Assembly (NCBI RefSeq): GCF_030408815.1
Contig: NZ_CP047355.1
Location: 2,294,001 to 2,358,000 of the forward strand
Reading direction: 5' to 3'
Source of the DNA: Corynebacterium freiburgense
GTDB lineage: Bacteria; Actinomycetota; Actinomycetes; Mycobacteriales; Mycobacteriaceae
Length of the DNA stretch: 64,000 nucleotides
Shown here: piece by piece, positions 1-64,000 of the stretch
Numbering within the stretch: the stretch's first letter is position 1
Layout: each line of letters opens with the position of its first letter
Made by a program: the position numbers and the translations under genes
The notes under the pieces: generated by a model
Told to the model about the DNA's origin: nothing
The model's database searches: none
The model's input: only the letters and a program-made list of their open reading frames with translations

Positions 1-1
1 T

Positions 2-160
2 TGGCGGCAAAGCGATTTGCTCTTTGTTGGGTCTTCCCGAGTTGCTGAACCACGCACCGTTTTTCTTGGCGCGGTGTCTATGAAAATACTTCGTGAACTG
101 GATGTTCCCATGATTGTAGTGCCACGTGATTACACCATTAATCCGGGAGGTTCACCATGA
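2..160 (+). CDS. Universal stress protein (UspA family), C-terminal fragment
   Basis: The reading frame is open from the left edge and ends at TGA 158-160. The last 52 residues contain LLFVGSSR, then LGAVSMKILRELDVPMIVVP, which matches the nucleotide-binding GS-x-GS-like loop and final beta strand of UspA domains. The upstream part lies outside the window. The stop overlaps the start of the next gene (ATGA), so the two are probably translationally coupled; Usp genes are often paired with transporters. The identification rests only on the C-terminal motif, so whether this is a single- or tandem-domain Usp cannot be seen. Confidence 0.75.
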   Translation, partial: WRQSDLLFVGSSRVAEPRTVFLGAVSMKILRELDVPMIVVPRDYTINPGGSP

Positions 161-1731
161 GTGACTCCGTTATTCAAAAGGGCCTTTCCAGTAATTCAGT
201 TGGCTTGGTCGCCGCTGCCGTTATTGGCATTAGTTGCATTGCACCTGCGTACACTCTTTCGGGTGCACTAGGACCTACCGCCAGCGAAGTTGGCAGACAT
301 ATGCCGGCGATATTTTTGGTTGGTTTTATTCCAATGTTTTTGGTAGCGATCGGATACCGGGAATTGAATTCTTCAATGCCGGATTCTGGAACGACGTTTA
401 CATGGGCCACACGCGCATTCGGACCTGTAATTGGATGGCTAGGCGGTTGGGGGTTACTCGCCGCAACGGTACTAGTACTTTCAAATTTGGCTGGAATCGC
501 CGTTTCATTCTTCTATCTTTTACTCGCCCAAATTTTTGGAAAACCAGAACTTGCGGACCTGGCTAATAATACCGCAATCAATGTAGCAACGTGCTTCGTA
601 TTTATTGTGGTTGCTGCATATATTTCCTATCGGGGAATGGACACTACAAAGTCACTGCAATATGTGCTTGTTGGCTTTCAATTAGTAGTACTCGTACTGT
701 TTAGCTGCATGGCATTGTATAAAGCCAATACTGGCCAAGCATTTGATGCAACCGAAATTTCTTTGGAATGGTTAAACCCATTTGGTGTAGAAAGTTTCTC
801 GGCATTTGCAGCGGGTATTGCATTATCGGTGTTTATTTATTGGGGCTGGGATGTTGTGCTCACTATGAGTGAGGAAACTGAAGGATCCAATACCACCCCT
901 GGGCGGGCCGCCACAACCACTATTTTGGTTATCGTATTCTTGTACCAACTGATTGCGTTTTCTACAGTAGCGTTTGCGGGTACAAGTGACGGCCGCTATG
1001 GGCTTGGTAACCAAGCAATTCAAGCGAATATTTTTGCTGAATTAGCAGGACCAGTAATGGGACCGTTAGCAATTTTAATGTCATTGGCAGTGCTTGGTTC
1101 CTCTGCAGCATCATTGCAATCCACGTTTATTAGCCCGGCACGCACTTTGCTTGCAATGGGATATTACAAGGCCTTGCCAAAACACTTCGCACATATCTCC
1201 CCTAAGCACCAAACACCCGATGTGGCTACATGGACAGCCGCAGGTATTTCCTTTGTGTTTTATGCAGTCATGCGCGTCATTAGCGAGGCTGTCCTATGGG
1301 ATACCATTACGGCGTTGGGCATGATGGTGTGCTTTTACTATGCAATCACAGCGTTCGCCTGTGTCTGGTATTTCCGGAAAGAAAGCACACGAAGCTTTAA
1401 AACGTTTATAACGCAGTTACTGTGTCCACTTATTGGTGGATTACTGCTATTGGTGTTCTTTGTACAAACTTCCTATGACGCAATGGACCCAGATTATGGT
1501 TCTGGATCATCTCTGTTTGGTATTGGTTTAGTGTTTGTACTCGGTGTTGTTGTGTTGTGTAGCGGAATACTTGTTTTAGCTATTACCTGGGTACGCAATC
1601 CGGCATTTTTCCAAAGCAAAGGGCTACGGCGCGGTCTTCCCACTGATAATGTGCTTGTGCTGAATGAAAGCACAGATATCAGTGTGTTTGACCATCCCGC
1701 AGCCCAGGAAGCCAATATTGGTAGAGATTAA
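157..1731 (+). CDS. APC-family amino acid / amine permease
   Basis: A 524-residue integral membrane protein with about 12 to 14 hydrophobic segments. The N-terminus shows the APC signature region (SSNSVGLVAAAVIGISCIAPAY, within residues 11-32), where TM1 is broken around a Gly/Ile motif that binds substrate in this superfamily. The conserved WGWDVV...EE block after TM6 (about residues 228-242) is typical of Actinobacterial APC permeases. It probably imports an amino acid or amine with protons across the cytoplasmic membrane; the substrate cannot be told from sequence. Start ATG 157 is preceded by GGGAGG and overlaps the Usp stop. It converges on the DUF4233 gene, with a 4-base overlap of 3' ends. 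Confidence 0.85.
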   Translation: MSDSVIQKGLSSNSVGLVAAAVIGISCIAPAYTLSGALGPTASEVGRHMPAIFLVGFIPMFLVAIGYRELNSSMPDSGTTFTWATRAFGPVIGWLGGWGLLAATVLVLSNLAGIAVSFFYLLLAQIFGKPELADLANNTAINVATCFVFIVVAAYISYRGMDTTKSLQYVLVGFQLVVLVLFSCMALYKANTGQAFDATEISLEWLNPFGVESFSAFAAGIALSVFIYWGWDVVLTMSEETEGSNTTPGRAATTTILVIVFLYQLIAFSTVAFAGTSDGRYGLGNQAIQANIFAELAGPVMGPLAILMSLAVLGSSAASLQSTFISPARTLLAMGYYKALPKHFAHISPKHQTPDVATWTAAGISFVFYAVMRVISEAVLWDTITALGMMVCFYYAITAFACVWYFRKESTRSFKTFITQLLCPLIGGLLLLVFFVQTSYDAMDPDYGSGSSLFGIGLVFVLGVVVLCSGILVLAITWVRNPAFFQSKGLRRGLPTDNVLVLNESTDISVFDHPAAQEANIGRD

Positions 1732-2159
1732 GTATGTTGTGTGGTTAGTAGTCCGCGTTTCATGCGTTCAATAAGATTGCGTCGAAGGTGGATGATGTAC
1801 CACCACACAGCGATAAAAATCAATGCCATAACGCCCATTGATGGGTGCACAACAAAACCCACGAGTGCAAATACTTGCAGAAATAGATTGGCGCTCATTG
1901 CCCATGGTTGGCGTTGCATAAATGCAACCAGGAACATAGCTACACCAACCGCAGTCACATATACCCAGTTAAACGTGGTCCAATAAATACCATTATCTAT
2001 TCGTGCTATTACAGTCAGTACCAGCAGAATCGAAATAGACTCCATAACAAGGGTACCGGCCATAACGCCACGCAACCCTTTCATGGGGTCTTTTTCAGGG
2101 GCATGTCCAGGTCCTAATGGACCATATTCTGGTTCTTTCGGAGTTACGGATTCACTCAT
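1728..2159 (-). CDS. DUF4233 membrane protein, folC partner
   Basis: A 143-residue protein with a hydrophilic N-terminus (about 28 residues, then KGLRGVMAGTLVMESI) and four predicted membrane helices, ending in a basic tail. This is the DUF4233 pattern. In Actinobacteria this family is nearly always found directly after folC; its function is unknown. Here its ATG overlaps the folC stop by four bases, so it is coupled to folC and probably the last gene of the valS-folC operon. No enzymatic motif is visible. Confidence 0.85.
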   Translation of the reverse strand: MSESVTPKEPEYGPLGPGHAPEKDPMKGLRGVMAGTLVMESISILLVLTVIARIDNGIYWTTFNWVYVTAVGVAMFLVAFMQRQPWAMSANLFLQVFALVGFVVHPSMGVMALIFIAVWWYIIHLRRNLIERMKRGLLTTQHT

Positions 2160-3631
2160 GCTGGATCCTTTCCAAATAGGGTGCGGGCTTCACCCGCTGT
2201 CACTACGGAACCAGTAATAACCACACCAGATCCGGATACGGTTTCACCATAGTCCGAAACTTCTTCTGCTAGCGACACTCCCAACGCCACCGCACTCGGC
2301 AAGTCAGAAGCACTATGGACTCGTTCTTCACCAAAAATTTCTTGAGCAATCGCAACAAGGTCATCAGTATGCATCGCGCGTGGCGACGTCGTGTGCGTGC
2401 AAACAACCTCAGTAAGATACGGTTCCAATTCCGTCAACACACCTCGCGCGTCCTTATCGGCAAGTACCGCTATAACCCCAATCAGACGTCGGAAATCAAA
2501 ATCCCTTTCGAGGGCAGCACCGAGCGCCCGGGCGCCGTGAGGATTATGCGCGGCGTCGATAAATACGGTTGGTGTGGCCCGCACACGCTCCAACCGACCT
2601 GGCGACTGGACCGTTGCAAACCCTTGGCGCACAGTTTCAATATCGAGGGTTCGACCACTACCAGCACCGAAAAAAGCTTCGACGGCCGCGAGCGCGCAAG
2701 CAGCATTACGTGCCTGGTGTTCACCAGAAAGCGGCAAAAAGATATCTTCGTACACACCACCCAAACCCTTAAGGGTGAGTTGTTGCCCACCAACCGCAAT
2801 ACGAGATTCCACCACGCCAAATTCCGAACCGGCCCTGGCTACTGCTGCATCCACAGCGATTGCTTGCTCCAAAATCACCCGAAGGGCTTCAGGCTCTTGT
2901 TCGGCAATAATCGCCACGTTATCCGGCGGCGAAAGCAAATCCGAAACATCCCAGCGGGACTTAATAATCCCCGACTTCTCGCCAGCAATGTCCGCTAATG
3001 AGTTCCCTAAATAGTCCGTGTGGTCGAGTCCCACAGGGGTAATCACCGCAACATCTGCATTCACCACATTTGTGGCATCCCAACGACCGCCCATACCAAC
3101 CTCAACGACCGCGACCTCAACTGGGGCATCAGCAAAAGCCGCATAGGCCATGGCAGTAAGCACTTCAAACTTACTCATTTTGGGGCCACCATTTGCCTCT
3201 GACCGAGCATCCACCATTTCCACATAGGGCTGAATCTCACGCCAAATTCGCACATAGTCACGAGGGTGTAATGGCACTCCATCAATGGAAATTCGTTCCG
3301 TAACCAATTGCAGGTGTGGACTGGTCGTGCGTCCGGTACGCCGATGAAATGCCCGCATAAGCGACTCAACCATGCGCACTGTTGAGGTCTTGCCATTTGT
3401 TCCAGCAATATGGATAACCGGGAACGATCGCTCGGGATTACCCAAAAGGTCCATAAGCATTTCCATACGCTCTAATGTCGGATCGATTTTCACCTCCGAC
3501 CAGCGTTGATCCAATTCCGCTTCCACAATGGCAAGTTCGTGCAAATCCTCGGCAGTGACTTCCAAAGATGGTGGCGCTACCGGGGCGTCGTTTAGCGGAA
3601 GTGTTAAACCATCCTCATCAAACGAAAGCAT
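2156..3631 (-). CDS. folC: Bifunctional dihydrofolate / folylpolyglutamate synthase FolC
   Basis: A 491-residue Mur-ligase-type enzyme. It has the ATP-binding loop HIAGTNGKTSTVRM (about residues 74-87), the TSPHL motif shortly after, VVEVGMGGRWDATNVV, and HAHNPHGA-type sequence in the C-domain (IDAAHNPHGARAL). These are FolC hallmarks. It adds L-glutamate to dihydropteroate and then to reduced folates in the cytosol, using ATP. The first about 40 residues are an extension common in Actinobacterial FolC. Its start abuts the stop of valS (overlap at 3631), giving the conserved valS-folC-DUF4233 order. Confidence 0.95.
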   Translation of the reverse strand: MLSFDEDGLTLPLNDAPVAPPSLEVTAEDLHELAIVEAELDQRWSEVKIDPTLERMEMLMDLLGNPERSFPVIHIAGTNGKTSTVRMVESLMRAFHRRTGRTTSPHLQLVTERISIDGVPLHPRDYVRIWREIQPYVEMVDARSEANGGPKMSKFEVLTAMAYAAFADAPVEVAVVEVGMGGRWDATNVVNADVAVITPVGLDHTDYLGNSLADIAGEKSGIIKSRWDVSDLLSPPDNVAIIAEQEPEALRVILEQAIAVDAAVARAGSEFGVVESRIAVGGQQLTLKGLGGVYEDIFLPLSGEHQARNAACALAAVEAFFGAGSGRTLDIETVRQGFATVQSPGRLERVRATPTVFIDAAHNPHGARALGAALERDFDFRRLIGVIAVLADKDARGVLTELEPYLTEVVCTHTTSPRAMHTDDLVAIAQEIFGEERVHSASDLPSAVALGVSLAEEVSDYGETVSGSGVVITGSVVTAGEARTLFGKDPA

Positions 3632-6321
3632 TATCCCAACTCCGCAAGACGCGCTGTAATCCTTGTAAATTCTTCCTGAGCAACTTGCTGTCGCTCACGA
3701 ATCTTCGCTACCACAGCCTCCGGAGCTTTCGAAAGAAACGCCGCATTATCCAGTTTCTTCGCGGTGGTATCCAATTCCTTTTGTGCAGCCGCAAGTTCCT
3801 TTTCCAAACGCTTACGTTCCGCTGCAACATCGATTGTCCCCGAGGTATCCAATTCCACCACAATTGTGGCCTGGCTTAGTCGAACCTCAATCGACGCCGA
3901 AGGCGTGAAATCTGAGCCAGGTTCCTCAACCCGCACCAAAGCATGCACAATTTCTCGCTGACCTTGTAAGTCCGCAGCTTGAAAATCAAGCCGTGCTGGA
4001 ACCTTTTGGGATGGCTTTACGCCCTGGTCAGAACGGAAACGGCGAATTTCAGTAACCAGCTTTACAAGGTCTTTAATCCGGCGCTCTGCCTGCACATCAG
4101 ATTGTTGTTCCGCCCGAGCTACCGGCCAATCAGCAACTACGAGCGACTCTCCGTCTGTAAGTGCACGCCATAAAGTTTCCGTAACAAATGGCATCGCGGG
4201 GTGCAGCAGACGCAAAAGATTATCAAGCACATGCCCAAGCACGATTCGGGTATATGCCCCACGTTGCAACTCCTGTTTGGAAGCCGACGCAGGATCACGA
4301 GGAATCTGTACCTTTGCAATCTCCAAATACCAGTCACAGAATTCACCCCAAGCAAACTGGTAAAGCGCCTCATTCGCCTTAGCAAACTGGTACCGATCCA
4401 AACAATCATCCACCAATTCGCGTACAGATTCGAGGCGGTCCAGAATCCAACGGTCGGCGTCAGTAAGCTCCTTTAACGGCGGCAACTTTCCAACCTCAGC
4501 ACCATTCATTAATGCGAAACGAGTCGCATTAAAAAGCTTTGTGGCAAAATTCCGGGAGCTTTGCGCAGCATCCTCACCCACAGGCAAATCCACGCCTGGA
4601 TTCGCACCACGAGCCAAAGTGAACCGTAAAGCATCCGCGCCATAACGTTCCACCCAATCCATCGGATCAATACCATTGCCCAAGGATTTGCTCATCTTCC
4701 GGCCTTTTTCATCCCGTAAAAGACCATGCAAATACAGATCCTTAAACGGAATCTGTGGCCGACCATCTGGGGTAGTCCCCAAAGGAGAATTAGGTAACGA
4801 CGCCGCGAACGTGCCAAACATCATCATACGCGCCACCCAGAAAAACAGGATGTCATACCCGGTGATAAGCACCGAAGTTGGATAGAACTTCGCCATATCC
4901 TCGGTAGCGTCTGGCCAACCCATAGTAGAAAATGGCCATAGCGCAGAAGAAAACCAAGTATCCAAAACATCTGGATCCTGCACATACCCCTCTGGTGCCT
5001 GATCATCAGGGCCAACGCATACCACTTCCCCATTCGGTCCATACCAAATCGGAATACGATGCCCCCACCACAATTGGCGAGAAATCGTCCAATCGTGCAT
5101 ATTATCCACCCAGTCAAAATAGCGAGGCTCCAAAGACTGAGGATGAATAGTAGTGTCGCCTTTACGGATTGCATCACCCGCCATAGCTGCCAAGCGCTCC
5201 ACTTTAACGAACCACTGTTCGGAAAGACGTGGTTCGATCGGTTCCTTCGAACGTTCGGAATGGCCAACAGAATGCAAATACGGGCGTTTTTCCGCAACAA
5301 TACGTCCCTGCGCCGCCAAAGCTTCACGGACTTTCACCCGTGCTTCAAAACGATCCATCCCATCGAACTCGGTACCAGTGCCGGCAATATGACCGGTGGT
5401 ATCCATAATGTTCGGCATATCCAAGTTGTGCCGCAAACCAAGCGCATAATCATTCGGATCATGGGCTGGGGTAATCTTTACCGCGCCAGTACCAAATTCT
5501 GGATCAACATAATCATCCGCAACCACAATCAATTGGCGATCCGGAATAAACGGATGCGGCAAGGTAGTTCCAATAAGCCCGGTATAGCGGGAATCTTCCG
5601 GATGCACCGCTACCGCGACGTCGCCAAGCATCGTTTCTACGCGGGTAGTAGCCACAACCACATGGGGTTCGGCATCGTCTAAAGAACCATAACGAATGGA
5701 AACTAACTCGCCCTCAACGTCTTTATAGACCACCTCAATATCAGAAACGGCAGTTTCCAAAACCGGAGACCAATTCACAAGCCTGTTCGCACGATAAATA
5801 AGCCCCTGATCAAATAATTCCTTAAAAATAGTTTGCACAGCGCGCGAAAGACCCTGATCAAGCGTAAAGCGTTCACGTGACCAATCGACAGAATCACCGA
5901 TAGCGCGCATCTGGCTACTAATATGCCCGCCATAATCACGCTTCCACTGCCAAACTTTTTCCACAAATTCTTCGCGCGAATAATCGAAACGGTCCTTCCC
6001 CTCCGTTTCCTTAAGCATCGCCTCTACTTTCGTTTGTGTTGCAATCCCAGCATGATCCATGCCCGGCAACCACAACACCTCAAAGCCCTGCATACGCTTA
6101 CGGCGCGCAAGTGAATCCATAAGCACATGGTCCAGCGCATGCCCCATATGTAATTTGCCGGTCACATTCGGCGGCGGCAAAACAATAGAAAACGCAGGCT
6201 TCTCCGACGCAGCATCCGCAGTAAAATAACCACGACGAACCCACTCTTCATATAACGAAGACTCAACAGCCTTTGGGTCCCAGCTTGCGGGCAATTTATC
6301 AGCGCGATTCAAATTAGTCAC
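3631..6321 (-). CDS. valS: Valyl-tRNA synthetase
   Basis: An 896-residue class Ia synthetase that charges tRNA-Val. The HIGH-type motif [15 protein letters not shown] lies near residues 49-63 and KMSKS ([11 protein letters not shown]) near residue 543. Between them is the CP1 editing domain with [17 protein letters not shown]. The [15 protein letters not shown] segment is typical of ValRS. The C-terminus is the coiled-coil ValRS arm (heptads over the last about 65 residues). Length is normal for ValS. It is the first gene of a three-gene operon with folC; no T-box leader was recognised upstream. Confidence 0.97.
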
Positions 6322-6432
6322 CCCTCTATCTTAGAGAGTCACTTAGCAACCACCTATCCGTGGGGTTTTCTGCCGGATATATATGGCTCAGGTTTTGGCT
6401 TTGCTCTGGTTTCGAAGCGGATTGGTGCGGGC

Positions 6433-6480
6433 GCGTGTTGGTTTTGTGAGCGTGAGGCGTGTTGGTTTTGTGAGCGTGGA
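6433..6480. repeat. 24-bp tandem repeat, two units
   Basis: Two adjacent 24-base units (6433-6456 and 6457-6480) that begin GCGTGTTGGTTTTGTGAGCG and differ only in the last bases. It lies upstream of valS, next to the AGGCAGATTTA motifs. Confidence 0.8.
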
Positions 6481-6483
6481 TGC

Positions 6484-6524
6484 AGGCAGATTTACGTTTG
6501 CTCGTGGCGGGAAAGGCAGATTTA
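6484..6524 (+). repeat. Two AGGCAGATTTA dispersed motifs
   Basis: AGGCAGATTTA occurs at 6484-6494 and 6514-6524. The same core occurs in the gene-free parts near 24.8, 45.1 and 52.5 kb, each time as two or more copies, so it looks like a piece of an interspersed repeat family. Confidence 0.6.
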
Positions 6525-7087
6525 ACATCGCGCACGATGCGTCTGTGCGTTTCTCTAGTTCGGACTACCCTTCCAGCGGTGCACTATTTATATCTGCCTT
6601 TTCGCCTTCGCTCTTGGGCACATTACTTTCCTTTTACCATAAAAACTCATCGACTTTATAACAGAATCACATTGAAATCGAGTTTTAGGCAGGTTTTCTG
6701 CGGTATACTCTTCACAACGTAATAAAAATACAAACTGACTATCAACTACCCCCGAAGTGTATTCGGAAATATGACGAGCATCACGGAGAAATTTTTAAAG
6801 GGATTACTTTTACATTTAGGGTTTTTTCATATCGGTGGCAGTTTTTGTGCAGCAGCGTGGAAATAACGGATTAATTTTCACAATTCCTTACCGACTATTC
6901 CCACACTGAACAACATCGTTTTTCAATGACCCACTATATAAGTGCATGTTGTTTTACCTGGTAGCCAAACCGCGCGGGGGTAGTTAGACGAATGGCGCAA
7001 AACCCTATTCTAGCTGCAGGTATACTGTTTTCTTTTTTAAAATCAGAGTAGAATACATTGTAAGAACGACGGAAGGTGAAGGAAACA

Positions 7088-8491
7088 ATGGATCAGCAAT
7101 GTAAATCTGAGCCTATTGGTTTCCTTATGCACCATCCCGATAATGTGATTGGCGCTTTTGAGGTTTTACAAAATCAACACTTTTTGCGCACGTATTTATC
7201 TGCAACGGTCGGTGTGGATTTCCTACATTCGAATATTGATGAGATTGTCAAAGATCTCTCCACATTAAGTGGGCAATACTCTGAAGCGAAAATGCGGAAT
7301 ATTATGGGTGCGTGTTTCTTATTGCACCACTACCTGCCGAAGCTGAAAAATTTAGCCCTCGAACTCGGGCACTTGAACTATGAAATGCTGCGCACAATTT
7401 GGTATGGACTTGTTGCTGCGCCTTGTTTTGGTACTCCAGGTGAATTATGGCGCAGAATCGATGAGTTTTTAGTAGATAAACTAAGCCCGCATTACCCGCG
7501 GCAAGCTATGCCGACATGGCAGTATATTCGGCAGGCACTCCAAGACGAGCTCATTCGACTTGGGCTTTACGACGACCCAGAAGACCCTGATGTTCCAAGT
7601 AAGGAAACTGCGGAACTGATAACGCAGGCGAACTTTGGTGTAGAGCTAATTCGCTCTAGCCAAGTAGGGGCCTCAACGATGATCGTCACCATGCCTAGTG
7701 ATACAGCCCATATTGTGAAAGAACATATTGAGGTAGCAGCAAAAGACCAGGGAATCCGCCAAGACGAAGTCATTGCTGTAAAGATCTGTGGTGAACCAAC
7801 CACAACACCAACACATACGGTCCAAATCTTTGGAGTTTGCGAAATCGACCCCGACGAACAAGTCACTATGGTTCATGCGCAAAGCATTGGTCGGCTTACA
7901 AAAACTCAACAGCTGCGGTTGTCGCAGGACTACACATACGTTAACGCGGCGTCGATAGCCGAACAATGCCGAGCCACGCATGATCCCACACCTGCCCAAC
8001 GCATGGTGGTTATGCTGCGCGATGGCACCTGCCGCTTCCCGGGCTGCACGGTCGACGCCAGAAAATGCGATATCGACCATGTGATCAATCACAAGGCCGG
8101 AGGATGGACCACAGTTTCGAATCTGCAATCATTGTGCAGGCATCACCATAACTTTAAAACTGATAGACATGTCCACGCGACCAGTGATGAATACGGAATC
8201 ATAACCTGGGAATTTAACACCGGGCAAACAATTACCACCCAGCCGTTAGGAGCACTTGGCGGGATTATCGCAGGCCCCAGTGAGGGCATTACCGGCAGAC
8301 ACCCCAACGCCACAGAATCGGAAGAATATTCGAGACGCCCGCCGGGTAACCATGGGCTAGGTCGGTGGGGCACCACGCTCCAAAAGCAACGTAATAAACA
8401 GCGAAAACGGCACCTTGAACGCTATGGGATACCCCTGTCCGCAGGCGATCAGTACCTGGACTGGCTCGAATTTCAAGTCCACGCAATGTAA
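7088..8491 (+). CDS. HNH endonuclease domain protein with DUF222-type N-terminal region
   Basis: A protein of 467 residues. The C-terminal part has an HNH nuclease motif: CRFPGCTVDARKCDIDHVIN followed by LCRHHHNFKTD (about residues 320-365), with two Cys pairs that could hold a structural zinc. The helical N-terminal region resembles the DUF222 (13E12 repeat) proteins that are common in mycobacteria and corynebacteria; their role is unknown and they are often associated with repeats. ATG 7088 is preferred over the in-frame GTG 7076 because GAAGGA at 7078-7083 sits correctly before it. The 3' end overlaps gabD by 19 bases, converging. Confidence 0.8.
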   Translation: MDQQCKSEPIGFLMHHPDNVIGAFEVLQNQHFLRTYLSATVGVDFLHSNIDEIVKDLSTLSGQYSEAKMRNIMGACFLLHHYLPKLKNLALELGHLNYEMLRTIWYGLVAAPCFGTPGELWRRIDEFLVDKLSPHYPRQAMPTWQYIRQALQDELIRLGLYDDPEDPDVPSKETAELITQANFGVELIRSSQVGASTMIVTMPSDTAHIVKEHIEVAAKDQGIRQDEVIAVKICGEPTTTPTHTVQIFGVCEIDPDEQVTMVHAQSIGRLTKTQQLRLSQDYTYVNAASIAEQCRATHDPTPAQRMVVMLRDGTCRFPGCTVDARKCDIDHVINHKAGGWTTVSNLQSLCRHHHNFKTDRHVHATSDEYGIITWEFNTGQTITTQPLGALGGIIAGPSEGITGRHPNATESEEYSRRPPGNHGLGRWGTTLQKQRNKQRKRHLERYGIPLSAGDQYLDWLEFQVHAM

Positions 8492-9927
8492 CGGGGATTG
8501 AGGTACTCCTCTATGCCCTCAGTGCCGCCCTCGCGCCCGAAGCCAGATTCCTTTACCCCGCCAAACGGTGCAGCTGGATCTGAAATCGCCCCGCGATTAA
8601 TACCGATCATTCCTGCACGCAAATTCTCCGCCAAAAACTGCGCACAATGAACATTCTCCGAAAAACCATACGCAGCCAATCCAAACTGAGTATCGTTGGC
8701 TCGAGCAACTGCATCTTCCAGATCAGTAAACGTACTAACCGTAGCCACCGGACCGAAAATCTCTTCATGCAAAATTGCGGCATTATTCGGAACATCAACC
8801 AACACTGTCGCCGGATAGAAAAAACCTGGCCTGTCTGGCACTATGCCACCAGTGGTTGCCCGAGCACCACCAGTAAGAGCATTATCAACCAGGGCAGCAA
8901 TTCGATCTCGCTGCACGGCTGTAATCATTGGCCCCAAGGTTGTAGACGGTTCAAGGCCGTGTCCTATCCGATACCCCGCCATCGCTTGTGTAAACCGATC
9001 AATAAACTCGGCACTTATGTCCTCATGAACAAAGAAGCGATTCACTGCAATGCAAGCCTCTCCCCCATTACGCATCTTCGCCTGTAGTGCGCACCCCAAA
9101 GCCAAATCTAAATCAGCATCCGCAGCAATTACACAGGGAGCATTACCTCCGAGTTCCATTGAAGTCCGTTGCAAACAATCTGCCGATTGCCGCACCAATT
9201 GCTTCCCCACCGCCGTGGATCCAGTAAACGTAACTTTCCGCAACCGAGAATCAGCCAGTAGCTGCTCTGACATTGCCGCAGCCTGCAAAGTAGTAATAAT
9301 ACTAACGACGCCGCTCGGCACCTTGTATTTGCCAAATACTTCAGCGATCACTTTCCCAAGCAGCAACATAGTCAATGGGGTTTCCGCAGCTGGTTTAACA
9401 ATAATAGGGCATCCAGCAGCCAATGCAGGAGCGATTTTCCGGGTTGCCATGGCCAGTGGAAAATTCCACGGCGTAATCGCTAACACTGGCCCAACTGGCG
9501 TTCGATCAACCAATATGGTTCCGGTTCCAGCAGGGGCTTTCGCTATACGCCCCGGGATACGCACCGCCTCTTCGGCAAACCACCGAAAATACTCAGCCCC
9601 GTATGCAACCTCGCCAAAAGCTTCCGCATATGGTTTTCCCATTTCGGTGCTTATGACCGTAGCGAACTCATCTTTTCGCTGCATTACTTCTACAAAGATC
9701 TCATGGAGAACCTCGGATCTTAAACGCGGCGCCCACCCAGCCCATTCATATTGAACGGCATCCGCAAGTTCAAGGGCCCGCAGCCAATCTTCGCTCCCAG
9801 CATTGGCCACTTCTGCGATGACCTGTTCGGTTGCAGGATCAATAACAGGCAATGTTTCGCCTTGTGCGGCGGGAACTTGGTGGTTTCCAATCCACAATAG
9901 GGTTGGTACAGCAGCTAATTTATTCAT
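8473..9927 (-). CDS. gabD: Succinate-semialdehyde dehydrogenase
   Basis: A 484-residue aldehyde dehydrogenase. It shows the NAD(P)-binding ITPWNFPLAMATRKIAPALA region, the general-base glutamate in MELGGNAP, and the catalytic cysteine in NGGEACIAVNRF. In the GABA shunt it oxidises succinate semialdehyde to succinate in the cytosol. It follows gabT with two bases between them, so the pair is one operon. The substrate is inferred from the neighbour gabT; the fold alone would allow other semialdehydes. No GABA permease gene adjoins it. Confidence 0.9.
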   Translation of the reverse strand: MNKLAAVPTLLWIGNHQVPAAQGETLPVIDPATEQVIAEVANAGSEDWLRALELADAVQYEWAGWAPRLRSEVLHEIFVEVMQRKDEFATVISTEMGKPYAEAFGEVAYGAEYFRWFAEEAVRIPGRIAKAPAGTGTILVDRTPVGPVLAITPWNFPLAMATRKIAPALAAGCPIIVKPAAETPLTMLLLGKVIAEVFGKYKVPSGVVSIITTLQAAAMSEQLLADSRLRKVTFTGSTAVGKQLVRQSADCLQRTSMELGGNAPCVIAADADLDLALGCALQAKMRNGGEACIAVNRFFVHEDISAEFIDRFTQAMAGYRIGHGLEPSTTLGPMITAVQRDRIAALVDNALTGGARATTGGIVPDRPGFFYPATVLVDVPNNAAILHEEIFGPVATVSTFTDLEDAVARANDTQFGLAAYGFSENVHCAQFLAENLRAGMIGINRGAISDPAAPFGGVKESGFGREGGTEGIEEYLNPRYIAWT

Positions 9928-9929
9928 GT

Positions 9930-11264
9930 CTACCTCTCCCCGTGTTGTTGAATTGCCTCGCGCAAAACCTGCAACCCTTCGCGTAGTAGCGCCTCGGGGA
10001 TAACTAACGGTGGTAGGAGGCGAATCACATTTCCATCCATTCCACAGGTCAGGATTAGCACTCCTGCTGCTTTACATTCTGCTGCAATAGCAGCTGTTAC
10101 CTTGGGATTGGGTTGGTCATATGCATTAACAAATTCTATGGCAATCATGCCGCCACGCCCACGAATTTCCGCTACTATTTCCAATTCTGCAACTTCGGCG
10201 AGTTCTTCGCGGATAATCGCTTCGATTTCTTGTGCCCGGCCATGAAGACCTAAATCTTCCATTTCTTCTATTGCAGCAAGTGCCGCCGCACAGGCCACGG
10301 GGTTTCCACCGTATGTACCCCCGAGACCCCCAACGCCTGGGGCGTCCATAATTTCCGCACGGCCAGTTACCGCAGATAATGGCATTCCTCCGGCAAGACC
10401 TTTTGCGGTGGTAATTAAATCGGGACAAATGCCTTCATGCTCAGCCGCGAACCAAGCTCCGGTACGACTCATGCCAGCCTGAATCTCATCGAATACCAGG
10501 ACCACATCATTGGTGGTGCACCACCTGGATAATGCTTGGAGAAATCCAGGCGCAGGCACAATAAAGCCGCCTTCGCCTTGAATGGGTTCGATCACTACGC
10601 AGGCAAGATTTTCTGCTCCGACTTGCTGTTCAATCATAGTGATTGCACGGTCGGCGGCTTGTTCACCTGTGAGTTTATCCCGCAGTGGGTAGGACATTGG
10701 TGCCCGGTAAACATCGCTGGCAAACGGACCGAACTGGCTTTTATATGGTTTATTTTTCGCCGTCATTGCCAACGTAAGATTTGTGCGACCATGATATCCA
10801 TTGTCGAACACAACAACGCCGTTTTTCTTGGTGTAGGCGCGGGCGATCTTCACCGCGTTTTCTACTGCTTCCGCACCGGAATTAAGAAGCACAGTTTTCT
10901 TTGTATGGTCTCCCGGGGCAAGGGAATTAAGTTTTTCCGCCACCGCAATATATGGCTCATATGGGCTGACCATAAAACATGTATGCGTAAAGTGTTGGGC
11001 TGCTTCCGCTATTGCCTCAGCCACTTTTGCATTTCCGGCGCCAACGGTAGTAACAGCTATTCCAGAGGCAAAATCAATAAAGGAGTTTCCGTCCGCATCA
11101 ACGAGCACGCCGCCATCCGCATCGACGACATAGCCTGGCAGCCCGGGTGCTAGCGCACTGGCTACTGCGGCTTCCCGGCGTTCATTAAGTTCTGCACTTT
11201 TCGGTCCTGGCAAAACAGTAGTAATACTGCGTTTTTGCGGTAGTCGATAGTCAAGGTCTTTCAT
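9930..11264 (-). CDS. gabT: 4-aminobutyrate aminotransferase
   Basis: A 444-residue class III PLP-dependent aminotransferase. Key sequences are VLNSGAEAVENAVKIAR (cofactor phosphate binding), FDNGYHGRT, VIEPIQGEGG, LVFDEIQAGMSRTG with the PLP-binding Asp, and TTAKGLAGGMPL with the Schiff-base lysine. It moves the amino group of GABA to 2-oxoglutarate to give succinate semialdehyde and glutamate. It is the first gene of a gabT-gabD operon and is divergent from a PucR-type regulator 117 bases away, which most likely controls it. Confidence 0.93.
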   Translation of the reverse strand: MKDLDYRLPQKRSITTVLPGPKSAELNERREAAVASALAPGLPGYVVDADGGVLVDADGNSFIDFASGIAVTTVGAGNAKVAEAIAEAAQHFTHTCFMVSPYEPYIAVAEKLNSLAPGDHTKKTVLLNSGAEAVENAVKIARAYTKKNGVVVFDNGYHGRTNLTLAMTAKNKPYKSQFGPFASDVYRAPMSYPLRDKLTGEQAADRAITMIEQQVGAENLACVVIEPIQGEGGFIVPAPGFLQALSRWCTTNDVVLVFDEIQAGMSRTGAWFAAEHEGICPDLITTAKGLAGGMPLSAVTGRAEIMDAPGVGGLGGTYGGNPVACAAALAAIEEMEDLGLHGRAQEIEAIIREELAEVAELEIVAEIRGRGGMIAIEFVNAYDQPNPKVTAAIAAECKAAGVLILTCGMDGNVIRLLPPLVIPEALLREGLQVLREAIQQHGER

Positions 11265-11381
11265 TGGGGCTGCCTCTCACGATCATTTCAGGTCACAAAA
11301 ATCATGTATTGTGACGGCCAACGCGGTCTATGTGCAGCGCGGCGAAACTTTCGACCCAAAATGTCCACTTTGGAGGGTTGT

Positions 11382-12884
11382 ATGGCAACACCATTATTAA
11401 GTGTGCGGTGGCTTCTCCATCAGCGCGCCCTGGCGCTTCAAGAGGTTATTCCCGCAACACGCGATTTTGAAATTGTACAGACTAGTGAATTGCCCGACCC
11501 ATCCCAGTTTTTGCTCCCCCATTCAATTGTGCTCACTATTGGAATAAGTTTTCAAAATAACGAACACCAATTTGGCGAATATATGAGCCGATTAGCGGAC
11601 GCAGGGGTTGTTGCACTGGGTTTTGGTACCGGGCTTGCATTTCAATCCATCCCCCAGGCGCTTATCGACGCCGCGAAACACCACCATATCGGCCTCTTTG
11701 AGGTTCCACATGACACACCTTTTATTTCGATTCAAACGGTTGTAAATAAGGAAATAGCAAACCGGCAAATACGCCAACAGGAACGGCTTGTAGCCTCACA
11801 GCGTCGCGCCAACCAAGCGGCAATCACCGGGGGCGTCGAAAAGCTCATCGAACAGCTTGCTATCGATCTACAAGCAGCAGTGGCCATTAAGGACAATGAT
11901 CAACGGCTTATTACACACTCCAAGTACGGCGCATTGGATGCAACCAAGCCCGCCGAAGATGCTTTTGTAATCAACCATAAAATGCTGACATTTGGAGATA
12001 GGTTTCACCAACTCATTACGGTAAGTGACACCCCACTAGATTCAGCACAACGCAACCTTGTAAAGCACTGCGCAAGCCTGGCTGACCTGCTATTACAACG
12101 TCCACACTCCCTGCGGAATGCTCGCAGTGAATTAAATGCACTAGCTCTTTCAATGCTGCTGGGGTTTGCCGGTGAAGCCAGCCAAATAGAAAAGATATTT
12201 GCCGGTATTGCAGATTCACATGGGCATGTGCGGCCGGTGGTGATTCATTCCAATATTGATCGACACATTAATCAAGCCATTGAAACTATCGACAAAAACC
12301 TTGTAGTGCATACCCGCGAACTTTGCAGTATTCATCTGGACAAATACACAGCACTATTTCTTTTCCGCGGCTCACGTGAAGTGGAAAATATTATCGAACT
12401 ATTTGGCGAATACACTGCAAAGATTCGAATATGCATTGGAGGTTCTCGCCCATGGAAGAGTGTTGATCAAGAATTGATACGTTCCCTGGTAACCTCAGCG
12501 AAATCTATTCCCCTTGGAGAACACCTAGGGCCACAAGGAAATACGCTTGCGTGGCTCCGTGGCAGCGCCGTTATGGACGCATTGGATCAACGAGCACATG
12601 AAACCCTTGGACGATTGGAAAACCATGACCGCCAGCATGACACCCATCTTCGTCTTACCTTAGCCACGCACCTACAACGCGGCGCCCAAATCACTGCCAC
12701 TGCTGAAGCTTTAGGAATCCATCGCCACACCGTTCGCAGCCGCCTCGAACGAATCTCCGAAATTTGCGAGGTTGATCTAGAAAACCCTGTGACCAGGGCC
12801 GAGCTATTGCTGGTAACTGTCACCCGGAAACCAGTAACAGACGAAAGCCGCCACCTTGGAATGAACCAAGATGACGGCTTATAG
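11382..12884 (+). CDS. PucR-type transcriptional regulator of the gab genes
   Basis: A regulator of 500 residues. The N-terminal purine-catabolism/PucR-type domain covers about residues 1-130, and the C-terminal PucR helix-turn-helix contains ITATAEALGIHRHTVRSRLERI (within residues 446-470) followed by NPVTRAELLL. It is divergent from gabT-gabD. PucR-type regulators activate the gab operon in Corynebacterium glutamicum, so the same role is inferred here. ATG 11382 is chosen because GGAGGG lies 5 bases before it; an in-frame ATG at 11304 has no ribosome site. Confidence 0.82.
   Translation: MATPLLSVRWLLHQRALALQEVIPATRDFEIVQTSELPDPSQFLLPHSIVLTIGISFQNNEHQFGEYMSRLADAGVVALGFGTGLAFQSIPQALIDAAKHHHIGLFEVPHDTPFISIQTVVNKEIANRQIRQQERLVASQRRANQAAITGGVEKLIEQLAIDLQAAVAIKDNDQRLITHSKYGALDATKPAEDAFVINHKMLTFGDRFHQLITVSDTPLDSAQRNLVKHCASLADLLLQRPHSLRNARSELNALALSMLLGFAGEASQIEKIFAGIADSHGHVRPVVIHSNIDRHINQAIETIDKNLVVHTRELCSIHLDKYTALFLFRGSREVENIIELFGEYTAKIRICIGGSRPWKSVDQELIRSLVTSAKSIPLGEHLGPQGNTLAWLRGSAVMDALDQRAHETLGRLENHDRQHDTHLRLTLATHLQRGAQITATAEALGIHRHTVRSRLERISEICEVDLENPVTRAELLLVTVTRKPVTDESRHLGMNQDDGL
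12845..12880. terminator. Possible terminator hairpin at the 3' end of the pucR-type gene
   Basis: AGCCGCCACCTTGG and CCAAGATGACGGCT form a 14-bp stem with two G-U-type mismatches and a 5-base loop, overlapping the last codons of the regulator and lying between two converging genes. No clear T-run follows on either strand, so function as a terminator is uncertain. Confidence 0.35.
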
Positions 12885-12892
12885 CCAACGAG

Positions 12893-14529
<1,637 letters not shown>

Positions 14530-15255
14530 ATGAACGCCCCTCTCACCGACACTGAGGCTGGCGCAGTCACCACAGATAAGGTCGTTGAGGTTGCCCTGCA
14601 CAGCTTCGCTACCAAAGGATTTGACGAGACTAGACTCGAATCAATCGCCCAAGAGTCTGGAATGTCTAAGCGAATGATCCATTATCACTTTGGTGATAAA
14701 AAGGGCTTGTATTTGCAGACTTTTTATTTAGCAATCGCACAACTTAGGCCCGAACCGCGAGCTCTGGAATTGGAATCCACTGTGCCCGTAGACGGCGTAA
14801 GAAAAGTAGTGGAAGTGATTTATCGGCAATTTGAAAAACATCCAAATGCCGCACGCCTTATCTTAATGGAGAATCTTTACTCCTACGCCGAAATAGACAC
14901 CGTAAAAGCACTTACAGAACAATCGAGTGTGCTCTTACAAATGGATAAGCTTCTTATGCTTGGACAGGACGCAGGTGCGTTCCGCCCGGGAATTAGTGCA
15001 CTTGATGTGTACCTCCTTATTGCATCGCTTTGCATGTTCCGTATTTCAAATCGGAACACCTTTTTAATGTTGTACAAGGCGGACCTGCAAAATAAACAAA
15101 ATAGCGTTGGCATGCTCCGCCTATGCACAGACTCGGCATTGGCATTCCTTACTTCCAACATGCCAAGCACGGGCGATATGAGCTATATCCACCCCCATGA
15201 CTGCAACCCCGAAGGCTGTGACGAACAAGACGTGGATGGGGATATCTACGGCTAA
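14530..15255 (+). CDS. TetR-family transcriptional regulator
   Basis: A 241-residue regulator. The N-terminal DNA-binding domain (about residues 17-65) reads VVEVALHSFATKGFDETRLE, then SIAQESGMSKRMIHYHFGDK, the TetR helix-turn-helix with its closing YHFGxK motif. The C-terminal ligand domain is not diagnostic. The tail is acidic and carries His and Cys residues (HPHDCNPEGCDEQD), which is unusual and could bind a metal. ATG 14530 has AAAGGAAG upstream. The downstream VWA gene is separated by 166 bases and need not be its target. Confidence 0.85.
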   Translation: MNAPLTDTEAGAVTTDKVVEVALHSFATKGFDETRLESIAQESGMSKRMIHYHFGDKKGLYLQTFYLAIAQLRPEPRALELESTVPVDGVRKVVEVIYRQFEKHPNAARLILMENLYSYAEIDTVKALTEQSSVLLQMDKLLMLGQDAGAFRPGISALDVYLLIASLCMFRISNRNTFLMLYKADLQNKQNSVGMLRLCTDSALAFLTSNMPSTGDMSYIHPHDCNPEGCDEQDVDGDIYG

Positions 15256-15421
15256 CTAACGGTATATCGCACTATCCAACCAAAGTTTATAACTTTTCAA
15301 TTACAAAATCCACATAATGCCAATTGCACAAAAATGCCAGGAGTAGCATTTCCTCTGGCATTCATTGTGTGCCTCCTTTTTATTGCATTAACGTTTATTA
15401 AATCAACTCTAGGATAGTACG

Positions 15422-17338
15422 ATGCGAAGAATTCGCCGTTGCTCAGTTGGTGTTGCTGCTTTATTGGCGATGGTTTTTGCGCCAGTGAGCCTAGCTCAAG
15501 CCACATCAATGGACCCCACCGTGATCGTGCTGGATGCTTCAGGATCTATGACCGCACAGGATGTGGACGGCCAATCCCGTATGGATTCAGCCAAACAAGC
15601 CGTAAATGATTTTCTCGATCAAACCCCTGAAGAATCGAAGTTGGGTTTGCTCACTTATGGCACGGGCACTGGCAGTTCTGAAGAGGAAAAAGAAGCTGGC
15701 TGCAAAGACATTACGGTTCTTTCGCGCCTAGGGGAAACACCGATTGCCGACCTCAAACAAAAAGTAAATGAATTGCAACCGCGCGGCTACACACCGATTG
15801 GTAATTCGCTACTCCAGGCGAATGACCTTTTGCCAAAAGAGGGAAAGCGCTCAATCGTTCTTGTCTCCGACGGCATTGACACCTGCGCACCGCCACCTGT
15901 GTGCGACGTCGCAAAGCAACTGAAAGAGCAAGGCACCGACCTGGTGGTACACACTATCGGTTTTATGGTTGACGACGCCGCGCGCGCCGAGCTTTCCTGT
16001 GTGGCCGATGTTACCGGCGGCACCTACTCTGACGCCTCAAGCGCGGAGAGCCTTAAGGCAAACCTAACCCGGGCCGCTACCCGCACAGGTGTCTCATACC
16101 AGTTTTCGGACAAACAGGTGAAGTTTTCCCAGCAGCTTAGCGACGCCCCCGAGATCACCGTCGGCGACCTCCAACACCCAACCCGCATCCATGCCATTCT
16201 CCCCTCTGGTGGCGATAAAGAATCATTTGCCAAGATAAAGATCCCCAACGGCATGCACCTACAGGTGGGTTATTCGACAGTCCCCAGCTTTGGAACTCGT
16301 AAAATACTAGAAGATGCCTTCGGGTTTTTTATCTCCCCAGAGGACAGCTCTGGCAGTGCCTGCTATATAGATCGTTCTGGACTATCGGATGTTGTGGGCA
16401 GCCGTCCAAACGCCGCTTTTATCACCGGAAAAGAGCAAGGCGCAAAAGACAATTATTGCGAAGGGGAATACATATACCTCCACGCATACGAAACAGCCGA
16501 CGCCCCTGATGACCTAGACATGACATTGGCGTTAGTCCCGGCACAGCCTTCTGATTACGGGGACCCATTTAATAAAGCTGCCACACCAGACCGTACTAAA
16601 GATGACCTAGGCAAGCCCGCAGAGGCTCGTACCACAGAATCTGTCACCCCGCTGAGTTACCCCGATACACAGGCAAAACCCGCACACGGAACCGTGATCG
16701 CGGACATAGTCGAAGGTGAAACGCAGTATATCCCCACTGAAGTCTCCTGGGGTCAGGCGCTGGATGTGACCGTTGAAATCTTGGAGGATCAGGCAGCCGA
16801 AGAACTCACCCAGACTGAACGGACCGGTCGGCAACTAGACATCTCAGTATTGAATGAGCTCGGCCAGCCGCAGAAAATTCTGGACGATGATTCCAATCAA
16901 TCCCTCCCTTCTCGAAGCCTGGATATTAATGCACAGAATGCGGCAAAAGTATTTGGCACCGAACGGGCCATCTCTTTTGCAAACATAAAGGAACGATCAG
17001 CAGCCTGGCTCGGCGGCAAACATTTCGTGCAAATAAGTTTCAATAGCCTCTTCCGCCAGGAAAAAGCCACCGAGAATACCCAATCAATTCCGGTAAAGTA
17101 CCGCCTTACCTTCACCCCAGTTGGAAACCCCGTCGAAGGACCTACTTTTACCGCAGACGCCTCCCCCACAACCAATGTCTCAAGCGCGCAGTCTACCACC
17201 GCGGCTAACGCGGAGGTAAAACAAACAAGTAGCTGGGGCACACTACTTAATTACGCAATCATATTCGGCATCTTGCTCGTAGTGGTTGTCTTGATCATCG
17301 GAGGAATTATATTCCTTAGCAGCAAACGACGCGGCTAA
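15422..17338 (+). CDS. Secreted, membrane-anchored VWA-domain protein
   Basis: A 638-residue protein with a signal peptide (basic RRIRR, hydrophobic core, cleavage near SLAQA at about residue 27), a von Willebrand A domain at about residues 34-220 with an intact MIDAS motif DASGSM, and a further extracellular beta-rich region. It ends with a transmembrane helix at about residues 610-633 and the basic tail SSKRRG. It is therefore anchored by its C-terminus with the domains outside. VWA domains bind ligands through a metal ion; the partner here is unknown. Several Cys in the VWA half could form disulfides outside the cell. It converges on clpX with only 3 bases between. Confidence 0.85.
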   Translation: MRRIRRCSVGVAALLAMVFAPVSLAQATSMDPTVIVLDASGSMTAQDVDGQSRMDSAKQAVNDFLDQTPEESKLGLLTYGTGTGSSEEEKEAGCKDITVLSRLGETPIADLKQKVNELQPRGYTPIGNSLLQANDLLPKEGKRSIVLVSDGIDTCAPPPVCDVAKQLKEQGTDLVVHTIGFMVDDAARAELSCVADVTGGTYSDASSAESLKANLTRAATRTGVSYQFSDKQVKFSQQLSDAPEITVGDLQHPTRIHAILPSGGDKESFAKIKIPNGMHLQVGYSTVPSFGTRKILEDAFGFFISPEDSSGSACYIDRSGLSDVVGSRPNAAFITGKEQGAKDNYCEGEYIYLHAYETADAPDDLDMTLALVPAQPSDYGDPFNKAATPDRTKDDLGKPAEARTTESVTPLSYPDTQAKPAHGTVIADIVEGETQYIPTEVSWGQALDVTVEILEDQAAEELTQTERTGRQLDISVLNELGQPQKILDDDSNQSLPSRSLDINAQNAAKVFGTERAISFANIKERSAAWLGGKHFVQISFNSLFRQEKATENTQSIPVKYRLTFTPVGNPVEGPTFTADASPTTNVSSAQSTTAANAEVKQTSSWGTLLNYAIIFGILLVVVVLIIGGIIFLSSKRRG

Positions 17339-17341
17339 CTC

Positions 17342-18631
17342 CTATGCGGTGGTGCGGGATGCTTCGTCTTCAGCACTGTGGGGCAGCAGCTCTGGCTCGG
17401 ATTCCCCACGCACTGTGGATTCCGTAATCAATACAGCCTTCACATCTTCCCGGTCCGGAATATCGAACATTACCGGCACCAAGATTTCTTCCATAATAGA
17501 CCGCAAACCACGTGCGCCAGTCTTGCGTTCTAAAGCGAATTCCGCAACGGCTTCCAAAGCCTCATCGGTAAAACGCAAATCAACGCCATCCATTTCAAAC
17601 AGACGCTTGTATTGTTTGATTAGGGAATTTTTCGGCTCGGTCAGCACAGAAATAAGCGAATCTTTGTCCAAATTACCCACGGTGGCCACTACAGGCAGGC
17701 GACCAATAAACTCAGGAATCAGACCAAACTTTACTAAATCTTCGGGGCGGACATCGCGGAAAATATCCACATCGTCGGTATCAGCAGCGGCCGTAATATC
17801 CGCGCCAAAGCCCAATCCCTTACGTCCACGGCGTTCTTGAATCACTTTTTCCAAGCCCGCAAATGCACCTGCGACAATAAACAAAATATTGGTAGTATCC
17901 AGCTGAATAAAGTCTTGATTTGGATGCTTCCTACCACCCTGCGGCGGAATTGCAGCAACAGTACCTTCAAGGATTTTCAGCAGTGCCTGCTGCACCCCCT
18001 CCCCAGAAACATCGCGAGTAATCGATGGATTCTCAGACTTTCGGGAAATCTTATCCACTTCATCAATGTAAATAATGCCGCGTTGCGCCCGCTGAACATC
18101 GAAATCCGCGGCTTGCAGCAGTTTCAGCAGAATATTTTCCACATCTTCGCCGACATAACCAGCTTCGGTCAGCGAGGTAGCATCAGCAATGGCAAACGGG
18201 ACGTCGAGAAGCCGCGCCAGGGTCTGTGCAAGGTAAGTTTTACCACTGCCTGTGGGACCCAACATAAGAATATTCGATTTAGCCAGCTCAACATCGTCCT
18301 CATTGCGGCGCGACATTGAACGCTGCTCCTCCGCGCGAAGCCGCTTGTAATGGTTGTAGACCGCTACAGACAACACACGCTTTGCATCGGTTTGCCCGAT
18401 GACATACTTATCCAAGAAAGCACATATTTCTGTAGGACGCGGCAGCTTATCATTACGTTCCTGTTCAGCTGCTGCGCTATTGAGTTCTTCCTCAATGATC
18501 TCATTGCAAAGGTCGATGCACTCGTTGCAGATATACACCCCACCACCAGCGATGAGCTTTTTCACCTGCTTTTGACTCTTTCCACAGAACGAGCACTTTA
18601 ACAGGTCTGCGCTTTCTTGCATATGTGCCAT
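17342..18631 (-). CDS. clpX: ATP-dependent Clp protease ATP-binding subunit ClpX
   Basis: A 429-residue AAA+ unfoldase. The N-terminal zinc-binding domain has CSFCGKS...ICNECIDLC (residues 13-42); Walker A is GPTGSGKT, Walker B is [10 protein letters not shown], and the pore loop and sensor 2 region ([10 protein letters not shown]) are present. It recognises and unfolds substrates and feeds them into the ClpP1P2 chamber in the cytosol. It lies 168 bases downstream of clpP2 on the same strand, with hairpins between, so it probably has its own promoter as well. Confidence 0.97.
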
Positions 18632-18662
18632 GAGGAGCTATTCGTCTCGCAATCATCGGTAA

Positions 18663-18734
18663 AGGTGCCAGTGATAGGCACCTAAGTTTGAGGGCCTTCC
18701 CACACTTTAGTCCTAAATACGCCAAGAGTGTGGG
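18663..18734. other. Hairpins between clpP2 and clpX
   Basis: Two perfect inverted repeats: AGGTGCC (18663-18669) with GGCACCT (18677-18683), and CCCACACT (18699-18706) with AGTGTGGG (18727-18734). They lie in the spacer before clpX and may form an attenuator or processing site, or end part of the clpP1P2 transcript. No T-run is seen. Confidence 0.45.
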
Positions 18735-18799
18735 TACCAGAAACGTGTCCCGGTATCACCCACACCCACAATGACGTATCAAAGGCGCATTAAAGGTGC

Positions 18800-19426
18800 C
18801 TATGCATTGAGCTTACGGTAATCGAATACTTGGTCAACAATTCCGTACTCAACGGCTTCATGCGCCGTAAGAATCTTATCGCGATCAGTATCAATCCGGA
18901 TTTGCTCGGCTGGCTTACCAGTATGGCGCGACAGCGTTTCTTCCATAAGCTTCCGCATGCGCTCAATTTCCGCAGCTTGAATCTCCAGATCTGAAACTTG
19001 GCCCTGAATTCCACCAGTGGCTGGCTGATGAATCAATACCCGAGCATTCGGCAATGCCGCACGCTTACCTGGAGCCCCCGCCGCCAATAGCACCGCCGCA
19101 GCTGATGCGGCCTGCCCTAAACACACAGTGCGCACATCCGGGCGGACATACTGCATCGTGTCGTAAATAGTCATTAAGGACGTAAACGAACCACCAGGCG
19201 AATTAATATACATGGTGATATCGCGATCCGGATCGAGGCCTTCAAGGACGAGCAGCTGCGCCATAATGTCATTCGCGGAAGCATCGTCCACCTGAGTGCC
19301 TAAAAAGATAATCCGTTCTTCGAAAAGTTTGTTATAGGGATTTGACTCTTTTGCCCCAAATGCCGAATGCTCCACAAACGAAGGAAGCACATAGCGGGAA
19401 GAAGGCATCTGCATACCGTTGGTCAT
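18800..19426 (-). CDS. clpP2: ATP-dependent Clp protease proteolytic subunit ClpP2
   Basis: A 208-residue ClpP. The catalytic serine sits in [16 protein letters not shown] and the histidine in [10 protein letters not shown], with Asp in [19 protein letters not shown]. The GQAASAAA form is typical of the actinobacterial ClpP2 subunit, which pairs with ClpP1 in a mixed 14-mer that works with ClpX or ClpC. The gene follows clpP1 after 24 bases, so the two are one operon. Confidence 0.94.
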
Positions 19427-19450
19427 AATATTGCTGTTCTCCTAGAAGAA

Positions 19451-20029
19451 TTAGTTGGAAATATTGCCTTTTGCTGACGTAATAACATGGTCCACAAAAC
19501 CGTATTCTTTGGCCTGTTCAGCAGTAAACCAACGGTCACGGTCAGAATCTTTCGTGATTTGTTCTACAGATTGACCGGTATGCTCCGCAATCAGTTCCGC
19601 CATTTCACGCTTTGTATGCGAGAACTGCTCAGCCTGAATCGCAATATCGGCCGCCGTACCACCAACACCCGCAGACGGCTGATGCATCATAATACGAGCA
19701 TGTGGCAATGCGTACCGCTTGCCTTTAGTGCCAGCCGAAAGTAAGAACTGTCCCATTGAAGCGGCAAGCCCCATCCCATAGGTCGCAATATCGCACGGGG
19801 AATACTTCATTGTGTCATAAATTGCCATTCCGGCGGTCACAGAGCCGCCAGGCGAATTAATGTACAGCGAAATATCACGGGTTGGATCTTCTGCGGACAA
19901 CAAGAGAATCTGGGCGCAAAGTTTATTTGCGATTTCATCATCTACCTGGCTGCCCAAAAAAATAATCCGCTCCCTAAGTAACCGCTCATAGACAGAGTCA
20001 CTAAGGTTCATGCCGGCTGGTGACGTCAT
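19451..20029 (-). CDS. clpP1: ATP-dependent Clp protease proteolytic subunit ClpP1
   Basis: A 192-residue ClpP with the canonical serine motif [14 protein letters not shown], the histidine motif IMMHQPSAG and the aspartate in [20 protein letters not shown]. It is the first gene of the clpP1-clpP2 operon; a ClgR-like operator lies 83 bases upstream of its ATG. The enzyme degrades unfolded and regulatory proteins in the cytosol and is essential in related Actinobacteria. Confidence 0.95.
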
Positions 20030-20111
20030 ATATCGCTCCTAAAAATCCAAATTTGCTGTTATACACTGCCAACCAATGTAACGCAGGTTGGGCACAAAGT
20101 TAGCCTTTGTT

Positions 20112-20122
20112 CGCTGTCAGCG
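20112..20122 (-). promoter_or_regulatory. Probable ClgR operator upstream of clpP1P2
   Basis: On the minus strand the core CGCTGACAGCG, in context GTTACGCTGACAGCGAAC, fits the published corynebacterial ClgR consensus WNNWCGCYNANRGCGWWS at all positions but the first. It is a 5-base inverted repeat around one base and lies 83-93 bases before the clpP1 start, where ClgR acts in C. glutamicum. Confidence 0.65.
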
Positions 20123-20431
20123 TAACCCTTATAGCTTTGGGCATTGATTACAGGTTCTGTGTGTGGTGCCGGCCACCTAAAGTATTTCGGAGCACACTAC
20201 CGAAGCTTTTAAGTAGCTACTTGCCGGGCTAGGGCGAATGCTTCGGGTAGCTTCAAATAACAGTTGGTACAAAATGGAGGGGTTTTTGAAAAAGTTACCC
20301 TTTTTGTATCAAGCCGCAGGTCAATCGCGGTAAACAATAAAACTCAAGCCATACTCGCCACCCCAAGTACCCGCCAACACCTTTTGCACAACCGCTATGC
20401 GATTAAGCCACCATCAGAGCACACTGTGCGC

Positions 20432-20503
20432 AAACATAAAACTCCCCTCCAGACCGGAAAGCTATTACTTTCCTGGCCAAGCTTGGAGGGGAGTTTTATG
20501 TTT
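20432..20503 (-). terminator. Strong terminator after tig
   Basis: A perfect 20-bp inverted repeat: 20432-20451 (ends ACTCCCCTCCA) and 20484-20503 (starts TGGAGGGGAGT). It begins 11 bases after the tig stop. The stem itself ends in an AT-rich, T-rich arm, which suits an intrinsic terminator, perhaps active in both directions. Confidence 0.8.
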
Positions 20504-20513
20504 TTAAGTGAAA

Positions 20514-21857
20514 TTATGCTTCAGCTTCAGCTTCTTCTTCTGGGCCGAAGTAGCTCTTTACATCAATAGCTTCGCCATTGGAGTCTTTAGCAGTGACCCG
20601 AGCAATAGCTGCAGCCAGTGCTTTACCGCGTCGAACGTCGGTGAACACATTCGCAAGCTGGCCGGACTGCTGCAACTGGTTCACAAATTGCTCTGGTTCC
20701 ATGCCATAGCTTTGTGCTGTGAAGATAATGTGGTCAGTAAAATCTTGCTGAGTTACTGATGGCTGCTCTTGGTCTGCGAGGACATCAAGGAAGAGTTGGG
20801 TGCGTACTGCTTCTTCAGCATTCTTGCGAGAGTCTGCATCAAATTCTTCACGGGTGGTCCCTTGGATCTGCAGCATTTGCTCCAGAATTTCTTCTTTGCC
20901 GCCAAACTGGGACATGAGTTGCTGCAAGTGCCCATCAACTTGGGCTTGAACAACGCCTTCAGGCAATGGGAATTCGGTTTGCTCGAGAGCTGCTTTAAGC
21001 ACTTCGTCGCGGATATTGCCAGCTTGTTCGTTTTTGCCTTCGTCTTCGAGGCTGCCAGCAATATTGGTCTTGAGTTCTTCGATAGTGTCAAACTCAGAAG
21101 CCATTTCTGCGAACTCATCGTCGAGCTCTGGGAGTTCGCGGACCTTCACTGATTTCACGGTGACGGTAACAGCGCTTTCTTTACCTTCGTATTCACCGGA
21201 TACCAGGTTGGTGGTGAATTCTTTAGTTTCACCTTTAGCCATGCCAATAAGTGCTTCATCAAGACCTTCGACTAAGTCTTTGCTGCCTACTTCGTAGGAG
21301 AGGTCTTCGGTTGCAGATTCTTCGATAACCTGACCATCTACAGAAGCGGACATATCAAGGGTAACGAAGTTTCCTTCAGCTACAACTTGGTCAACTTCAG
21401 TAAGGGAAGCAAAGCGCTCGCGCAAAACGTCGAGTCGTTCGGAGATCTTCTCATCAGTGACTTCAATCGCCGGTACCTCTACGGAGATTTCAGAGAAGTC
21501 TGGAACCTGAATTTCAGGGCGAATATCAACTTCCGCTACGAATTCAATAAATTCGTCGTCTTCTACTTTGGAGAGATCCAAGGCTGGCGAGCCAAGAACT
21601 ACAAGCTTGTTTTCCTCAACTGCTTTTTCATAGCGAGAAGGAACAACATCATTGAGTACCTGCTCAAGGATTGGGCCGCGACCAACACGGGCCTCAATCA
21701 ACTGACGAGGAGCCTTTCCCTTGCGAAAGCCTGGAATGGAAACTTGCTGCGCGATAGCTTCGTAAGCCTGGTCGAACTCCGGCTTCATCTCGTCGAAGGG
21801 AACCTCGACTGTGAGCTTCACGCGTGTATCGTTCAGGTGCTCGACGGAACTCTTCAC
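20514..21857 (-). CDS. tig: Trigger factor, ribosome-bound chaperone and prolyl isomerase
   Basis: A protein of 447 residues. The ribosome-binding domain holds the signature [10 protein letters not shown] (about residues 42-51); the FKBP-type prolyl isomerase domain (about 155-240) contains [10 protein letters not shown] and [12 protein letters not shown]; a long helical C-domain follows, with an acidic tail. GTG 21857 is chosen because GGAGAG lies before it and because [15 protein letters not shown] is the normal N-terminus; the upstream in-frame ATG would add 27 residues that overlap a terminator. It belongs to the conserved tig/clpP/clpX neighbourhood but has its own terminator. Confidence 0.95.
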
Positions 21858-21888
21858 GAGCCACTCTCCTGGGTATAAAACGGTGGTG

Positions 21889-21917
21889 AAAAAGAGACGA
21901 CGCGGATAAACCGCGTC
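21889..21917 (-). terminator. Terminator of tRNA-Pro
   Basis: GACGCGG (21899-21905) and CCGCGTC (21911-21917) form a perfect 7-bp stem with a 5-base loop; on the minus strand GTCTCTTTTT follows. It lies between tRNA-Pro and tig. Confidence 0.6.
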
Positions 21918-21947
21918 ATCTCCAAGACTCTTTTGCATGAGTCCTAG

Positions 21948-22021
21948 TCGGGGCGACAGGATTTGAACCTGCGACCCCCTGCTCCCAAAGCAGGTGCGCT
22001 ACCAAACTGCGCCACGCCCCG
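21948..22021 (-). tRNA. tRNA-Pro (anticodon TGG)
   Basis: A complete cloverleaf on the minus strand. The acceptor stem is CGGGGCG/CGCCCCG with discriminator A; the D-arm holds GGCGCAGTTTGGTAGCGC; the anticodon stem CCTGC/GCAGG surrounds loop TTTGGGA with anticodon TGG; the T-arm holds GGTTCAAATCC. The CCA end is not encoded (CTA follows). It lies just upstream of tig. Confidence 0.96.
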
Positions 22022-22617
22022 TTATTTAGATTTTGTATCGCTGTTGTTTGCGGTACGGGATCTAAGTGTACATATTGTGCAAACAGATACCTAGTTGGGG
22101 GTCACTTAAGCAATAAAGTCGCTGGTCAAAGCGTTTTTAAAAACACCCTCTCGGCCACGCTACGACATAAAAGTTTGTCTTGTTTTTACGTTTCTGCACC
22201 CCGCATAATCCGATTGCCTACTTCAGGTTTAAGAAGGTTGAGAACATCTCAAAACGAGCTACCCCCGCCGACCGGAAAACCAACATTCTTGAGTCATTTT
22301 TAAATAACGAAACCACCGTTGGGTGTTTTCTTCGGCCCCCTCACCCCAGAGGGTCGTGACCTGAGCAAAAAATATAAATCCCCTAAAAACGGGCACAGAC
22401 AAAAGGTTCTATAGGAACTATCAACAAAAATCCTACTTGACAGATTCATCTTTTATGTTAAAGGCGCACATTGGTTCATATCCAGGTCCATCACTTTTGA
22501 TTCTAGAAAAGCACATTTGCGTACATTTTTCGCGTTACACATTCAGCAAAAGCGTAACCTTGAAATATAACGCCTTACCAGCGCGATTTATCACCCATCC
22601 CCCGCGGGTGGATTGGC
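22022..22617. other. Gene-free region between tRNA-Pro and tRNA-Gly
   Basis: About 600 bases. No credible gene, RNA or repeat was recognised. It should hold the promoter of tRNA-Pro. Confidence 0.4.
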
Positions 22618-22660
22618 ATAAAAAAAGTCCTCCACTGCGATAGTTCTTTGCAGTGAAGGA
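22618..22660 (-). terminator. Terminator of tRNA-Gly
   Basis: On the minus strand, TCCTTCACTGC pairs with GCAGTGGAGGA (one mismatch) across a short loop and is followed by CTTTTTTTA, an intrinsic terminator directly after tRNA-Gly. Confidence 0.75.
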
Positions 22661-22661
22661 G

Positions 22662-22736
22662 TGGAGGGAACGACGGGAATCGAACCCGCGTCTTCAGCTT
22701 GGAAGGCTGAGGTATTAGCCACTATACGACGTTCCC
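22662..22736 (-). tRNA. tRNA-Gly (anticodon TCC)
   Basis: Cloverleaf on the minus strand. Acceptor GGGAACG/CGTTCCC, discriminator T, and an encoded CCA (22662-22664). The anticodon stem TCAGC/GCTGA holds loop CTTCCAA with anticodon TCC. The T-arm contains GGTTCGATTCC. Confidence 0.95.
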
Positions 22737-22934
22737 TGAACGTTTACTTTCGTAACGCTCGGCAGCCAACGTTACACGCTTGAGATGAATATGCCAAATC
22801 CCCAGGAAAATTTGACGGTCTCTCATTTGGGGGTAGCGCCTCTATATGTGATTTTACTCACTTAATAGGTTTGAATTCTTGGTTTTTTTCTAAATTTTCA
22901 TGCTTTCACTTATGACCCAATTGTGTCTTCACGT

Positions 22935-22940
22935 AATGTA
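22935..22940 (+). promoter_or_regulatory. Possible -10 box of a leaderless transcript
   Basis: TAATGT ends 6 bases before ATG 22947. There is no ribosome binding site before that ATG. In corynebacteria a TANNNT box at this distance usually means that transcription starts at the A of the ATG. A weak -35 (ATGACC) lies about 17-20 bases upstream. Confidence 0.4.
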
Positions 22941-22946
22941 CCCCCC

Positions 22947-23189
22947 ATGCAACCGAAGATCATTGACGCCGATACCGGCACCGAACTCTGGACCGCCATT
23001 GAGTGCGCCACATTTTCTGGCACCGCTCGCGGTACTTTCACTAGCTATGCCGGCCGAGGCCGTGCACCAAAACCTGTAGCCAAACTTCATGGACTCACCT
23101 TGTGGGATTCCAATACCGTCCGCGAATGGACGGATGAACGCCGCGAAAAAGCGCGCCGACGTGCCGCTGAGCTCGCCGGAGAAAGTTAA
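22947..23189 (+). CDS. Small excisionase/AlpA-like helix-turn-helix protein
   Basis: An 80-residue protein. The order ECATFSGTARGTFTSYAGRG, then RAPKPVAKL...LTLWDSNTVREWTDER, resembles the winged helix-turn-helix of AlpA/excisionase-like proteins: a helix-turn-helix, a basic proline-rich wing, and a final W-D-x-x-x-V-x-x-W helix. It ends in a basic helix (REKARRRAAEL). It probably binds DNA, but its target is unknown. No phage or integrase genes adjoin it. ATG 22947 is preferred to GTG 22923 because of the leaderless promoter signal. Confidence 0.6.
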   Translation: MQPKIIDADTGTELWTAIECATFSGTARGTFTSYAGRGRAPKPVAKLHGLTLWDSNTVREWTDERREKARRRAAELAGES

Positions 23190-23332
23190 CCCGTACATCC
23201 TTAGACGCCGCGCCGAGCACGACTGCGCGAATGCTGGGCGGGGCGTCGTAAAGCATGCGGAACATTTCAACGTTGTAGAACGTTGTTGAGGTAGCCCCCT
23301 TTACCCAATGATTGGAAAGAGAGTTTGCCTCA

Positions 23333-24232
23333 GTGACAGCCCTCCTGCTTATTGCAATCACCATTGCCGCAGCCGTGTTTATTGTGTCGCGCAAGACCCA
23401 ATCGCACACAAAGCAGCTGGAAAGCGTCAAACTCGATGATGCCATTGCTGACGCACGGCGTTGGATTGATCGTTTAGGCTCGCAAGTCCTTACCATGGCT
23501 GGCACCGATACAGCCTCTACACAAGCCATTGCAGACGCCTCAGAGCGATTTAATGCGGCATCTTCGCAAATTAGTACCGCCACTACTGTTCGGCAAGCAG
23601 AATTGGCTCGAGAGTCCGCCCTTGAAGGACTCCACTACATCAATGCAGCCCGCGAAATCATGGGACTGCCTGCCGGCCCCGAATTGCCGCCATTGGAAGG
23701 GCAACGTACCGCTGGCAAGGTTACTGAAGAACGCACCATAACCCATGAGGGTCAACAAATCACTGCATCTCCGGTAGCAACCGCAAATACTCCTAATTAC
23801 TACCCTGGTGGCATGGTCGCCGGGCGCCCTGTTCCTGCCGGCTGGTATTCAGAACCCTGGTGGGCCAGCGCCCTACGAACAGGCATCTGGACAGCCGGCT
23901 CAGTACTCCTATTCTCCGCCATGTTTAACGGCATGGCTGGGGTTGCATACAGTGCTGCAGCATTCGAACAAGGCTATGGTGAGGGGCTTAACGACGCCGC
24001 GACAGACACCGGCGCAGCGGACCTTGGATCCAATGTGGGCGAAGGCACTGACTCTGGTGAAGGTGCTGGTGCTGACGAAGGTGCTGGTGCTGGCGCTGAA
24101 GAAGGGGGCGGGTTCTTCGATAACTTGTTCGGCGGCGATGGCGGCCAAGATAGTGGTGGATTCTTTGACGGCGGCATGTTCGGCGGAGACGGTGGTTTTG
24201 ACGGCGGTTTTGACGGCGGGGATATTTTCTAG
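23333..24232 (+). CDS. DUF1542-type membrane protein with Gly/Asp-rich tail
   Basis: A protein of 299 residues. An N-terminal membrane helix (VTALLLIAITIAAAVFIV) is followed by a helical region of about 110 residues. A second hydrophobic stretch lies near residues 190-215 (ALRTGIWTAGSVLLFSAMF), and the long C-terminal tail is made of Gly, Asp, Glu and Phe (GGDGGFDGG-type repeats), with a run of GAGADEGAGAGAEEG. The family is called DUF1542-like in corynebacteria; function is unknown. GTG 23333 is chosen because GGAAAGAGAG lies about 10 bases before it; TTG 23312 is an alternative. Confidence 0.65.
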   Translation: MTALLLIAITIAAAVFIVSRKTQSHTKQLESVKLDDAIADARRWIDRLGSQVLTMAGTDTASTQAIADASERFNAASSQISTATTVRQAELARESALEGLHYINAAREIMGLPAGPELPPLEGQRTAGKVTEERTITHEGQQITASPVATANTPNYYPGGMVAGRPVPAGWYSEPWWASALRTGIWTAGSVLLFSAMFNGMAGVAYSAAAFEQGYGEGLNDAATDTGAADLGSNVGEGTDSGEGAGADEGAGAGAEEGGGFFDNLFGGDGGQDSGGFFDGGMFGGDGGFDGGFDGGDIF

Positions 24233-24404
24233 CCGCAATACAAAAAATAAAATACTCCCTGCATGTTGGACTCTCGGACCAGTTCTTTATGTGGGGAGTT
24301 CTTTATGTGGGGTGATTTTGCCCAGTGGTTGGGCTTATGTGTTTGTTGTGTCGGTTGGGGCTGGGTGGGGATTGGTTGGTCGGGTTGGGGGGGGTGGCCG
24401 GTCT

Positions 24405-25092
24405 TTTTGGGTCTGGTTGGGCGGTGGTTGGGTGCTGGTTGGGCGCTGGTTGGGCGTGTTGTCACAGATTCCATTTTTTCGGCGGATTTTATGGAATCTG
24501 CGACACGATAGGTAGGGAACCTGTCACAGATTCCATTTTTTTCGCTGTTTTTATGGAATCTGCGACAAACCCCAGGTCAACAGTTGTGCGCAATGTTGGT
24601 TGCTGTCACAAATTCCATTTTTTCAGGCGATTTTATGGAATCCGTGACAGTAGGACTGAAAACATCACTAGTTTGATAGGGCACGCCTATCAAACACCCC
24701 GGAAAGCGGCTCGAAGGCTCGGGAAACCAGCCAACTCACCCAGGAAACCAGCTCAAACCCCCCGGGAAGCCCTGGATTTTCAGCCCACCTGCCCCGAAAT
24801 CAGGCAGATCTGACACACCCCACCACCCAGCAAAGGCAGATTTCACATCACCCACAACCCGCCACAACATTTCCCCAGCTCACACCCCCAAACCAAGATC
24901 CCACAACACAAATCTGCCGGCCTGAGCCTTTCCCAGGCCCGGCTGGGCCTTCCTATGCCTGTTCCAGACTTTCCTAAAGCCTTCCACATCCGCCTCGGGT
25001 ATCCCACCCCATATCCCAAACCCTGCCCAAACCCACCCCCCCCCAAAAAAAGCACCATAAAACAAAAACCAGTCCAACCTCCAGGGCCAAGT
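24405..25092. repeat. Composite dispersed repeat, copy 1
   Basis: A non-coding element that matches 52150-52724 along its length in the same orientation. In order it has a G/T-rich lead (GGCGCTGGTTGGGCGTG), three similar hairpins, GTAGGACTGAAAACATCACT, a short hairpin (GATAGGGC/GCCTATC), CACCCCGGAAAGCGG, two AGGCAGAT motifs, a C/A-rich part and CAAAAAAAGCACCAT before the end. Copy 1 has extra sequence in its right half relative to copy 2. It fills the gap between the DUF1542 gene and rpiB. No gene is seen inside. No terminal inverted repeats or target duplication were recognised. Confidence 0.85.
24460..24649. repeat. Three tandem hairpins TGTCACAGATTCCAT / ATGGAATCTGCGACA (copy 1)
   Basis: Arms at 24460-24474 with 24491-24505, 24522-24536 with 24553-24567, and 24604-24618 with 24635-24649. 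Each stem is 15 bp with one or two mismatches and a T-rich loop of 16 bases. Confidence 0.85.
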
Positions 25093-25093
25093 C

Positions 25094-25139
25094 AAAATCC
25101 CAGCACTTGCATACAATATAAGCAGTGTGCTGGGATTTT
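25094..25139. terminator. Terminator after rpiB
   Basis: AAAATCCCAGCAC (25094-25106) and GTGCTGGGATTTT (25127-25139) form a perfect 13-bp stem with AT-rich ends on both strands. It lies 15 bases after the rpiB stop on the minus strand. Confidence 0.75.
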
Positions 25140-25153
25140 TCTGTTACACGGTT

Positions 25154-25624
25154 CTATTCAGGTACGGCTGGAGCAATTCCAGTTTTTTCATAATCCGCAA
25201 GAATATCAATGCGCCGCTGATGGCGTTCTGCTTTGCTCCATTCTTGATCAAGGAATGCGTCCACAATAGCTAAAACTTCTTCTTGCGAATGCATCCGCCC
25301 ACCAATGCCAATAAGCTGGGCATTATTATGTTCCCGGGCAAGCCGGGCCGTCTCCTCAGACCATGCTAATGCGCAACGAGCGCCTTTGACCTTATTAGCG
25401 GCAATTTGCTCACCATTGCCAGAACCACCCAAAACAATGCCAAGTGCACCTGGATCATTGACGGTACGCAATGCCGCTTCTATACAAAACGCTGGATAAT
25501 CATCATCTGCGTCATATGTGTGAGCACCGCAATCGATAACCTCGTGTCCAATTTCCTTGAGGTGCTCAGCAATCACATTTTTCATTTCAAAACCAGCATG
25601 GTCTGCTCCAAGGTAAACGCGCAT
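25154..25624 (-). CDS. rpiB: Ribose-5-phosphate isomerase B
   Basis: A 156-residue RpiB/LacAB-fold enzyme. It starts MRVYLGADHAGFEMK with the conserved Asp-His of the active site, and has CGAHTYDADDDYP and VLGGSGNGEQIAANKVKG, the anion-binding loop; actinobacterial RpiB uses a Glu in place of the active-site Cys of other RpiB, consistent with GNGEQIA. It interconverts ribose-5-phosphate and ribulose-5-phosphate in the pentose phosphate pathway. It stands alone and has its own terminator. Confidence 0.95.
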   Translation of the reverse strand: MRVYLGADHAGFEMKNVIAEHLKEIGHEVIDCGAHTYDADDDYPAFCIEAALRTVNDPGALGIVLGGSGNGEQIAANKVKGARCALAWSEETARLAREHNNAQLIGIGGRMHSQEEVLAIVDAFLDQEWSKAERHQRRIDILADYEKTGIAPAVPE

Positions 25625-25739
25625 AATCCTAATCCTACCCGCTGTCTATAAAACTCGGAGCTTCATCACAGAATCCAACTTTCGGTTGATGTGTGTTTAT
25701 TCTTAAAGGGTAAAACTTTCTCACCCAGAGGAGCTATTC

Positions 25740-26885
25740 ATGTCCCATGCGCCAGTGGTTCGCACAGTCCGGCATGACATTAATACCAAACCGTTTATTG
25801 TAATTTGGGAGGTCACCAGGGCTTGCAGCTTGGTATGCAAGCATTGTCGGGCAGACGCCCAGCACGAACCTAATCCAAAACAGCTCACCACCGAGCAGGG
25901 CTTTGCCTTGCTGGAGAACCTAGCGTCATATGACAAGCCTCGCCCGCTGCTTGTTCTTACCGGCGGCGATCCGTTCGAGCGCGGCGATCTCGAACAATTA
26001 GTCGCTTATGGTACCGGCCTTGGGCTCAATGTTTCCCTTTCACCTTCGGTCACCCCAAAGCTCACAGTTGAACGTATTACTGGTTTGCGGGAAGCCGGGG
26101 CAAAAGCAATGTCTATGTCATTAGACGGAGCAACTGCCGCCACACACGACGCATTTCGTGGTTTTCCTGGAACATTTGAGCAAACACTCGCTATGGCGCC
26201 AGAGATCAATAAACTTGGCTACCGTTTGCAAATCAATTCCACGCTTACTCGAAGCAATATTCATGAAGCCCCTGCGCTATTAAAGCAGGTCATGGATATG
26301 GGAGCGAAAATGTGGTACGTGTTCTTTTTAGTCCCCACGGGCCGCGGAGCAGCCTTGAATTGCCTCGACCCACAAGAACGTGAGGATGTCTTACATTGGC
26401 TTGCGGATGTATCCACCCGCATTGCTATTAAAACCACAGAAGCCCCGCAATACCGGCGCGTGGTGATCCAAAATAAGCAAGGGGTACCTTTTACCGGCGG
26501 AGAGCTATACCAACAGCTCACCGAAGAGACCACCAAGCTCCTTGGTGCTCAGCCGATTAATCCGCGCCCACCGCGTGCTCCTATGGCGGTAAATTCCGGA
26601 TCAGGATTCGCATTTATTGACCATATTGGGGACGTATATCCCAATGGTTTTCTGCCCTTGCACTGTGGGAATGTTACGGAAACAGACTTCCACACTATCT
26701 ACAGCGATTCCCCGGTATTCCAAGCCTTGCGTGACCCGGATAATTGGCATGGCAAATGTAGTGTGTGCGAGTTTCATGGCGTATGTGGTGGTTCCCGTTC
26801 CACGGCTTTTGCAGTTACTGGTGATTATCGCGCATCCGACCCGACCTGCGCATATATCCCCGAGGCTTGGAAGCAGGCAAGTTAA
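25740..26885 (+). CDS. Radical SAM / SPASM protein (TIGR04053-like)
   Basis: A 381-residue protein. The radical SAM cluster motif CSLVCKHC lies at residues 30-37 (WEVTRACSLVCKHCRADA), followed by LTGGDPFERGDL. The C-terminal SPASM-like region has CGN, then CSVCEFHGVCGGSR and a final Cys in DPTCAY, enough for an extra iron-sulfur cluster. It resembles the TIGR04053 group, related to haem-d1 and AhbD-type enzymes, which is common in Actinobacteria. The substrate is unknown. GAGGAG precedes ATG 25740. It lies on the strand opposite the sactipeptide cluster, so membership in that cluster is doubtful. Confidence 0.85.
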   Translation: MSHAPVVRTVRHDINTKPFIVIWEVTRACSLVCKHCRADAQHEPNPKQLTTEQGFALLENLASYDKPRPLLVLTGGDPFERGDLEQLVAYGTGLGLNVSLSPSVTPKLTVERITGLREAGAKAMSMSLDGATAATHDAFRGFPGTFEQTLAMAPEINKLGYRLQINSTLTRSNIHEAPALLKQVMDMGAKMWYVFFLVPTGRGAALNCLDPQEREDVLHWLADVSTRIAIKTTEAPQYRRVVIQNKQGVPFTGGELYQQLTEETTKLLGAQPINPRPPRAPMAVNSGSGFAFIDHIGDVYPNGFLPLHCGNVTETDFHTIYSDSPVFQALRDPDNWHGKCSVCEFHGVCGGSRSTAFAVTGDYRASDPTCAYIPEAWKQAS

Positions 26886-26887
26886 TG

Positions 26888-26913
26888 ATGGATCACGTAA
26901 AATCGTGATCCAT
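26888..26913. promoter_or_regulatory. Perfect palindrome over a putative -10 box
   Basis: ATGGATCACG (26888-26897) and CGTGATCCAT (26904-26913) are perfect 10-base arms around TAAAAT (26898-26903). TAAAAT is a good -10 box and the ATG of the next gene follows 8 bases later, so the palindrome may be an operator on a leaderless promoter. A terminator for the preceding gene is less likely, as no T-run follows. Confidence 0.5.
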
Positions 26914-27754
26914 GAGGATGGCGGGCGCTTGTGCGTCACTAGTGGTAGTACTCGGGGTTTTGCTTCATGGATGTGCCCCGCTTCCGATCGAACCGGGTGG
27001 GCCGGCAGCCCCTGGCCCACAGTCGTTTCCGGATCTTGATGCCTTGCCGGTTAAAGGACGCGCCCCCAAAACCGGTTATGAACGGGAGCTCTTCGGCCAG
27101 GCTTGGACCGACGACGTGACCGTTGAAGGCGGCCGAAATGGTTGCGATACCAGGAATGATATTCTCCGACGTGATCTGGTTGATATTACGTTAAAGCCTG
27201 GAACCAGCGATTGCGTAGTGCTTACCGGCACATTGATCGACCCTTACACCACCCATCAAATCGCTTTCCAGCGTGGCGAGCATACTTCTCCTGCGGTACA
27301 AATCGACCATATTGTGTCCTTATCCAATGCATGGCAAACAGGTGCACAACAGCTCACGCCGGAACAACGCCGCGATTTCGCCAATGATCCCCGCAATCTT
27401 ATCGCCGTCGACGGCCCAACAAACCAGCATAAAGGCGACGGAGATGCCGCGACTTGGCTCCCACCGAATAAAGCCTTCCGTTGTGAATACATACAACGCC
27501 AAATCACTGTAAAAACCCACTATGGTTTATGGGTCACACAAGCGGAAAAAGACGCCATGGCGCGTGTATTAACCACCTGCAACACCGAGACACCTGGCGA
27601 AATACCAGCCCCCGCACCTGAAGACGAACCGCTTTATCGAAACTGCAAAGAGGCGTGGCATGCGGGCGTCGCTCCAATCCATAAAGGTCAACCCGGCTAT
27701 CGAACCGACATGGACGGCGACGGTGACGGCATCGCATGTGAACCTCGCCGATGA
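26912..27754 (+). CDS. Exported HNH nuclease lipoprotein with excalibur domain
   Basis: A 280-residue protein. The N-terminus is a lipoprotein signal (hydrophobic VVVLGVLLHGC, lipobox LLHGC at about residues 17-21). The middle is a DUF1524/HNH-type nuclease: QIDHIVSLSNAWQTGAQQLT, then NDPRNLIAVDGPTNQHKGD. The C-terminus (about residues 240-278) is an excalibur calcium-binding domain: YRNCKEAW...GYRTDMDGDGDGIACE. Such proteins are thought to degrade DNA at the cell surface; the function here is inferred. No ribosome site precedes ATG 26912, which fits a leaderless transcript; ATG 26918 is possible. The 3' end overlaps the next gene by 58 bases. Confidence 0.85.
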   Translation: MRMAGACASLVVVLGVLLHGCAPLPIEPGGPAAPGPQSFPDLDALPVKGRAPKTGYERELFGQAWTDDVTVEGGRNGCDTRNDILRRDLVDITLKPGTSDCVVLTGTLIDPYTTHQIAFQRGEHTSPAVQIDHIVSLSNAWQTGAQQLTPEQRRDFANDPRNLIAVDGPTNQHKGDGDAATWLPPNKAFRCEYIQRQITVKTHYGLWVTQAEKDAMARVLTTCNTETPGEIPAPAPEDEPLYRNCKEAWHAGVAPIHKGQPGYRTDMDGDGDGIACEPRR

Positions 27755-28548
27755 ACGCCCCGATATGCGTATCGACGCCCCACCGCTTGCGGAACCGTCG
27801 CACCAACAACGCTTAAATGCTCACCCACAATAATTCCGCCAAGAGCAATTGACACTGCCAGCGCCAAACCACCGCTGACCATGGCACTGGTGGTAAATAT
27901 TTCCACCGAAACCATGCCTATACCGAAAACAAAAGTAAGAAAAGCGCTGACCAAAAGCGATATCTTTAGCGCAGAGACCGGCAACCCAAGCACCCCTAAC
28001 ACCCATACGATCAAAAGCCCGGGAAGCAATAGAAATAAGTCATTCGGCTGCAATGACGACCCCACGTACGACGAACATAGAACCGCCGCCGCCACAAAAG
28101 CCAAATATTTCCAGTCTTTAATTCTGGCCTTCGTTGGTGGCATCGCTTTAAAAAACATCGCCAAATTAACTATGACAACAATGCACGAAAATAATGTGGG
28201 AGAAACAGGAATCACTGGCGGTACAACACCAGAAATTCGAAAAAGAATAAACGTTAGACTCGGCAAGATAAGTGCCATTGGAATAATCGTGGAAAGCGCC
28301 AATGAAATTCTTATTGGGTCCGCCTTTTGCATATGCCCCATCACCCAAAACAATACGCAATATGTTAAGCCACAAACACAGGATGCAAAAACGAAACAAC
28401 CAATCGCCGTAAACGCAACAGCAGCATTAAACTCATCAAGTGAGCGTTCCGTCGCTTGAACACGAACTGAAACCAATGACAGGATAAATGCAAATATTAT
28501 AAACCCGAAGTACTTTAGCCGCATTAGCAATCGTTTATGAGGATCCAT
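27697..28548 (-). CDS. Multi-spanning membrane protein, AlbG position in the sactipeptide cluster
   Basis: A 283-residue hydrophobic protein with about seven or eight membrane helices and a basic C-terminal tail. No known motif was recognised. It is the last gene of the cluster: its ATG lies inside the end of the M16-like gene (14-base overlap), so it is translationally coupled. In B. subtilis the last gene, albG, also encodes a membrane protein linked to subtilosin production and immunity, so the same position suggests a similar role; sequence similarity was not established. GTG 28551 is an alternative start. The 3' end overlaps the HNH-excalibur gene by 58 bases, so the true end of conserved sequence may be shorter. 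Confidence 0.6.
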   Translation of the reverse strand: MDPHKRLLMRLKYFGFIIFAFILSLVSVRVQATERSLDEFNAAVAFTAIGCFVFASCVCGLTYCVLFWVMGHMQKADPIRISLALSTIIPMALILPSLTFILFRISGVVPPVIPVSPTLFSCIVVIVNLAMFFKAMPPTKARIKDWKYLAFVAAAVLCSSYVGSSLQPNDLFLLLPGLLIVWVLGVLGLPVSALKISLLVSAFLTFVFGIGMVSVEIFTTSAMVSGGLALAVSIALGGIIVGEHLSVVGATVPQAVGRRYAYRGVHRRGSHAMPSPSPSMSVR

Positions 28549-29284
28549 CACGCAAATACCCCATAAGTAATTGAATAACCGAAAAAGGTTGCTCCAGAGC
28601 TAAACTAATATCGTGCTTTACTGTCTCCATGGCAAAAATATCTGCGTTTTTGCCATCCCACTCAGGCCCGTACAAGCCCAGTAAAAATCCCTGGAGCACC
28701 CGGTCATTTTCAATAGGACTGCTTTGTATACTGCCAGCTAGCTCGCATAATAGAAGTTGACCACTGTCAGCCAAATCTGCCTCAAGAACACAACAATCCA
28801 GGCATGCTTGGTTTCTTATTGCTTCAAGGTCATCTTGAGCAATCGCATCTAAATCTTCAGGCGAGCCTAGAAGGTTGAGGTTTTTAATCTTTTGGTAGCG
28901 GTCAATTTCCGCACGCAGAACCTTAGTTTCCGATTCCCATGCTTCGGGTGAACAGCATTGAGATAAAAATTCCTCTATATCTAATGAAAATTCAGGAGGA
29001 AGTATAAACGTAAATTGGATAGCGTGCTGAGTTGAAAACGCTTTGCATGTACCACCAACAAAATAGATTTTTTGTAGTAATTTCCTATTAGCGCGCAGTA
29101 AATAATGCTCTAAAAAGTGCAAATAATAGGGTGGTACTGAGTCACTAAAGAGCTGTAAATCAAGAATTACAACTTTCACCTCAAATGGCCAGCGAACAGT
29201 GAGCACCTTATGGTGACGGAATCCGCTAAGAAACATTGGCCCAAATTGCTGGGTTTTTTGTTGAATAAGGGTTGAAGTTTTCAT
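28535..29284 (-). CDS. M16-type zinc peptidase half, AlbF-like
   Basis: A 249-residue protein with the inverted zinc motif HFLEH (H56, E59, H60), the HxxEH of M16 peptidases, placed near the N-terminus as in that family. The block WESETKVLRAEIDRY (residues 116-130) resembles the ExER-VVLxEI helix that supplies the third zinc ligand. The chain is only one M16 half; the gene upstream could supply the other, as in split M16 heterodimers. In sbo-alb, AlbE and AlbF process the peptide, so leader removal is inferred here. ATG 29284 is chosen because it overlaps the preceding stop (ATGA). A Cys-rich patch (CLDCC) follows near residue 170. Confidence 0.65.
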   Translation of the reverse strand: MKTSTLIQQKTQQFGPMFLSGFRHHKVLTVRWPFEVKVVILDLQLFSDSVPPYYLHFLEHYLLRANRKLLQKIYFVGGTCKAFSTQHAIQFTFILPPEFSLDIEEFLSQCCSPEAWESETKVLRAEIDRYQKIKNLNLLGSPEDLDAIAQDDLEAIRNQACLDCCVLEADLADSGQLLLCELAGSIQSSPIENDRVLQGFLLGLYGPEWDGKNADIFAMETVKHDISLALEQPFSVIQLLMGYLRDGSS

Positions 29285-30081
29285 ACAAAATCCCAATGTG
29301 AATGTGCTTGTTCAAGTTCAAATTGCAGCGCTTCTGGTGTGATGGCAGCTAATGAAGCTTCAAAATATTCCGCATTCCATTCTGGATCCAGCATCCGATA
29401 GCGAAGTAAACCAGTTACTCGGAACTTAGTGGGCTGCATCCGGAAATTCAGCAGCATTGTTGCTTTTGCACCAAGGATTGAGTGTTGAATCCATGTGCCG
29501 GAATGCATTGCCTGCGCAATATTTTTTGTAATACCAGTTACGTCTTTTGGCGAGGCAAATTCGAAGCACAGCCTAAGCTGCAATGTTTGCTCATCAAGCA
29601 CTACCTGGCAGTCGTAACATTCCCCAGATTCAATCACGTGACGCAATGGTGAATATGGGTTATTGCTTTGAAAAAGGTGTGCCAAAATCCGCCAAGCCAA
29701 CAATCGTTCGACTGAAAACACTCCTAGCGGATCTAAGGTCAACATTGTTTTCTGTTGCACGGCTCCCCCACAAGCAGCGAAACTTGTTAATCCAAGCCGC
29801 GTCTTTGGAGGAGTGTAGTGGGCAAAGAACTCTTCCTCGGAAACAAATTTCAATTCTTTGCCCACAAGCTCAAGTGTCCAGGGTGGTCGTTGGCTGCCTT
29901 CACAAAAGGCTACCGAATACACTCCGGTGTAGAAATTTCCGAAGAGTGCATATCGTGTTTGCTGTAGTTGCGAACGCCAAGGGGTTTTGTATCGGTTTGA
30001 AAAATCCCTCAGTGTTGCTTCCGCATACGCTGCTTCGTGCGGAGCCAGCGGTAGATCCGAAATAAAAAGTTGGTGGTTCAT
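29281..30081 (-). CDS. AlbE-like protein, probable partner of the M16 peptidase
   Basis: A 266-residue protein without a recognised motif; it lacks HxxEH. Size, position directly before the HFLEH protein and the ATGA coupling suggest the non-catalytic partner of a split M16 peptidase, as in AlbE/AlbF pairs. This is inferred from context, not from visible homology. A glycine-rich segment GLTSFAACGGAVQQ (about residues 97-110) might correspond to the glycine-rich loop of the inactive M16 half, but this is speculative. It follows the radical SAM gene by 12 bases, with GAGG upstream of its ATG. Confidence 0.5.
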   Translation of the reverse strand: MNHQLFISDLPLAPHEAAYAEATLRDFSNRYKTPWRSQLQQTRYALFGNFYTGVYSVAFCEGSQRPPWTLELVGKELKFVSEEEFFAHYTPPKTRLGLTSFAACGGAVQQKTMLTLDPLGVFSVERLLAWRILAHLFQSNNPYSPLRHVIESGECYDCQVVLDEQTLQLRLCFEFASPKDVTGITKNIAQAMHSGTWIQHSILGAKATMLLNFRMQPTKFRVTGLLRYRMLDPEWNAEYFEASLAAITPEALQFELEQAHSHWDFV

Positions 30082-30093
30082 TATTACTTAACC

Positions 30094-31464
30094 TCAGACA
30101 GACTTTTTATAATGCTCCACTAATTCCGCTGCATCTTGTTTGCGCACCCACTGGCAGTATTGTTTATCATCCCGCTCTGCATTAATGCTTAACGCATGTA
30201 ATAAACAACCTTTACAGTATTGTTTGTGCTCGCAGTTATTCGCGCAACCACTGTGTTCACTTGGCGCAGTTATATCGTGCAGTTTTAGCGCTATTGCACT
30301 AGAGAATAAATCTGTCCAATTACGCTCGAGCGCGTTTCCGAATGCAAATGTCTCTGGGAATAGGTTGCAAGGACGGAGATCCCCCGAGGCACTAATAACC
30401 ACCGAATGCGTACCGGCTCCACAATGATTTCGAACAGCTTCTTCGCTACGCTCCTCCTCTTGAAAAACTGGAATAATATCTCGGTATTTTTCTACAGTTT
30501 TTTCGATGTAATTCGCGTACTCGATTCCTTCTTGTATTTGCTGTTCTACCAGTAGATCCTTGCCACGCCCATAGCTCTCAATGAAATTAAACGAAAACAT
30601 TTTCGCACCTAACTCATGGGCCTGCTTTGCCATTGCATCAAGTTCCCAGAGGTTGTCATCAAAAAGTACAGCAGTAATACGGACGAAAATTCCAGCTTCA
30701 GTCAGCTTCCGGATATTTGCCACTGTTTTTTCATAGGCTTTCCGATGGTTACGAAGCTTATTATGAGTTTCCGGTTTTACTGAATCCAGTGAGATTGATA
30801 CCGTGACGCGGTCTTTATGCTCAACCAATTGGTGCAGTACCCTGTCTGTAAGGATTGTGCCATTTGTTAACACACCAACCTCCGAAAATTCAGCAAACGC
30901 TATTTCTAGCATTTCCGGGAATTTAGGATGCATAAACACTTCCCCACCCGTGAGCTGGATTCTGTAGACGTGTTCAGCTGACATTGTTTTGCATAGTCGC
31001 CGGAAGGACTCCAAAGTAACACGATCATTGCGCTTCGGACCTGCAGAAAGGTAGCAATGTGCACAAGATTCATTGCAGGTATTAGTGATCTCTATAATGA
31101 CGGACCGAGGTGTCGAAGGACTAGCAGATTCCAAGACCGGGATGGACACTACAGGTTTTGAGTCTGCTTGAGTTAGATCCGTTACATGGATAACAGATGA
31201 GCTCACCATTGTTGCGATGAAGTTTTCTATCCAATGGCGGCATTTTAATTCATCAAGGTGGTGCTCATTACAAAACGAATGCACAAATTCCTGTGAGCTT
31301 TGACATTTTTCTAGATGCTTAAGAAGCAATACTGCTGTGTCATTTACGTCAAACCCATCCCATATTTCTTGACCTTGCTGGTTTAGTTTTTTAAACGCAA
31401 TTGTGTTTCCATTTGCGGTTGAGAAGATTTTTAATTCACGCGCAGGTTTAAGCGCTATTTGCAT
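30094..31464 (-). CDS. Radical SAM / SPASM sactisynthase, AlbA-like
   Basis: A 456-residue protein. Residues 1-95 look like a PqqD-type peptide-recognition domain (FKKLNQQGQEIWDGFDVNDT, then helices). The SAM cluster motif CNESCAHC is at residues 130-137, followed by LTGGEVFMHPKF. The C-terminal SPASM region has HCGAGTHSVVISASGDLRPC, then CANNCEHKQYCKGC and a final Cys in DKQYC, giving ligands for two auxiliary iron-sulfur clusters. Size and layout match AlbA (448 residues), which forms the Cys-sulfur to alpha-carbon links of subtilosin. With the subtilosin-like precursor in the same operon, sactionine formation is a strong inference. Confidence 0.88.
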   Translation of the reverse strand: MQIALKPARELKIFSTANGNTIAFKKLNQQGQEIWDGFDVNDTAVLLLKHLEKCQSSQEFVHSFCNEHHLDELKCRHWIENFIATMVSSSVIHVTDLTQADSKPVVSIPVLESASPSTPRSVIIEITNTCNESCAHCYLSAGPKRNDRVTLESFRRLCKTMSAEHVYRIQLTGGEVFMHPKFPEMLEIAFAEFSEVGVLTNGTILTDRVLHQLVEHKDRVTVSISLDSVKPETHNKLRNHRKAYEKTVANIRKLTEAGIFVRITAVLFDDNLWELDAMAKQAHELGAKMFSFNFIESYGRGKDLLVEQQIQEGIEYANYIEKTVEKYRDIIPVFQEEERSEEAVRNHCGAGTHSVVISASGDLRPCNLFPETFAFGNALERNWTDLFSSAIALKLHDITAPSEHSGCANNCEHKQYCKGCLLHALSINAERDDKQYCQWVRKQDAAELVEHYKKSV

Positions 31465-31485
31465 GAGATTACCTTAGGTTATTAT

Positions 31486-32631
31486 TTACACTGCGTTTCC
31501 AGTAGCGAGCTCATAGAGGAACATCAGTACGCCGCAGAAAAGTACTGGTAGGTACTTTCTCGGATGCCGGAACACGTCTCGTTCACTTTTTGTGTTAGTG
31601 AGCGGGAATTTAAATTCCAACCAAACACTTAATACTGTCCCTATAAGTGCGATGCATAAACCAAAAATAATGTCGAGTGGCGTCCATAGACCCCACCATG
31701 CCGCAACCGCCCATTGAAATGCGATGCCGAGTATAAAAATCGGAAAAATTACTTTCCCTAAACGTATGGCTGTCTTCCATTCGTCACCGAGCAATCGAAC
31801 TTGTTCGAGCGTGTCTTTTTCTCTACTCAATATTGTTGTCATTGGTGTATTTACAAGAGCAAGAATCCAAAAAATCTTTATCGGCCCCTGCTCTTGGCCA
31901 ATCACATAGGCAATCAGCACTGCAAATACATTTATTAGGAAAAAGCTGCTCCATGCTCTTGGGTCTAAAAGTCCATTTGCAAGAAAGTAGTTTTTCGTTT
32001 TACAGCGAATAAATGTAACGACCCTTAATTCCTCGGCTTTATACGCGCGTGGAATGACGAGAGCGAATCGAAACACCACTATCAGGCAGAATATTACAAG
32101 TGCTATTCCAAACCAGGGGCTGACGTATTGGGCCAATACTCCAATGAGTATTGGCAGACTATATGAAGTCAATCCCGCATATTTCCATGGCAGTGCGCTT
32201 GCTGCGAATATTAATGCTGCAACGAGCACAAGATATACCATTAACACTGCCAGCAATATACGACTACCTTGCCCAGCAGTAAGTAGAAAAACAAGCATCG
32301 GAATGCCTGCTTCTAGGAGAAATACCCCCGTAGCCAATAACACAAATGCGATGACCAGTGTTCGTTCACGAAAGGGATATACAAGAAGTTGCTCGAAGCG
32401 CTCGTCGTCTAGCCATCCGTTTTTAATGGTGCGGGCAAAAAAGACTGTACCAACGGTTAGTCCGAAGAACACCTGACTGTAATTCACCGTAGGAATTAAA
32501 TCCGATATAAAGTACAGCAATGCGCCAACAAGCACGCAAGTAACAAATACGCTGCGGTTTATAAACTCAGCAGCTACGGCAGAAATCGACCATCGTAGAT
32601 CATGAGTTTTGAGAGACGAGTTTGATAACAT
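31486..32631 (-). CDS. ABC-type exporter permease, AlbD position
   Basis: A 381-residue protein with about ten membrane helices and no signal peptide. It has no conserved motif that I recognise, but it starts inside the ABC ATPase gene (32-base overlap) and so is coupled to it. In sbo-alb, AlbC and AlbD form the ABC transporter linked to export and immunity; this protein holds the AlbD place. ATG 32631 is chosen because GGGAGG lies 6 bases upstream; an upstream in-frame ATG at 32655 has none. Confidence 0.7.
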   Translation of the reverse strand: MLSNSSLKTHDLRWSISAVAAEFINRSVFVTCVLVGALLYFISDLIPTVNYSQVFFGLTVGTVFFARTIKNGWLDDERFEQLLVYPFRERTLVIAFVLLATGVFLLEAGIPMLVFLLTAGQGSRILLAVLMVYLVLVAALIFAASALPWKYAGLTSYSLPILIGVLAQYVSPWFGIALVIFCLIVVFRFALVIPRAYKAEELRVVTFIRCKTKNYFLANGLLDPRAWSSFFLINVFAVLIAYVIGQEQGPIKIFWILALVNTPMTTILSREKDTLEQVRLLGDEWKTAIRLGKVIFPIFILGIAFQWAVAAWWGLWTPLDIIFGLCIALIGTVLSVWLEFKFPLTNTKSERDVFRHPRKYLPVLFCGVLMFLYELATGNAV

Positions 32632-33319
32632 CTTCTGCCTCCCGCGGGACGTCAAGAAGCCCGCTCAGCGAGCCCTCTTTTAACACATACAAATAGTCAC
32701 AACATCGGGTAAAAGATTCCGCAATATGAGAACTCAAGAAAACCGAGTTTCCGTTCATTGCGTACTGTGTAATGCACTCGTATAAGAATTCCGTACCCAC
32801 AAAATCTAGAAAGTCAACAGGTTCATCCAAAATAAGAAGTGGGCGCGCAATTGCAAATGCACAGATAAGACGTGCTTTTTTATTATTGCCGCTGGATAGG
32901 TTTCGTAGCTGCTTCTGAATATGCGGTTCAAAATTGAATCCCGCTACAAGGTGAGCTACCAGTCCTTCATCCACTTCAAGTCCATAGACTCCGCAAACAT
33001 ATTCTAGATATTGCCGAAAGTTCCATGCGAAAAAACTTCGATCATCAGCAAATACGGTGTATCGCATTTGCTTAAATGCTCGGGCTCCAGGGGATGATTC
33101 AGTGCCTCCAGCATTAAAACTTGAACACTTCCAACCCGGAAGAATACCGGACAGACCTTTGATGAGGGTAGTTTTACCCGCACCATTACCACCCAAAAGA
33201 CCAATAACATTACCTTTTGGTATATCCAGTTGTGCAGCCTTGGCAATCACTTCGTCTGGTTTGTACCAAACTTCAATATCCTTGGCTGCCAACTGAAGTA
33301 CATGCTGCGAATCGAACAT
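32600..33319 (-). CDS. ABC transporter ATP-binding protein, AlbC-like
   Basis: A 239-residue ATPase, the same length as AlbC. Walker A is GGNGAGKTT (residues 43-51), the signature motif is degenerate (NLSSGNNKKARL), Walker B is LLILDEPVDFLD and the switch His is in SSHIAES. It drives the membrane protein encoded next in exporting the peptide or keeping it off the producer, by analogy with subtilosin. ATG 33319 lies 5 bases after the stop of the small membrane protein gene. A longer form from 33376 would overlap that gene by 50 bases. Confidence 0.88.
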   Translation of the reverse strand: MFDSQHVLQLAAKDIEVWYKPDEVIAKAAQLDIPKGNVIGLLGGNGAGKTTLIKGLSGILPGWKCSSFNAGGTESSPGARAFKQMRYTVFADDRSFFAWNFRQYLEYVCGVYGLEVDEGLVAHLVAGFNFEPHIQKQLRNLSSGNNKKARLICAFAIARPLLILDEPVDFLDFVGTEFLYECITQYAMNGNSVFLSSHIAESFTRCCDYLYVLKEGSLSGLLDVPREAEDVIKLVSQNS

Positions 33320-33323
33320 TGGA

Positions 33324-33500
33324 TTACTCGGGTTTTCCGGTGCCTTTAGGTTGCGCTGCTGAGCGGATCGTAGCAATAACGAGCAATACAGCTGCGGCTC
33401 CCACAGTGAGCACGTCGAAGCCGAACCCGCTTCGCATATACAGCATGATAGTTAATCCGATAAAAATAAGGGCAAGAATCGCTTTAATGATGAAATACAT
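33324..33500 (-). CDS. Small two-helix membrane protein, AlbB-like
   Basis: A 58-residue protein with two hydrophobic helices (about residues 2-22 and 28-45, with VLTVGAAAVLLVIATI) and a short basic tail. AlbB of B. subtilis is a membrane protein of similar size (53 residues) that contributes to immunity; size, topology and position support the same role. ATG 33500 is chosen over 33506 because AGGAG (33507-33511) lies 6 bases before it. The gene is too small to be found by homology alone with confidence. Confidence 0.65.
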   Translation of the reverse strand: MYFIIKAILALIFIGLTIMLYMRSGFGFDVLTVGAAAVLLVIATIRSAAQPKGTGKPE

Positions 33501-33563
33501 GATCATCTCCTAGAGCATTTCAAACGGTGCGGGACAAGAATTTGGTATCATTGTCCCTAACAC

Positions 33564-33605
33564 CGCCAAGCGTTATGGTTCTCGCAAAGAAAGAAACGCT
33601 TGGCG
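33564..33605 (-). promoter_or_regulatory. Hairpin between precursor gene and biosynthetic genes
   Basis: CGCCAAGCGTT (33564-33574) and AACGCTTGGCG (33595-33605) form a perfect 11-bp stem with a 20-base loop, starting 24 bases after the precursor stop. No T-run follows on the minus strand. Such hairpins often allow partial termination or mRNA stabilisation, giving more precursor than enzyme. Confidence 0.6.
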
Positions 33606-33628
33606 ATGTTGGAAGGCTTTCGGCTGTC

Positions 33629-33769
33629 CTATCGAAGATGGAATAGGGCAGCCGCAAGTCCAAATTCAAAATCCGGAATTGGACCGGAAATGGCGCACAG
33701 TGCCCCTGCAGAACAAGCGGAGCAACGGGATCCGTTTACTACTTCAGCTGGTGCTAATTCGGTGTACAT
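33629..33769 (-). CDS. Subtilosin A-like sactipeptide precursor
   Basis: A 46-residue peptide preceded by a near-perfect ribosome site (AAAGGAGGG, 3-4 bases before the ATG). It has Cys at 16, 19 and 25 and the block GPIPDFE at 29-35. Mature subtilosin A has Cys at 4, 7 and 13 and the same GPIPDFE at 17-23; from the first Cys to the third-last Leu, 17 of 30 residues match by eye. The Cys acceptors Phe22 and Phe31 of subtilosin are Phe34 and Phe43 here; the third (Thr28) is Ala40. The C-terminus ends in His-Leu-Arg instead of the Leu-Trp-Gly of subtilosin. The leader would be about 11 residues if the core begins at Asn12, giving a 35-residue core like subtilosin. Cleavage site and cyclisation are inferred. 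Confidence 0.9.
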   Translation of the reverse strand: MYTELAPAEVVNGSRCSACSAGALCAISGPIPDFEFGLAAALFHLR

Positions 33770-34556
33770 TTTCCCTCCTTTCTTTCGACACAACCGACCG
33801 TACGCCAGCGAAATAAATAGCGCTACCTGATCTTTTAAGTTTACCTGTAAGAAATTTCATATTGCCTTACTAAATATGGCCATGTTATTTCACTTTCCCA
33901 TGAATAAATCTAATTGCAACTAGAAACTTATCTAGATTATAATCCCTAAATCTTCAGAAAAAATCGCTACTACCTGCATCAATACAGCTCTACATACGCC
34001 AGCTTTAAATAATTGCAAATAAACGTTACTTTCAGATTATATAAATTTGCAATGCCTCGAAACCCGGCTTTCAAGAGAGAATCCCGCGCCAGCAAAAACT
34101 AATTAACGCTGCGCACGCTATCTTTTTCATCCTTTAAAGCTCGCCTTAATAGGCGAAAATTGCGGAGGATTATCGGACATGGAAGTACATTCCAGTTATC
34201 AAATTTATATAAACTTTTCGCCAAGATGATATTAATTTCTTTATTTCTTTGCAAATTAAGCTTTTCATTTTGGCGCAATATGGTTAAATTTTCGAAATTA
34301 GAACAGTCAGCTTTTTATAAACCTACGATGCATTGCATGCAATACAGATAGTGAATTTACACTGGGAAAACACTGCATTTCATGCTGAATTCAACATATC
34401 GCTAAGCCCACCTTTAGGAATCGATACAGATGCACGAACACCCGTTCGGAGATTAGATGATGTATAAACAAGGTAATAAATGGTCATTCTCGCCGTGTAA
34501 CATTGCGGCATAGTTCGATTTAAAATTCGCGAAAATACATGATTCCCCCACACAAA
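33770..34556. other. AT-rich gene-free region upstream of the sactipeptide cluster
   Basis: Nearly 800 bases, clearly AT-rich, with no credible gene. The part near 33770-33900 should hold the promoter of the precursor gene on the minus strand. A short inverted repeat CTAGA...TCTAG lies at about 33920-33936. No insertion-sequence remnants were recognised. Confidence 0.45.
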
Positions 34557-34580
34557 AAGCCACCCTTTTGGGGGTGGCTT
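34557..34580 (-). terminator. Terminator of the DsbA-family gene
   Basis: AAGCCACCC (34557-34565) and GGGTGGCTT (34572-34580) form a perfect 9-bp stem with a 6-base loop; on the minus strand TTTTTGTG follows. Confidence 0.85.
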
Positions 34581-34633
34581 GTAACGATAGAAGGCTATCC
34601 AGCGATGCCCAGCACGACGTTAAAGCTTAGTTG

Positions 34634-35266
34634 CTAATCAAATACCGGGCGCTCAGTACGGGACCGCTTAAGTTCAAAGAAGTGCGGGTACCCAGCAAGT
34701 TGGAATGCGGCATCAAAGAGCTTGCCAGCTTCTTCACCGCGCGGAATGCGGGTAAGTACGGGTCCGAAAAATGCTGTTTCACCGAGTTTCAGTACCGGCG
34801 TACCTACATCATCACCAACTGCTTCCATTGCTTCATTATGAAAATCCCTAAGCTGACCATCGAATGTTGTGGAAGTCGCGGCGTCGAAACGCTCGGCAGG
34901 AAGCCCCACCTCCGCAAGTGATTCTTGAATGATTTCGTGGTAACCATTCTTTGTGAACTTCGGGCCATGGCCTTGATTATGAATCTTGGTGCCCAGGGCG
35001 GTATACAACGCATCAAGCGCTTCCAGCCCATCCTTAACCGCAACTGCCGCAACCACACGTGCTGGCGCCCAAGCCGCCTCCATCATGCGCATATAGTCGC
35101 CAGGAATGTCTCGTCCGTGATTAAGCACAGACAAACTCATGGGACGCCATTCCACAGTGATGTCACGAACCTGTTCTACTTCTTTTATCCATCGGGATGT
35201 GATCCAGCAATACGGGCAGGTTACATCAAACCAAAAAATGACACGATCGGTCACTGTCCTCACCAT
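34634..35266 (-). CDS. DsbA-family protein, mycothiol-dependent nitroreductase type
   Basis: A 210-residue thioredoxin-fold protein without a signal peptide. The N-terminus has FWFDVTCPYCWITSRW with the redox motif CPYC (about residues 17-20), and the cis-proline loop is GTPVLKLG. This matches the actinobacterial Rv2466c group, which reduces nitro compounds with mycothiol, and the wider FrnE/DsbA family. A cytosolic oxidoreductase role is inferred. It is divergent from pepN and has its own terminator. Confidence 0.85.
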   Translation of the reverse strand: MVRTVTDRVIFWFDVTCPYCWITSRWIKEVEQVRDITVEWRPMSLSVLNHGRDIPGDYMRMMEAAWAPARVVAAVAVKDGLEALDALYTALGTKIHNQGHGPKFTKNGYHEIIQESLAEVGLPAERFDAATSTTFDGQLRDFHNEAMEAVGDDVGTPVLKLGETAFFGPVLTRIPRGEEAGKLFDAAFQLAGYPHFFELKRSRTERPVFD

Positions 35267-35432
35267 GCTTCCAAGGGTTGTTTTCGATTATTTGTGCTAG
35301 GTAGTTCTTTCTAGTGCGTCGATATATTGGTTATTCACTTATGCTAGCCAAGGCAGCGCATTTGCGGGAGGCTTGTTGAAGAATTCACCTTTATGACATC
35401 GCTCTTTACTCTGTTTACTACTCTTGGTAAGC

Positions 35433-37973
35433 ATGACCTCATTAAATTTAACGCAAGCGGAAGCGGCTGCTCGAGCCGCGCTGATTAGCGTTGACCATTA
35501 CGATATTTCTCTCGACCTCACGCAAGGCGAACAAACGTTCCCATCGCGGACAACGGTACGGTTTAGCTCGCTAGCAGGATCAAGCTTTATTGATTTGCGC
35601 GGCAACCTTGAATCAGTGCTTCTGGACGGCAAAGACATTACCCCTGAGCACTATGATTCCAATGGGATTCCCCTAGAACTCACAGAAGGTGAGCACACCC
35701 TTGAAGTCTCCGCAATCTGCGAGTACACGCATACCGGCGAAGGCATGCACAGGTTTACGGATCCCGTAGATAATGAGACCTATCTTTATACTCAGTTCGA
35801 AACTGCCTTTGCCAAGCAAGTGTTCGCTTGTTTCGACCAGCCGGATATGAAGGCCACATATTCACTGCGAGTGGTCACACCTGCAGGATGGCGGGTGATT
35901 TCCAATGCGGAGCAACAAGTCAGCGGCGAAAATGTGCTGATTCACACATCCACAATTGATTATTTGCTTCCCACTTACCTTATTGCCATTTGCGCCGGAC
36001 CTTATCATGAGGTCCGTGATCATTGGAGCGGTACGCTCACGCACCATCCAGAAACCCCCGCGGATCAACCCCATAATCTTGAGGTTCCCCTCGGCCTCTA
36101 TTGTCGGAAATCCCTAGCTAAGCACCTTGACGCCGAACGGCTTTTCACTGAAACCAAACAAGGTTTTGACTGGTACCACGCCCACTTTGGCATGGCATAT
36201 CCATTTGGAAAATACGACCAGATTTTCTGCCCAGAATATAATATGGGCGCCATGGAAAACGCTGGTTGCGTCACAATTCGTGACGAATACGTGTTCTCCT
36301 CAAAGGTGACCGGGTATCTCTATGAACGGCGTGCAGAGACCGTCCTCCACGAACTCGCGCATATGTGGTTCGGAGATTTAGTAACTATGCGCTGGTGGGG
36401 AGACCTTTGGCTTAATGAGTCCTTTGCTACCTGGTCTGCGGCGATTTCCCAGGCAGAGGCCACAGAATACAGCAATGCTTGGGTTACATTTGCCAATGTA
36501 GAAAAGTCTTGGGCATACCAACAAGACCAATTGCCTTCCACGCATCCAGTGGTTACAGACGCCACGGACATTGAAACAGTTGAGCAGAACTTTGACGGTA
36601 TTACCTATGCCAAAGGGGCGTCGATACTCAAACAACTTCAGGCATATGTTGGCCGGGAGGAATTTCTCTCCGGAGTACGCAAACACTTTGCCAACCATGC
36701 ATTCGGTAACGCCACATTCGAGGACCTATTGCAAACCCTCGAAGAGGCCTCGGGGCGCGACCTTTCATCGTGGGCGTCGCAATGGCTCACCACCACCGGC
36801 ATTAATACATTGCGACCAAAGTTTACGGTACAAAATGGCTCCTATGCTTCCTTTAGCGTGGAACAAGGCGGCGCCGACCCACGCAATCACCGCATCGCCA
36901 TCGGTCTATATTCACTTATCGACGGCCGCGTCCAACGCACGCACCGCGTCGAAGTAGACATTGCTGGGCCATCAACCGCCATCCCCGAACTGCTGGAATA
37001 TCCAGTTGCTGATCTTGTATTAGTCAATGACGATGACCTCACCTACTGCCTGCTTGGACTCGACCCAGATTCATTGCAATTTGTAGTCGAGCATATTGGT
37101 GATTTTGCCGACCCTATGCCCCGCACCTTGTGTTGGTCCGCAACTTGGGAAATGACCCGCAATGCGGAAATGCGCGCCCGTGATTTTATTTCCCTGGTTG
37201 CTCGCGGAATCACCGCAGAAACCGAAATCGCAGTCCTAGAACGCATTCTAAATCAGGTCATTATTGCCCTGGATTCCTATGCCGACCCGGCATGGGCACA
37301 AGAAATTGGACGAGATCAAGTAGTTGATCTGTTATTGTCTGGTGCTCGTCAAGCGATGCCAGGTTCGGATGCGCAATTAGCCTTTTTAAAAGCCCTTGGA
37401 CGAGTGCGGCTCAACGATAAAGCCCTGCAATTCTTTACCGATCTTTCGCTAGAAGGATTAACTATCGATCAAGATTTGCGCTGGTTAGCGCTGACTGCAC
37501 GTATTGCACACGGCGCAGTAGCCGATATCGAAGGCGCTATTGCCGCAGAACTCGAATTGGATAATTCCTCGACCAGCCAAATGTTTGCGGAACGTGCTCG
37601 CGCAGCAGTAAATACCCCGGCTAATAAACTCAAGGTTTTTGAGGCAATTACCGGTGGCGAGCTTACAAACCTGCAATTGCGCCATCAACTTGAAGGCTTT
37701 ACATGGGCGGGTTCGGCACCGAATTTGGAGCAATTTAATGAGCGCTTCTTTGTATTAGCACCTTCGATATGGCAAGGAGAATCCAAAGAAATTGCGCTCA
37801 AAACACTTACGGGAGCGTATCCATCGTGGGATATTTCCGACGCTGGACTCGCCCGCGCGGAGGAGTTCCTCAAATCTGCTATACACCCGCCTGGGTTAAT
37901 TCGTACAATTTCGGAAGAGCGTGCCCGAGTTGAACGCGCACTACGAAACCGCAGGTACGACGGCCGCGTTTAG
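35433..37973 (+). CDS. pepN: Aminopeptidase N (M1 family)
   Basis: An 846-residue zinc metallopeptidase. GAMEN is in YNMGAMENAG (about residue 270), the zinc motif HELAH is in TVLHELAHMWFGD with the third ligand in NESFATW, and the C-terminal helical domain is of the actinobacterial long type. It removes N-terminal residues from peptides in the cytosol. ATG 35433 fits the normal N-terminus (MTSLNLTQAEA); a TTG at 35424 is a weak alternative and neither has a strong ribosome site. Confidence 0.95.
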   Translation: MTSLNLTQAEAAARAALISVDHYDISLDLTQGEQTFPSRTTVRFSSLAGSSFIDLRGNLESVLLDGKDITPEHYDSNGIPLELTEGEHTLEVSAICEYTHTGEGMHRFTDPVDNETYLYTQFETAFAKQVFACFDQPDMKATYSLRVVTPAGWRVISNAEQQVSGENVLIHTSTIDYLLPTYLIAICAGPYHEVRDHWSGTLTHHPETPADQPHNLEVPLGLYCRKSLAKHLDAERLFTETKQGFDWYHAHFGMAYPFGKYDQIFCPEYNMGAMENAGCVTIRDEYVFSSKVTGYLYERRAETVLHELAHMWFGDLVTMRWWGDLWLNESFATWSAAISQAEATEYSNAWVTFANVEKSWAYQQDQLPSTHPVVTDATDIETVEQNFDGITYAKGASILKQLQAYVGREEFLSGVRKHFANHAFGNATFEDLLQTLEEASGRDLSSWASQWLTTTGINTLRPKFTVQNGSYASFSVEQGGADPRNHRIAIGLYSLIDGRVQRTHRVEVDIAGPSTAIPELLEYPVADLVLVNDDDLTYCLLGLDPDSLQFVVEHIGDFADPMPRTLCWSATWEMTRNAEMRARDFISLVARGITAETEIAVLERILNQVIIALDSYADPAWAQEIGRDQVVDLLLSGARQAMPGSDAQLAFLKALGRVRLNDKALQFFTDLSLEGLTIDQDLRWLALTARIAHGAVADIEGAIAAELELDNSSTSQMFAERARAAVNTPANKLKVFEAITGGELTNLQLRHQLEGFTWAGSAPNLEQFNERFFVLAPSIWQGESKEIALKTLTGAYPSWDISDAGLARAEEFLKSAIHPPGLIRTISEERARVERALRNRRYDGRV

Positions 37974-38095
37974 GGGCGCGGCGTCGAAAAACTCATAAAA
38001 ACTCATGGTTGAGGTTCGTGCGGGGGTAGCAATGATGAAGAGTATTTCATTTAAATCTCACACGAGCTTCACCTTTACGTCCCATACTGAAATGT

Positions 38096-38482
38096 ATGAA
38101 AAATCTTGGACGCTTTGTGCCTCTTGTCGGTGCGCTTGGAGGCCTCGTGCTCCTCGCCGTAGGTGGCACAGCACTCGCGGGCGGCACAGCCGAACCCAAG
38201 ATTGACCCTAAACCAGTCACGTTTAAGGTAACCACTACCCCTTCTAAAACGGAGGAAACAATTACCAACGAACCGGAACCCACTGTTGAGCCATCACAAG
38301 AAGTGATTCCGGACCCTCAACCTGCCGATAACTATCAGCAGCAACCGGCACCACCGCCGCCAGCTGCACCACCGCCCGCTCCACCACCACTACCTCCTTT
38401 GCCGCAAATCGACATCCATATTCCACCATTTGTTCCACCGGTGATTTTTGACGATGACGACTTTGACGACGAGGATGATTAA
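38096..38482 (+). CDS. Small exported proline-rich protein before a sensor kinase gene
   Basis: A 128-residue protein with a signal peptide (residues 1-29, ending GTALAGG), a Thr/Glu/Pro-rich middle, a proline-rich run (APPPP/PPPAPPP-type) and an acidic end (DDDDFDDEDD). No known domain. It ends two bases before the start of the sensor kinase gene, so the two are one operon. It could be a cell-wall-spanning accessory of the kinase, but this is inferred from position only. Proline-rich low-complexity sequence makes homology weak. Confidence 0.65.
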   Translation: MKNLGRFVPLVGALGGLVLLAVGGTALAGGTAEPKIDPKPVTFKVTTTPSKTEETITNEPEPTVEPSQEVIPDPQPADNYQQQPAPPPPAAPPPAPPPLPPLPQIDIHIPPFVPPVIFDDDDFDDEDD

Positions 38483-38484
38483 TT

Positions 38485-39960
38485 TTGAATTGGATAGGCA
38501 CGTCTGTCCGATGGCGTATCGTCCTATGGATTGTCGCCACGGTATTCCTTGCTTTATTGGCAGTAACGCTTACTACCCGCACTATTCTGCGTTCCCAAGT
38601 GGTGTCAGCCGCGAACTCATCGGTTGAGCTTGAAACCAATGAGTTCCGAACATTTGTTCAACAGGGTACGAATCCGCAGACCTCCAAACCCCTTACAGAC
38701 ACCCACGAACTCATTGAGCTATACCTCGCCAGGCAGATGGTTGGCCCCGATGAGCTCCTGGTGGGTCGCGCCGATAAATCAACAATGCAAATTGACCTTT
38801 CGGCGTTAACGGAAACCTATATTCCCCAAGACAAAGAAAATATTGGGAAAGTAGTAAACCACGTCATGGATTCCAAAGAGGTCTCTGGGGTGTACCACGA
38901 CCCCGAGCTCGGCGCGGTTCACTGGGGCCGCGTTGATGTGGTCACGGATACAAAAGAAAGCGGCTCATTTGCGGTCCTTGTCTTTACTGCGGAATCCCAA
39001 CGTAAAGTCACAGAACAAACCGCAATTATTGCAGGTGTTGGGGCAGGTGGGCTTGCCATGACAGTACTTATTGCATGGCTCGTTGCAGGCCAAATCTTGG
39101 TGCCTATACGTAACCTTCGCAAGGTCGCATCTGGCATTACCGATACTGACTTAACTCGCCGCGTACCGGTAGCCGGAAACGATGAAATCGCGCAACTTGC
39201 TATTACTTTTAACGATATGCTGGACCGACTTGAAACGGCATACCAAGTCCAACGGCAATTTGTCGACGACGCAGGACACGAGCTACGTACCCCCATTACG
39301 GTGATCCGTGGGCAGCTCGAATTACTAGAAGTAGCAACCGAAGAACAACGCGACCGCTCAGTTGCATTAGCAATTACTGAGCTAGATCGTATGACTCGTA
39401 TAGTGACGGACTTACTTACCCTGGCCATTGCAAACTCTTCTGACTTTATTACCACCGCCCGTGTGGATGCAGCAGAACTGCTTATCGATATTGAAGAAAA
39501 AGCACTTGTTATGGCGATCCGTGATGTTGTGATCACAGGCGTTGCAGAAGGCGAAGTAATCCTTGATGAACAACGGATTACTCAGGCCATGCTAGAGCTC
39601 TATAACAATGCCGTTAGCCATACGATGCCAGGTGACCAAATCGAACTAGGTAGCGCATTCTTAAATAGCGGCCGTGACCGGCTATTGCGCCTATGGGTCA
39701 AGGACCAAGGCCCTGGTATTCCTGAGGATAAACTCCCTACACTTTTCGATCGATTTACCCGAGCAGACGGTGCCAGCCGAGACACCCGAAGCCGTAATAA
39801 GCACGGCGCTGGTTTGGGGCTATCCATTGTGCGCGCCATCGCCGATGCCCATAATGGGTGCGCATGGGTGGAGTCCACCGTCAATGTGGGATCCACCTTT
39901 GGTTTAGATATTCCAGCACCGGAAATAATTGATCAAGAAATACTGGAGGAAACCCCATGA
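38485..39960 (+). CDS. Sensor histidine kinase with HAMP domain
   Basis: A 491-residue kinase. TM1 is at about residues 11-32, an extracellular domain follows, TM2 is near 183-208, HAMP is at 209-262 (LVPIRNLRKVASGITDTDLT), the H-box is DDAGHELRTPITVIRGQ with the phosphoacceptor His, and N, D/F and G boxes are ELYNNAVSHT, KDQGPGIPEDKL and HGAGLGLSIV. It starts at TTG just after the small exported protein. It phosphorylates the response regulator encoded next (ATGA overlap). The signal is unknown; the downstream transporter and glycerate kinase suggest an organic acid. Confidence 0.92.
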   Translation: MNWIGTSVRWRIVLWIVATVFLALLAVTLTTRTILRSQVVSAANSSVELETNEFRTFVQQGTNPQTSKPLTDTHELIELYLARQMVGPDELLVGRADKSTMQIDLSALTETYIPQDKENIGKVVNHVMDSKEVSGVYHDPELGAVHWGRVDVVTDTKESGSFAVLVFTAESQRKVTEQTAIIAGVGAGGLAMTVLIAWLVAGQILVPIRNLRKVASGITDTDLTRRVPVAGNDEIAQLAITFNDMLDRLETAYQVQRQFVDDAGHELRTPITVIRGQLELLEVATEEQRDRSVALAITELDRMTRIVTDLLTLAIANSSDFITTARVDAAELLIDIEEKALVMAIRDVVITGVAEGEVILDEQRITQAMLELYNNAVSHTMPGDQIELGSAFLNSGRDRLLRLWVKDQGPGIPEDKLPTLFDRFTRADGASRDTRSRNKHGAGLGLSIVRAIADAHNGCAWVESTVNVGSTFGLDIPAPEIIDQEILEETP

Positions 39961-40619
39961 GCCGGATTCTTATTGCCGAAGATGACCACGGAATCGCAGA
40001 TTTTATCCACCGAGGTCTTACAGCGGCTGGCTTTGCATGCACCATTACCGATAGCGGTGATGAAGCATTCGCCTTGGCGAATTCTGGAGCATACGATCTT
40101 CTTATCCTGGACCTTGGATTACCCGAGGTAGATGGTGGTGAAGTGCTAAGCCAACTCCGCCAGGCTCGCAATAATCTTCCTGTGATCGTGCTTACAGCCC
40201 GTACGAAAATTGAGGATCGTGTACGTACACTAGAAGGTGGGGCGGACGATTACATGCCCAAGCCCTTCCAATTTGCGGAACTTTTGGCGCGAGTCAAGTT
40301 GCGTCTCACCGACCGAAGTAGTCGTGACGGTGATACTAATATTCTTTCTCGCGGTAATTTGTCGCTTGATTTAAGAACTCAAAGAGTCCATGTTGCAGGC
40401 AAAACACATGACCTAACCCGTCGCGAGGCAAGCCTGCTAGAAACATTTTTGCGACACCCTGACCAGGTACTTTCAAGAGCACAATTGTTAAGCAAAGTTT
40501 GGGGAATGGATTTTGATCCTGGATCAAATGTAGTTGATGTATACGTTCGCACCTTGCGCAAGAAAATAGGCGCTAAACGCGTAGAAACTGTTCGAGGCAC
40601 TGGGTACCGATTGAGGTGA
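39957..40619 (+). CDS. Response regulator, OmpR/PhoB family
   Basis: A 220-residue regulator. The receiver domain has the acidic pair in AEDDHG, phosphoacceptor Asp in LLILDLGLPEVDGG, Thr in VLTAR and Lys in YMPKPF. The C-terminal winged helix (about 125-220) has LTRREASLLETFLRHPDQVLSR and VVDVYVRTLRKKIG. Its start overlaps the kinase stop by four bases. It probably controls the transporter and kinase genes that follow, and itself. Confidence 0.93.
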   Translation: MSRILIAEDDHGIADFIHRGLTAAGFACTITDSGDEAFALANSGAYDLLILDLGLPEVDGGEVLSQLRQARNNLPVIVLTARTKIEDRVRTLEGGADDYMPKPFQFAELLARVKLRLTDRSSRDGDTNILSRGNLSLDLRTQRVHVAGKTHDLTRREASLLETFLRHPDQVLSRAQLLSKVWGMDFDPGSNVVDVYVRTLRKKIGAKRVETVRGTGYRLR

Positions 40620-40624
40620 AACCA

Positions 40625-42178
40625 ATGAACGACGATTGTTCTGCAACCGTCCCCATAAAAATTGTCACCATTGAAGAAGCACCAGACCCCCCTGCTCGGT
40701 GGTCAACCCGACCACCTACATCCCAAAATCATGACCGTCCCCGGCAACAATTTACCTTGCCACCATGGCGAAAAATCGCTCCCCCAATAATAGGATTCCT
40801 TATTCTGCTTTCGCTGCTTATGCGGATGCCAGATAGTTTTAGCTCTGACACTAAAATCACGCTTACGGTATTTGCCATCGCAGTATGGTTTTGGGTTTTT
40901 ACCGATATTGACGATACCTATGTAGCTTTAAGCGCCGCCACTGCCCTGGCCGTAATAGGCATTATTGAAGTCCCCCAACTGTTTAGCGCCCTTGGGGATG
41001 ACACAATGTGGCTGCTTATTGGCGCATTTATTATTGCCTCTGCTGTTTCTGCATCTGGGCTGGCCGAACGCGGGGCTGTAGCTGTTACTAAAGGAGTTAG
41101 TTCCCCACGGGTATTAGTGCATCTAATTACCCTGGCAATCGTATGCACCGTATACGCAGTTCCTGCAACCTCTGGGCGAGCCGCATTAGTAATTCCGGTG
41201 TTTTTAGCACTTGCCCATTCGCTTGGTGACCGCGATAGCTGGCTCACCCGAACACTCAGCCTGGTCTTCCCAATTACCATTTTATTTTCAGCGGTAGGCT
41301 CCCTTATTGGAGCGGGTGCGCATTTAATTACAAACCAGATTCTAACCACCAATAATCTTGAGGCTTTTAGCTTTACTCAGTGGCTATTATTTGGTCTTCC
41401 ACTTGCGCTTATTTCCTCCCATACAGCCGCTGAGCTGGTGTTGTTTTTAACCACCACAAAAAGTCAACGGAAAACTGAAATTAATATTCAACCAGAAGCA
41501 TTTACTGAGCATTCCCGAGCGCTTTCATCATGGGAGATTCGGACACTCTTAGTATTAATAATTTCTATCGTTTTATGGAGTACAGAAAACCTCCACGGTA
41601 TTCACCCCGCGGTTGTTGCATTAATTGGAGGTTTGCTCATTACATGCCCATGTTTCGGATCAGTTTCTTTAAATACTTCCATTAAAAAAATCCCGTGGTC
41701 GCTTTTGCTCTTTATGGCCGCTACACTGGCAATGAGCAGGGCATTAACTGACTCTGGAGCCGCTAAAGCACTCGCAAAAAGTGTATTTGGTGAGCCTCAC
41801 AAGAGTGTTGTCGGCGGCATTATTTTTATTATCCTGGTAATTGTGGTTTCTTCCTTGGCTCACCTATTGGTGCAATCTCGTTCCGCGCGTTCTGCGGTCT
41901 TAATCCCTTTGGTGATTGTTATTGCACCAAGTATCGGTGTAAATCCTTTGGCAGCGGCTTTTATTTCTACTGCTGCTGCAGGTTTTTGCCACACATTACC
42001 GGCTTCTGCAAAACCATTGGCAATGTTTAAAGCCACCGGCGCAGAAGCGAATGTAGCAGTGTTTAATGACCAACAATTACTTCGTGTTTCATTATTTTTA
42101 TTGCCGCTGCATCTAGCACTTTGCTTAATTTTCGCCTTTGGTATTTGGCCTTTACTGGGGCTGAATATCTTTATTTAA
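40625..42178 (+). CDS. DASS/SLC13-family organic anion transporter
   Basis: A 517-residue protein with a hydrophilic N-terminus of about 55 residues and about 11 to 12 membrane helices. SAVGSLIGAGAHLITNQIL (near residue 220) and the late AAFISTAAAGFCHTLPASA segment correspond to the two re-entrant Ser-Asn-Thr-type substrate and sodium sites of the divalent anion symporters, though here altered. It is expected to import a carboxylate with sodium. ATG 40625 is preferred because GAGGTG is 6 bases upstream. The glycerate kinase gene that follows points to glycerate or a related acid as substrate; this is inferred. Confidence 0.8.
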   Translation: MNDDCSATVPIKIVTIEEAPDPPARWSTRPPTSQNHDRPRQQFTLPPWRKIAPPIIGFLILLSLLMRMPDSFSSDTKITLTVFAIAVWFWVFTDIDDTYVALSAATALAVIGIIEVPQLFSALGDDTMWLLIGAFIIASAVSASGLAERGAVAVTKGVSSPRVLVHLITLAIVCTVYAVPATSGRAALVIPVFLALAHSLGDRDSWLTRTLSLVFPITILFSAVGSLIGAGAHLITNQILTTNNLEAFSFTQWLLFGLPLALISSHTAAELVLFLTTTKSQRKTEINIQPEAFTEHSRALSSWEIRTLLVLIISIVLWSTENLHGIHPAVVALIGGLLITCPCFGSVSLNTSIKKIPWSLLLFMAATLAMSRALTDSGAAKALAKSVFGEPHKSVVGGIIFIILVIVVSSLAHLLVQSRSARSAVLIPLVIVIAPSIGVNPLAAAFISTAAAGFCHTLPASAKPLAMFKATGAEANVAVFNDQQLLRVSLFLLPLHLALCLIFAFGIWPLLGLNIFI

Positions 42179-42191
42179 GATTGGAGCATTT

Positions 42192-43412
42192 GTGAGTGTT
42201 TATATGCCAGAACGGATTCTTGTAGCGCCGTCAGGTTTTAAGGAAAGTTTGTCCGCAGTAGAGGTAGCCGATGCAATCGCTGCGGGTGTTCGCCGGGTCT
42301 ATCCTGGAGTTCGCGTAGATATCTTCCCTGTGCCTGACGGCGGGGAAGGCACTATTGAAATTCTTTCTGCCCGTGAAGATGCCATCCCAAATACGATCGA
42401 AGTCACAGGTCCAGTGGGGCAGCGAGTCTCCGCAACATGGCTTGGATTACCGCAACAAACAGCGGTCATTGAAATGGCTTCTGCGGCCGGTTTGAGTTTG
42501 GTGCCTAAGGACCAGCGCGACCCTGGTGCCACCACAACATATGGCGTCGGTGAACTTATTGCTGACGCCCTCGACCATGGTATGCGTCGCATTATCGTTG
42601 GTTGCGGGGATTCTGGTACTTGCGATGGAGGTGCTGGCGCGCTGCAAGCCCTTGGCGTGCGGATTCTCGATGCAGAAGGCAATGATCTTCCAGCTGGTGG
42701 CTCGGCACTGATTAATGCCGCCACGATCGATCTTTCTGGATTGCACCCTGCTTGGGAGGATTCTGAGGTATTACTGGCTTGCAATATTCACAATGTACTT
42801 ACTGGTCCCCGCGGCGTCGCGGCGGTATTCGGGCCGCAAAAAGGTGCGACGCCATCACAAGTTCAGCAACTCGACGCCGCCCTTACAAATTTTGCTACCC
42901 TACTTACTTCGGCTTGCCCTGCACCAAGCCTAAATTTATTGTCCGGCCCTGGTAGTGGTGCTTCCGGAGGTTTAGGCGCTGGTCTTGCCGCCCTTGGCGC
43001 GAAACTACACAACCGTTTCGATATCCTCTTGGGCCGTGTCCCAGCCGGCCCGAACGGATCGTTGGATGAATTGATCGCTGCGGCAGATTTGGTAATTACT
43101 GCAGAAGGCGCCATTGATTTTCAAACACCACGCGGAAAAGTACCTGCGGAGATCGCCCGACGCGCTCAATCTTCAGGCGTCCCGGTGCTTGCGATTGCAG
43201 GCTCACTGGGGCAAGGCGCACCAAGTGTGCATGATGTTGGGATTGGGGCTGTGGCTTCAATTATGACCATCCCCATGAACCTTCAGGACGCCCTACAAAA
43301 CGGCACCACATTGCTTACCGACGCCGCGGAACGCACCATGCGGTTGCTACAACTGGGTTCCGCTATGAACAGTCGGAGTGCGCGAAAGGCATTGAATACT
43401 CCGCTTCTTTAG
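42192..43412 (+). CDS. glxK: Glycerate kinase (GlxK/GarK type)
   Basis: A 406-residue enzyme. The N-terminus PERILVAPSGFKESLSAVEVA, then PVPDGGEGTIE and GCGDSGTCDGGAGALQALG, are the nucleotide- and glycerate-binding motifs of this family; GSGASGGLGAGLAAL is the second glycine-rich block. It phosphorylates D-glycerate to 2- or 3-phosphoglycerate. GTG 42192 follows GGAG by 6 bases and 13 bases after the transporter stop. It ends the kinase-regulator-transporter operon. The last 50 bases overlap the PrsW gene on the other strand. Confidence 0.9.
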   Translation: MSVYMPERILVAPSGFKESLSAVEVADAIAAGVRRVYPGVRVDIFPVPDGGEGTIEILSAREDAIPNTIEVTGPVGQRVSATWLGLPQQTAVIEMASAAGLSLVPKDQRDPGATTTYGVGELIADALDHGMRRIIVGCGDSGTCDGGAGALQALGVRILDAEGNDLPAGGSALINAATIDLSGLHPAWEDSEVLLACNIHNVLTGPRGVAAVFGPQKGATPSQVQQLDAALTNFATLLTSACPAPSLNLLSGPGSGASGGLGAGLAALGAKLHNRFDILLGRVPAGPNGSLDELIAAADLVITAEGAIDFQTPRGKVPAEIARRAQSSGVPVLAIAGSLGQGAPSVHDVGIGAVASIMTIPMNLQDALQNGTTLLTDAAERTMRLLQLGSAMNSRSARKALNTPLL

Positions 43413-44187
43413 CTCGAACCCAACGGGCAAAGCACACAAACGCCGAAATAATAAAAACCATTTTGGAGACGATAATCCACAAACCCACATGCATTTCCAA
43501 TGGCGTATTCCATAAAAAATGCCACACATAGCTTAGGACCAATAGCCCGACCCCGGGCATAAATATTCGGTTTAACAGCAGTATCACCCCGACTCCCGCA
43601 AAAGCTGAAAAGACCCAGTGGGATGCAATAGCAATAAAAAACCGTAGACCCGCGACCAGTAAGGCTCCTTCAAGATCACTATTTGGATCCTCTACTGCGC
43701 CGTGGGCAACGTACACAAAATTTTCGGCAGTCTGAAAACCTAATCCCACAAACCCACCAATCGCCAAACCAGTAGCGGGGCTTCGCGGTACGCCCGTGAG
43801 CAAAACCAGCAGTAAAATCACCACGGCTTTTGCCCATTCTTCTGTAAAGGGTCCCGCAATGGCTGGCTGCCATGCTTCCGCATAATTCGGAATCACAAAA
43901 TACACAAACACAAATGCCTGATTCCCCTGCAACGCTATCCAAGTAGCAATGCTTGCGCCCGCCCCAAACGCCAAGCCCAATACATGGGTACCGACTGGAA
44001 CTGGACGCACAAAATGCAGAATAATCGCCGCACAAACCATGGAAGCCACAACAACGATCAATCCGCCCACCAGCAAGGAACCGGAACCAAGCCGCAATAG
44101 AGTGCGAACAAGAGAACTCGTGCCAATCAACCCAAAAACCACCAAGACCCACCACAGGGCACTCCGAGGCTGATACACCACGCTCAT
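43363..44187 (-). CDS. PrsW-family intramembrane metalloprotease
   Basis: A 274-residue membrane protein with about eight helices. The motif FTEEWAKAVVILLL (about residue 116) carries the paired glutamates of the PrsW family, and a later GFQTAENFVYV and IASHWVFSAFAG supply the further conserved Glu and His. PrsW proteases cut anti-sigma factors or other membrane proteins in some bacteria; the substrate here is not known. Its ATG overlaps the stop of the upstream small exported protein gene. Confidence 0.85.
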   Translation of the reverse strand: MSVVYQPRSALWWVLVVFGLIGTSSLVRTLLRLGSGSLLVGGLIVVVASMVCAAIILHFVRPVPVGTHVLGLAFGAGASIATWIALQGNQAFVFVYFVIPNYAEAWQPAIAGPFTEEWAKAVVILLLVLLTGVPRSPATGLAIGGFVGLGFQTAENFVYVAHGAVEDPNSDLEGALLVAGLRFFIAIASHWVFSAFAGVGVILLLNRIFMPGVGLLVLSYVWHFLWNTPLEMHVGLWIIVSKMVFIISAFVCFARWVRAKEAEYSMPFAHSDCS

Positions 44188-44705
44188 TCCTGAACCACCC
44201 GCAAATTACGCATCACATCTTCAATATCAATCGGAGGGCTAGCATCCGTGGTTGTAGAAGTCACCGCAACTAAATAATTCCGGTGAATCACCACCATGCA
44301 CTCCCCTTCCTCCGATAATTCCCTAACAATACGACACCGGTACCCCTGAAAACGAGCGTCACGGAGCGGGGCGTCGATACGCGCATGCTCAATACGATCA
44401 TGCACATACCGCAAAGCGGCAGCTTCAGGATCACGCACCCCACTTACAATCCGAACCCCAATCCGTTGCGAACCCCGCTCAAATAGTCGGAAATCCCGAT
44501 TCGTAGCCAATGAACGCCGAAACCCACCCGGCACAGAAAACCGCGCAACCCCACGCCCCATACGTACTTCCTGCACCCCCACAGCAGCAACATTCTCTTT
44601 TGAAACAACACCACTAATACAGCTGGGCACCAGCCAAGGAACCGCAAGTAAACACAACACCACCAGTGCCAAACGCACATCATAAAGCAAACCAGAACCA
44701 GGCAT
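44184..44705 (-). CDS. Exported protein of unknown function
   Basis: A 173-residue protein with an N-terminal hydrophobic segment (VRLALVVLCLLAVPWLVPSC, within residues 10-29), either a signal anchor or a lipoprotein signal with Cys29, followed by a globular domain of about 135 residues with no recognised motif. Its stop overlaps the PrsW start (ATGA), so the two are co-translated, which makes it a possible partner or substrate of PrsW. Nothing more can be supported. Confidence 0.6.
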   Translation of the reverse strand: MPGSGLLYDVRLALVVLCLLAVPWLVPSCISGVVSKENVAAVGVQEVRMGRGVARFSVPGGFRRSLATNRDFRLFERGSQRIGVRIVSGVRDPEAAALRYVHDRIEHARIDAPLRDARFQGYRCRIVRELSEEGECMVVIHRNYLVAVTSTTTDASPPIDIEDVMRNLRVVQE

Positions 44706-45296
44706 GGAAACTTTCTATCCAAGCAATCGAGCCACCAACAAAGACAAAAATATATTTGTCCCAGCATCAATAATTAGTACCAGTAGATACTCGCCAAAAC
44801 ATCTGCCACCCAATGCAAAACCCTTAGGGAGCCCCTTGGTAACCCGTGGAAAACCACAAACGAACACATGGTGAGCCCCTAATTACAGCGGAAACTGCAA
44901 TAAAAGCGTGGAACGCTTGTACTCTGATAAGGCTTGTGGTTTTTGGGGCGGATGGGACCTTTGGGATGGATGGGGGCGTTTAGAAAACTTGGCTATTGAG
45001 CCGAGTGGTACAAAAGTGGTCGGTTTTCGCGGGGCTAAAAGGCAGATTTATCTGAAAAGCCATTGATCTATGCTACGAACTGGGAAAACACGGCAACACA
45101 TCATGGGCAATGTTAAATCTGCCTGATTCTCAGATTTTTGCCGTTAAATCTGCCTGATTTTCACGCAATGCGACGTGCGCCAGTAAAAACCGATAACTGT
45201 TCAATACCAACCAGAGCTGAGGCGAGGAACTGAACCAAACACCCCTTCGCAGACATCAAGTTCCAGCTGTAACCATGGCCGAATAAAGTAAGACTC
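44706..45296. other. Gene-free region with three AGGCAGATTTA motifs
   Basis: About 590 bases without a credible gene. AGGCAGATTTA is present at 45040-45050 on the plus strand and, inverted (TAAATCTGCCT), at 45114-45124 and 45145-45155. The left part should contain the promoter of the exported protein gene, the right part that of glbO. Confidence 0.5.
45040..45155. repeat. Inverted cluster of AGGCAGATTTA motifs
   Basis: One direct and two inverted copies of AGGCAGATTTA over 116 bases, so the RNA could fold back on itself. The same core is found in the two composite repeats and upstream of valS. Confidence 0.65.
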
Positions 45297-45677
45297 ATGG
45301 AATCTTTTTACGAGAGTGTTGGTGGCGAACAAACGTTTCGTTCGATTGTTCACCACTTTTACCAGCAAGTACGGGTCGACGACATTTTAGGCCCAATGTA
45401 TCCCGCAGACGATTGGGAGGGCGCCGAGGACCGGCTTCGGTGGTTCCTGGCTCAGTACTGGGGAGGTCCACAAACATTTAATGAACAGCGTGGTCACCCG
45501 CGATTGCGTATGCGACACTTTCCATTTGCAATTGATACCGCCGCACGCGACCGCTGGCTTGAGCTGATGAAAAATGCAATCGATACGATCGATTCCGAAA
45601 CTTTGGATGAACAGCATCGGGCAGCGATGTGGGATCACATGGAACGGGTGGCAAATATGCTGGTTAACTCAGAGTAA
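45297..45677 (+). CDS. glbO: Group II truncated haemoglobin (trHbO)
   Basis: A 126-residue globin. It begins FYESVGGEQTFRSIVHHFYQQV, with the B10 Tyr region, and has YWGGPQTFNEQRGHPRLRMRH with the Trp-Gly of group II and the proximal His in RMRHFPF. This is the mycobacterial/corynebacterial HbO pattern. It binds oxygen and nitric oxide and is cytosolic or membrane-associated; physiological role here is inferred from family. A single gene. Confidence 0.92.
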   Translation: MESFYESVGGEQTFRSIVHHFYQQVRVDDILGPMYPADDWEGAEDRLRWFLAQYWGGPQTFNEQRGHPRLRMRHFPFAIDTAARDRWLELMKNAIDTIDSETLDEQHRAAMWDHMERVANMLVNSE

Positions 45678-45869
45678 TTGATATCGCCATAGCTCTTTTG
45701 TAAAAGTTCTTGATCGCGGCTACATATGGCCAAGTTGTTAAACCTGGAAGTACAAACTCATTGAACTATATCTTTTGCTGGTGGGATGAAAATCGAGGGC
45801 TAGTTAAAGCTCCAGTGACTATTGGGTTCTGTGAGCTTAATGAAACACAGGTGAAATTTGAGAAAATCG

Positions 45870-46011
45870 CAGGTCGTCCGGAACTGGCTACATTTGGTTT
45901 GAAACCTGGCCATTTACCTACTTTGGCGTTTTTGTGACCTGGGCTTTTATAAAACTAAGGTAGGTAACTGGCGGACTTTTTGAACAAACCTAGCCAGTTC
46001 CGGACGACCTG
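45870..46011. repeat. Long nested inverted repeat between glbO and metB
   Basis: A perfect 21-bp inverted repeat: 45870-45890 (contains GGTCGTCCGGAACTGGC) and 45991-46011. Inside it, GCCATTTACCTAC and GTAGGTAACTGGC form a second, imperfect pair, and GACCTGGGCTTTT occurs twice as a direct repeat. The rest of 45678-46083 has no convincing gene; a 75-codon reading frame that runs into the repeat has no ribosome site. Confidence 0.8.
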
Positions 46012-46083
46012 GGCTTTTGTGGCTAAGTAATCGTGAAAACAATCACCCCATCAGCAACACTATTTATCAACAAACACTCCTAC

Positions 46084-47226
46084 TCAGTAAGCCCCGGGCA
46101 ATGCCGCCGCGATATCTGCCAAAAGATCGTCTAGGTCTTCTATGCCTATAGAAAGACGCACTAAGTCCCGCGGAACTTCCAGCTGGGACCCTGTGGCAGA
46201 TTGGTGGGTCATAGTTGCGGGATGCTCTACAAGAGATTCCACACCACCTAGTGATTCGGCTAGGCAAATGAGTTTCGTGTGAGTACAAAAGTGGCGGGCT
46301 GCGTTTTCGGAGTGGAAGCGCACGGAAATCATGCCGCCGAAGTCTTTCATTTGCCGCTTGGCTACCTCGTGTCCAGGGAAGGACGACAAACCAGGGTATA
46401 GCACTTCTGCCACCTGTGGTTGTGCCTCTAAATATTCTGCAATCGCTTGTGCATTTGCACAGTGCGCTGCCATACGTATCGGCAAGGTTTTGATCCCACG
46501 AATGGTGAGGTAGGCATCAAAGGGGCTGGGGATGGCACCGGCGCCGCCTTGAAGGAATGCGAGTTGTTCATCGAGTTCCGAACTATCAGTGACTACTACG
46601 CCACCGACTACATCGGAGTGCCCGCCGAGGTATTTGGTGGTGGAATGGAGTACTGCGTCGGCACCTAGTTGGAGAGGTTTCTGCAGGTAGGGGGTGGCAA
46701 AGGTGTTGTCTACTACCAGCTTAATTTGCGTGGCAAGGCTCCGCAATCCGGCAATATCGGCAATGCCTAGCGCAGGATTGGTTGGGGTTTCTACCCAGAG
46801 GAGTTTGGTATTGGGTTGGATTTTTGCCTGGACGTCTTCAAGGTTACTCATATTGGCAACTGAGTATTCGACACCCCAAGCACCGAATACGGAATCGATA
46901 AGGCGATAGGTTCCGCCGTAGGCATCATTGCCAAGGATAATGTGGTCACCTGGGCGGACCAGACATCGGAGGAGAACGTCTGTTGCGGCCATACCAGAGG
47001 CAAAGGCGCGGCCGAATTGGCCGCCTTCAAGTTCGGCGACAAGTTTTTCTAGGACTGCTGTTGTGGGGTTACCACATCGGGTGTATTCGAAGCCGGCTCT
47101 GAGCTGGTTTAAGCCGTCCTGCGCAAAGGTTGTTGATGCATAAATTGGCGGGTTGATTGCGCCAATGGCATCAGGTTCGTAGCCTGCATGGATTGCGGTT
47201 GTAGAAAAGCCGGGCATATGCGGCAC
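46084..47226 (-). CDS. metB: Cystathionine gamma-synthase
   Basis: A 380-residue PLP enzyme of the Cys/Met metabolism family. It has RCGNPTTAVLEKLVAELEGG, FASGMAATD, the Tyr in NDAYGGTYRL, the Asp in LVVDNTFATPYLQ and the PLP Lys in HSTTKYLGGHSDVVGG. It makes cystathionine from an activated homoserine and cysteine in the transsulfuration route to methionine. Cystathionine lyase or sulfhydrylase members look similar; the GGHSDVVGG context and Corynebacterium synteny favour MetB. A single gene. Confidence 0.88.
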   Translation of the reverse strand: MPHMPGFSTTAIHAGYEPDAIGAINPPIYASTTFAQDGLNQLRAGFEYTRCGNPTTAVLEKLVAELEGGQFGRAFASGMAATDVLLRCLVRPGDHIILGNDAYGGTYRLIDSVFGAWGVEYSVANMSNLEDVQAKIQPNTKLLWVETPTNPALGIADIAGLRSLATQIKLVVDNTFATPYLQKPLQLGADAVLHSTTKYLGGHSDVVGGVVVTDSSELDEQLAFLQGGAGAIPSPFDAYLTIRGIKTLPIRMAAHCANAQAIAEYLEAQPQVAEVLYPGLSSFPGHEVAKRQMKDFGGMISVRFHSENAARHFCTHTKLICLAESLGGVESLVEHPATMTHQSATGSQLEVPRDLVRLSIGIEDLDDLLADIAAALPGAY

Positions 47227-47315
47227 CCTTTCGTCGATAAACTAATACCAACGAGAATAGACTAAGCGGTACATAAAAAACGAAAGCACCAGGTAAATAA
47301 AACAAACAGCTTGGT

Positions 47316-47921
47316 CTAGAATAGGTTAATTCCGCCTTGGGGAAACCACACTGAGCCGAACGCGGCGTCGAGACGCACCCAGCGGTGATGGGAAGAAACG
47401 CGCAGATAGCGCGGAACCTCAGCCTCAATATCTGGAACAAAGCCTAGGTTTACAGCCGCGAATATCATACGCATTGGTATGCCTACGGAGTGCGTGCCGT
47501 CCATAACTTGCAGCACTTCTTGGTTTAGCAATGATGCCGGAGGACCCATTGGGCCAGAAAACTGGCGGGTAAGGTCTTTGCCTTTGCGGGCGAGATCCAT
47601 AACAACGGCGGCCGGGATTTGGTCGATAAGCTGGAAACCTTCTGGTGGGGGCAATATGCCTTGCCAACCCACGGAAGCGTCCGGAAGTTCCTGTCCATCC
47701 AGGGCATGAATCAACTCAGAGGCGCGCACCACGGCACCATCGGGGGTCACATTGCCGGTGGCAGTACGAGAACCAAAAACACCGAATGGGGTTTGCACAA
47801 AAACATCAACGAATTCACTGCGCTGACGAATACGCGCAAGGGTTTGGGCGTCAATACGTTGGGCGCGCTGTAGCATCGCAATTACACCTTGATGCCCAGC
47901 AGTTACTTGAAGTTGTGCCAT
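47316..47921 (-). CDS. Conserved corynebacterial protein of unknown function
   Basis: A 201-residue, soluble protein. No known domain recognised; it has mixed alpha/beta character and a Gly/Pro-rich centre (GWQGILPPPEGF, SGPMGPP). Its ATG 47921 follows GAGG by 8 bases and directly adjoins the thioesterase stop (overlap or 1-base gap), so it is translated with that gene. Similar proteins occur next to this thioesterase in other corynebacteria, as far as I recall; the function is unknown. Confidence 0.6.
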   Translation of the reverse strand: MAQLQVTAGHQGVIAMLQRAQRIDAQTLARIRQRSEFVDVFVQTPFGVFGSRTATGNVTPDGAVVRASELIHALDGQELPDASVGWQGILPPPEGFQLIDQIPAAVVMDLARKGKDLTRQFSGPMGPPASLLNQEVLQVMDGTHSVGIPMRMIFAAVNLGFVPDIEAEVPRYLRVSSHHRWVRLDAAFGSVWFPQGGINLF

Positions 47922-47922
47922 A

Positions 47923-48363
47923 TTATTTTCCTCGCAATAGAATAGCCTTTTCATCATTGCGGATTGGGCGAGGCATACCGGTGGCCATATCAATAAGCAC
48001 CTGCGTGCAAATAATCACGCAGCAGGGCTTGCCAAATCGGTCTTTTACCCGCTGTGTAGTGGCAAATGAAGTTTTGCCAACATAGGTGACCTGGGTATCA
48101 ACTTCCACTACTTCCGTATCCGGCAAAATCGGCCGCAAATAATCTACCTCAAGGTGGCGGATAAACACCGCCGGAAGCTCTTCTAACTCCCCGCTACCAA
48201 ACCCATCAGCCGCGAATTTCGCACGCGCCTCATGCGCCAACTCAATATATGCAGCATTATTAACGTGACCAAAGCGATCAAAGTCCGACCAACGCAGTTT
48301 CACCTTACTAGTGTGAATCAGACCGCCTTCAACCTGCCCAGACTTTACTGTAGCTTCAGCCAT
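47923..48363 (-). CDS. Acyl-CoA thioesterase, 4HBT family
   Basis: A 146-residue hotdog-fold thioesterase. The motif RWSDFDRFGHVNNAAYIEL carries the active-site Asp and the GHVNN turn of the 4-hydroxybenzoyl-CoA thioesterase family. It hydrolyses an acyl-CoA; the substrate is unknown. ATG 48363 is taken as start, but TTG 48369 has the better spacing from AAGGA, which would add two residues. It precedes the conserved protein gene above in a two-gene operon. Confidence 0.82.
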   Translation of the reverse strand: MAEATVKSGQVEGGLIHTSKVKLRWSDFDRFGHVNNAAYIELAHEARAKFAADGFGSGELEELPAVFIRHLEVDYLRPILPDTEVVEVDTQVTYVGKTSFATTQRVKDRFGKPCCVIICTQVLIDMATGMPRPIRNDEKAILLRGK

Positions 48364-48528
48364 TGCCAATAGTTTCCTTCCATACGTGGATGTGCAGCTC
48401 AGATAACCCCACAGGGTACACCGAAAGACTTACCTAAGTTACCAAACTAGATAACTTTTGCAAAGGAAAGCATAGCAACCATGAATGCATAATCCCACAT
48501 GCCTCTTTGCCTCTTGCCTCTTTGCCTC

Positions 48529-48559
48529 TTGCCCTGGAGTGCACTCTAACGAATAAGCT
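48529..48559 (+). promoter_or_regulatory. MerR-type promoter with 19-base spacer
   Basis: TTGCCC (-35, 48529-48534), a 19-base spacer that contains the palindrome GAGTGCACTC, and TAAGCT (-10, 48554-48559). The over-long spacer with a dyad inside is the form of promoters activated by MerR-family regulators. The ATG of the regulator follows 7 bases later, so the mRNA is probably leaderless. A short tandem of TGCCTCTT units lies just upstream. Confidence 0.7.
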
Positions 48560-48566
48560 CGGCCGC

Positions 48567-49016
48567 ATGAGCAGCGACATGGGCGCCGACATGGGCATTT
48601 CAGAAATCTCGAATATTACTGGGCTAAGCCAAGACACACTGCGTTGGTACGAACGCCAAGGCATTATCCCGGCAATTACCCGCAGCTCTGATGGCCGACG
48701 CTGCTATAGCGAAACAGATGCCCGAATCATTCAACTTATTGTGCGGTTACGTCGCACCGGTATGCCACTTGCCGATATCCGCAGATTCCGCAATCTACTT
48801 ATTGGAGGTGCCGCCACCCATGGTCGCCGCATGGCACTGCTGCAAAAACATAAAAAGCATCTAGAAGCCCATATTTCAGAGCTCCAGCAAGATTTACGGA
48901 ATCTTAATGACAAAATAGCCCACTACCAAAGGCTTATAGAACTACAACTGGACTGCTCGGAACAACCAATTACAGATCCCAAGACTCTACAGGAACAACG
49001 GAGAACAGATATATGA
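48567..49016 (+). CDS. MerR-family transcriptional regulator
   Basis: A 149-residue regulator. The N-terminal MerR domain has MGISEISNITGLSQDTLRWY, then ERQGIIPAITRSSDGRRCYS; a coiled coil follows (LLQKHKKHLEAHISELQQDL) and ends the chain. Only one Cys lies in the effector end, so a metal-binding type is unlikely. It likely controls its own promoter and the aldo/keto reductase whose start overlaps its stop. ATG 48567 fits the leaderless promoter; upstream in-frame starts would run through the promoter. Confidence 0.88.
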   Translation: MSSDMGADMGISEISNITGLSQDTLRWYERQGIIPAITRSSDGRRCYSETDARIIQLIVRLRRTGMPLADIRRFRNLLIGGAATHGRRMALLQKHKKHLEAHISELQQDLRNLNDKIAHYQRLIELQLDCSEQPITDPKTLQEQRRTDI

Positions 49017-50050
49017 ATATTCCAAAGATCCATCTTGGAAACGGCCTTCAAGTCAGCGCCATTGGCTTCGGCGGCATGGCACTAAGCCATGTATACGGAG
49101 GCATCGAAGAATCCGATGCTGAACAAACCCTGGAAAAAGTCATTGATATGGGAATTACTTTTATTGATACCGCCGATGTCTATGGCAAACCCCAAGCTCA
49201 CACCACTGGCCCCGCCGGCACAAACGAATTACTGATCGGCAGGGTACTGCGTAAACTGCCCGGGCGCCGTAACCACATTCAATTGGCCACCAAATTTGGC
49301 ATTACAGGCGCGCTTGCAGGCAAAAGCGCCAATCAGGTTCGTGGCGACCGTGACTATATTCACCAGTGTTGCGAGGCTTCATTACGGCGACTCGGCATTG
49401 AACACATTGACCTTTACTATATGCACCGACGGGATCTTTCCCGCCCTATCGAAGAAACCGTTGCAGCTATGGCGGAATTAGTGGACAAAGGCAAAGTCCG
49501 CCATCTAGGGCTAAGCGAAGTTACCGCTGAGGAACTTCGCGCCGCAGCAAAGATTCACCCCATCGCGGCGGTGCAAAGCGAATGGTCACTTTGGTCACGC
49601 GATGTGGAGGTACATATTGTTCCGGCGGCGCGTGAGCTTGGTACTGGCTTTGTGCCTTACGCCCCATTAGGGCGCGGGTTTCTTACCGGCACACTCACAA
49701 AAGCGGATATCCAAAACTCTATGCGTGCCGGCCAGGCAAGATTCGAAGAGTTTTTCGACGCCAACCGGGCCGCACTCGCCGCAATCGAACAGGTAGCCGC
49801 GGAGCTCGGCGCAACACCAGCCCAAATCGCATTAGCTTGGTTGCGTACCCAGGGTGAATTGCTTGGCCTGCCGGTAGTTCCAATACCCGGAAGCCGAAAA
49901 GCACACCGCATGAGTGAAAACGTTGGTTCCCTCGATATAACGCTTTCCCCCACCCATATGCATCAGCTTGATAAGGTTGCTCAACTTATTTATGGCGGCC
50001 GGAACCTTACATATAACGGACCAACATGGATTTCCAGTGGACGTGAGTAA
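49013..50050 (+). CDS. Aldo/keto reductase
   Basis: A 345-residue NADPH-dependent reductase with a TIM-barrel. FIDTADVYG holds the conserved Asp and Tyr, LATKFG the Lys and YYMHRRD the His of the catalytic tetrad; GSRKAHRMSENVGSLDI near the end binds the NADPH phosphate. It probably reduces reactive aldehydes or quinones. MerR-plus-reductase pairs of this sort often respond to such compounds; this is inferred. Coupled to the MerR gene by a four-base overlap. Confidence 0.92.
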   Translation: MNIPKIHLGNGLQVSAIGFGGMALSHVYGGIEESDAEQTLEKVIDMGITFIDTADVYGKPQAHTTGPAGTNELLIGRVLRKLPGRRNHIQLATKFGITGALAGKSANQVRGDRDYIHQCCEASLRRLGIEHIDLYYMHRRDLSRPIEETVAAMAELVDKGKVRHLGLSEVTAEELRAAAKIHPIAAVQSEWSLWSRDVEVHIVPAARELGTGFVPYAPLGRGFLTGTLTKADIQNSMRAGQARFEEFFDANRAALAAIEQVAAELGATPAQIALAWLRTQGELLGLPVVPIPGSRKAHRMSENVGSLDITLSPTHMHQLDKVAQLIYGGRNLTYNGPTWISSGRE

Positions 50051-50088
50051 CCCCACGGCTTTTGCATATTTTCAATAGTCCGTGGGGT
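50050..50088. terminator. Terminator between converging genes
   Basis: ACCCCACGG (50050-50058) and CCGTGGGGT (50080-50088) form a perfect 9-bp stem with a T-rich 21-base loop, between the aldo/keto reductase and ettA 3' ends. Confidence 0.55.
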
Positions 50089-50110
50089 CAGTTAAACAGA
50101 GGCGCTTGGT

Positions 50111-51781
50111 CTAGCGGGTAAGCTTGCGGTGCGTTACCCGAGATGGCCGAGCTGCATCCGCACCAAGCCGCTCTACCTTGTTCTTTTCATATTCTTCGAA
50201 GTTTCCTTCAAACCAGAACCACTTGCCTTCTTCCACATTGCCTTCCCAGGCAAGAATATGGGTACAGGTACGGTCCAGGAACCAACGGTCGTGAGAAATC
50301 ACAACGGCACAGCCCGGGAATTGTTGCAATGCGTTTTCCAGGGAGGACAGAGTTTCCACATCGAGGTCGTTGGTGGGCTCGTCCAGCAGAATCAGGTTGC
50401 CGCCCTGCTTAAGGGTAAGCGCCAGATTTAACCGGTTGCGTTCACCACCGGATAGCACCTTGGCTGGTTTTTGCTGGTCAGGACCTTTAAAGCCAAAAGC
50501 CGAAAGGTATGCACGGGACGGCATTTCATTTTGACCAACATGGATATAGTCAAGGCCGTCTGACACTACTTCCCAAACGGTTTTTTCACCGTCGATATTT
50601 TCGCGCCCTTGGTCCACATAGGAAAGCTGTACCGTTTGGCCAACTTTCACATCACCGGAGTCTGGCTGCTCAAGACCAACAATGGTTTTAAAGAGCGTGG
50701 ATTTACCCACACCATTCGGGCCGATAACGCCAACAATGCCGTTGCGCGGCAAGGTAAAGGATAGGTCTTTAATAAGGATCCGACCATCAAATCCTTTATG
50801 AAGATTGGAAACCTCCACTACCTGAGAACCAAGACGCGGCGGTGTTGGAATCTGAATTTCTTCAAAGTCAAGCTTCTTGTATTTCTCGGCTTCCGCAACC
50901 ATTTCCTCATAACGTTGCAAGCGAGCCTTGTTTTTCGCCTGGCGTGCCTTTGCCCCAGAACGAACCCATGCGAGTTCTTCCTTTAGGCGGCGCTGCAATT
51001 TCTGGTCTTTCTTTCCAGCAACTTCAAGACGCTCAGCTTTTTTCTCCAGGTAGGTGGAGTAATTACCCTCATAGGGGTACAGCTTTCCGCGGTCTACTTC
51101 ACAAATCCATTGGGCCACATGGTCCAAGAAGTAGCGGTCGTGGGTAACTGCCAGTACAGCGCCCGGGTACTTGGCCAGGTGCTGTTCCAGCCACAGTACA
51201 GACTCCGCATCAAGGTGGTTTGTCGGCTCATCAAGAAGCAATAAGTCCGGCTCAGATAACAATAACTTCGCTAATGCTACTCGACGCCGCTCACCTCCCG
51301 AAAGGTGCGTCACAGGTTCATCGCCTGGGGGGCACCGCAATGCATCTAATGCCTGCTCGATCTTGGAATCAATTTCCCAAGCTTCGGCAGCATCAAGCTC
51401 TTCCTGCAGTTTGCCCATTTCTTCCATGAGCTCGTCGGTGTAATTAGTGGCCATTTCCTCGGCAATAGCCTCAAACCGCTGCTTTTTTTGGAAGATTTCT
51501 CCAAGACCTTCTTCAACGTTCTGCCGAACCGTCTTTTCCTCATTTAAAGGGGGTTCCTGCAGCAAGATACCAACAGTGGCACCTGGTTCAAGATAAGCAT
51601 CACCATTAGAAGGCTGATCAATTCCAGCCATAATCTTTAAAATCGAAGACTTACCTGCACCGTTTGGCCCGACAACACCAATCTTGGCACCCGGGTAAAA
51701 CGCCATGGTGACATTATCCAAGATGAGTTTGTCGCCGTGGGCTTTGCGCACGTTTTTCATCGTGTAGATGAACTCGCCCAT
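50111..51781 (-). CDS. ettA: Energy-dependent translational throttle protein EttA (ABC-F)
   Basis: A 556-residue ABC-F protein with two ATPase domains and no membrane part. Walker A motifs are GPNGAGKSS and GPNGVGKST; signatures are LSGGERRRV and LSGGERNRL; Walker B motifs are LLLLDEPTNHLD and LILLDEPTNDLD. An arm insertion lies in domain 1 and the interdomain linker is basic and helical. It binds the ribosomal E site and adjusts the first elongation steps to the ATP level. A single gene. Confidence 0.94.
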   Translation of the reverse strand: MGEFIYTMKNVRKAHGDKLILDNVTMAFYPGAKIGVVGPNGAGKSSILKIMAGIDQPSNGDAYLEPGATVGILLQEPPLNEEKTVRQNVEEGLGEIFQKKQRFEAIAEEMATNYTDELMEEMGKLQEELDAAEAWEIDSKIEQALDALRCPPGDEPVTHLSGGERRRVALAKLLLSEPDLLLLDEPTNHLDAESVLWLEQHLAKYPGAVLAVTHDRYFLDHVAQWICEVDRGKLYPYEGNYSTYLEKKAERLEVAGKKDQKLQRRLKEELAWVRSGAKARQAKNKARLQRYEEMVAEAEKYKKLDFEEIQIPTPPRLGSQVVEVSNLHKGFDGRILIKDLSFTLPRNGIVGVIGPNGVGKSTLFKTIVGLEQPDSGDVKVGQTVQLSYVDQGRENIDGEKTVWEVVSDGLDYIHVGQNEMPSRAYLSAFGFKGPDQQKPAKVLSGGERNRLNLALTLKQGGNLILLDEPTNDLDVETLSSLENALQQFPGCAVVISHDRWFLDRTCTHILAWEGNVEEGKWFWFEGNFEEYEKNKVERLGADAARPSRVTHRKLTR

Positions 51782-52149
51782 ATCTCCCCTTACAAATAAT
51801 AGAAATTACGGTTGGAACAAATGAAAACTTTGAATACCCAAGGATAAGACTCGGCATCAATCACATCAAAGGGTACCGCACGAACCATTGCCCGCCCGAA
51901 TACAGTTTGAACTGCTCCCCGTTTGTTGGACTGCACTGTACCAGGTTTGGGACTGGCTTGGCTTTTTGAGGGATCTCTGTGGCTGACCTCAAGGCCCCTT
52001 TGTGGCTGGTGTGACCTTTGGGAACATTGGGGCTTGCGTGACTGTGGTGTTCCGGATTCCGCTGGACTGGGCTGATGAAGGCCTGGTTTTGGCTTCGTTT
52101 TGGCCGGTGGCTTGGTTGTGTGCTTGTGGTGAGCTGGGATTTACTTAAG

Positions 52150-52724
52150 GCTGGTTGGTCTTTTTTGGCGCTGGCTGGGCGTGTTGTCACAGATTCCATT
52201 TTTTCGGCGGATTTTATGGAATCTGCGACACGATAGGTAGGGAACCTGTCACAAATTCCTTTTTTTTCGTTGTTTTTCGTTGTTTTTATGGAATCTGCGA
52301 CAAACCCCAGGTCAACGATTGTGTACAATGTTGGTTGCTGTCACAAATTCCATTTTTTCAGGCGATTTTATGGAATCCGTGACAGTAGGACTGAAAACAT
52401 CACTAGTTCAATAGGGTGAGCCTATCAAACACCCCGGAAAGCGGCCCGAAGGCTCGGGAAACCACCCAACTCACCCCGAAAACCCTGGATTTTCTGCCGA
52501 TCCGCGCCGAAAACCAGGCAGATCTGACACCCCACCACCCCGAAATCAGGCAGATTTCACATCACCCACAACCCACCACCACATTTCCCCAGCTCACACC
52601 ACAAGACCAGAAGCCCACAACACAAATCTGCCTACCCTGGTCCTTTCCGCACCTACCCAAACCCACCCACCCCCCAAAAAAGCACCATAGAACAACAAGC
52701 CAGTCCGACCTCCGGGGGGCAAGT
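52150..52724. repeat. Composite dispersed repeat, copy 2
   Basis: Matches copy 1 (24405-25092) in order and orientation: three hairpins, GTAGGACTGAAAACATCACT, CACCCCGGAAAGCGG, AGGCAGAT motifs at about 52518 and 52549, the C/A-rich end with AAAAAAGCACCAT and CAGTCCGACCTCC. It is shorter in the right half, and the second hairpin has an expanded T-rich loop (TTTTTCGTTG duplicated). The rest of 51782-52730 holds no gene; the part left of 52150 is not repeated in the window. Confidence 0.85.
52185..52384. repeat. Three tandem hairpins (copy 2)
   Basis: Arms at 52185-52199 with 52216-52230; about 52247-52260 with 52288-52302; and 52339-52353 with 52370-52384. They are the same TGTCACA-G/A-ATTCCAT / ATGGAATCYGYGACA pairs as in copy 1. 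Confidence 0.8.
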
Positions 52725-52730
52725 TTAGTT

Positions 52731-53255
52731 TTATCCGCTTACCGCACGGAGCGCAGAATCCTGGTTGCGTTGTGTATCCAATTCAGCAGCTGCATCGCCT
52801 TCTGGTTTTGTAAGGTCTCGATCATAGGCGTTGCTCGCCTCCGGGTTAAACACTTTTGGTGCCGCCACCCGCCGATCACCCACAGCAGTCACTGGCACCG
52901 TGGGCAGGGAATTGACGGTATACCTATTTAAATCCACCCCAACATGTGCTGCTTTCAACACAATCCGTGATTGTTTTATCCCGTCTTTATCGGTCCATTC
53001 ACTTGTTACAAAAATTCCTGTTGCAATAACTGACATGCCCATTTTAAGACTCATTTTTACATTTCGAGCTAATTGGGACCAGCATTCCACACCGATGTAA
53101 AGAGTGTCGTAGCTTTCCCACTCATTGGTTTTTTCATTGAGCCGCCGCCTACTTGAGGCAATTCGAAAACGCACAATCTCCGATCCCGTATTTAATTTTG
53201 TAATCACCGGATTCCCCACAACTTGGCCGGTTACTGTCACACTTTGCTGTGCCAT
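52731..53255 (-). CDS. Single-stranded DNA-binding protein (SSB-like)
   Basis: A 174-residue protein whose first about 110 residues form an SSB OB-fold: SVTVTGQVVGNPVITKLNTG, then VRFRIASSRRR and WESYDTLYIGVECWSQLARN and a final VLKAAHVGVDLNRY. The C-terminal part is acidic but lacks the usual DDxPF tip, so it is probably not the main replicative SSB but the second, accessory SSB of Actinobacteria (compare SsbB, linked to competence or segregation). ATG 53255 is chosen by the SSB N-terminus and an AAGGA upstream. Its 3' end abuts the composite repeat. Confidence 0.8.
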   Translation of the reverse strand: MAQQSVTVTGQVVGNPVITKLNTGSEIVRFRIASSRRRLNEKTNEWESYDTLYIGVECWSQLARNVKMSLKMGMSVIATGIFVTSEWTDKDGIKQSRIVLKAAHVGVDLNRYTVNSLPTVPVTAVGDRRVAAPKVFNPEASNAYDRDLTKPEGDAAAELDTQRNQDSALRAVSG

Positions 53256-53344
53256 ATTCCCTATTCCTTTACATGCAATGCGTACTCTTTCACCTCCACC
53301 ATGAACCAAAAACAGGCCTTGACCTAGTACCTTCCGAAACACAA

Positions 53345-53388
53345 TGCAGCACTTGTGGAGAACTCCTGGTTTTTCCACAAGTGCTGCA
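53345..53388 (-). terminator. Terminator after copD/ctaG gene
   Basis: GCAGCACTTGTGGA and TCCACAAGTGCTGC (perfect 14-bp, 53346-53359 with 53374-53387, extended one more pair on the outside) with a 14-base loop, about 70 bases after the copD/ctaG stop on the minus strand. Confidence 0.6.
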
Positions 53389-53455
53389 CGCTCAATAGAT
53401 CTAGAGCTTGACTTTTCCGCAGTAATACGGCAATGCACAAGCCTCGCCCACTGTA

Positions 53456-55519
53456 CTATTTGCGGATGTCTTTTTCGTAGTACTCCTCAAAAGGATTCGA
53501 ACCCGCATTCATTTTTGCCAGCATGGCATTATAGGCTTCCATATCTGCATCATCAGTCTCGTCTGCACGCCGGTCATATGTACGCATTTGGCGGCGATCA
53601 TCTTTATACCAAGCCAATACTAATGCGCCGAATACAATTACCAGCGGGAATTGTCCGGAAGCCCATGCAATACCACCACCAACATTTTGGTCGTGCAGTA
53701 GATTAAGCTCCCATGGCAGCCCGAGTGTGGAATAGAATTCTTCCGCCAAGATTGTCTGCATTTGCATGAGTGTGACACCAAACCACATATGGAATGGCAG
53801 CGAGCCTGTAAGCCAAGCAAGCTTGCCCATTGGGTTTTGGCGAACTGGGACTGGATCCACACCAATAAGTTCCCAGTAGTACATCCAGCCTGACCATAAA
53901 AAGATCACGTTCATGCCTAGGTGTCCTGCGTGCTCAGAAACTGCGACATCATAGAGCGGGGTGAGGTACAAGATATAGAAAATAATCAAAAACTGCAGGG
54001 TATTTACGGCCGGGATAGTAAGGAATCGAACGATCGGATTATCCATGGCAACTTCCAGCCATTCTCTAGGGCCGGGACGGCCAGGCGTACCCGGTTCCAA
54101 GGCATCGAGCCATAGAGTAAGTGGGCCGCCAAGTGCCCAGAATACGGGCACCCCCATGGAAAGGATCATATGGCCCACCATGTGCATGGAGAACGTGGCA
54201 GGCATATTCATACCAATTCCAGAGCACATTGTGACTAGCAACATAAGGCATCCGGTAAGGAACCATGCGGTGCGGCCCCATGGCCATGCTTTGCCTTTTT
54301 GGCGAAGTTTCCATACACCCCATATGTATGCGGCGGCAAGGAGAATGGCGAGCGTGCCAAATACAATGTCGAAACGCCACATTGTCCAGACATTCCAGAT
54401 ATCTGGCTCAATATACAGTTTGTAGCCTAGCTGGATGTCCATTGTATTAAGGTCGGGTTCCCTAGGTGGAGGCGGTGGGGTCCGCCCTAGGGACACGGCC
54501 ACACCGCAAATGGCAGCCATGACCAAGACTTCTACAATGGCAACCTGCCGAAAAAGTTGTGGGTTTTCCGGCAGCCGGGGAATTGCCCATGCGCGATGCA
54601 ACCATCCGAAACCAGCCAGTAGAATCACACCCACAAATTTGGCGGTAATCAAGAGCCCATAGTCTGTGGTGAACCAATCAGAAAACTCAATGCGAATTGC
54701 AGCATTTATCAATCCGGAAAGCGACATAACAATAACCGCCACTAAAGCAATGCGAGAATATCTGGCCACTGCGATATGAATATCCGGCCCACGGCGCAAA
54801 CCGTGTGCAATAAGTGCCATAAGGCCACCGAGCCACAGCACTGTAAAAAGCACGTGCCATAAGTAGGAGTTTGTGCCATAGTCGTGGTCTCCGCCGGTAG
54901 CCGAGTGCCCCTCTAAACCCAATGGAACGATCATGAGTATCGAGCCAAACAATAATAGCGGCACCATAATCCACTTGCGCACAAATAACCCAACGGCGCC
55001 CGTGCACAGCGCAAGCAAACCCACCCAGGCCCAGGCAAGCGACGTCGATACTTGCTGTATAGCTACCCCCCAATTTTCCACGCGCAATGCCTGCGTTAGT
55101 GGTTCGCCTGAAACATCCGAAAGGTACATTGGCACCATCAGCAAACCAATCACACCAAAAAGAATTGCCGACGCCGCGCCCGTCCGCACCGCAATTGCGC
55201 CATCAACGCTTAGCTCCGCCGAGCGTAATTGATCGCTCCGCGGGGATACCAAAAACCCCGCCAATAAAAATGAACCCACGCTCAATGAAGCCAGAATCCA
55301 CCCCCCGGCGCGCAAAAACGGCAACCCGGCGGTGGTCAATGGACCTGGGTCCGGAATCCCCAAAGCCGCAAGTGAAGCTCCCAAAAACTGCCATGCAATC
55401 AAGGCACCGATCGCACCCGCAGTAAGGAAAAACACTAAAAACAACGGCCACGACGCACGCACCCGCCCGCTTTTCGACGGCGCAGCAGCAGCGGGGGTAT
55501 CCAAAGCAACGTCAGACAT
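53456..55519 (-). CDS. CopD / CtaG fusion, copper and cytochrome oxidase assembly protein
   Basis: A 687-residue membrane protein with about 15 helices. The N-terminal half is CopD-like (ending near LGRTPPPPPREPD, about residue 365), with histidines in WHVLFTVLWLGGLMALIAHGL. The C-terminal half is CtaG/Caa3_CtaG-like: MHMVGHMILSMGVPVFWALG, LSEHAGHLGMNVIFLWSGW. Such fusions in Actinobacteria move or insert copper for cytochrome c oxidase. Its role in copper delivery is inferred from family. Confidence 0.88.
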   Translation of the reverse strand: MSDVALDTPAAAAPSKSGRVRASWPLFLVFFLTAGAIGALIAWQFLGASLAALGIPDPGPLTTAGLPFLRAGGWILASLSVGSFLLAGFLVSPRSDQLRSAELSVDGAIAVRTGAASAILFGVIGLLMVPMYLSDVSGEPLTQALRVENWGVAIQQVSTSLAWAWVGLLALCTGAVGLFVRKWIMVPLLLFGSILMIVPLGLEGHSATGGDHDYGTNSYLWHVLFTVLWLGGLMALIAHGLRRGPDIHIAVARYSRIALVAVIVMSLSGLINAAIRIEFSDWFTTDYGLLITAKFVGVILLAGFGWLHRAWAIPRLPENPQLFRQVAIVEVLVMAAICGVAVSLGRTPPPPPREPDLNTMDIQLGYKLYIEPDIWNVWTMWRFDIVFGTLAILLAAAYIWGVWKLRQKGKAWPWGRTAWFLTGCLMLLVTMCSGIGMNMPATFSMHMVGHMILSMGVPVFWALGGPLTLWLDALEPGTPGRPGPREWLEVAMDNPIVRFLTIPAVNTLQFLIIFYILYLTPLYDVAVSEHAGHLGMNVIFLWSGWMYYWELIGVDPVPVRQNPMGKLAWLTGSLPFHMWFGVTLMQMQTILAEEFYSTLGLPWELNLLHDQNVGGGIAWASGQFPLVIVFGALVLAWYKDDRRQMRTYDRRADETDDADMEAYNAMLAKMNAGSNPFEEYYEKDIRK

Positions 55520-55624
55520 GCAACCAAGGGTAATAGCTTGCCCGCAACTCCCCTACTCACCACCACATTAGTGACCGCAAACGGGTGTGCGGTAAAGTTC
55601 CCAGACGAAGGATAAAACCTTCAA

Positions 55625-55698
55625 GCCTCCTTAGCTCAGTGGATTAGAGCATCCGGTTTCTACCCGGCTGGTCGCGGGTTCGAATCCTGCAGGGGGCG
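55625..55698 (+). tRNA. tRNA-Arg (anticodon TCT)
   Basis: Cloverleaf with acceptor GCCTCCT/AGGGGGC, discriminator G, anticodon loop TTTCTAC with TCT, and T-arm GCGGGTTCGAATCCTGC. CCA is not encoded; a short T-run follows (CTTTTTCTTT). Confidence 0.93.
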
Positions 55699-55744
55699 CT
55701 TTTTCTTTCAACCATAATGTGGGGTGCTGCCCTAAAGGTGAAAA

Positions 55745-59890
<4,146 letters not shown>

Positions 59891-59927
59891 CGCTGTTTCT
59901 CCTTTTATTTTTTGTAAAAATGCAAAA

Positions 59928-59992
59928 AGACCTAAGCACTACGGATAATCCGCATTGCTTAGGTCTTGCCCCGCCGAGGCAGGTCACAATCC
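59928..59992 (-). promoter_or_regulatory. RAT antiterminator site and overlapping terminator before bglF
   Basis: On the minus strand GGATTGTGACC...GGCAAGACC (59962-59992) matches the ribonucleic antiterminator site bound by BglG-type proteins. Its end overlaps the 5' arm AGACCTAAGCA of a terminator hairpin (59956-59966 with 59928-59938, perfect 11 bp), followed by TTTTT. Binding of a BglG protein to the RAT hairpin would prevent the terminator. Confidence 0.85.
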
Positions 59993-60151
59993 TTTACCCA
60001 CCAAGTGGGTAGTTATTCACTAGTATTACTGCTTCAGTCACAAAAAGCAATAAAAATGGTGGAGATCACTATAACTAAGGACTCTGTATAACACTTACCG
60101 AACGACCAGGTAGCATGTACTTCGAACTGCAGTTAAACCGGAAGGCTTCGT

Positions 60152-60955
60152 ATGTCGCTCCCCTCCCCTAGCGATTCCGCGCGGGCGCTTATCACTGGCG
60201 CTAGTCAAGGTATTGGCAAGGCCATCGCACGGGATTTAGCTAAACTCGGCCACAGTTTGATTTTAGTTGCTCGCCGTGAATATATATTGCGGGATCTTGC
60301 AGAGGAATTTACGCGACTATATGGGGTTTCTGTAGAAGTTCGACCCTGCGATTTATCTGACCGGCAAGCGCGCTCAGAATTAATTCAAGAAATCAAGCAA
60401 CGAGAAATTAATATTATTGTAAATTCTGCTGGGGTTGCTACATTTGGCCCATTTATTACACAGGATTGGGACGCCGAACAGAAACAATTTGAGCTCAATG
60501 CCACCGCCGTATTTGAGCTTACGCAGGCAGTGCTTCCGGGAATGCTAGAGCGCCACACCGGGGCGATTTTAAATGTGGGCTCAACTGCAGGGAATGTGCC
60601 TATTCCAAATAATGCAACCTATGTATTTACCAAAGCTGGAGTTAATACGTTTACGGAAGCATTGCATTATGAGCTGCGTGGTACCGGCGTAAGTTGTACA
60701 TTGCTTGCCCCTGGCCCCGTGCGGGAGGCCTATATACCACCAGAAGAAATCACAATTGTAGATCGTGTAGTACCAGGGTTTTTATGGACCACCTACGAAT
60801 CATGCTCAGTAGAAACCCTGGCCGCCCTTGCCGCTAATCGACGCCGCGTTGTGCCCGGGCCGCTGTCCAAGTTAATGCACATTATTACCGTTGTGTTCCC
60901 AACAAGCATTATCGCCCCACTGGTGGGCCGAGTGTATAAGAAAATGGATCAATAA
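60152..60955 (+). CDS. cmrA: Short-chain dehydrogenase, mycolate reductase CmrA type
   Basis: A 267-residue SDR. ALITGASQGIGKAIARDLA binds NADP, NSAGVATFGPF follows, the catalytic Ser is in NVGSTAGN, and Tyr and Lys are in ATYVFTKAGVNTF. Size and position directly before orn match Rv2509 of M. tuberculosis and CmrA of C. glutamicum, which reduce the 3-oxo-mycolate to the mature mycolic acid. The last hydrophobic stretch (IITVVFPTSIIAPLVG) fits membrane association. Assignment uses synteny as well as sequence. Confidence 0.8.
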   Translation: MSLPSPSDSARALITGASQGIGKAIARDLAKLGHSLILVARREYILRDLAEEFTRLYGVSVEVRPCDLSDRQARSELIQEIKQREINIIVNSAGVATFGPFITQDWDAEQKQFELNATAVFELTQAVLPGMLERHTGAILNVGSTAGNVPIPNNATYVFTKAGVNTFTEALHYELRGTGVSCTLLAPGPVREAYIPPEEITIVDRVVPGFLWTTYESCSVETLAALAANRRRVVPGPLSKLMHIITVVFPTSIIAPLVGRVYKKMDQ

Positions 60956-61588
60956 ATGAGCTCGGAAATCACCGCAAAAAACGATCGCCTGGTATGGATC
61001 GATCTGGAAATGACCGGCCTGGACCCGGAACGCCACGTAATTGTAGAAGTCGCCGCCATAATTACCGACGCCAAACTCAATATCATTAGCGAAGGCATAG
61101 ACCTTGTAGTTCACGCCACCGAAGAAGAACTACGAGAAATGGATGGCTTTGTTACGGAAATGCACCTAAATAGCGGACTCGTAGATGAAATCCGCGAATC
61201 CAATACCACCCTGCAGGATGCCGAAAACGCCGTGGTCGCGCTCGTCGAAAAGCACTGCGAACCCCAACCCCTGCTTGCCGGAAATTCCATTGCCACCGAT
61301 CGCTCATTTATACGCCACCATATGCCGCGTCTCGACGCCGCGCTGCACTACCGAATGATCGACGTTTCCAGCATTAAAGAACTCGCCCGCCGCTGGTACC
61401 CGCGCGCCTATTACAACCAACCAACCAAAGGTATGGCACACCGGGCGCTCGCCGATATTGTCGAATCAATACGCGAACTCGACTACTACCGGCGCAGCAT
61501 CTTTACCCCCACCCCCGGGCTCACCACCGACCAAGCACTCCAAGCATCCCGCGATGCCACCCACACCTACCAGCAGTTTTTGCAATAA
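60956..61588 (+). CDS. orn: Oligoribonuclease
   Basis: A 210-residue DEDDh exonuclease. [20 protein letters not shown] supplies Asp and Glu, [10 protein letters not shown] the second Asp, and [18 protein letters not shown] the His and last Asp. It degrades RNA dinucleotides (including pGpG) to monomers. It starts one base after the cmrA stop, so it is in one operon with it. Confidence 0.95.
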
Positions 61589-61632
61589 CACAAAAGTGGG
61601 TTACTATAGTCCTCGCTGCTAAATACAGCAAT

Positions 61633-61706
61633 GGTGGCTGTAGTTCAGCTGGTAGAGCACCAGATTGTGATTCTGGTTGTCGCGGGTTCGAGCCCCGTCA
61701 GCCACC
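61633..61706 (+). tRNA. tRNA-His (anticodon GTG)
   Basis: Cloverleaf with acceptor GTGGCTG/CAGCCAC plus the extra G at -1 (61633) paired with C73, a tRNA-His mark. Anticodon stem CCAGA/TCTGG around loop TTGTGAT, anticodon GTG; T-arm GCGGGTTCGAGCCCCGT. Confidence 0.95.
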
Positions 61707-61715
61707 CCGAAGTGG

Positions 61716-61748
61716 ACACCCCGCACATGTTTTTGTGTGGGGTGTTTC
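61716..61748 (+). terminator. Terminator of tRNA-His
   Basis: ACACCCCGCAC (61716-61726) and GTGTGGGGTGT (61735-61745) form an 11-bp stem with one wobble pair and a T-rich 8-base loop, followed by TTCATTGTTT. Confidence 0.65.
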
Positions 61749-61949
61749 ATTGTTTAAGGCTTAGGTTTTCGCTACCTACATCAACTGAGTTCGAGTTAGT
61801 CAACGATTTCAGCTTTTAGCGAGCCTGATGAAAGTTAAGGCAGCTTGATACGACCCCTCCATCACCTGCGCTTCACCAAACTTCTCAAGTGCAACAAGCT
61901 TAGTGGGCATAGAATATCCGAAATCGAACCAATATTCATGCTAAAAAAT
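61749..61949. other. Left flank of the CRISPR array
   Basis: 200 bases between tRNA-His and the first repeat. No gene is seen. GCCTGATGAAAGTTAAGG at 61823-61840 resembles the first half of the CRISPR repeat with a deletion and could be a decayed repeat. The region could be leader or trailer, depending on orientation. Confidence 0.4.
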
Positions 61950-63930
61950 GTTTCAATGAAAGTCCTCTACAAAAGTAGAGGAAACGCCAACGTCGTGCGC
62001 TGGAGAGAACTGCCTTCACTGCCTCAATGAAAGTCCTCTACAAAAGTAGAGGAAACATCTGCTGAGGAATCCGCTCATACAGGGCGTTTTTCGTGCCTCA
62101 ATGAAAGTCCTCTACAAAAGTAGAGGAAACTCCGACCCGGCTATGAGGCTACCCACACCAAGCGGGGCCTCAATGAAAGTCCTCTACAAAAGTAGAGGAA
62201 ACACAAATCCCCACGCGTGGTGCATCTGGGATTCGACTCGCCTCAATGAAAGTCCTCTACAAAAGTAGAGGAAACCTCAATAGAATCGAGCAATTCACCT
62301 GTCGCTACCGAGCCTCAATGAAAGTCCTCTACAAAAGTAGAGGAAACGAACAAGATTCGCGGTTACGGCAAGCCAATTATCGGGCCTCAATGAAAGTCCT
62401 CTACAAAAGTAGAGGAAACAGGTTGTTGGCGGCGGTTCGGGTGGCCATTTCCGCGCCTCAATGAAAGTCCTCTACAAAAGTAGAGGAAACGTGTTTTCTT
62501 ATTCTTCGTCCACACCTTCTGGCATAGGCCTCAATGAAAGTCCTCTACAAAAGTAGAGGAAACTGCACCTCAAGGCTAGTGATGAACAGATTGTAGATGC
62601 CTCAATGAAAGTCCTCTACAAAAGTAGAGGAAACCAAACTCATATCACGCGTGGACCCTGCAAGATCGAGCCTCAATGAAAGTCCTCTACAAAAGTAGAG
62701 GAAACTCCAACTCCACACCAACCCGCACAGTTTGCTTACGGGCCTCAATGAAAGTCCTCTACAAAAGTAGAGGAAACACCGCACTTCCACAAACTGTGGC
62801 TGTGCCTGATACGCCTCAATGAAAGTCCTCTACAAAAGTAGAGGAAACTTTTGTCTGAATGCTGGTTCGTAAGGGGTCGTGCTGGCCTCAATGAAAGTCC
62901 TCTACAAAAGTAGAGGAAACAGGCGATTATCTGCTTCATGGTCCCTTGCTCACCCAAGCCTCAATGAAAGTCCTCTACAAAAGTAGAGGAAACGTGAACT
63001 ATGGGGCCCTACCACCGCACAAGCCGGGCCTCAATGAAAGTCCTCTACAAAAGTAGAGGAAACTCTGATCTTCCATAACTCGCCCTTCGACATTCCTCCG
63101 CTGCCTCAATGAAAGTCCTCTACAAAAGTAGAGGAAACCTCACAAACCGTAATGCGGAATCAGTTGCAGTCAGCGGGCCTCAATGAAAGTCCTCTACAAA
63201 AGTAGAGGAAACACGCACATGATTCTGAGAAAGTGTTCCAACGGTTCACGCCTCAATGAAAGTCCTCTACAAAAGTAGAGGAAACATGCGGCTATTGAGC
63301 ACCGCTGGAAATTGTCCGATGCCTCAATGAAAGTCCTCTACAAAAGTAGAGGAAACGCGCGCATCAAAAACGTTGAGGGCGCAGCATCCGGTGCCTCAAT
63401 GAAAGTCCTCTACAAAAGTAGAGGAAACTTCTATGCTGTCCGCCTCTTCCCTATTGCAACGCCAGCCTCAATGAAAGTCCTCTACAAAAGTAGAGGAAAC
63501 AGGTCCACCCACGGCTCAAAAGTGTCCGGGTCCTCGGCCTCAATGAAAGTCCTCTACAAAAGTAGAGGAAACCTCACTCGCAGGTAGCAAATCAATAACA
63601 ACAGCGGGCCTCAATGAAAGTCCTCTACAAAAGTAGAGGAAACGCAGTGGCTGGCTATGGCTACCGCGTACCAAGCCAAGCCTCAATGAAAGTCCTCTAC
63701 AAAAGTAGAGGAAACTCCCCTGTAAGACATTCGTCCCGAATGATTAGACGAGCCTCAATGAAAGTCCTCTACAAAAGTAGAGGAAACTAGGTCAACGAAT
63801 CTTTGGCCGTCTTTTTCTTTGTGCCTCAATGAAAGTCCTCTACAAAAGTAGAGGAAACGCCAGAGTGTCGGAATCAATGAATTGCTCAGGCGAAGCCTCA
63901 ATGAAAGTCCTCTACAAAAGTAGAGGAAAC
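61950..63930. CRISPR. CRISPR array, 28 repeats and 27 spacers
   Basis: The 36-base repeat begins GCCTCAATGAAAGTC and ends CAAAAGTAGAGGAAAC, and contains the hairpin TCCTCTAC-AAAA-GTAGAGGA. Repeats start at 61950, 62021, 62095, 62167, 62240, 62312, 62384, 62455, 62528, 62599, 62670, 62742, 62813, 62885, 62958, 63028, 63103, 63177, 63250, 63321, 63393, 63465, 63537, 63608, 63680, 63752, 63823 and 63895. Spacers are 34 to 39 bases and all look distinct. Only the first repeat differs (GTTTC instead of GCCTC). Variable spacer length, hairpin position and the ...GAGGAAAC end resemble type III (for example III-A of M. tuberculosis); types I-B or I-C cannot be excluded. No cas genes are in the window. 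Confidence 0.97.
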
Positions 63931-64000
63931 TGCCCTGATTTTATACTATGCCTGACCTTTGGGAAAACTGACAGCCCGCGAGCAACCTTCTTAACTTTGG
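63931..64000. other. Right flank of the CRISPR array
   Basis: Seventy bases after the last repeat without another repeat, so the array ends here. An AT-rich patch (TTTTATACTATG) lies just beyond the last repeat, as a leader would on the minus strand. The window stops too early to decide. Confidence 0.4.

Follow-up and report, generated by a model that had tools for sequence, protein, structure and literature searches.

A predicted subtilosin A-family bacteriocin cluster with a short M16-type peptidase pair in Corynebacterium freiburgense

Within the 64,000-nucleotide stretch of Corynebacterium freiburgense DNA that we analysed (contig NZ_CP047355.1, forward-strand positions 2,294,001 to 2,358,000; hereafter the window), eight minus-strand open reading frames lie between positions 27697 and 33769, exactly at the coordinates and with the sizes that a preliminary description, made from the sequence alone, had given to eight tightly packed or overlapping genes. 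From the precursor gene on, the intergenic gaps measure 122, 4, -32, 21, 12, -4 and -14 bases. The gene order, an sbo-like precursor followed by B-C-D-A-E-F-G, differs from the A-to-G order of Bacillus, as had also been claimed. Listed from the precursor on, the features are:

33629..33769, minus strand: sboA-like precursor, 46 aa (PF11420, alignment with 1pxq, conservation)
33559..33610, minus strand: long hairpin between the precursor gene and albB (folding energy compared with shuffles)
about 33531-33557, minus strand: second, weaker hairpin, after the long one
33324..33506, minus strand: albB-like small membrane protein, 60 aa (hydrophobic stretches 2-20 and 29-47; named by place and size only)
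32600..33319, minus strand: albC-like ABC transporter ATPase, 239 aa (PF00005, 54.1 bits)
31486..32631, minus strand: albD-like permease, 381 aa (about nine hydrophobic stretches by hydropathy)
30094..31464, minus strand: albA-like radical SAM/SPASM enzyme, 456 aa (Pfam, NCBIfam, alignment)
29281..30081, minus strand: albE-like protein, 266 aa (modelled M16 C-terminal domain)
28535..29284, minus strand: albF-like M16 peptidase, 249 aa (zinc motif, model)
27697..28548, minus strand: albG-like membrane protein, 283 aa (seven hydrophobic stretches by hydropathy; place)

The product of the first gene belongs to the subtilosin A family: it scores 37.7 bits against Pfam PF11420 (Subtilosin_A; cut-off 25) and can be aligned, at an E value of 3e-7, with 1pxq, the solved chain of subtilosin A. 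An NCBIfam search assigned it no family. Its cysteines C16, C19 and C25 have the subtilosin spacing C-x2-C-x5-C and are accompanied by the motif GPIPDFE, and all three are invariant in 5 of 5 aligned precursors. At the places of the subtilosin A acceptors Phe22, Thr28 and Phe31 the precursor carries Phe, Ala and Phe; as this set is not matched, we file the peptide in the subtilosin A family only and not as subtilosin A. The corresponding residues in two relatives are Phe, Leu and Phe, so the T28 place holds Ala or Leu across the three orthologous clusters; Ala stands there in P0004 and the peptide of G115 as well, and L028, an IMG/VR contig of 29% G+C, has Ser. The C-terminal residue varies among species (R, N or H), which leaves ring closure unsure.

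Upstream of the precursor gene stands a ribosome-site-like sequence, AAGGAGGG. Compared with C. canis, the precursor codons differ by 21 synonymous and 8 non-synonymous changes, and third positions account for 25 of the 34 base changes (p 2e-6); compared with the genome G234, the figures are 22 and 7, and 27 of 37 (p 1e-6). By these codon comparisons the precursor is under purifying selection, which together with its conservation excludes a chance open frame. Whether the frame is kept in relatives had been set beforehand as a test on which the description could fail, and it is present in C. canis, G234 and G115, the three carriers of an AlbA-like gene that were read at the DNA level.

Between the precursor gene and albB, a 141-nt region around the long hairpin has a minimum free energy of -53.7, as against -31.8 for shuffles (z -6.07). 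Pairing is kept in 47 of 48 cells across three sequences; covariation among these three is weak, with compensatory changes at 2 of 16 pairs and 61 of 500 shuffles doing as well. A scan against Rfam at gathering scores gave no match, and a promoter and terminator scan gave no clear excess above shuffles. The hairpin likely controls or stabilises the precursor message at the mRNA level; standing behind the precursor gene, it would raise precursor mRNA over enzyme mRNA.

A second test set beforehand was whether the radical SAM enzyme would fall outside the sactisynthase clades, and its best family speaks against that. In NCBIfam, AlbA is the best family at 258.9 bits, leading the next (124 bits, a tie of SkfB and the heme d1 family NirJ2) by 135 bits; since this score lies far under the cut-off of 850 for the AlbA equivalog NF012164, we call the enzyme AlbA-like only. 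All 17 aligned enzymes match the AlbA family, a count that by itself says little because at least 24 other families likewise match all 17. The Radical_SAM and SPASM Pfam domains are both above cut-off (SPASM at 22.7 against 21.5). The CX3CX2C motif is C130-x3-C134-x2-C137, and the SPASM cysteines are C348, C366, C407 (read by eye), C411, C417, C420 and C437; with the exception of C407, these and the three motif cysteines do not vary among the 17 aligned enzymes, as expected of a radical SAM/SPASM maturase. The N-terminus is weakly PqqD-like, as in a RiPP recognition element (RRE; E 0.0036, 18.0 bits, below the cut-off of 23.4). An enzyme that makes ranthipeptide links to beta- or gamma-carbons, or other links, in place of alpha-carbon thioethers would accord with the sub-equivalog score and the SkfB/NirJ2 tie in second place; we consider this very improbable given the lead of AlbA and the position of the ranthipeptide maturase family PapB, which is matched but lies outside the 25 best for the C. 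freiburgense enzyme.

Both peptidase-like proteins are, as the preliminary description held, clearly shorter than AlbE and AlbF. The AlbF-like protein has the zinc motif H56-F-L-E59-H60 with E119 and E126 behind it, the distance from H60 to E126 being 66 residues, and all 6 AlbF-like sequences compared, drawn from about three lineages, keep HXXEH and both glutamates; sequence and model together thus give HXXEH plus a distal Glu in an M16 fold. Pfam at E 1 returned no M16 family for this protein, and an AlbE profile found no match among PDB sequences. Among the top rows matched by the structure models are the AlbF and AlbE chains of the crystal (7y8u/7y8v). The AlbF model spans the range 19-335 of the crystal chain with only 198 residues aligned; residues about 101-266 of the AlbE-like protein, which has no HXXEH, are modelled as an M16 C-terminal domain, and the model is poor across residues 1-109. 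On these models the zinc-motif domain would be complete in the AlbF-like protein, the AlbE-like protein would keep mainly the last domain, and each would come to roughly one M16 domain with a remnant; chains of 249 and 266 aa do not fit an M16B subunit of about 50 kDa with two full domains. A candidate M16 R/Y pair in the AlbE-like protein was dropped, the Arg and Tyr seeming misplaced in the model by eye.

The AlbB-like protein is 48% identical to its counterpart in C. canis (an alignment that extends a few columns beyond the C. canis stop, the internal stop that it shows being the normal end of that protein) and 47% to that in G234, and the AlbG-like protein is 52 and 51% identical in the same pair of species. 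The last 58 bases of the albG-like gene overlap an HNH gene on the opposite strand. Against the L028 cluster, the ATPase is 40% identical, the permease matches weakly (25% over 166 columns, E 1.4e-9) and the AlbG-like protein has no sequence match to the protein in the AlbG place (hhalign E 0.085, probability 0.7%); Pfam at E 1 gave no family for the permease. The names AlbB, AlbD and AlbG rest largely on place, size and hydropathy.

Comparison with related genomes, which had been suggested as a check along with the profile searches reported above, showed that the full cluster recurs with order and place kept in two further Corynebacterium species, C. canis and G234. An intact eight-gene cluster occurs in 3 of 242 genomes of the genus, at one chromosomal place, and a site that has these flanks but is empty also occurs. 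Finding all eight again, with order and place unchanged, in two other species is more than chance would give. G+C is 44.5% in the cluster and 49.3% in the window, and the cluster shows drops of similar size in C. canis and G234 (3.5 and 3.9 points, each against its own base composition); we therefore judge a very recent insertion unlikely and infer that the cluster is old. The precursor is the best-conserved product, at 83-85% identity in C. canis and G234 as against 37-70% for the others.

That the cluster is decaying or silent, with the short AlbE and AlbF as remnants and no mature peptide made, is suggested by the rapid change of these two genes, the fastest in the cluster at 37-44% identity, and by the lack of an AlbF match in the 88%-complete genome of a fourth species, whose version of the cluster is shorter. 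We regard this as highly unlikely, because all eight frames are open in C. freiburgense, C. canis and G234, the zinc motif is invariant, the precursor is under purifying selection, and AlbF is short in L028 too (285 aa with a chosen start).

Beyond the genus, neither the precursor against plasmids nor the subtilosin segment against plasmids and phages gave a match; the radical SAM enzyme matched four plasmid records at 24-28% identity, and a scan of genome contigs gave one distant MAG match. A GPIPDFE DNA pattern, which would miss variants such as the GPVPDFE of L028, hit eight stretches in viral contigs: six have a closed frame bearing the motif, none of them subtilosin-like by eye, and two (L111 and L114) have no closed frame with it. 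L028 was the one locus examined from 80 retained. It shares two subtilosin-like precursors with GPVPDFE, an AlbA 37% identical, and AlbB, AlbC and AlbD, and its AlbE and AlbF are also short (311 and 285 aa, the latter 307 from the first start codon); it differs in its order, sbo-sbo-transposase-A-E-F-G-B-C-D, and in the Ser at the T28 place.

Among characterised systems, Bacillus subtilis sbo-albABCDEFG has in common with the Corynebacterium cluster the precursor family, cysteine spacing, GPIPDFE, the AlbA-like enzyme, the ABC pair, the M16-type pair and membrane proteins in the AlbB and AlbG places; the Corynebacterium cluster differs in gene order, T28-place residue, AlbE/AlbF length, C-terminal residue and actinobacterial host. 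The AlbEF proteins of Quasibacillus (Bacillus) thermotolerans share HFLEH and a distal Glu in AlbF, and the predicted folds match theirs; the account we draw on gives chains of 366 and 381 aa and an HXXEH-to-Glu distance of 72 (PMC12731061). Staphylococcal clusters are likewise Gram-positive and subtilosin-type, in Bacillota hosts: reports describe one in S. pseudintermedius, a species of dogs and cats, where AlbB or AlbG is missing from some of the annotated sets (PMC12300986), and the subtilosin-like hyicin of S. hyicus (PMC8326336).

Taken together, the eight genes very probably encode a subtilosin A-family precursor and proteins in the roles of AlbA to AlbG. The pathway that we predict from them would build, mature and export a bacteriocin locked by thioethers, and likely protect its producer. 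We infer the cross-links, cyclisation, export, activity and immunity from genes, order, conservation and motifs read in the sequence and from M16 folds predicted by models. A peptide acting mainly as a signal or cell-surface factor seems very improbable, given the close likeness to subtilosin A and a membrane set that suits export and immunity. In the bacteriocin pathway that we propose, the AlbA-like enzyme would bind the short leader via its PqqD-like N-terminus and tie the sulfur of each of the three cysteines to an alpha-carbon of the C-terminal arm, the carbons used being those of the F22-place Phe, the T28-place residue and the F31-place Phe. The reduced M16 pair, the AlbF-like protein with its zinc motif and the AlbE-like partner, would remove the leader and probably close the ring head to tail, and AlbB, AlbC and AlbD with AlbG would export the peptide and confer immunity.

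The preliminary description expected a product of the core mass minus 6 H. The three cysteines are there, but three thioethers were assumed although the T28 acceptor is replaced, and a loss of 4 H or of 6 H is therefore possible. For a core that begins at Gly13, the calculated monoisotopic masses at minus 6 H are 3383.600 if cyclic and 3401.611 if linear; for one that begins at Asn12 they are 3497.643 and 3515.654, and each bridge fewer adds 2.016. Both starts follow from a putative leader border. We tentatively entertain, at well short of an even chance, a Corynebacterium branch of its own, in which the AlbA-type enzyme takes the alpha-carbon of Ala or Leu as the partner of the middle cysteine and a minimal two-domain M16 peptidase-cyclase, to which AlbF and AlbE contribute about a domain apiece, then acts as the smallest such machine. 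Alternatively, the same operon could yield a two-bridge peptide in which only the F22- and F31-place Phe are used and the middle cysteine is free, otherwise bonded or linked elsewhere. This we think unlikely, if still deserving weight: the Ala or Leu in all three orthologous clusters speaks for it, as does a report that T28A is left unprocessed by B. subtilis AlbA (PMC8172795), whereas the invariance of all three cysteines, the variation at position 28 that is common in the family and the use of Ala12 among the acceptors of ruminococcin C, as related in the same review (PMC8172795), speak against it.

The idea that no such cluster had been described in the genus held in part. A literature search, mainly of titles and abstracts, turned up no account of a cluster of the subtilosin type in Corynebacterium; the C. 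canis precursor already bears the name 'subtilosin A family bacteriocin' at NCBI, and a BAGEL4 sactipeptide call is reported for C. amycolatum (PMC8878833), so the cluster type is not wholly undescribed there. Its product would probably be a novel form of the ring-locked bacteriocin, from a host outside the groups that usually carry such clusters. Substrates that naturally have Ala or Leu in an acceptor place would make the acceptor choice of AlbA-type enzymes testable with matched natural pairs, and the half-size AlbE/AlbF pair would offer a small system for studying ring closure by an M16 peptidase, a process whose detailed mechanism is described as lacking in a 2025 review (PMC12731061). 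If our reading is true, subtilosin-type bacteriocins extend into the Actinomycetota.

The interval 27697-33769 is filled by eight minus-strand frames separated by gaps of 122, 4, -32, 21, 12, -4 and -14 bases, in a source genome of 2.96 Mb in two contigs. The precursor matched the Pfam family Subtilosin_A (PF11420) at 37.7 bits (cut-off 25) and aligned with the solved subtilosin A chain (1pxq) at an E value of 3e-7, while an NCBIfam scan of the precursor returned no family. The radical SAM enzyme scored 258.9 against NCBIfam AlbA and 123.5 against both SkfB and NirJ2; because 258.9 lies below the AlbA equivalog cut-off of 850, we call this enzyme AlbA-like only. Scanned singly, every one of the 17 enzymes in the alignment hit AlbA (best E value 3.3e-103), and all 17 likewise hit each of at least 24 further families, so that scores alone tell these families apart; the best E value after AlbA was 1.2e-38. 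The preliminary description had called a subtilosin-like cluster here, and the eight frames, the PF11420 match, the 1pxq alignment and the rank of AlbA as top family bear out that call.

The NCBI record for the C. canis precursor (P0002) reads "subtilosin A family bacteriocin". For C. amycolatum ICIS 9, a BAGEL4 "sactipeptide BmbF" area is described in PMC8878833, whose main text lacks the word "subtilosin", and passages of PMC10885120, PMC8549736, PMC9927478 and PMC8326336 make no mention of a subtilosin-type cluster in Corynebacterium.

Between the precursor gene and albB lies a stem of 16 pairs, in a 141-nt region with a fold z of -6.07. Three species conserve the stem, and two of its pairs change in a compensatory way, a level reached by 61 of 500 shuffles. 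Judged by its sequence the hairpin is not a standard terminator, because no T run follows the stem; we infer that it acts in message balance.

At an E value of 1e-30, the enzyme found matches in 4 of 242 Corynebacterium genomes. PF11420 matched 3 of 201 genus genomes, a draw that, judging by its number, did not include G234, another Corynebacterium genome; among 396 genomes of the phylum, C. freiburgense was the sole match among the rows listed, with at most 19 first-look candidates scored per genome. Three of the four enzyme-bearing genomes (C. freiburgense, one taken to be C. canis, and G234) carry all eight genes in identical order. Identities to the C. freiburgense proteins, for C. canis and G234 respectively, were 83 and 85% (precursor), 48 and 47% (AlbB), 70 and 67% (AlbC), 54 and 53% (AlbD), 63 and 64% (AlbA), 44 and 37% (AlbE), 38 and 37% (AlbF) and 52 and 51% (AlbG); six flanking genes compared were 69-91% identical. 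An AlbA-like enzyme of 46% identity (P0009) is also recorded under the name Corynebacterium tuberculostearicum (85 contigs). Since just 4 of 242 genus genomes bear the enzyme and P0009 belongs to none of these, we would guess that it may be strain-variable.

Two loci differ in arrangement:
L008 10559-14356: shorter subtilosin-type locus of G115, the fourth enzyme-bearing genome; a 42-aa precursor, then AlbA-, AlbC- and AlbD-like genes
L028 4215-11759: cluster on an IMG/VR contig of 29% G+C

The G115 locus has a Bacillus-like order (precursor, AlbA, a small frame, AlbC, AlbD). Within 20 kb around it AlbF and AlbG had no match and AlbE short matches only (E values of 0.13 or more); AlbF also had none in the G115 assembly, which is 88% complete. 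On L028 a pair of nearly identical subtilosin-like precursors comes first, next a gene resembling a transposase and then A-E-F-G-B-C-D; transposase and quorum-sensing labels were assigned to genes of this contig by eye. Compared with the published Bacillus order, sbo-albABCDEFG, the C. freiburgense cluster (sbo-B-C-D-A-E-F-G) places B-C-D ahead of A, and the three arrangements suggest that B-C-D travels as a single block.

In a tree of 38 enzyme sequences, C. freiburgense, C. canis and G234 formed a group (support 100/98) that was joined by P0009 and P0010 (five rows, 100/98) and next by G115, P0011, P0012 and P0013 (nine rows, 100/98). L028, on a long branch, and a Clostridium protein, P0025, were both placed in a separate group (98/93). 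The simplest reading would be a single old entry into Corynebacterium, followed by reshuffling. G+C is lower in the cluster than in the whole window (44.5 vs 49.3), and likewise lower than the surroundings in C. canis (56.0 vs 59.5) and G234 (55.9 vs 59.8).

The genome G023 has an empty site, with the same flank order as the cluster site: genes we take, from the look of their proteins, to be LemA-like and RpiB, then TIGR04053 radical SAM and HNH, then what are presumably DsbA-like and aminopeptidase genes. There the HNH and DsbA-like genes overlap by 4 bases with no cluster between them, and the eight cluster proteins gave a single match at the site, AlbA to the TIGR04053 enzyme. A gain in the ancestor of C. 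freiburgense, C. canis and G234 and a loss in G023 both fit; the aminopeptidase shows G023 to be more distant (64% identity vs 77 and 74%). HNH matches occurred in 26 of 41 genomes, C. freiburgense included, with adjacency to the DsbA-like gene by coordinates in G023 only, a call limited to genomes with both genes on one contig.

The window's own TIGR04053 protein (25740-26885; 524.8 bits, cut-off 395), a second and unrelated radical SAM/SPASM protein, adjoins the cluster, and its gene is found at the G023 site too. The HNH/GmrSD_C gene (26912-27754) overlaps albG on the opposite strand and ends in an Excalibur domain (Pfam, C. freiburgense protein); the tail is kept in C. canis and G234 and missing from the G023 gene. 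Overlapping frames, when translated, point to imperfect repeats in the DNA at about 24260-24700, between the LemA-like and rpiB genes.

The Cys spacing and the block GPIPDFE are invariant in 5/5 aligned precursors, and the L028 precursor block reads GPVPDFE. The place of T28, an acceptor residue of subtilosin A, is held by Ala in C. freiburgense, G115 and P0004, Leu in C. canis and G234, and Ser in L028; G115 also has Trp at the F31 place. B. subtilis AlbA is reported, in a review (PMC8172795), not to process F22A, T28A or F31A. The corynebacterial enzymes would therefore need either to tolerate another residue at the middle site or to pass that site over. In this cluster, the predicted cross-link and the putative minimal pair of peptidases merit testing.
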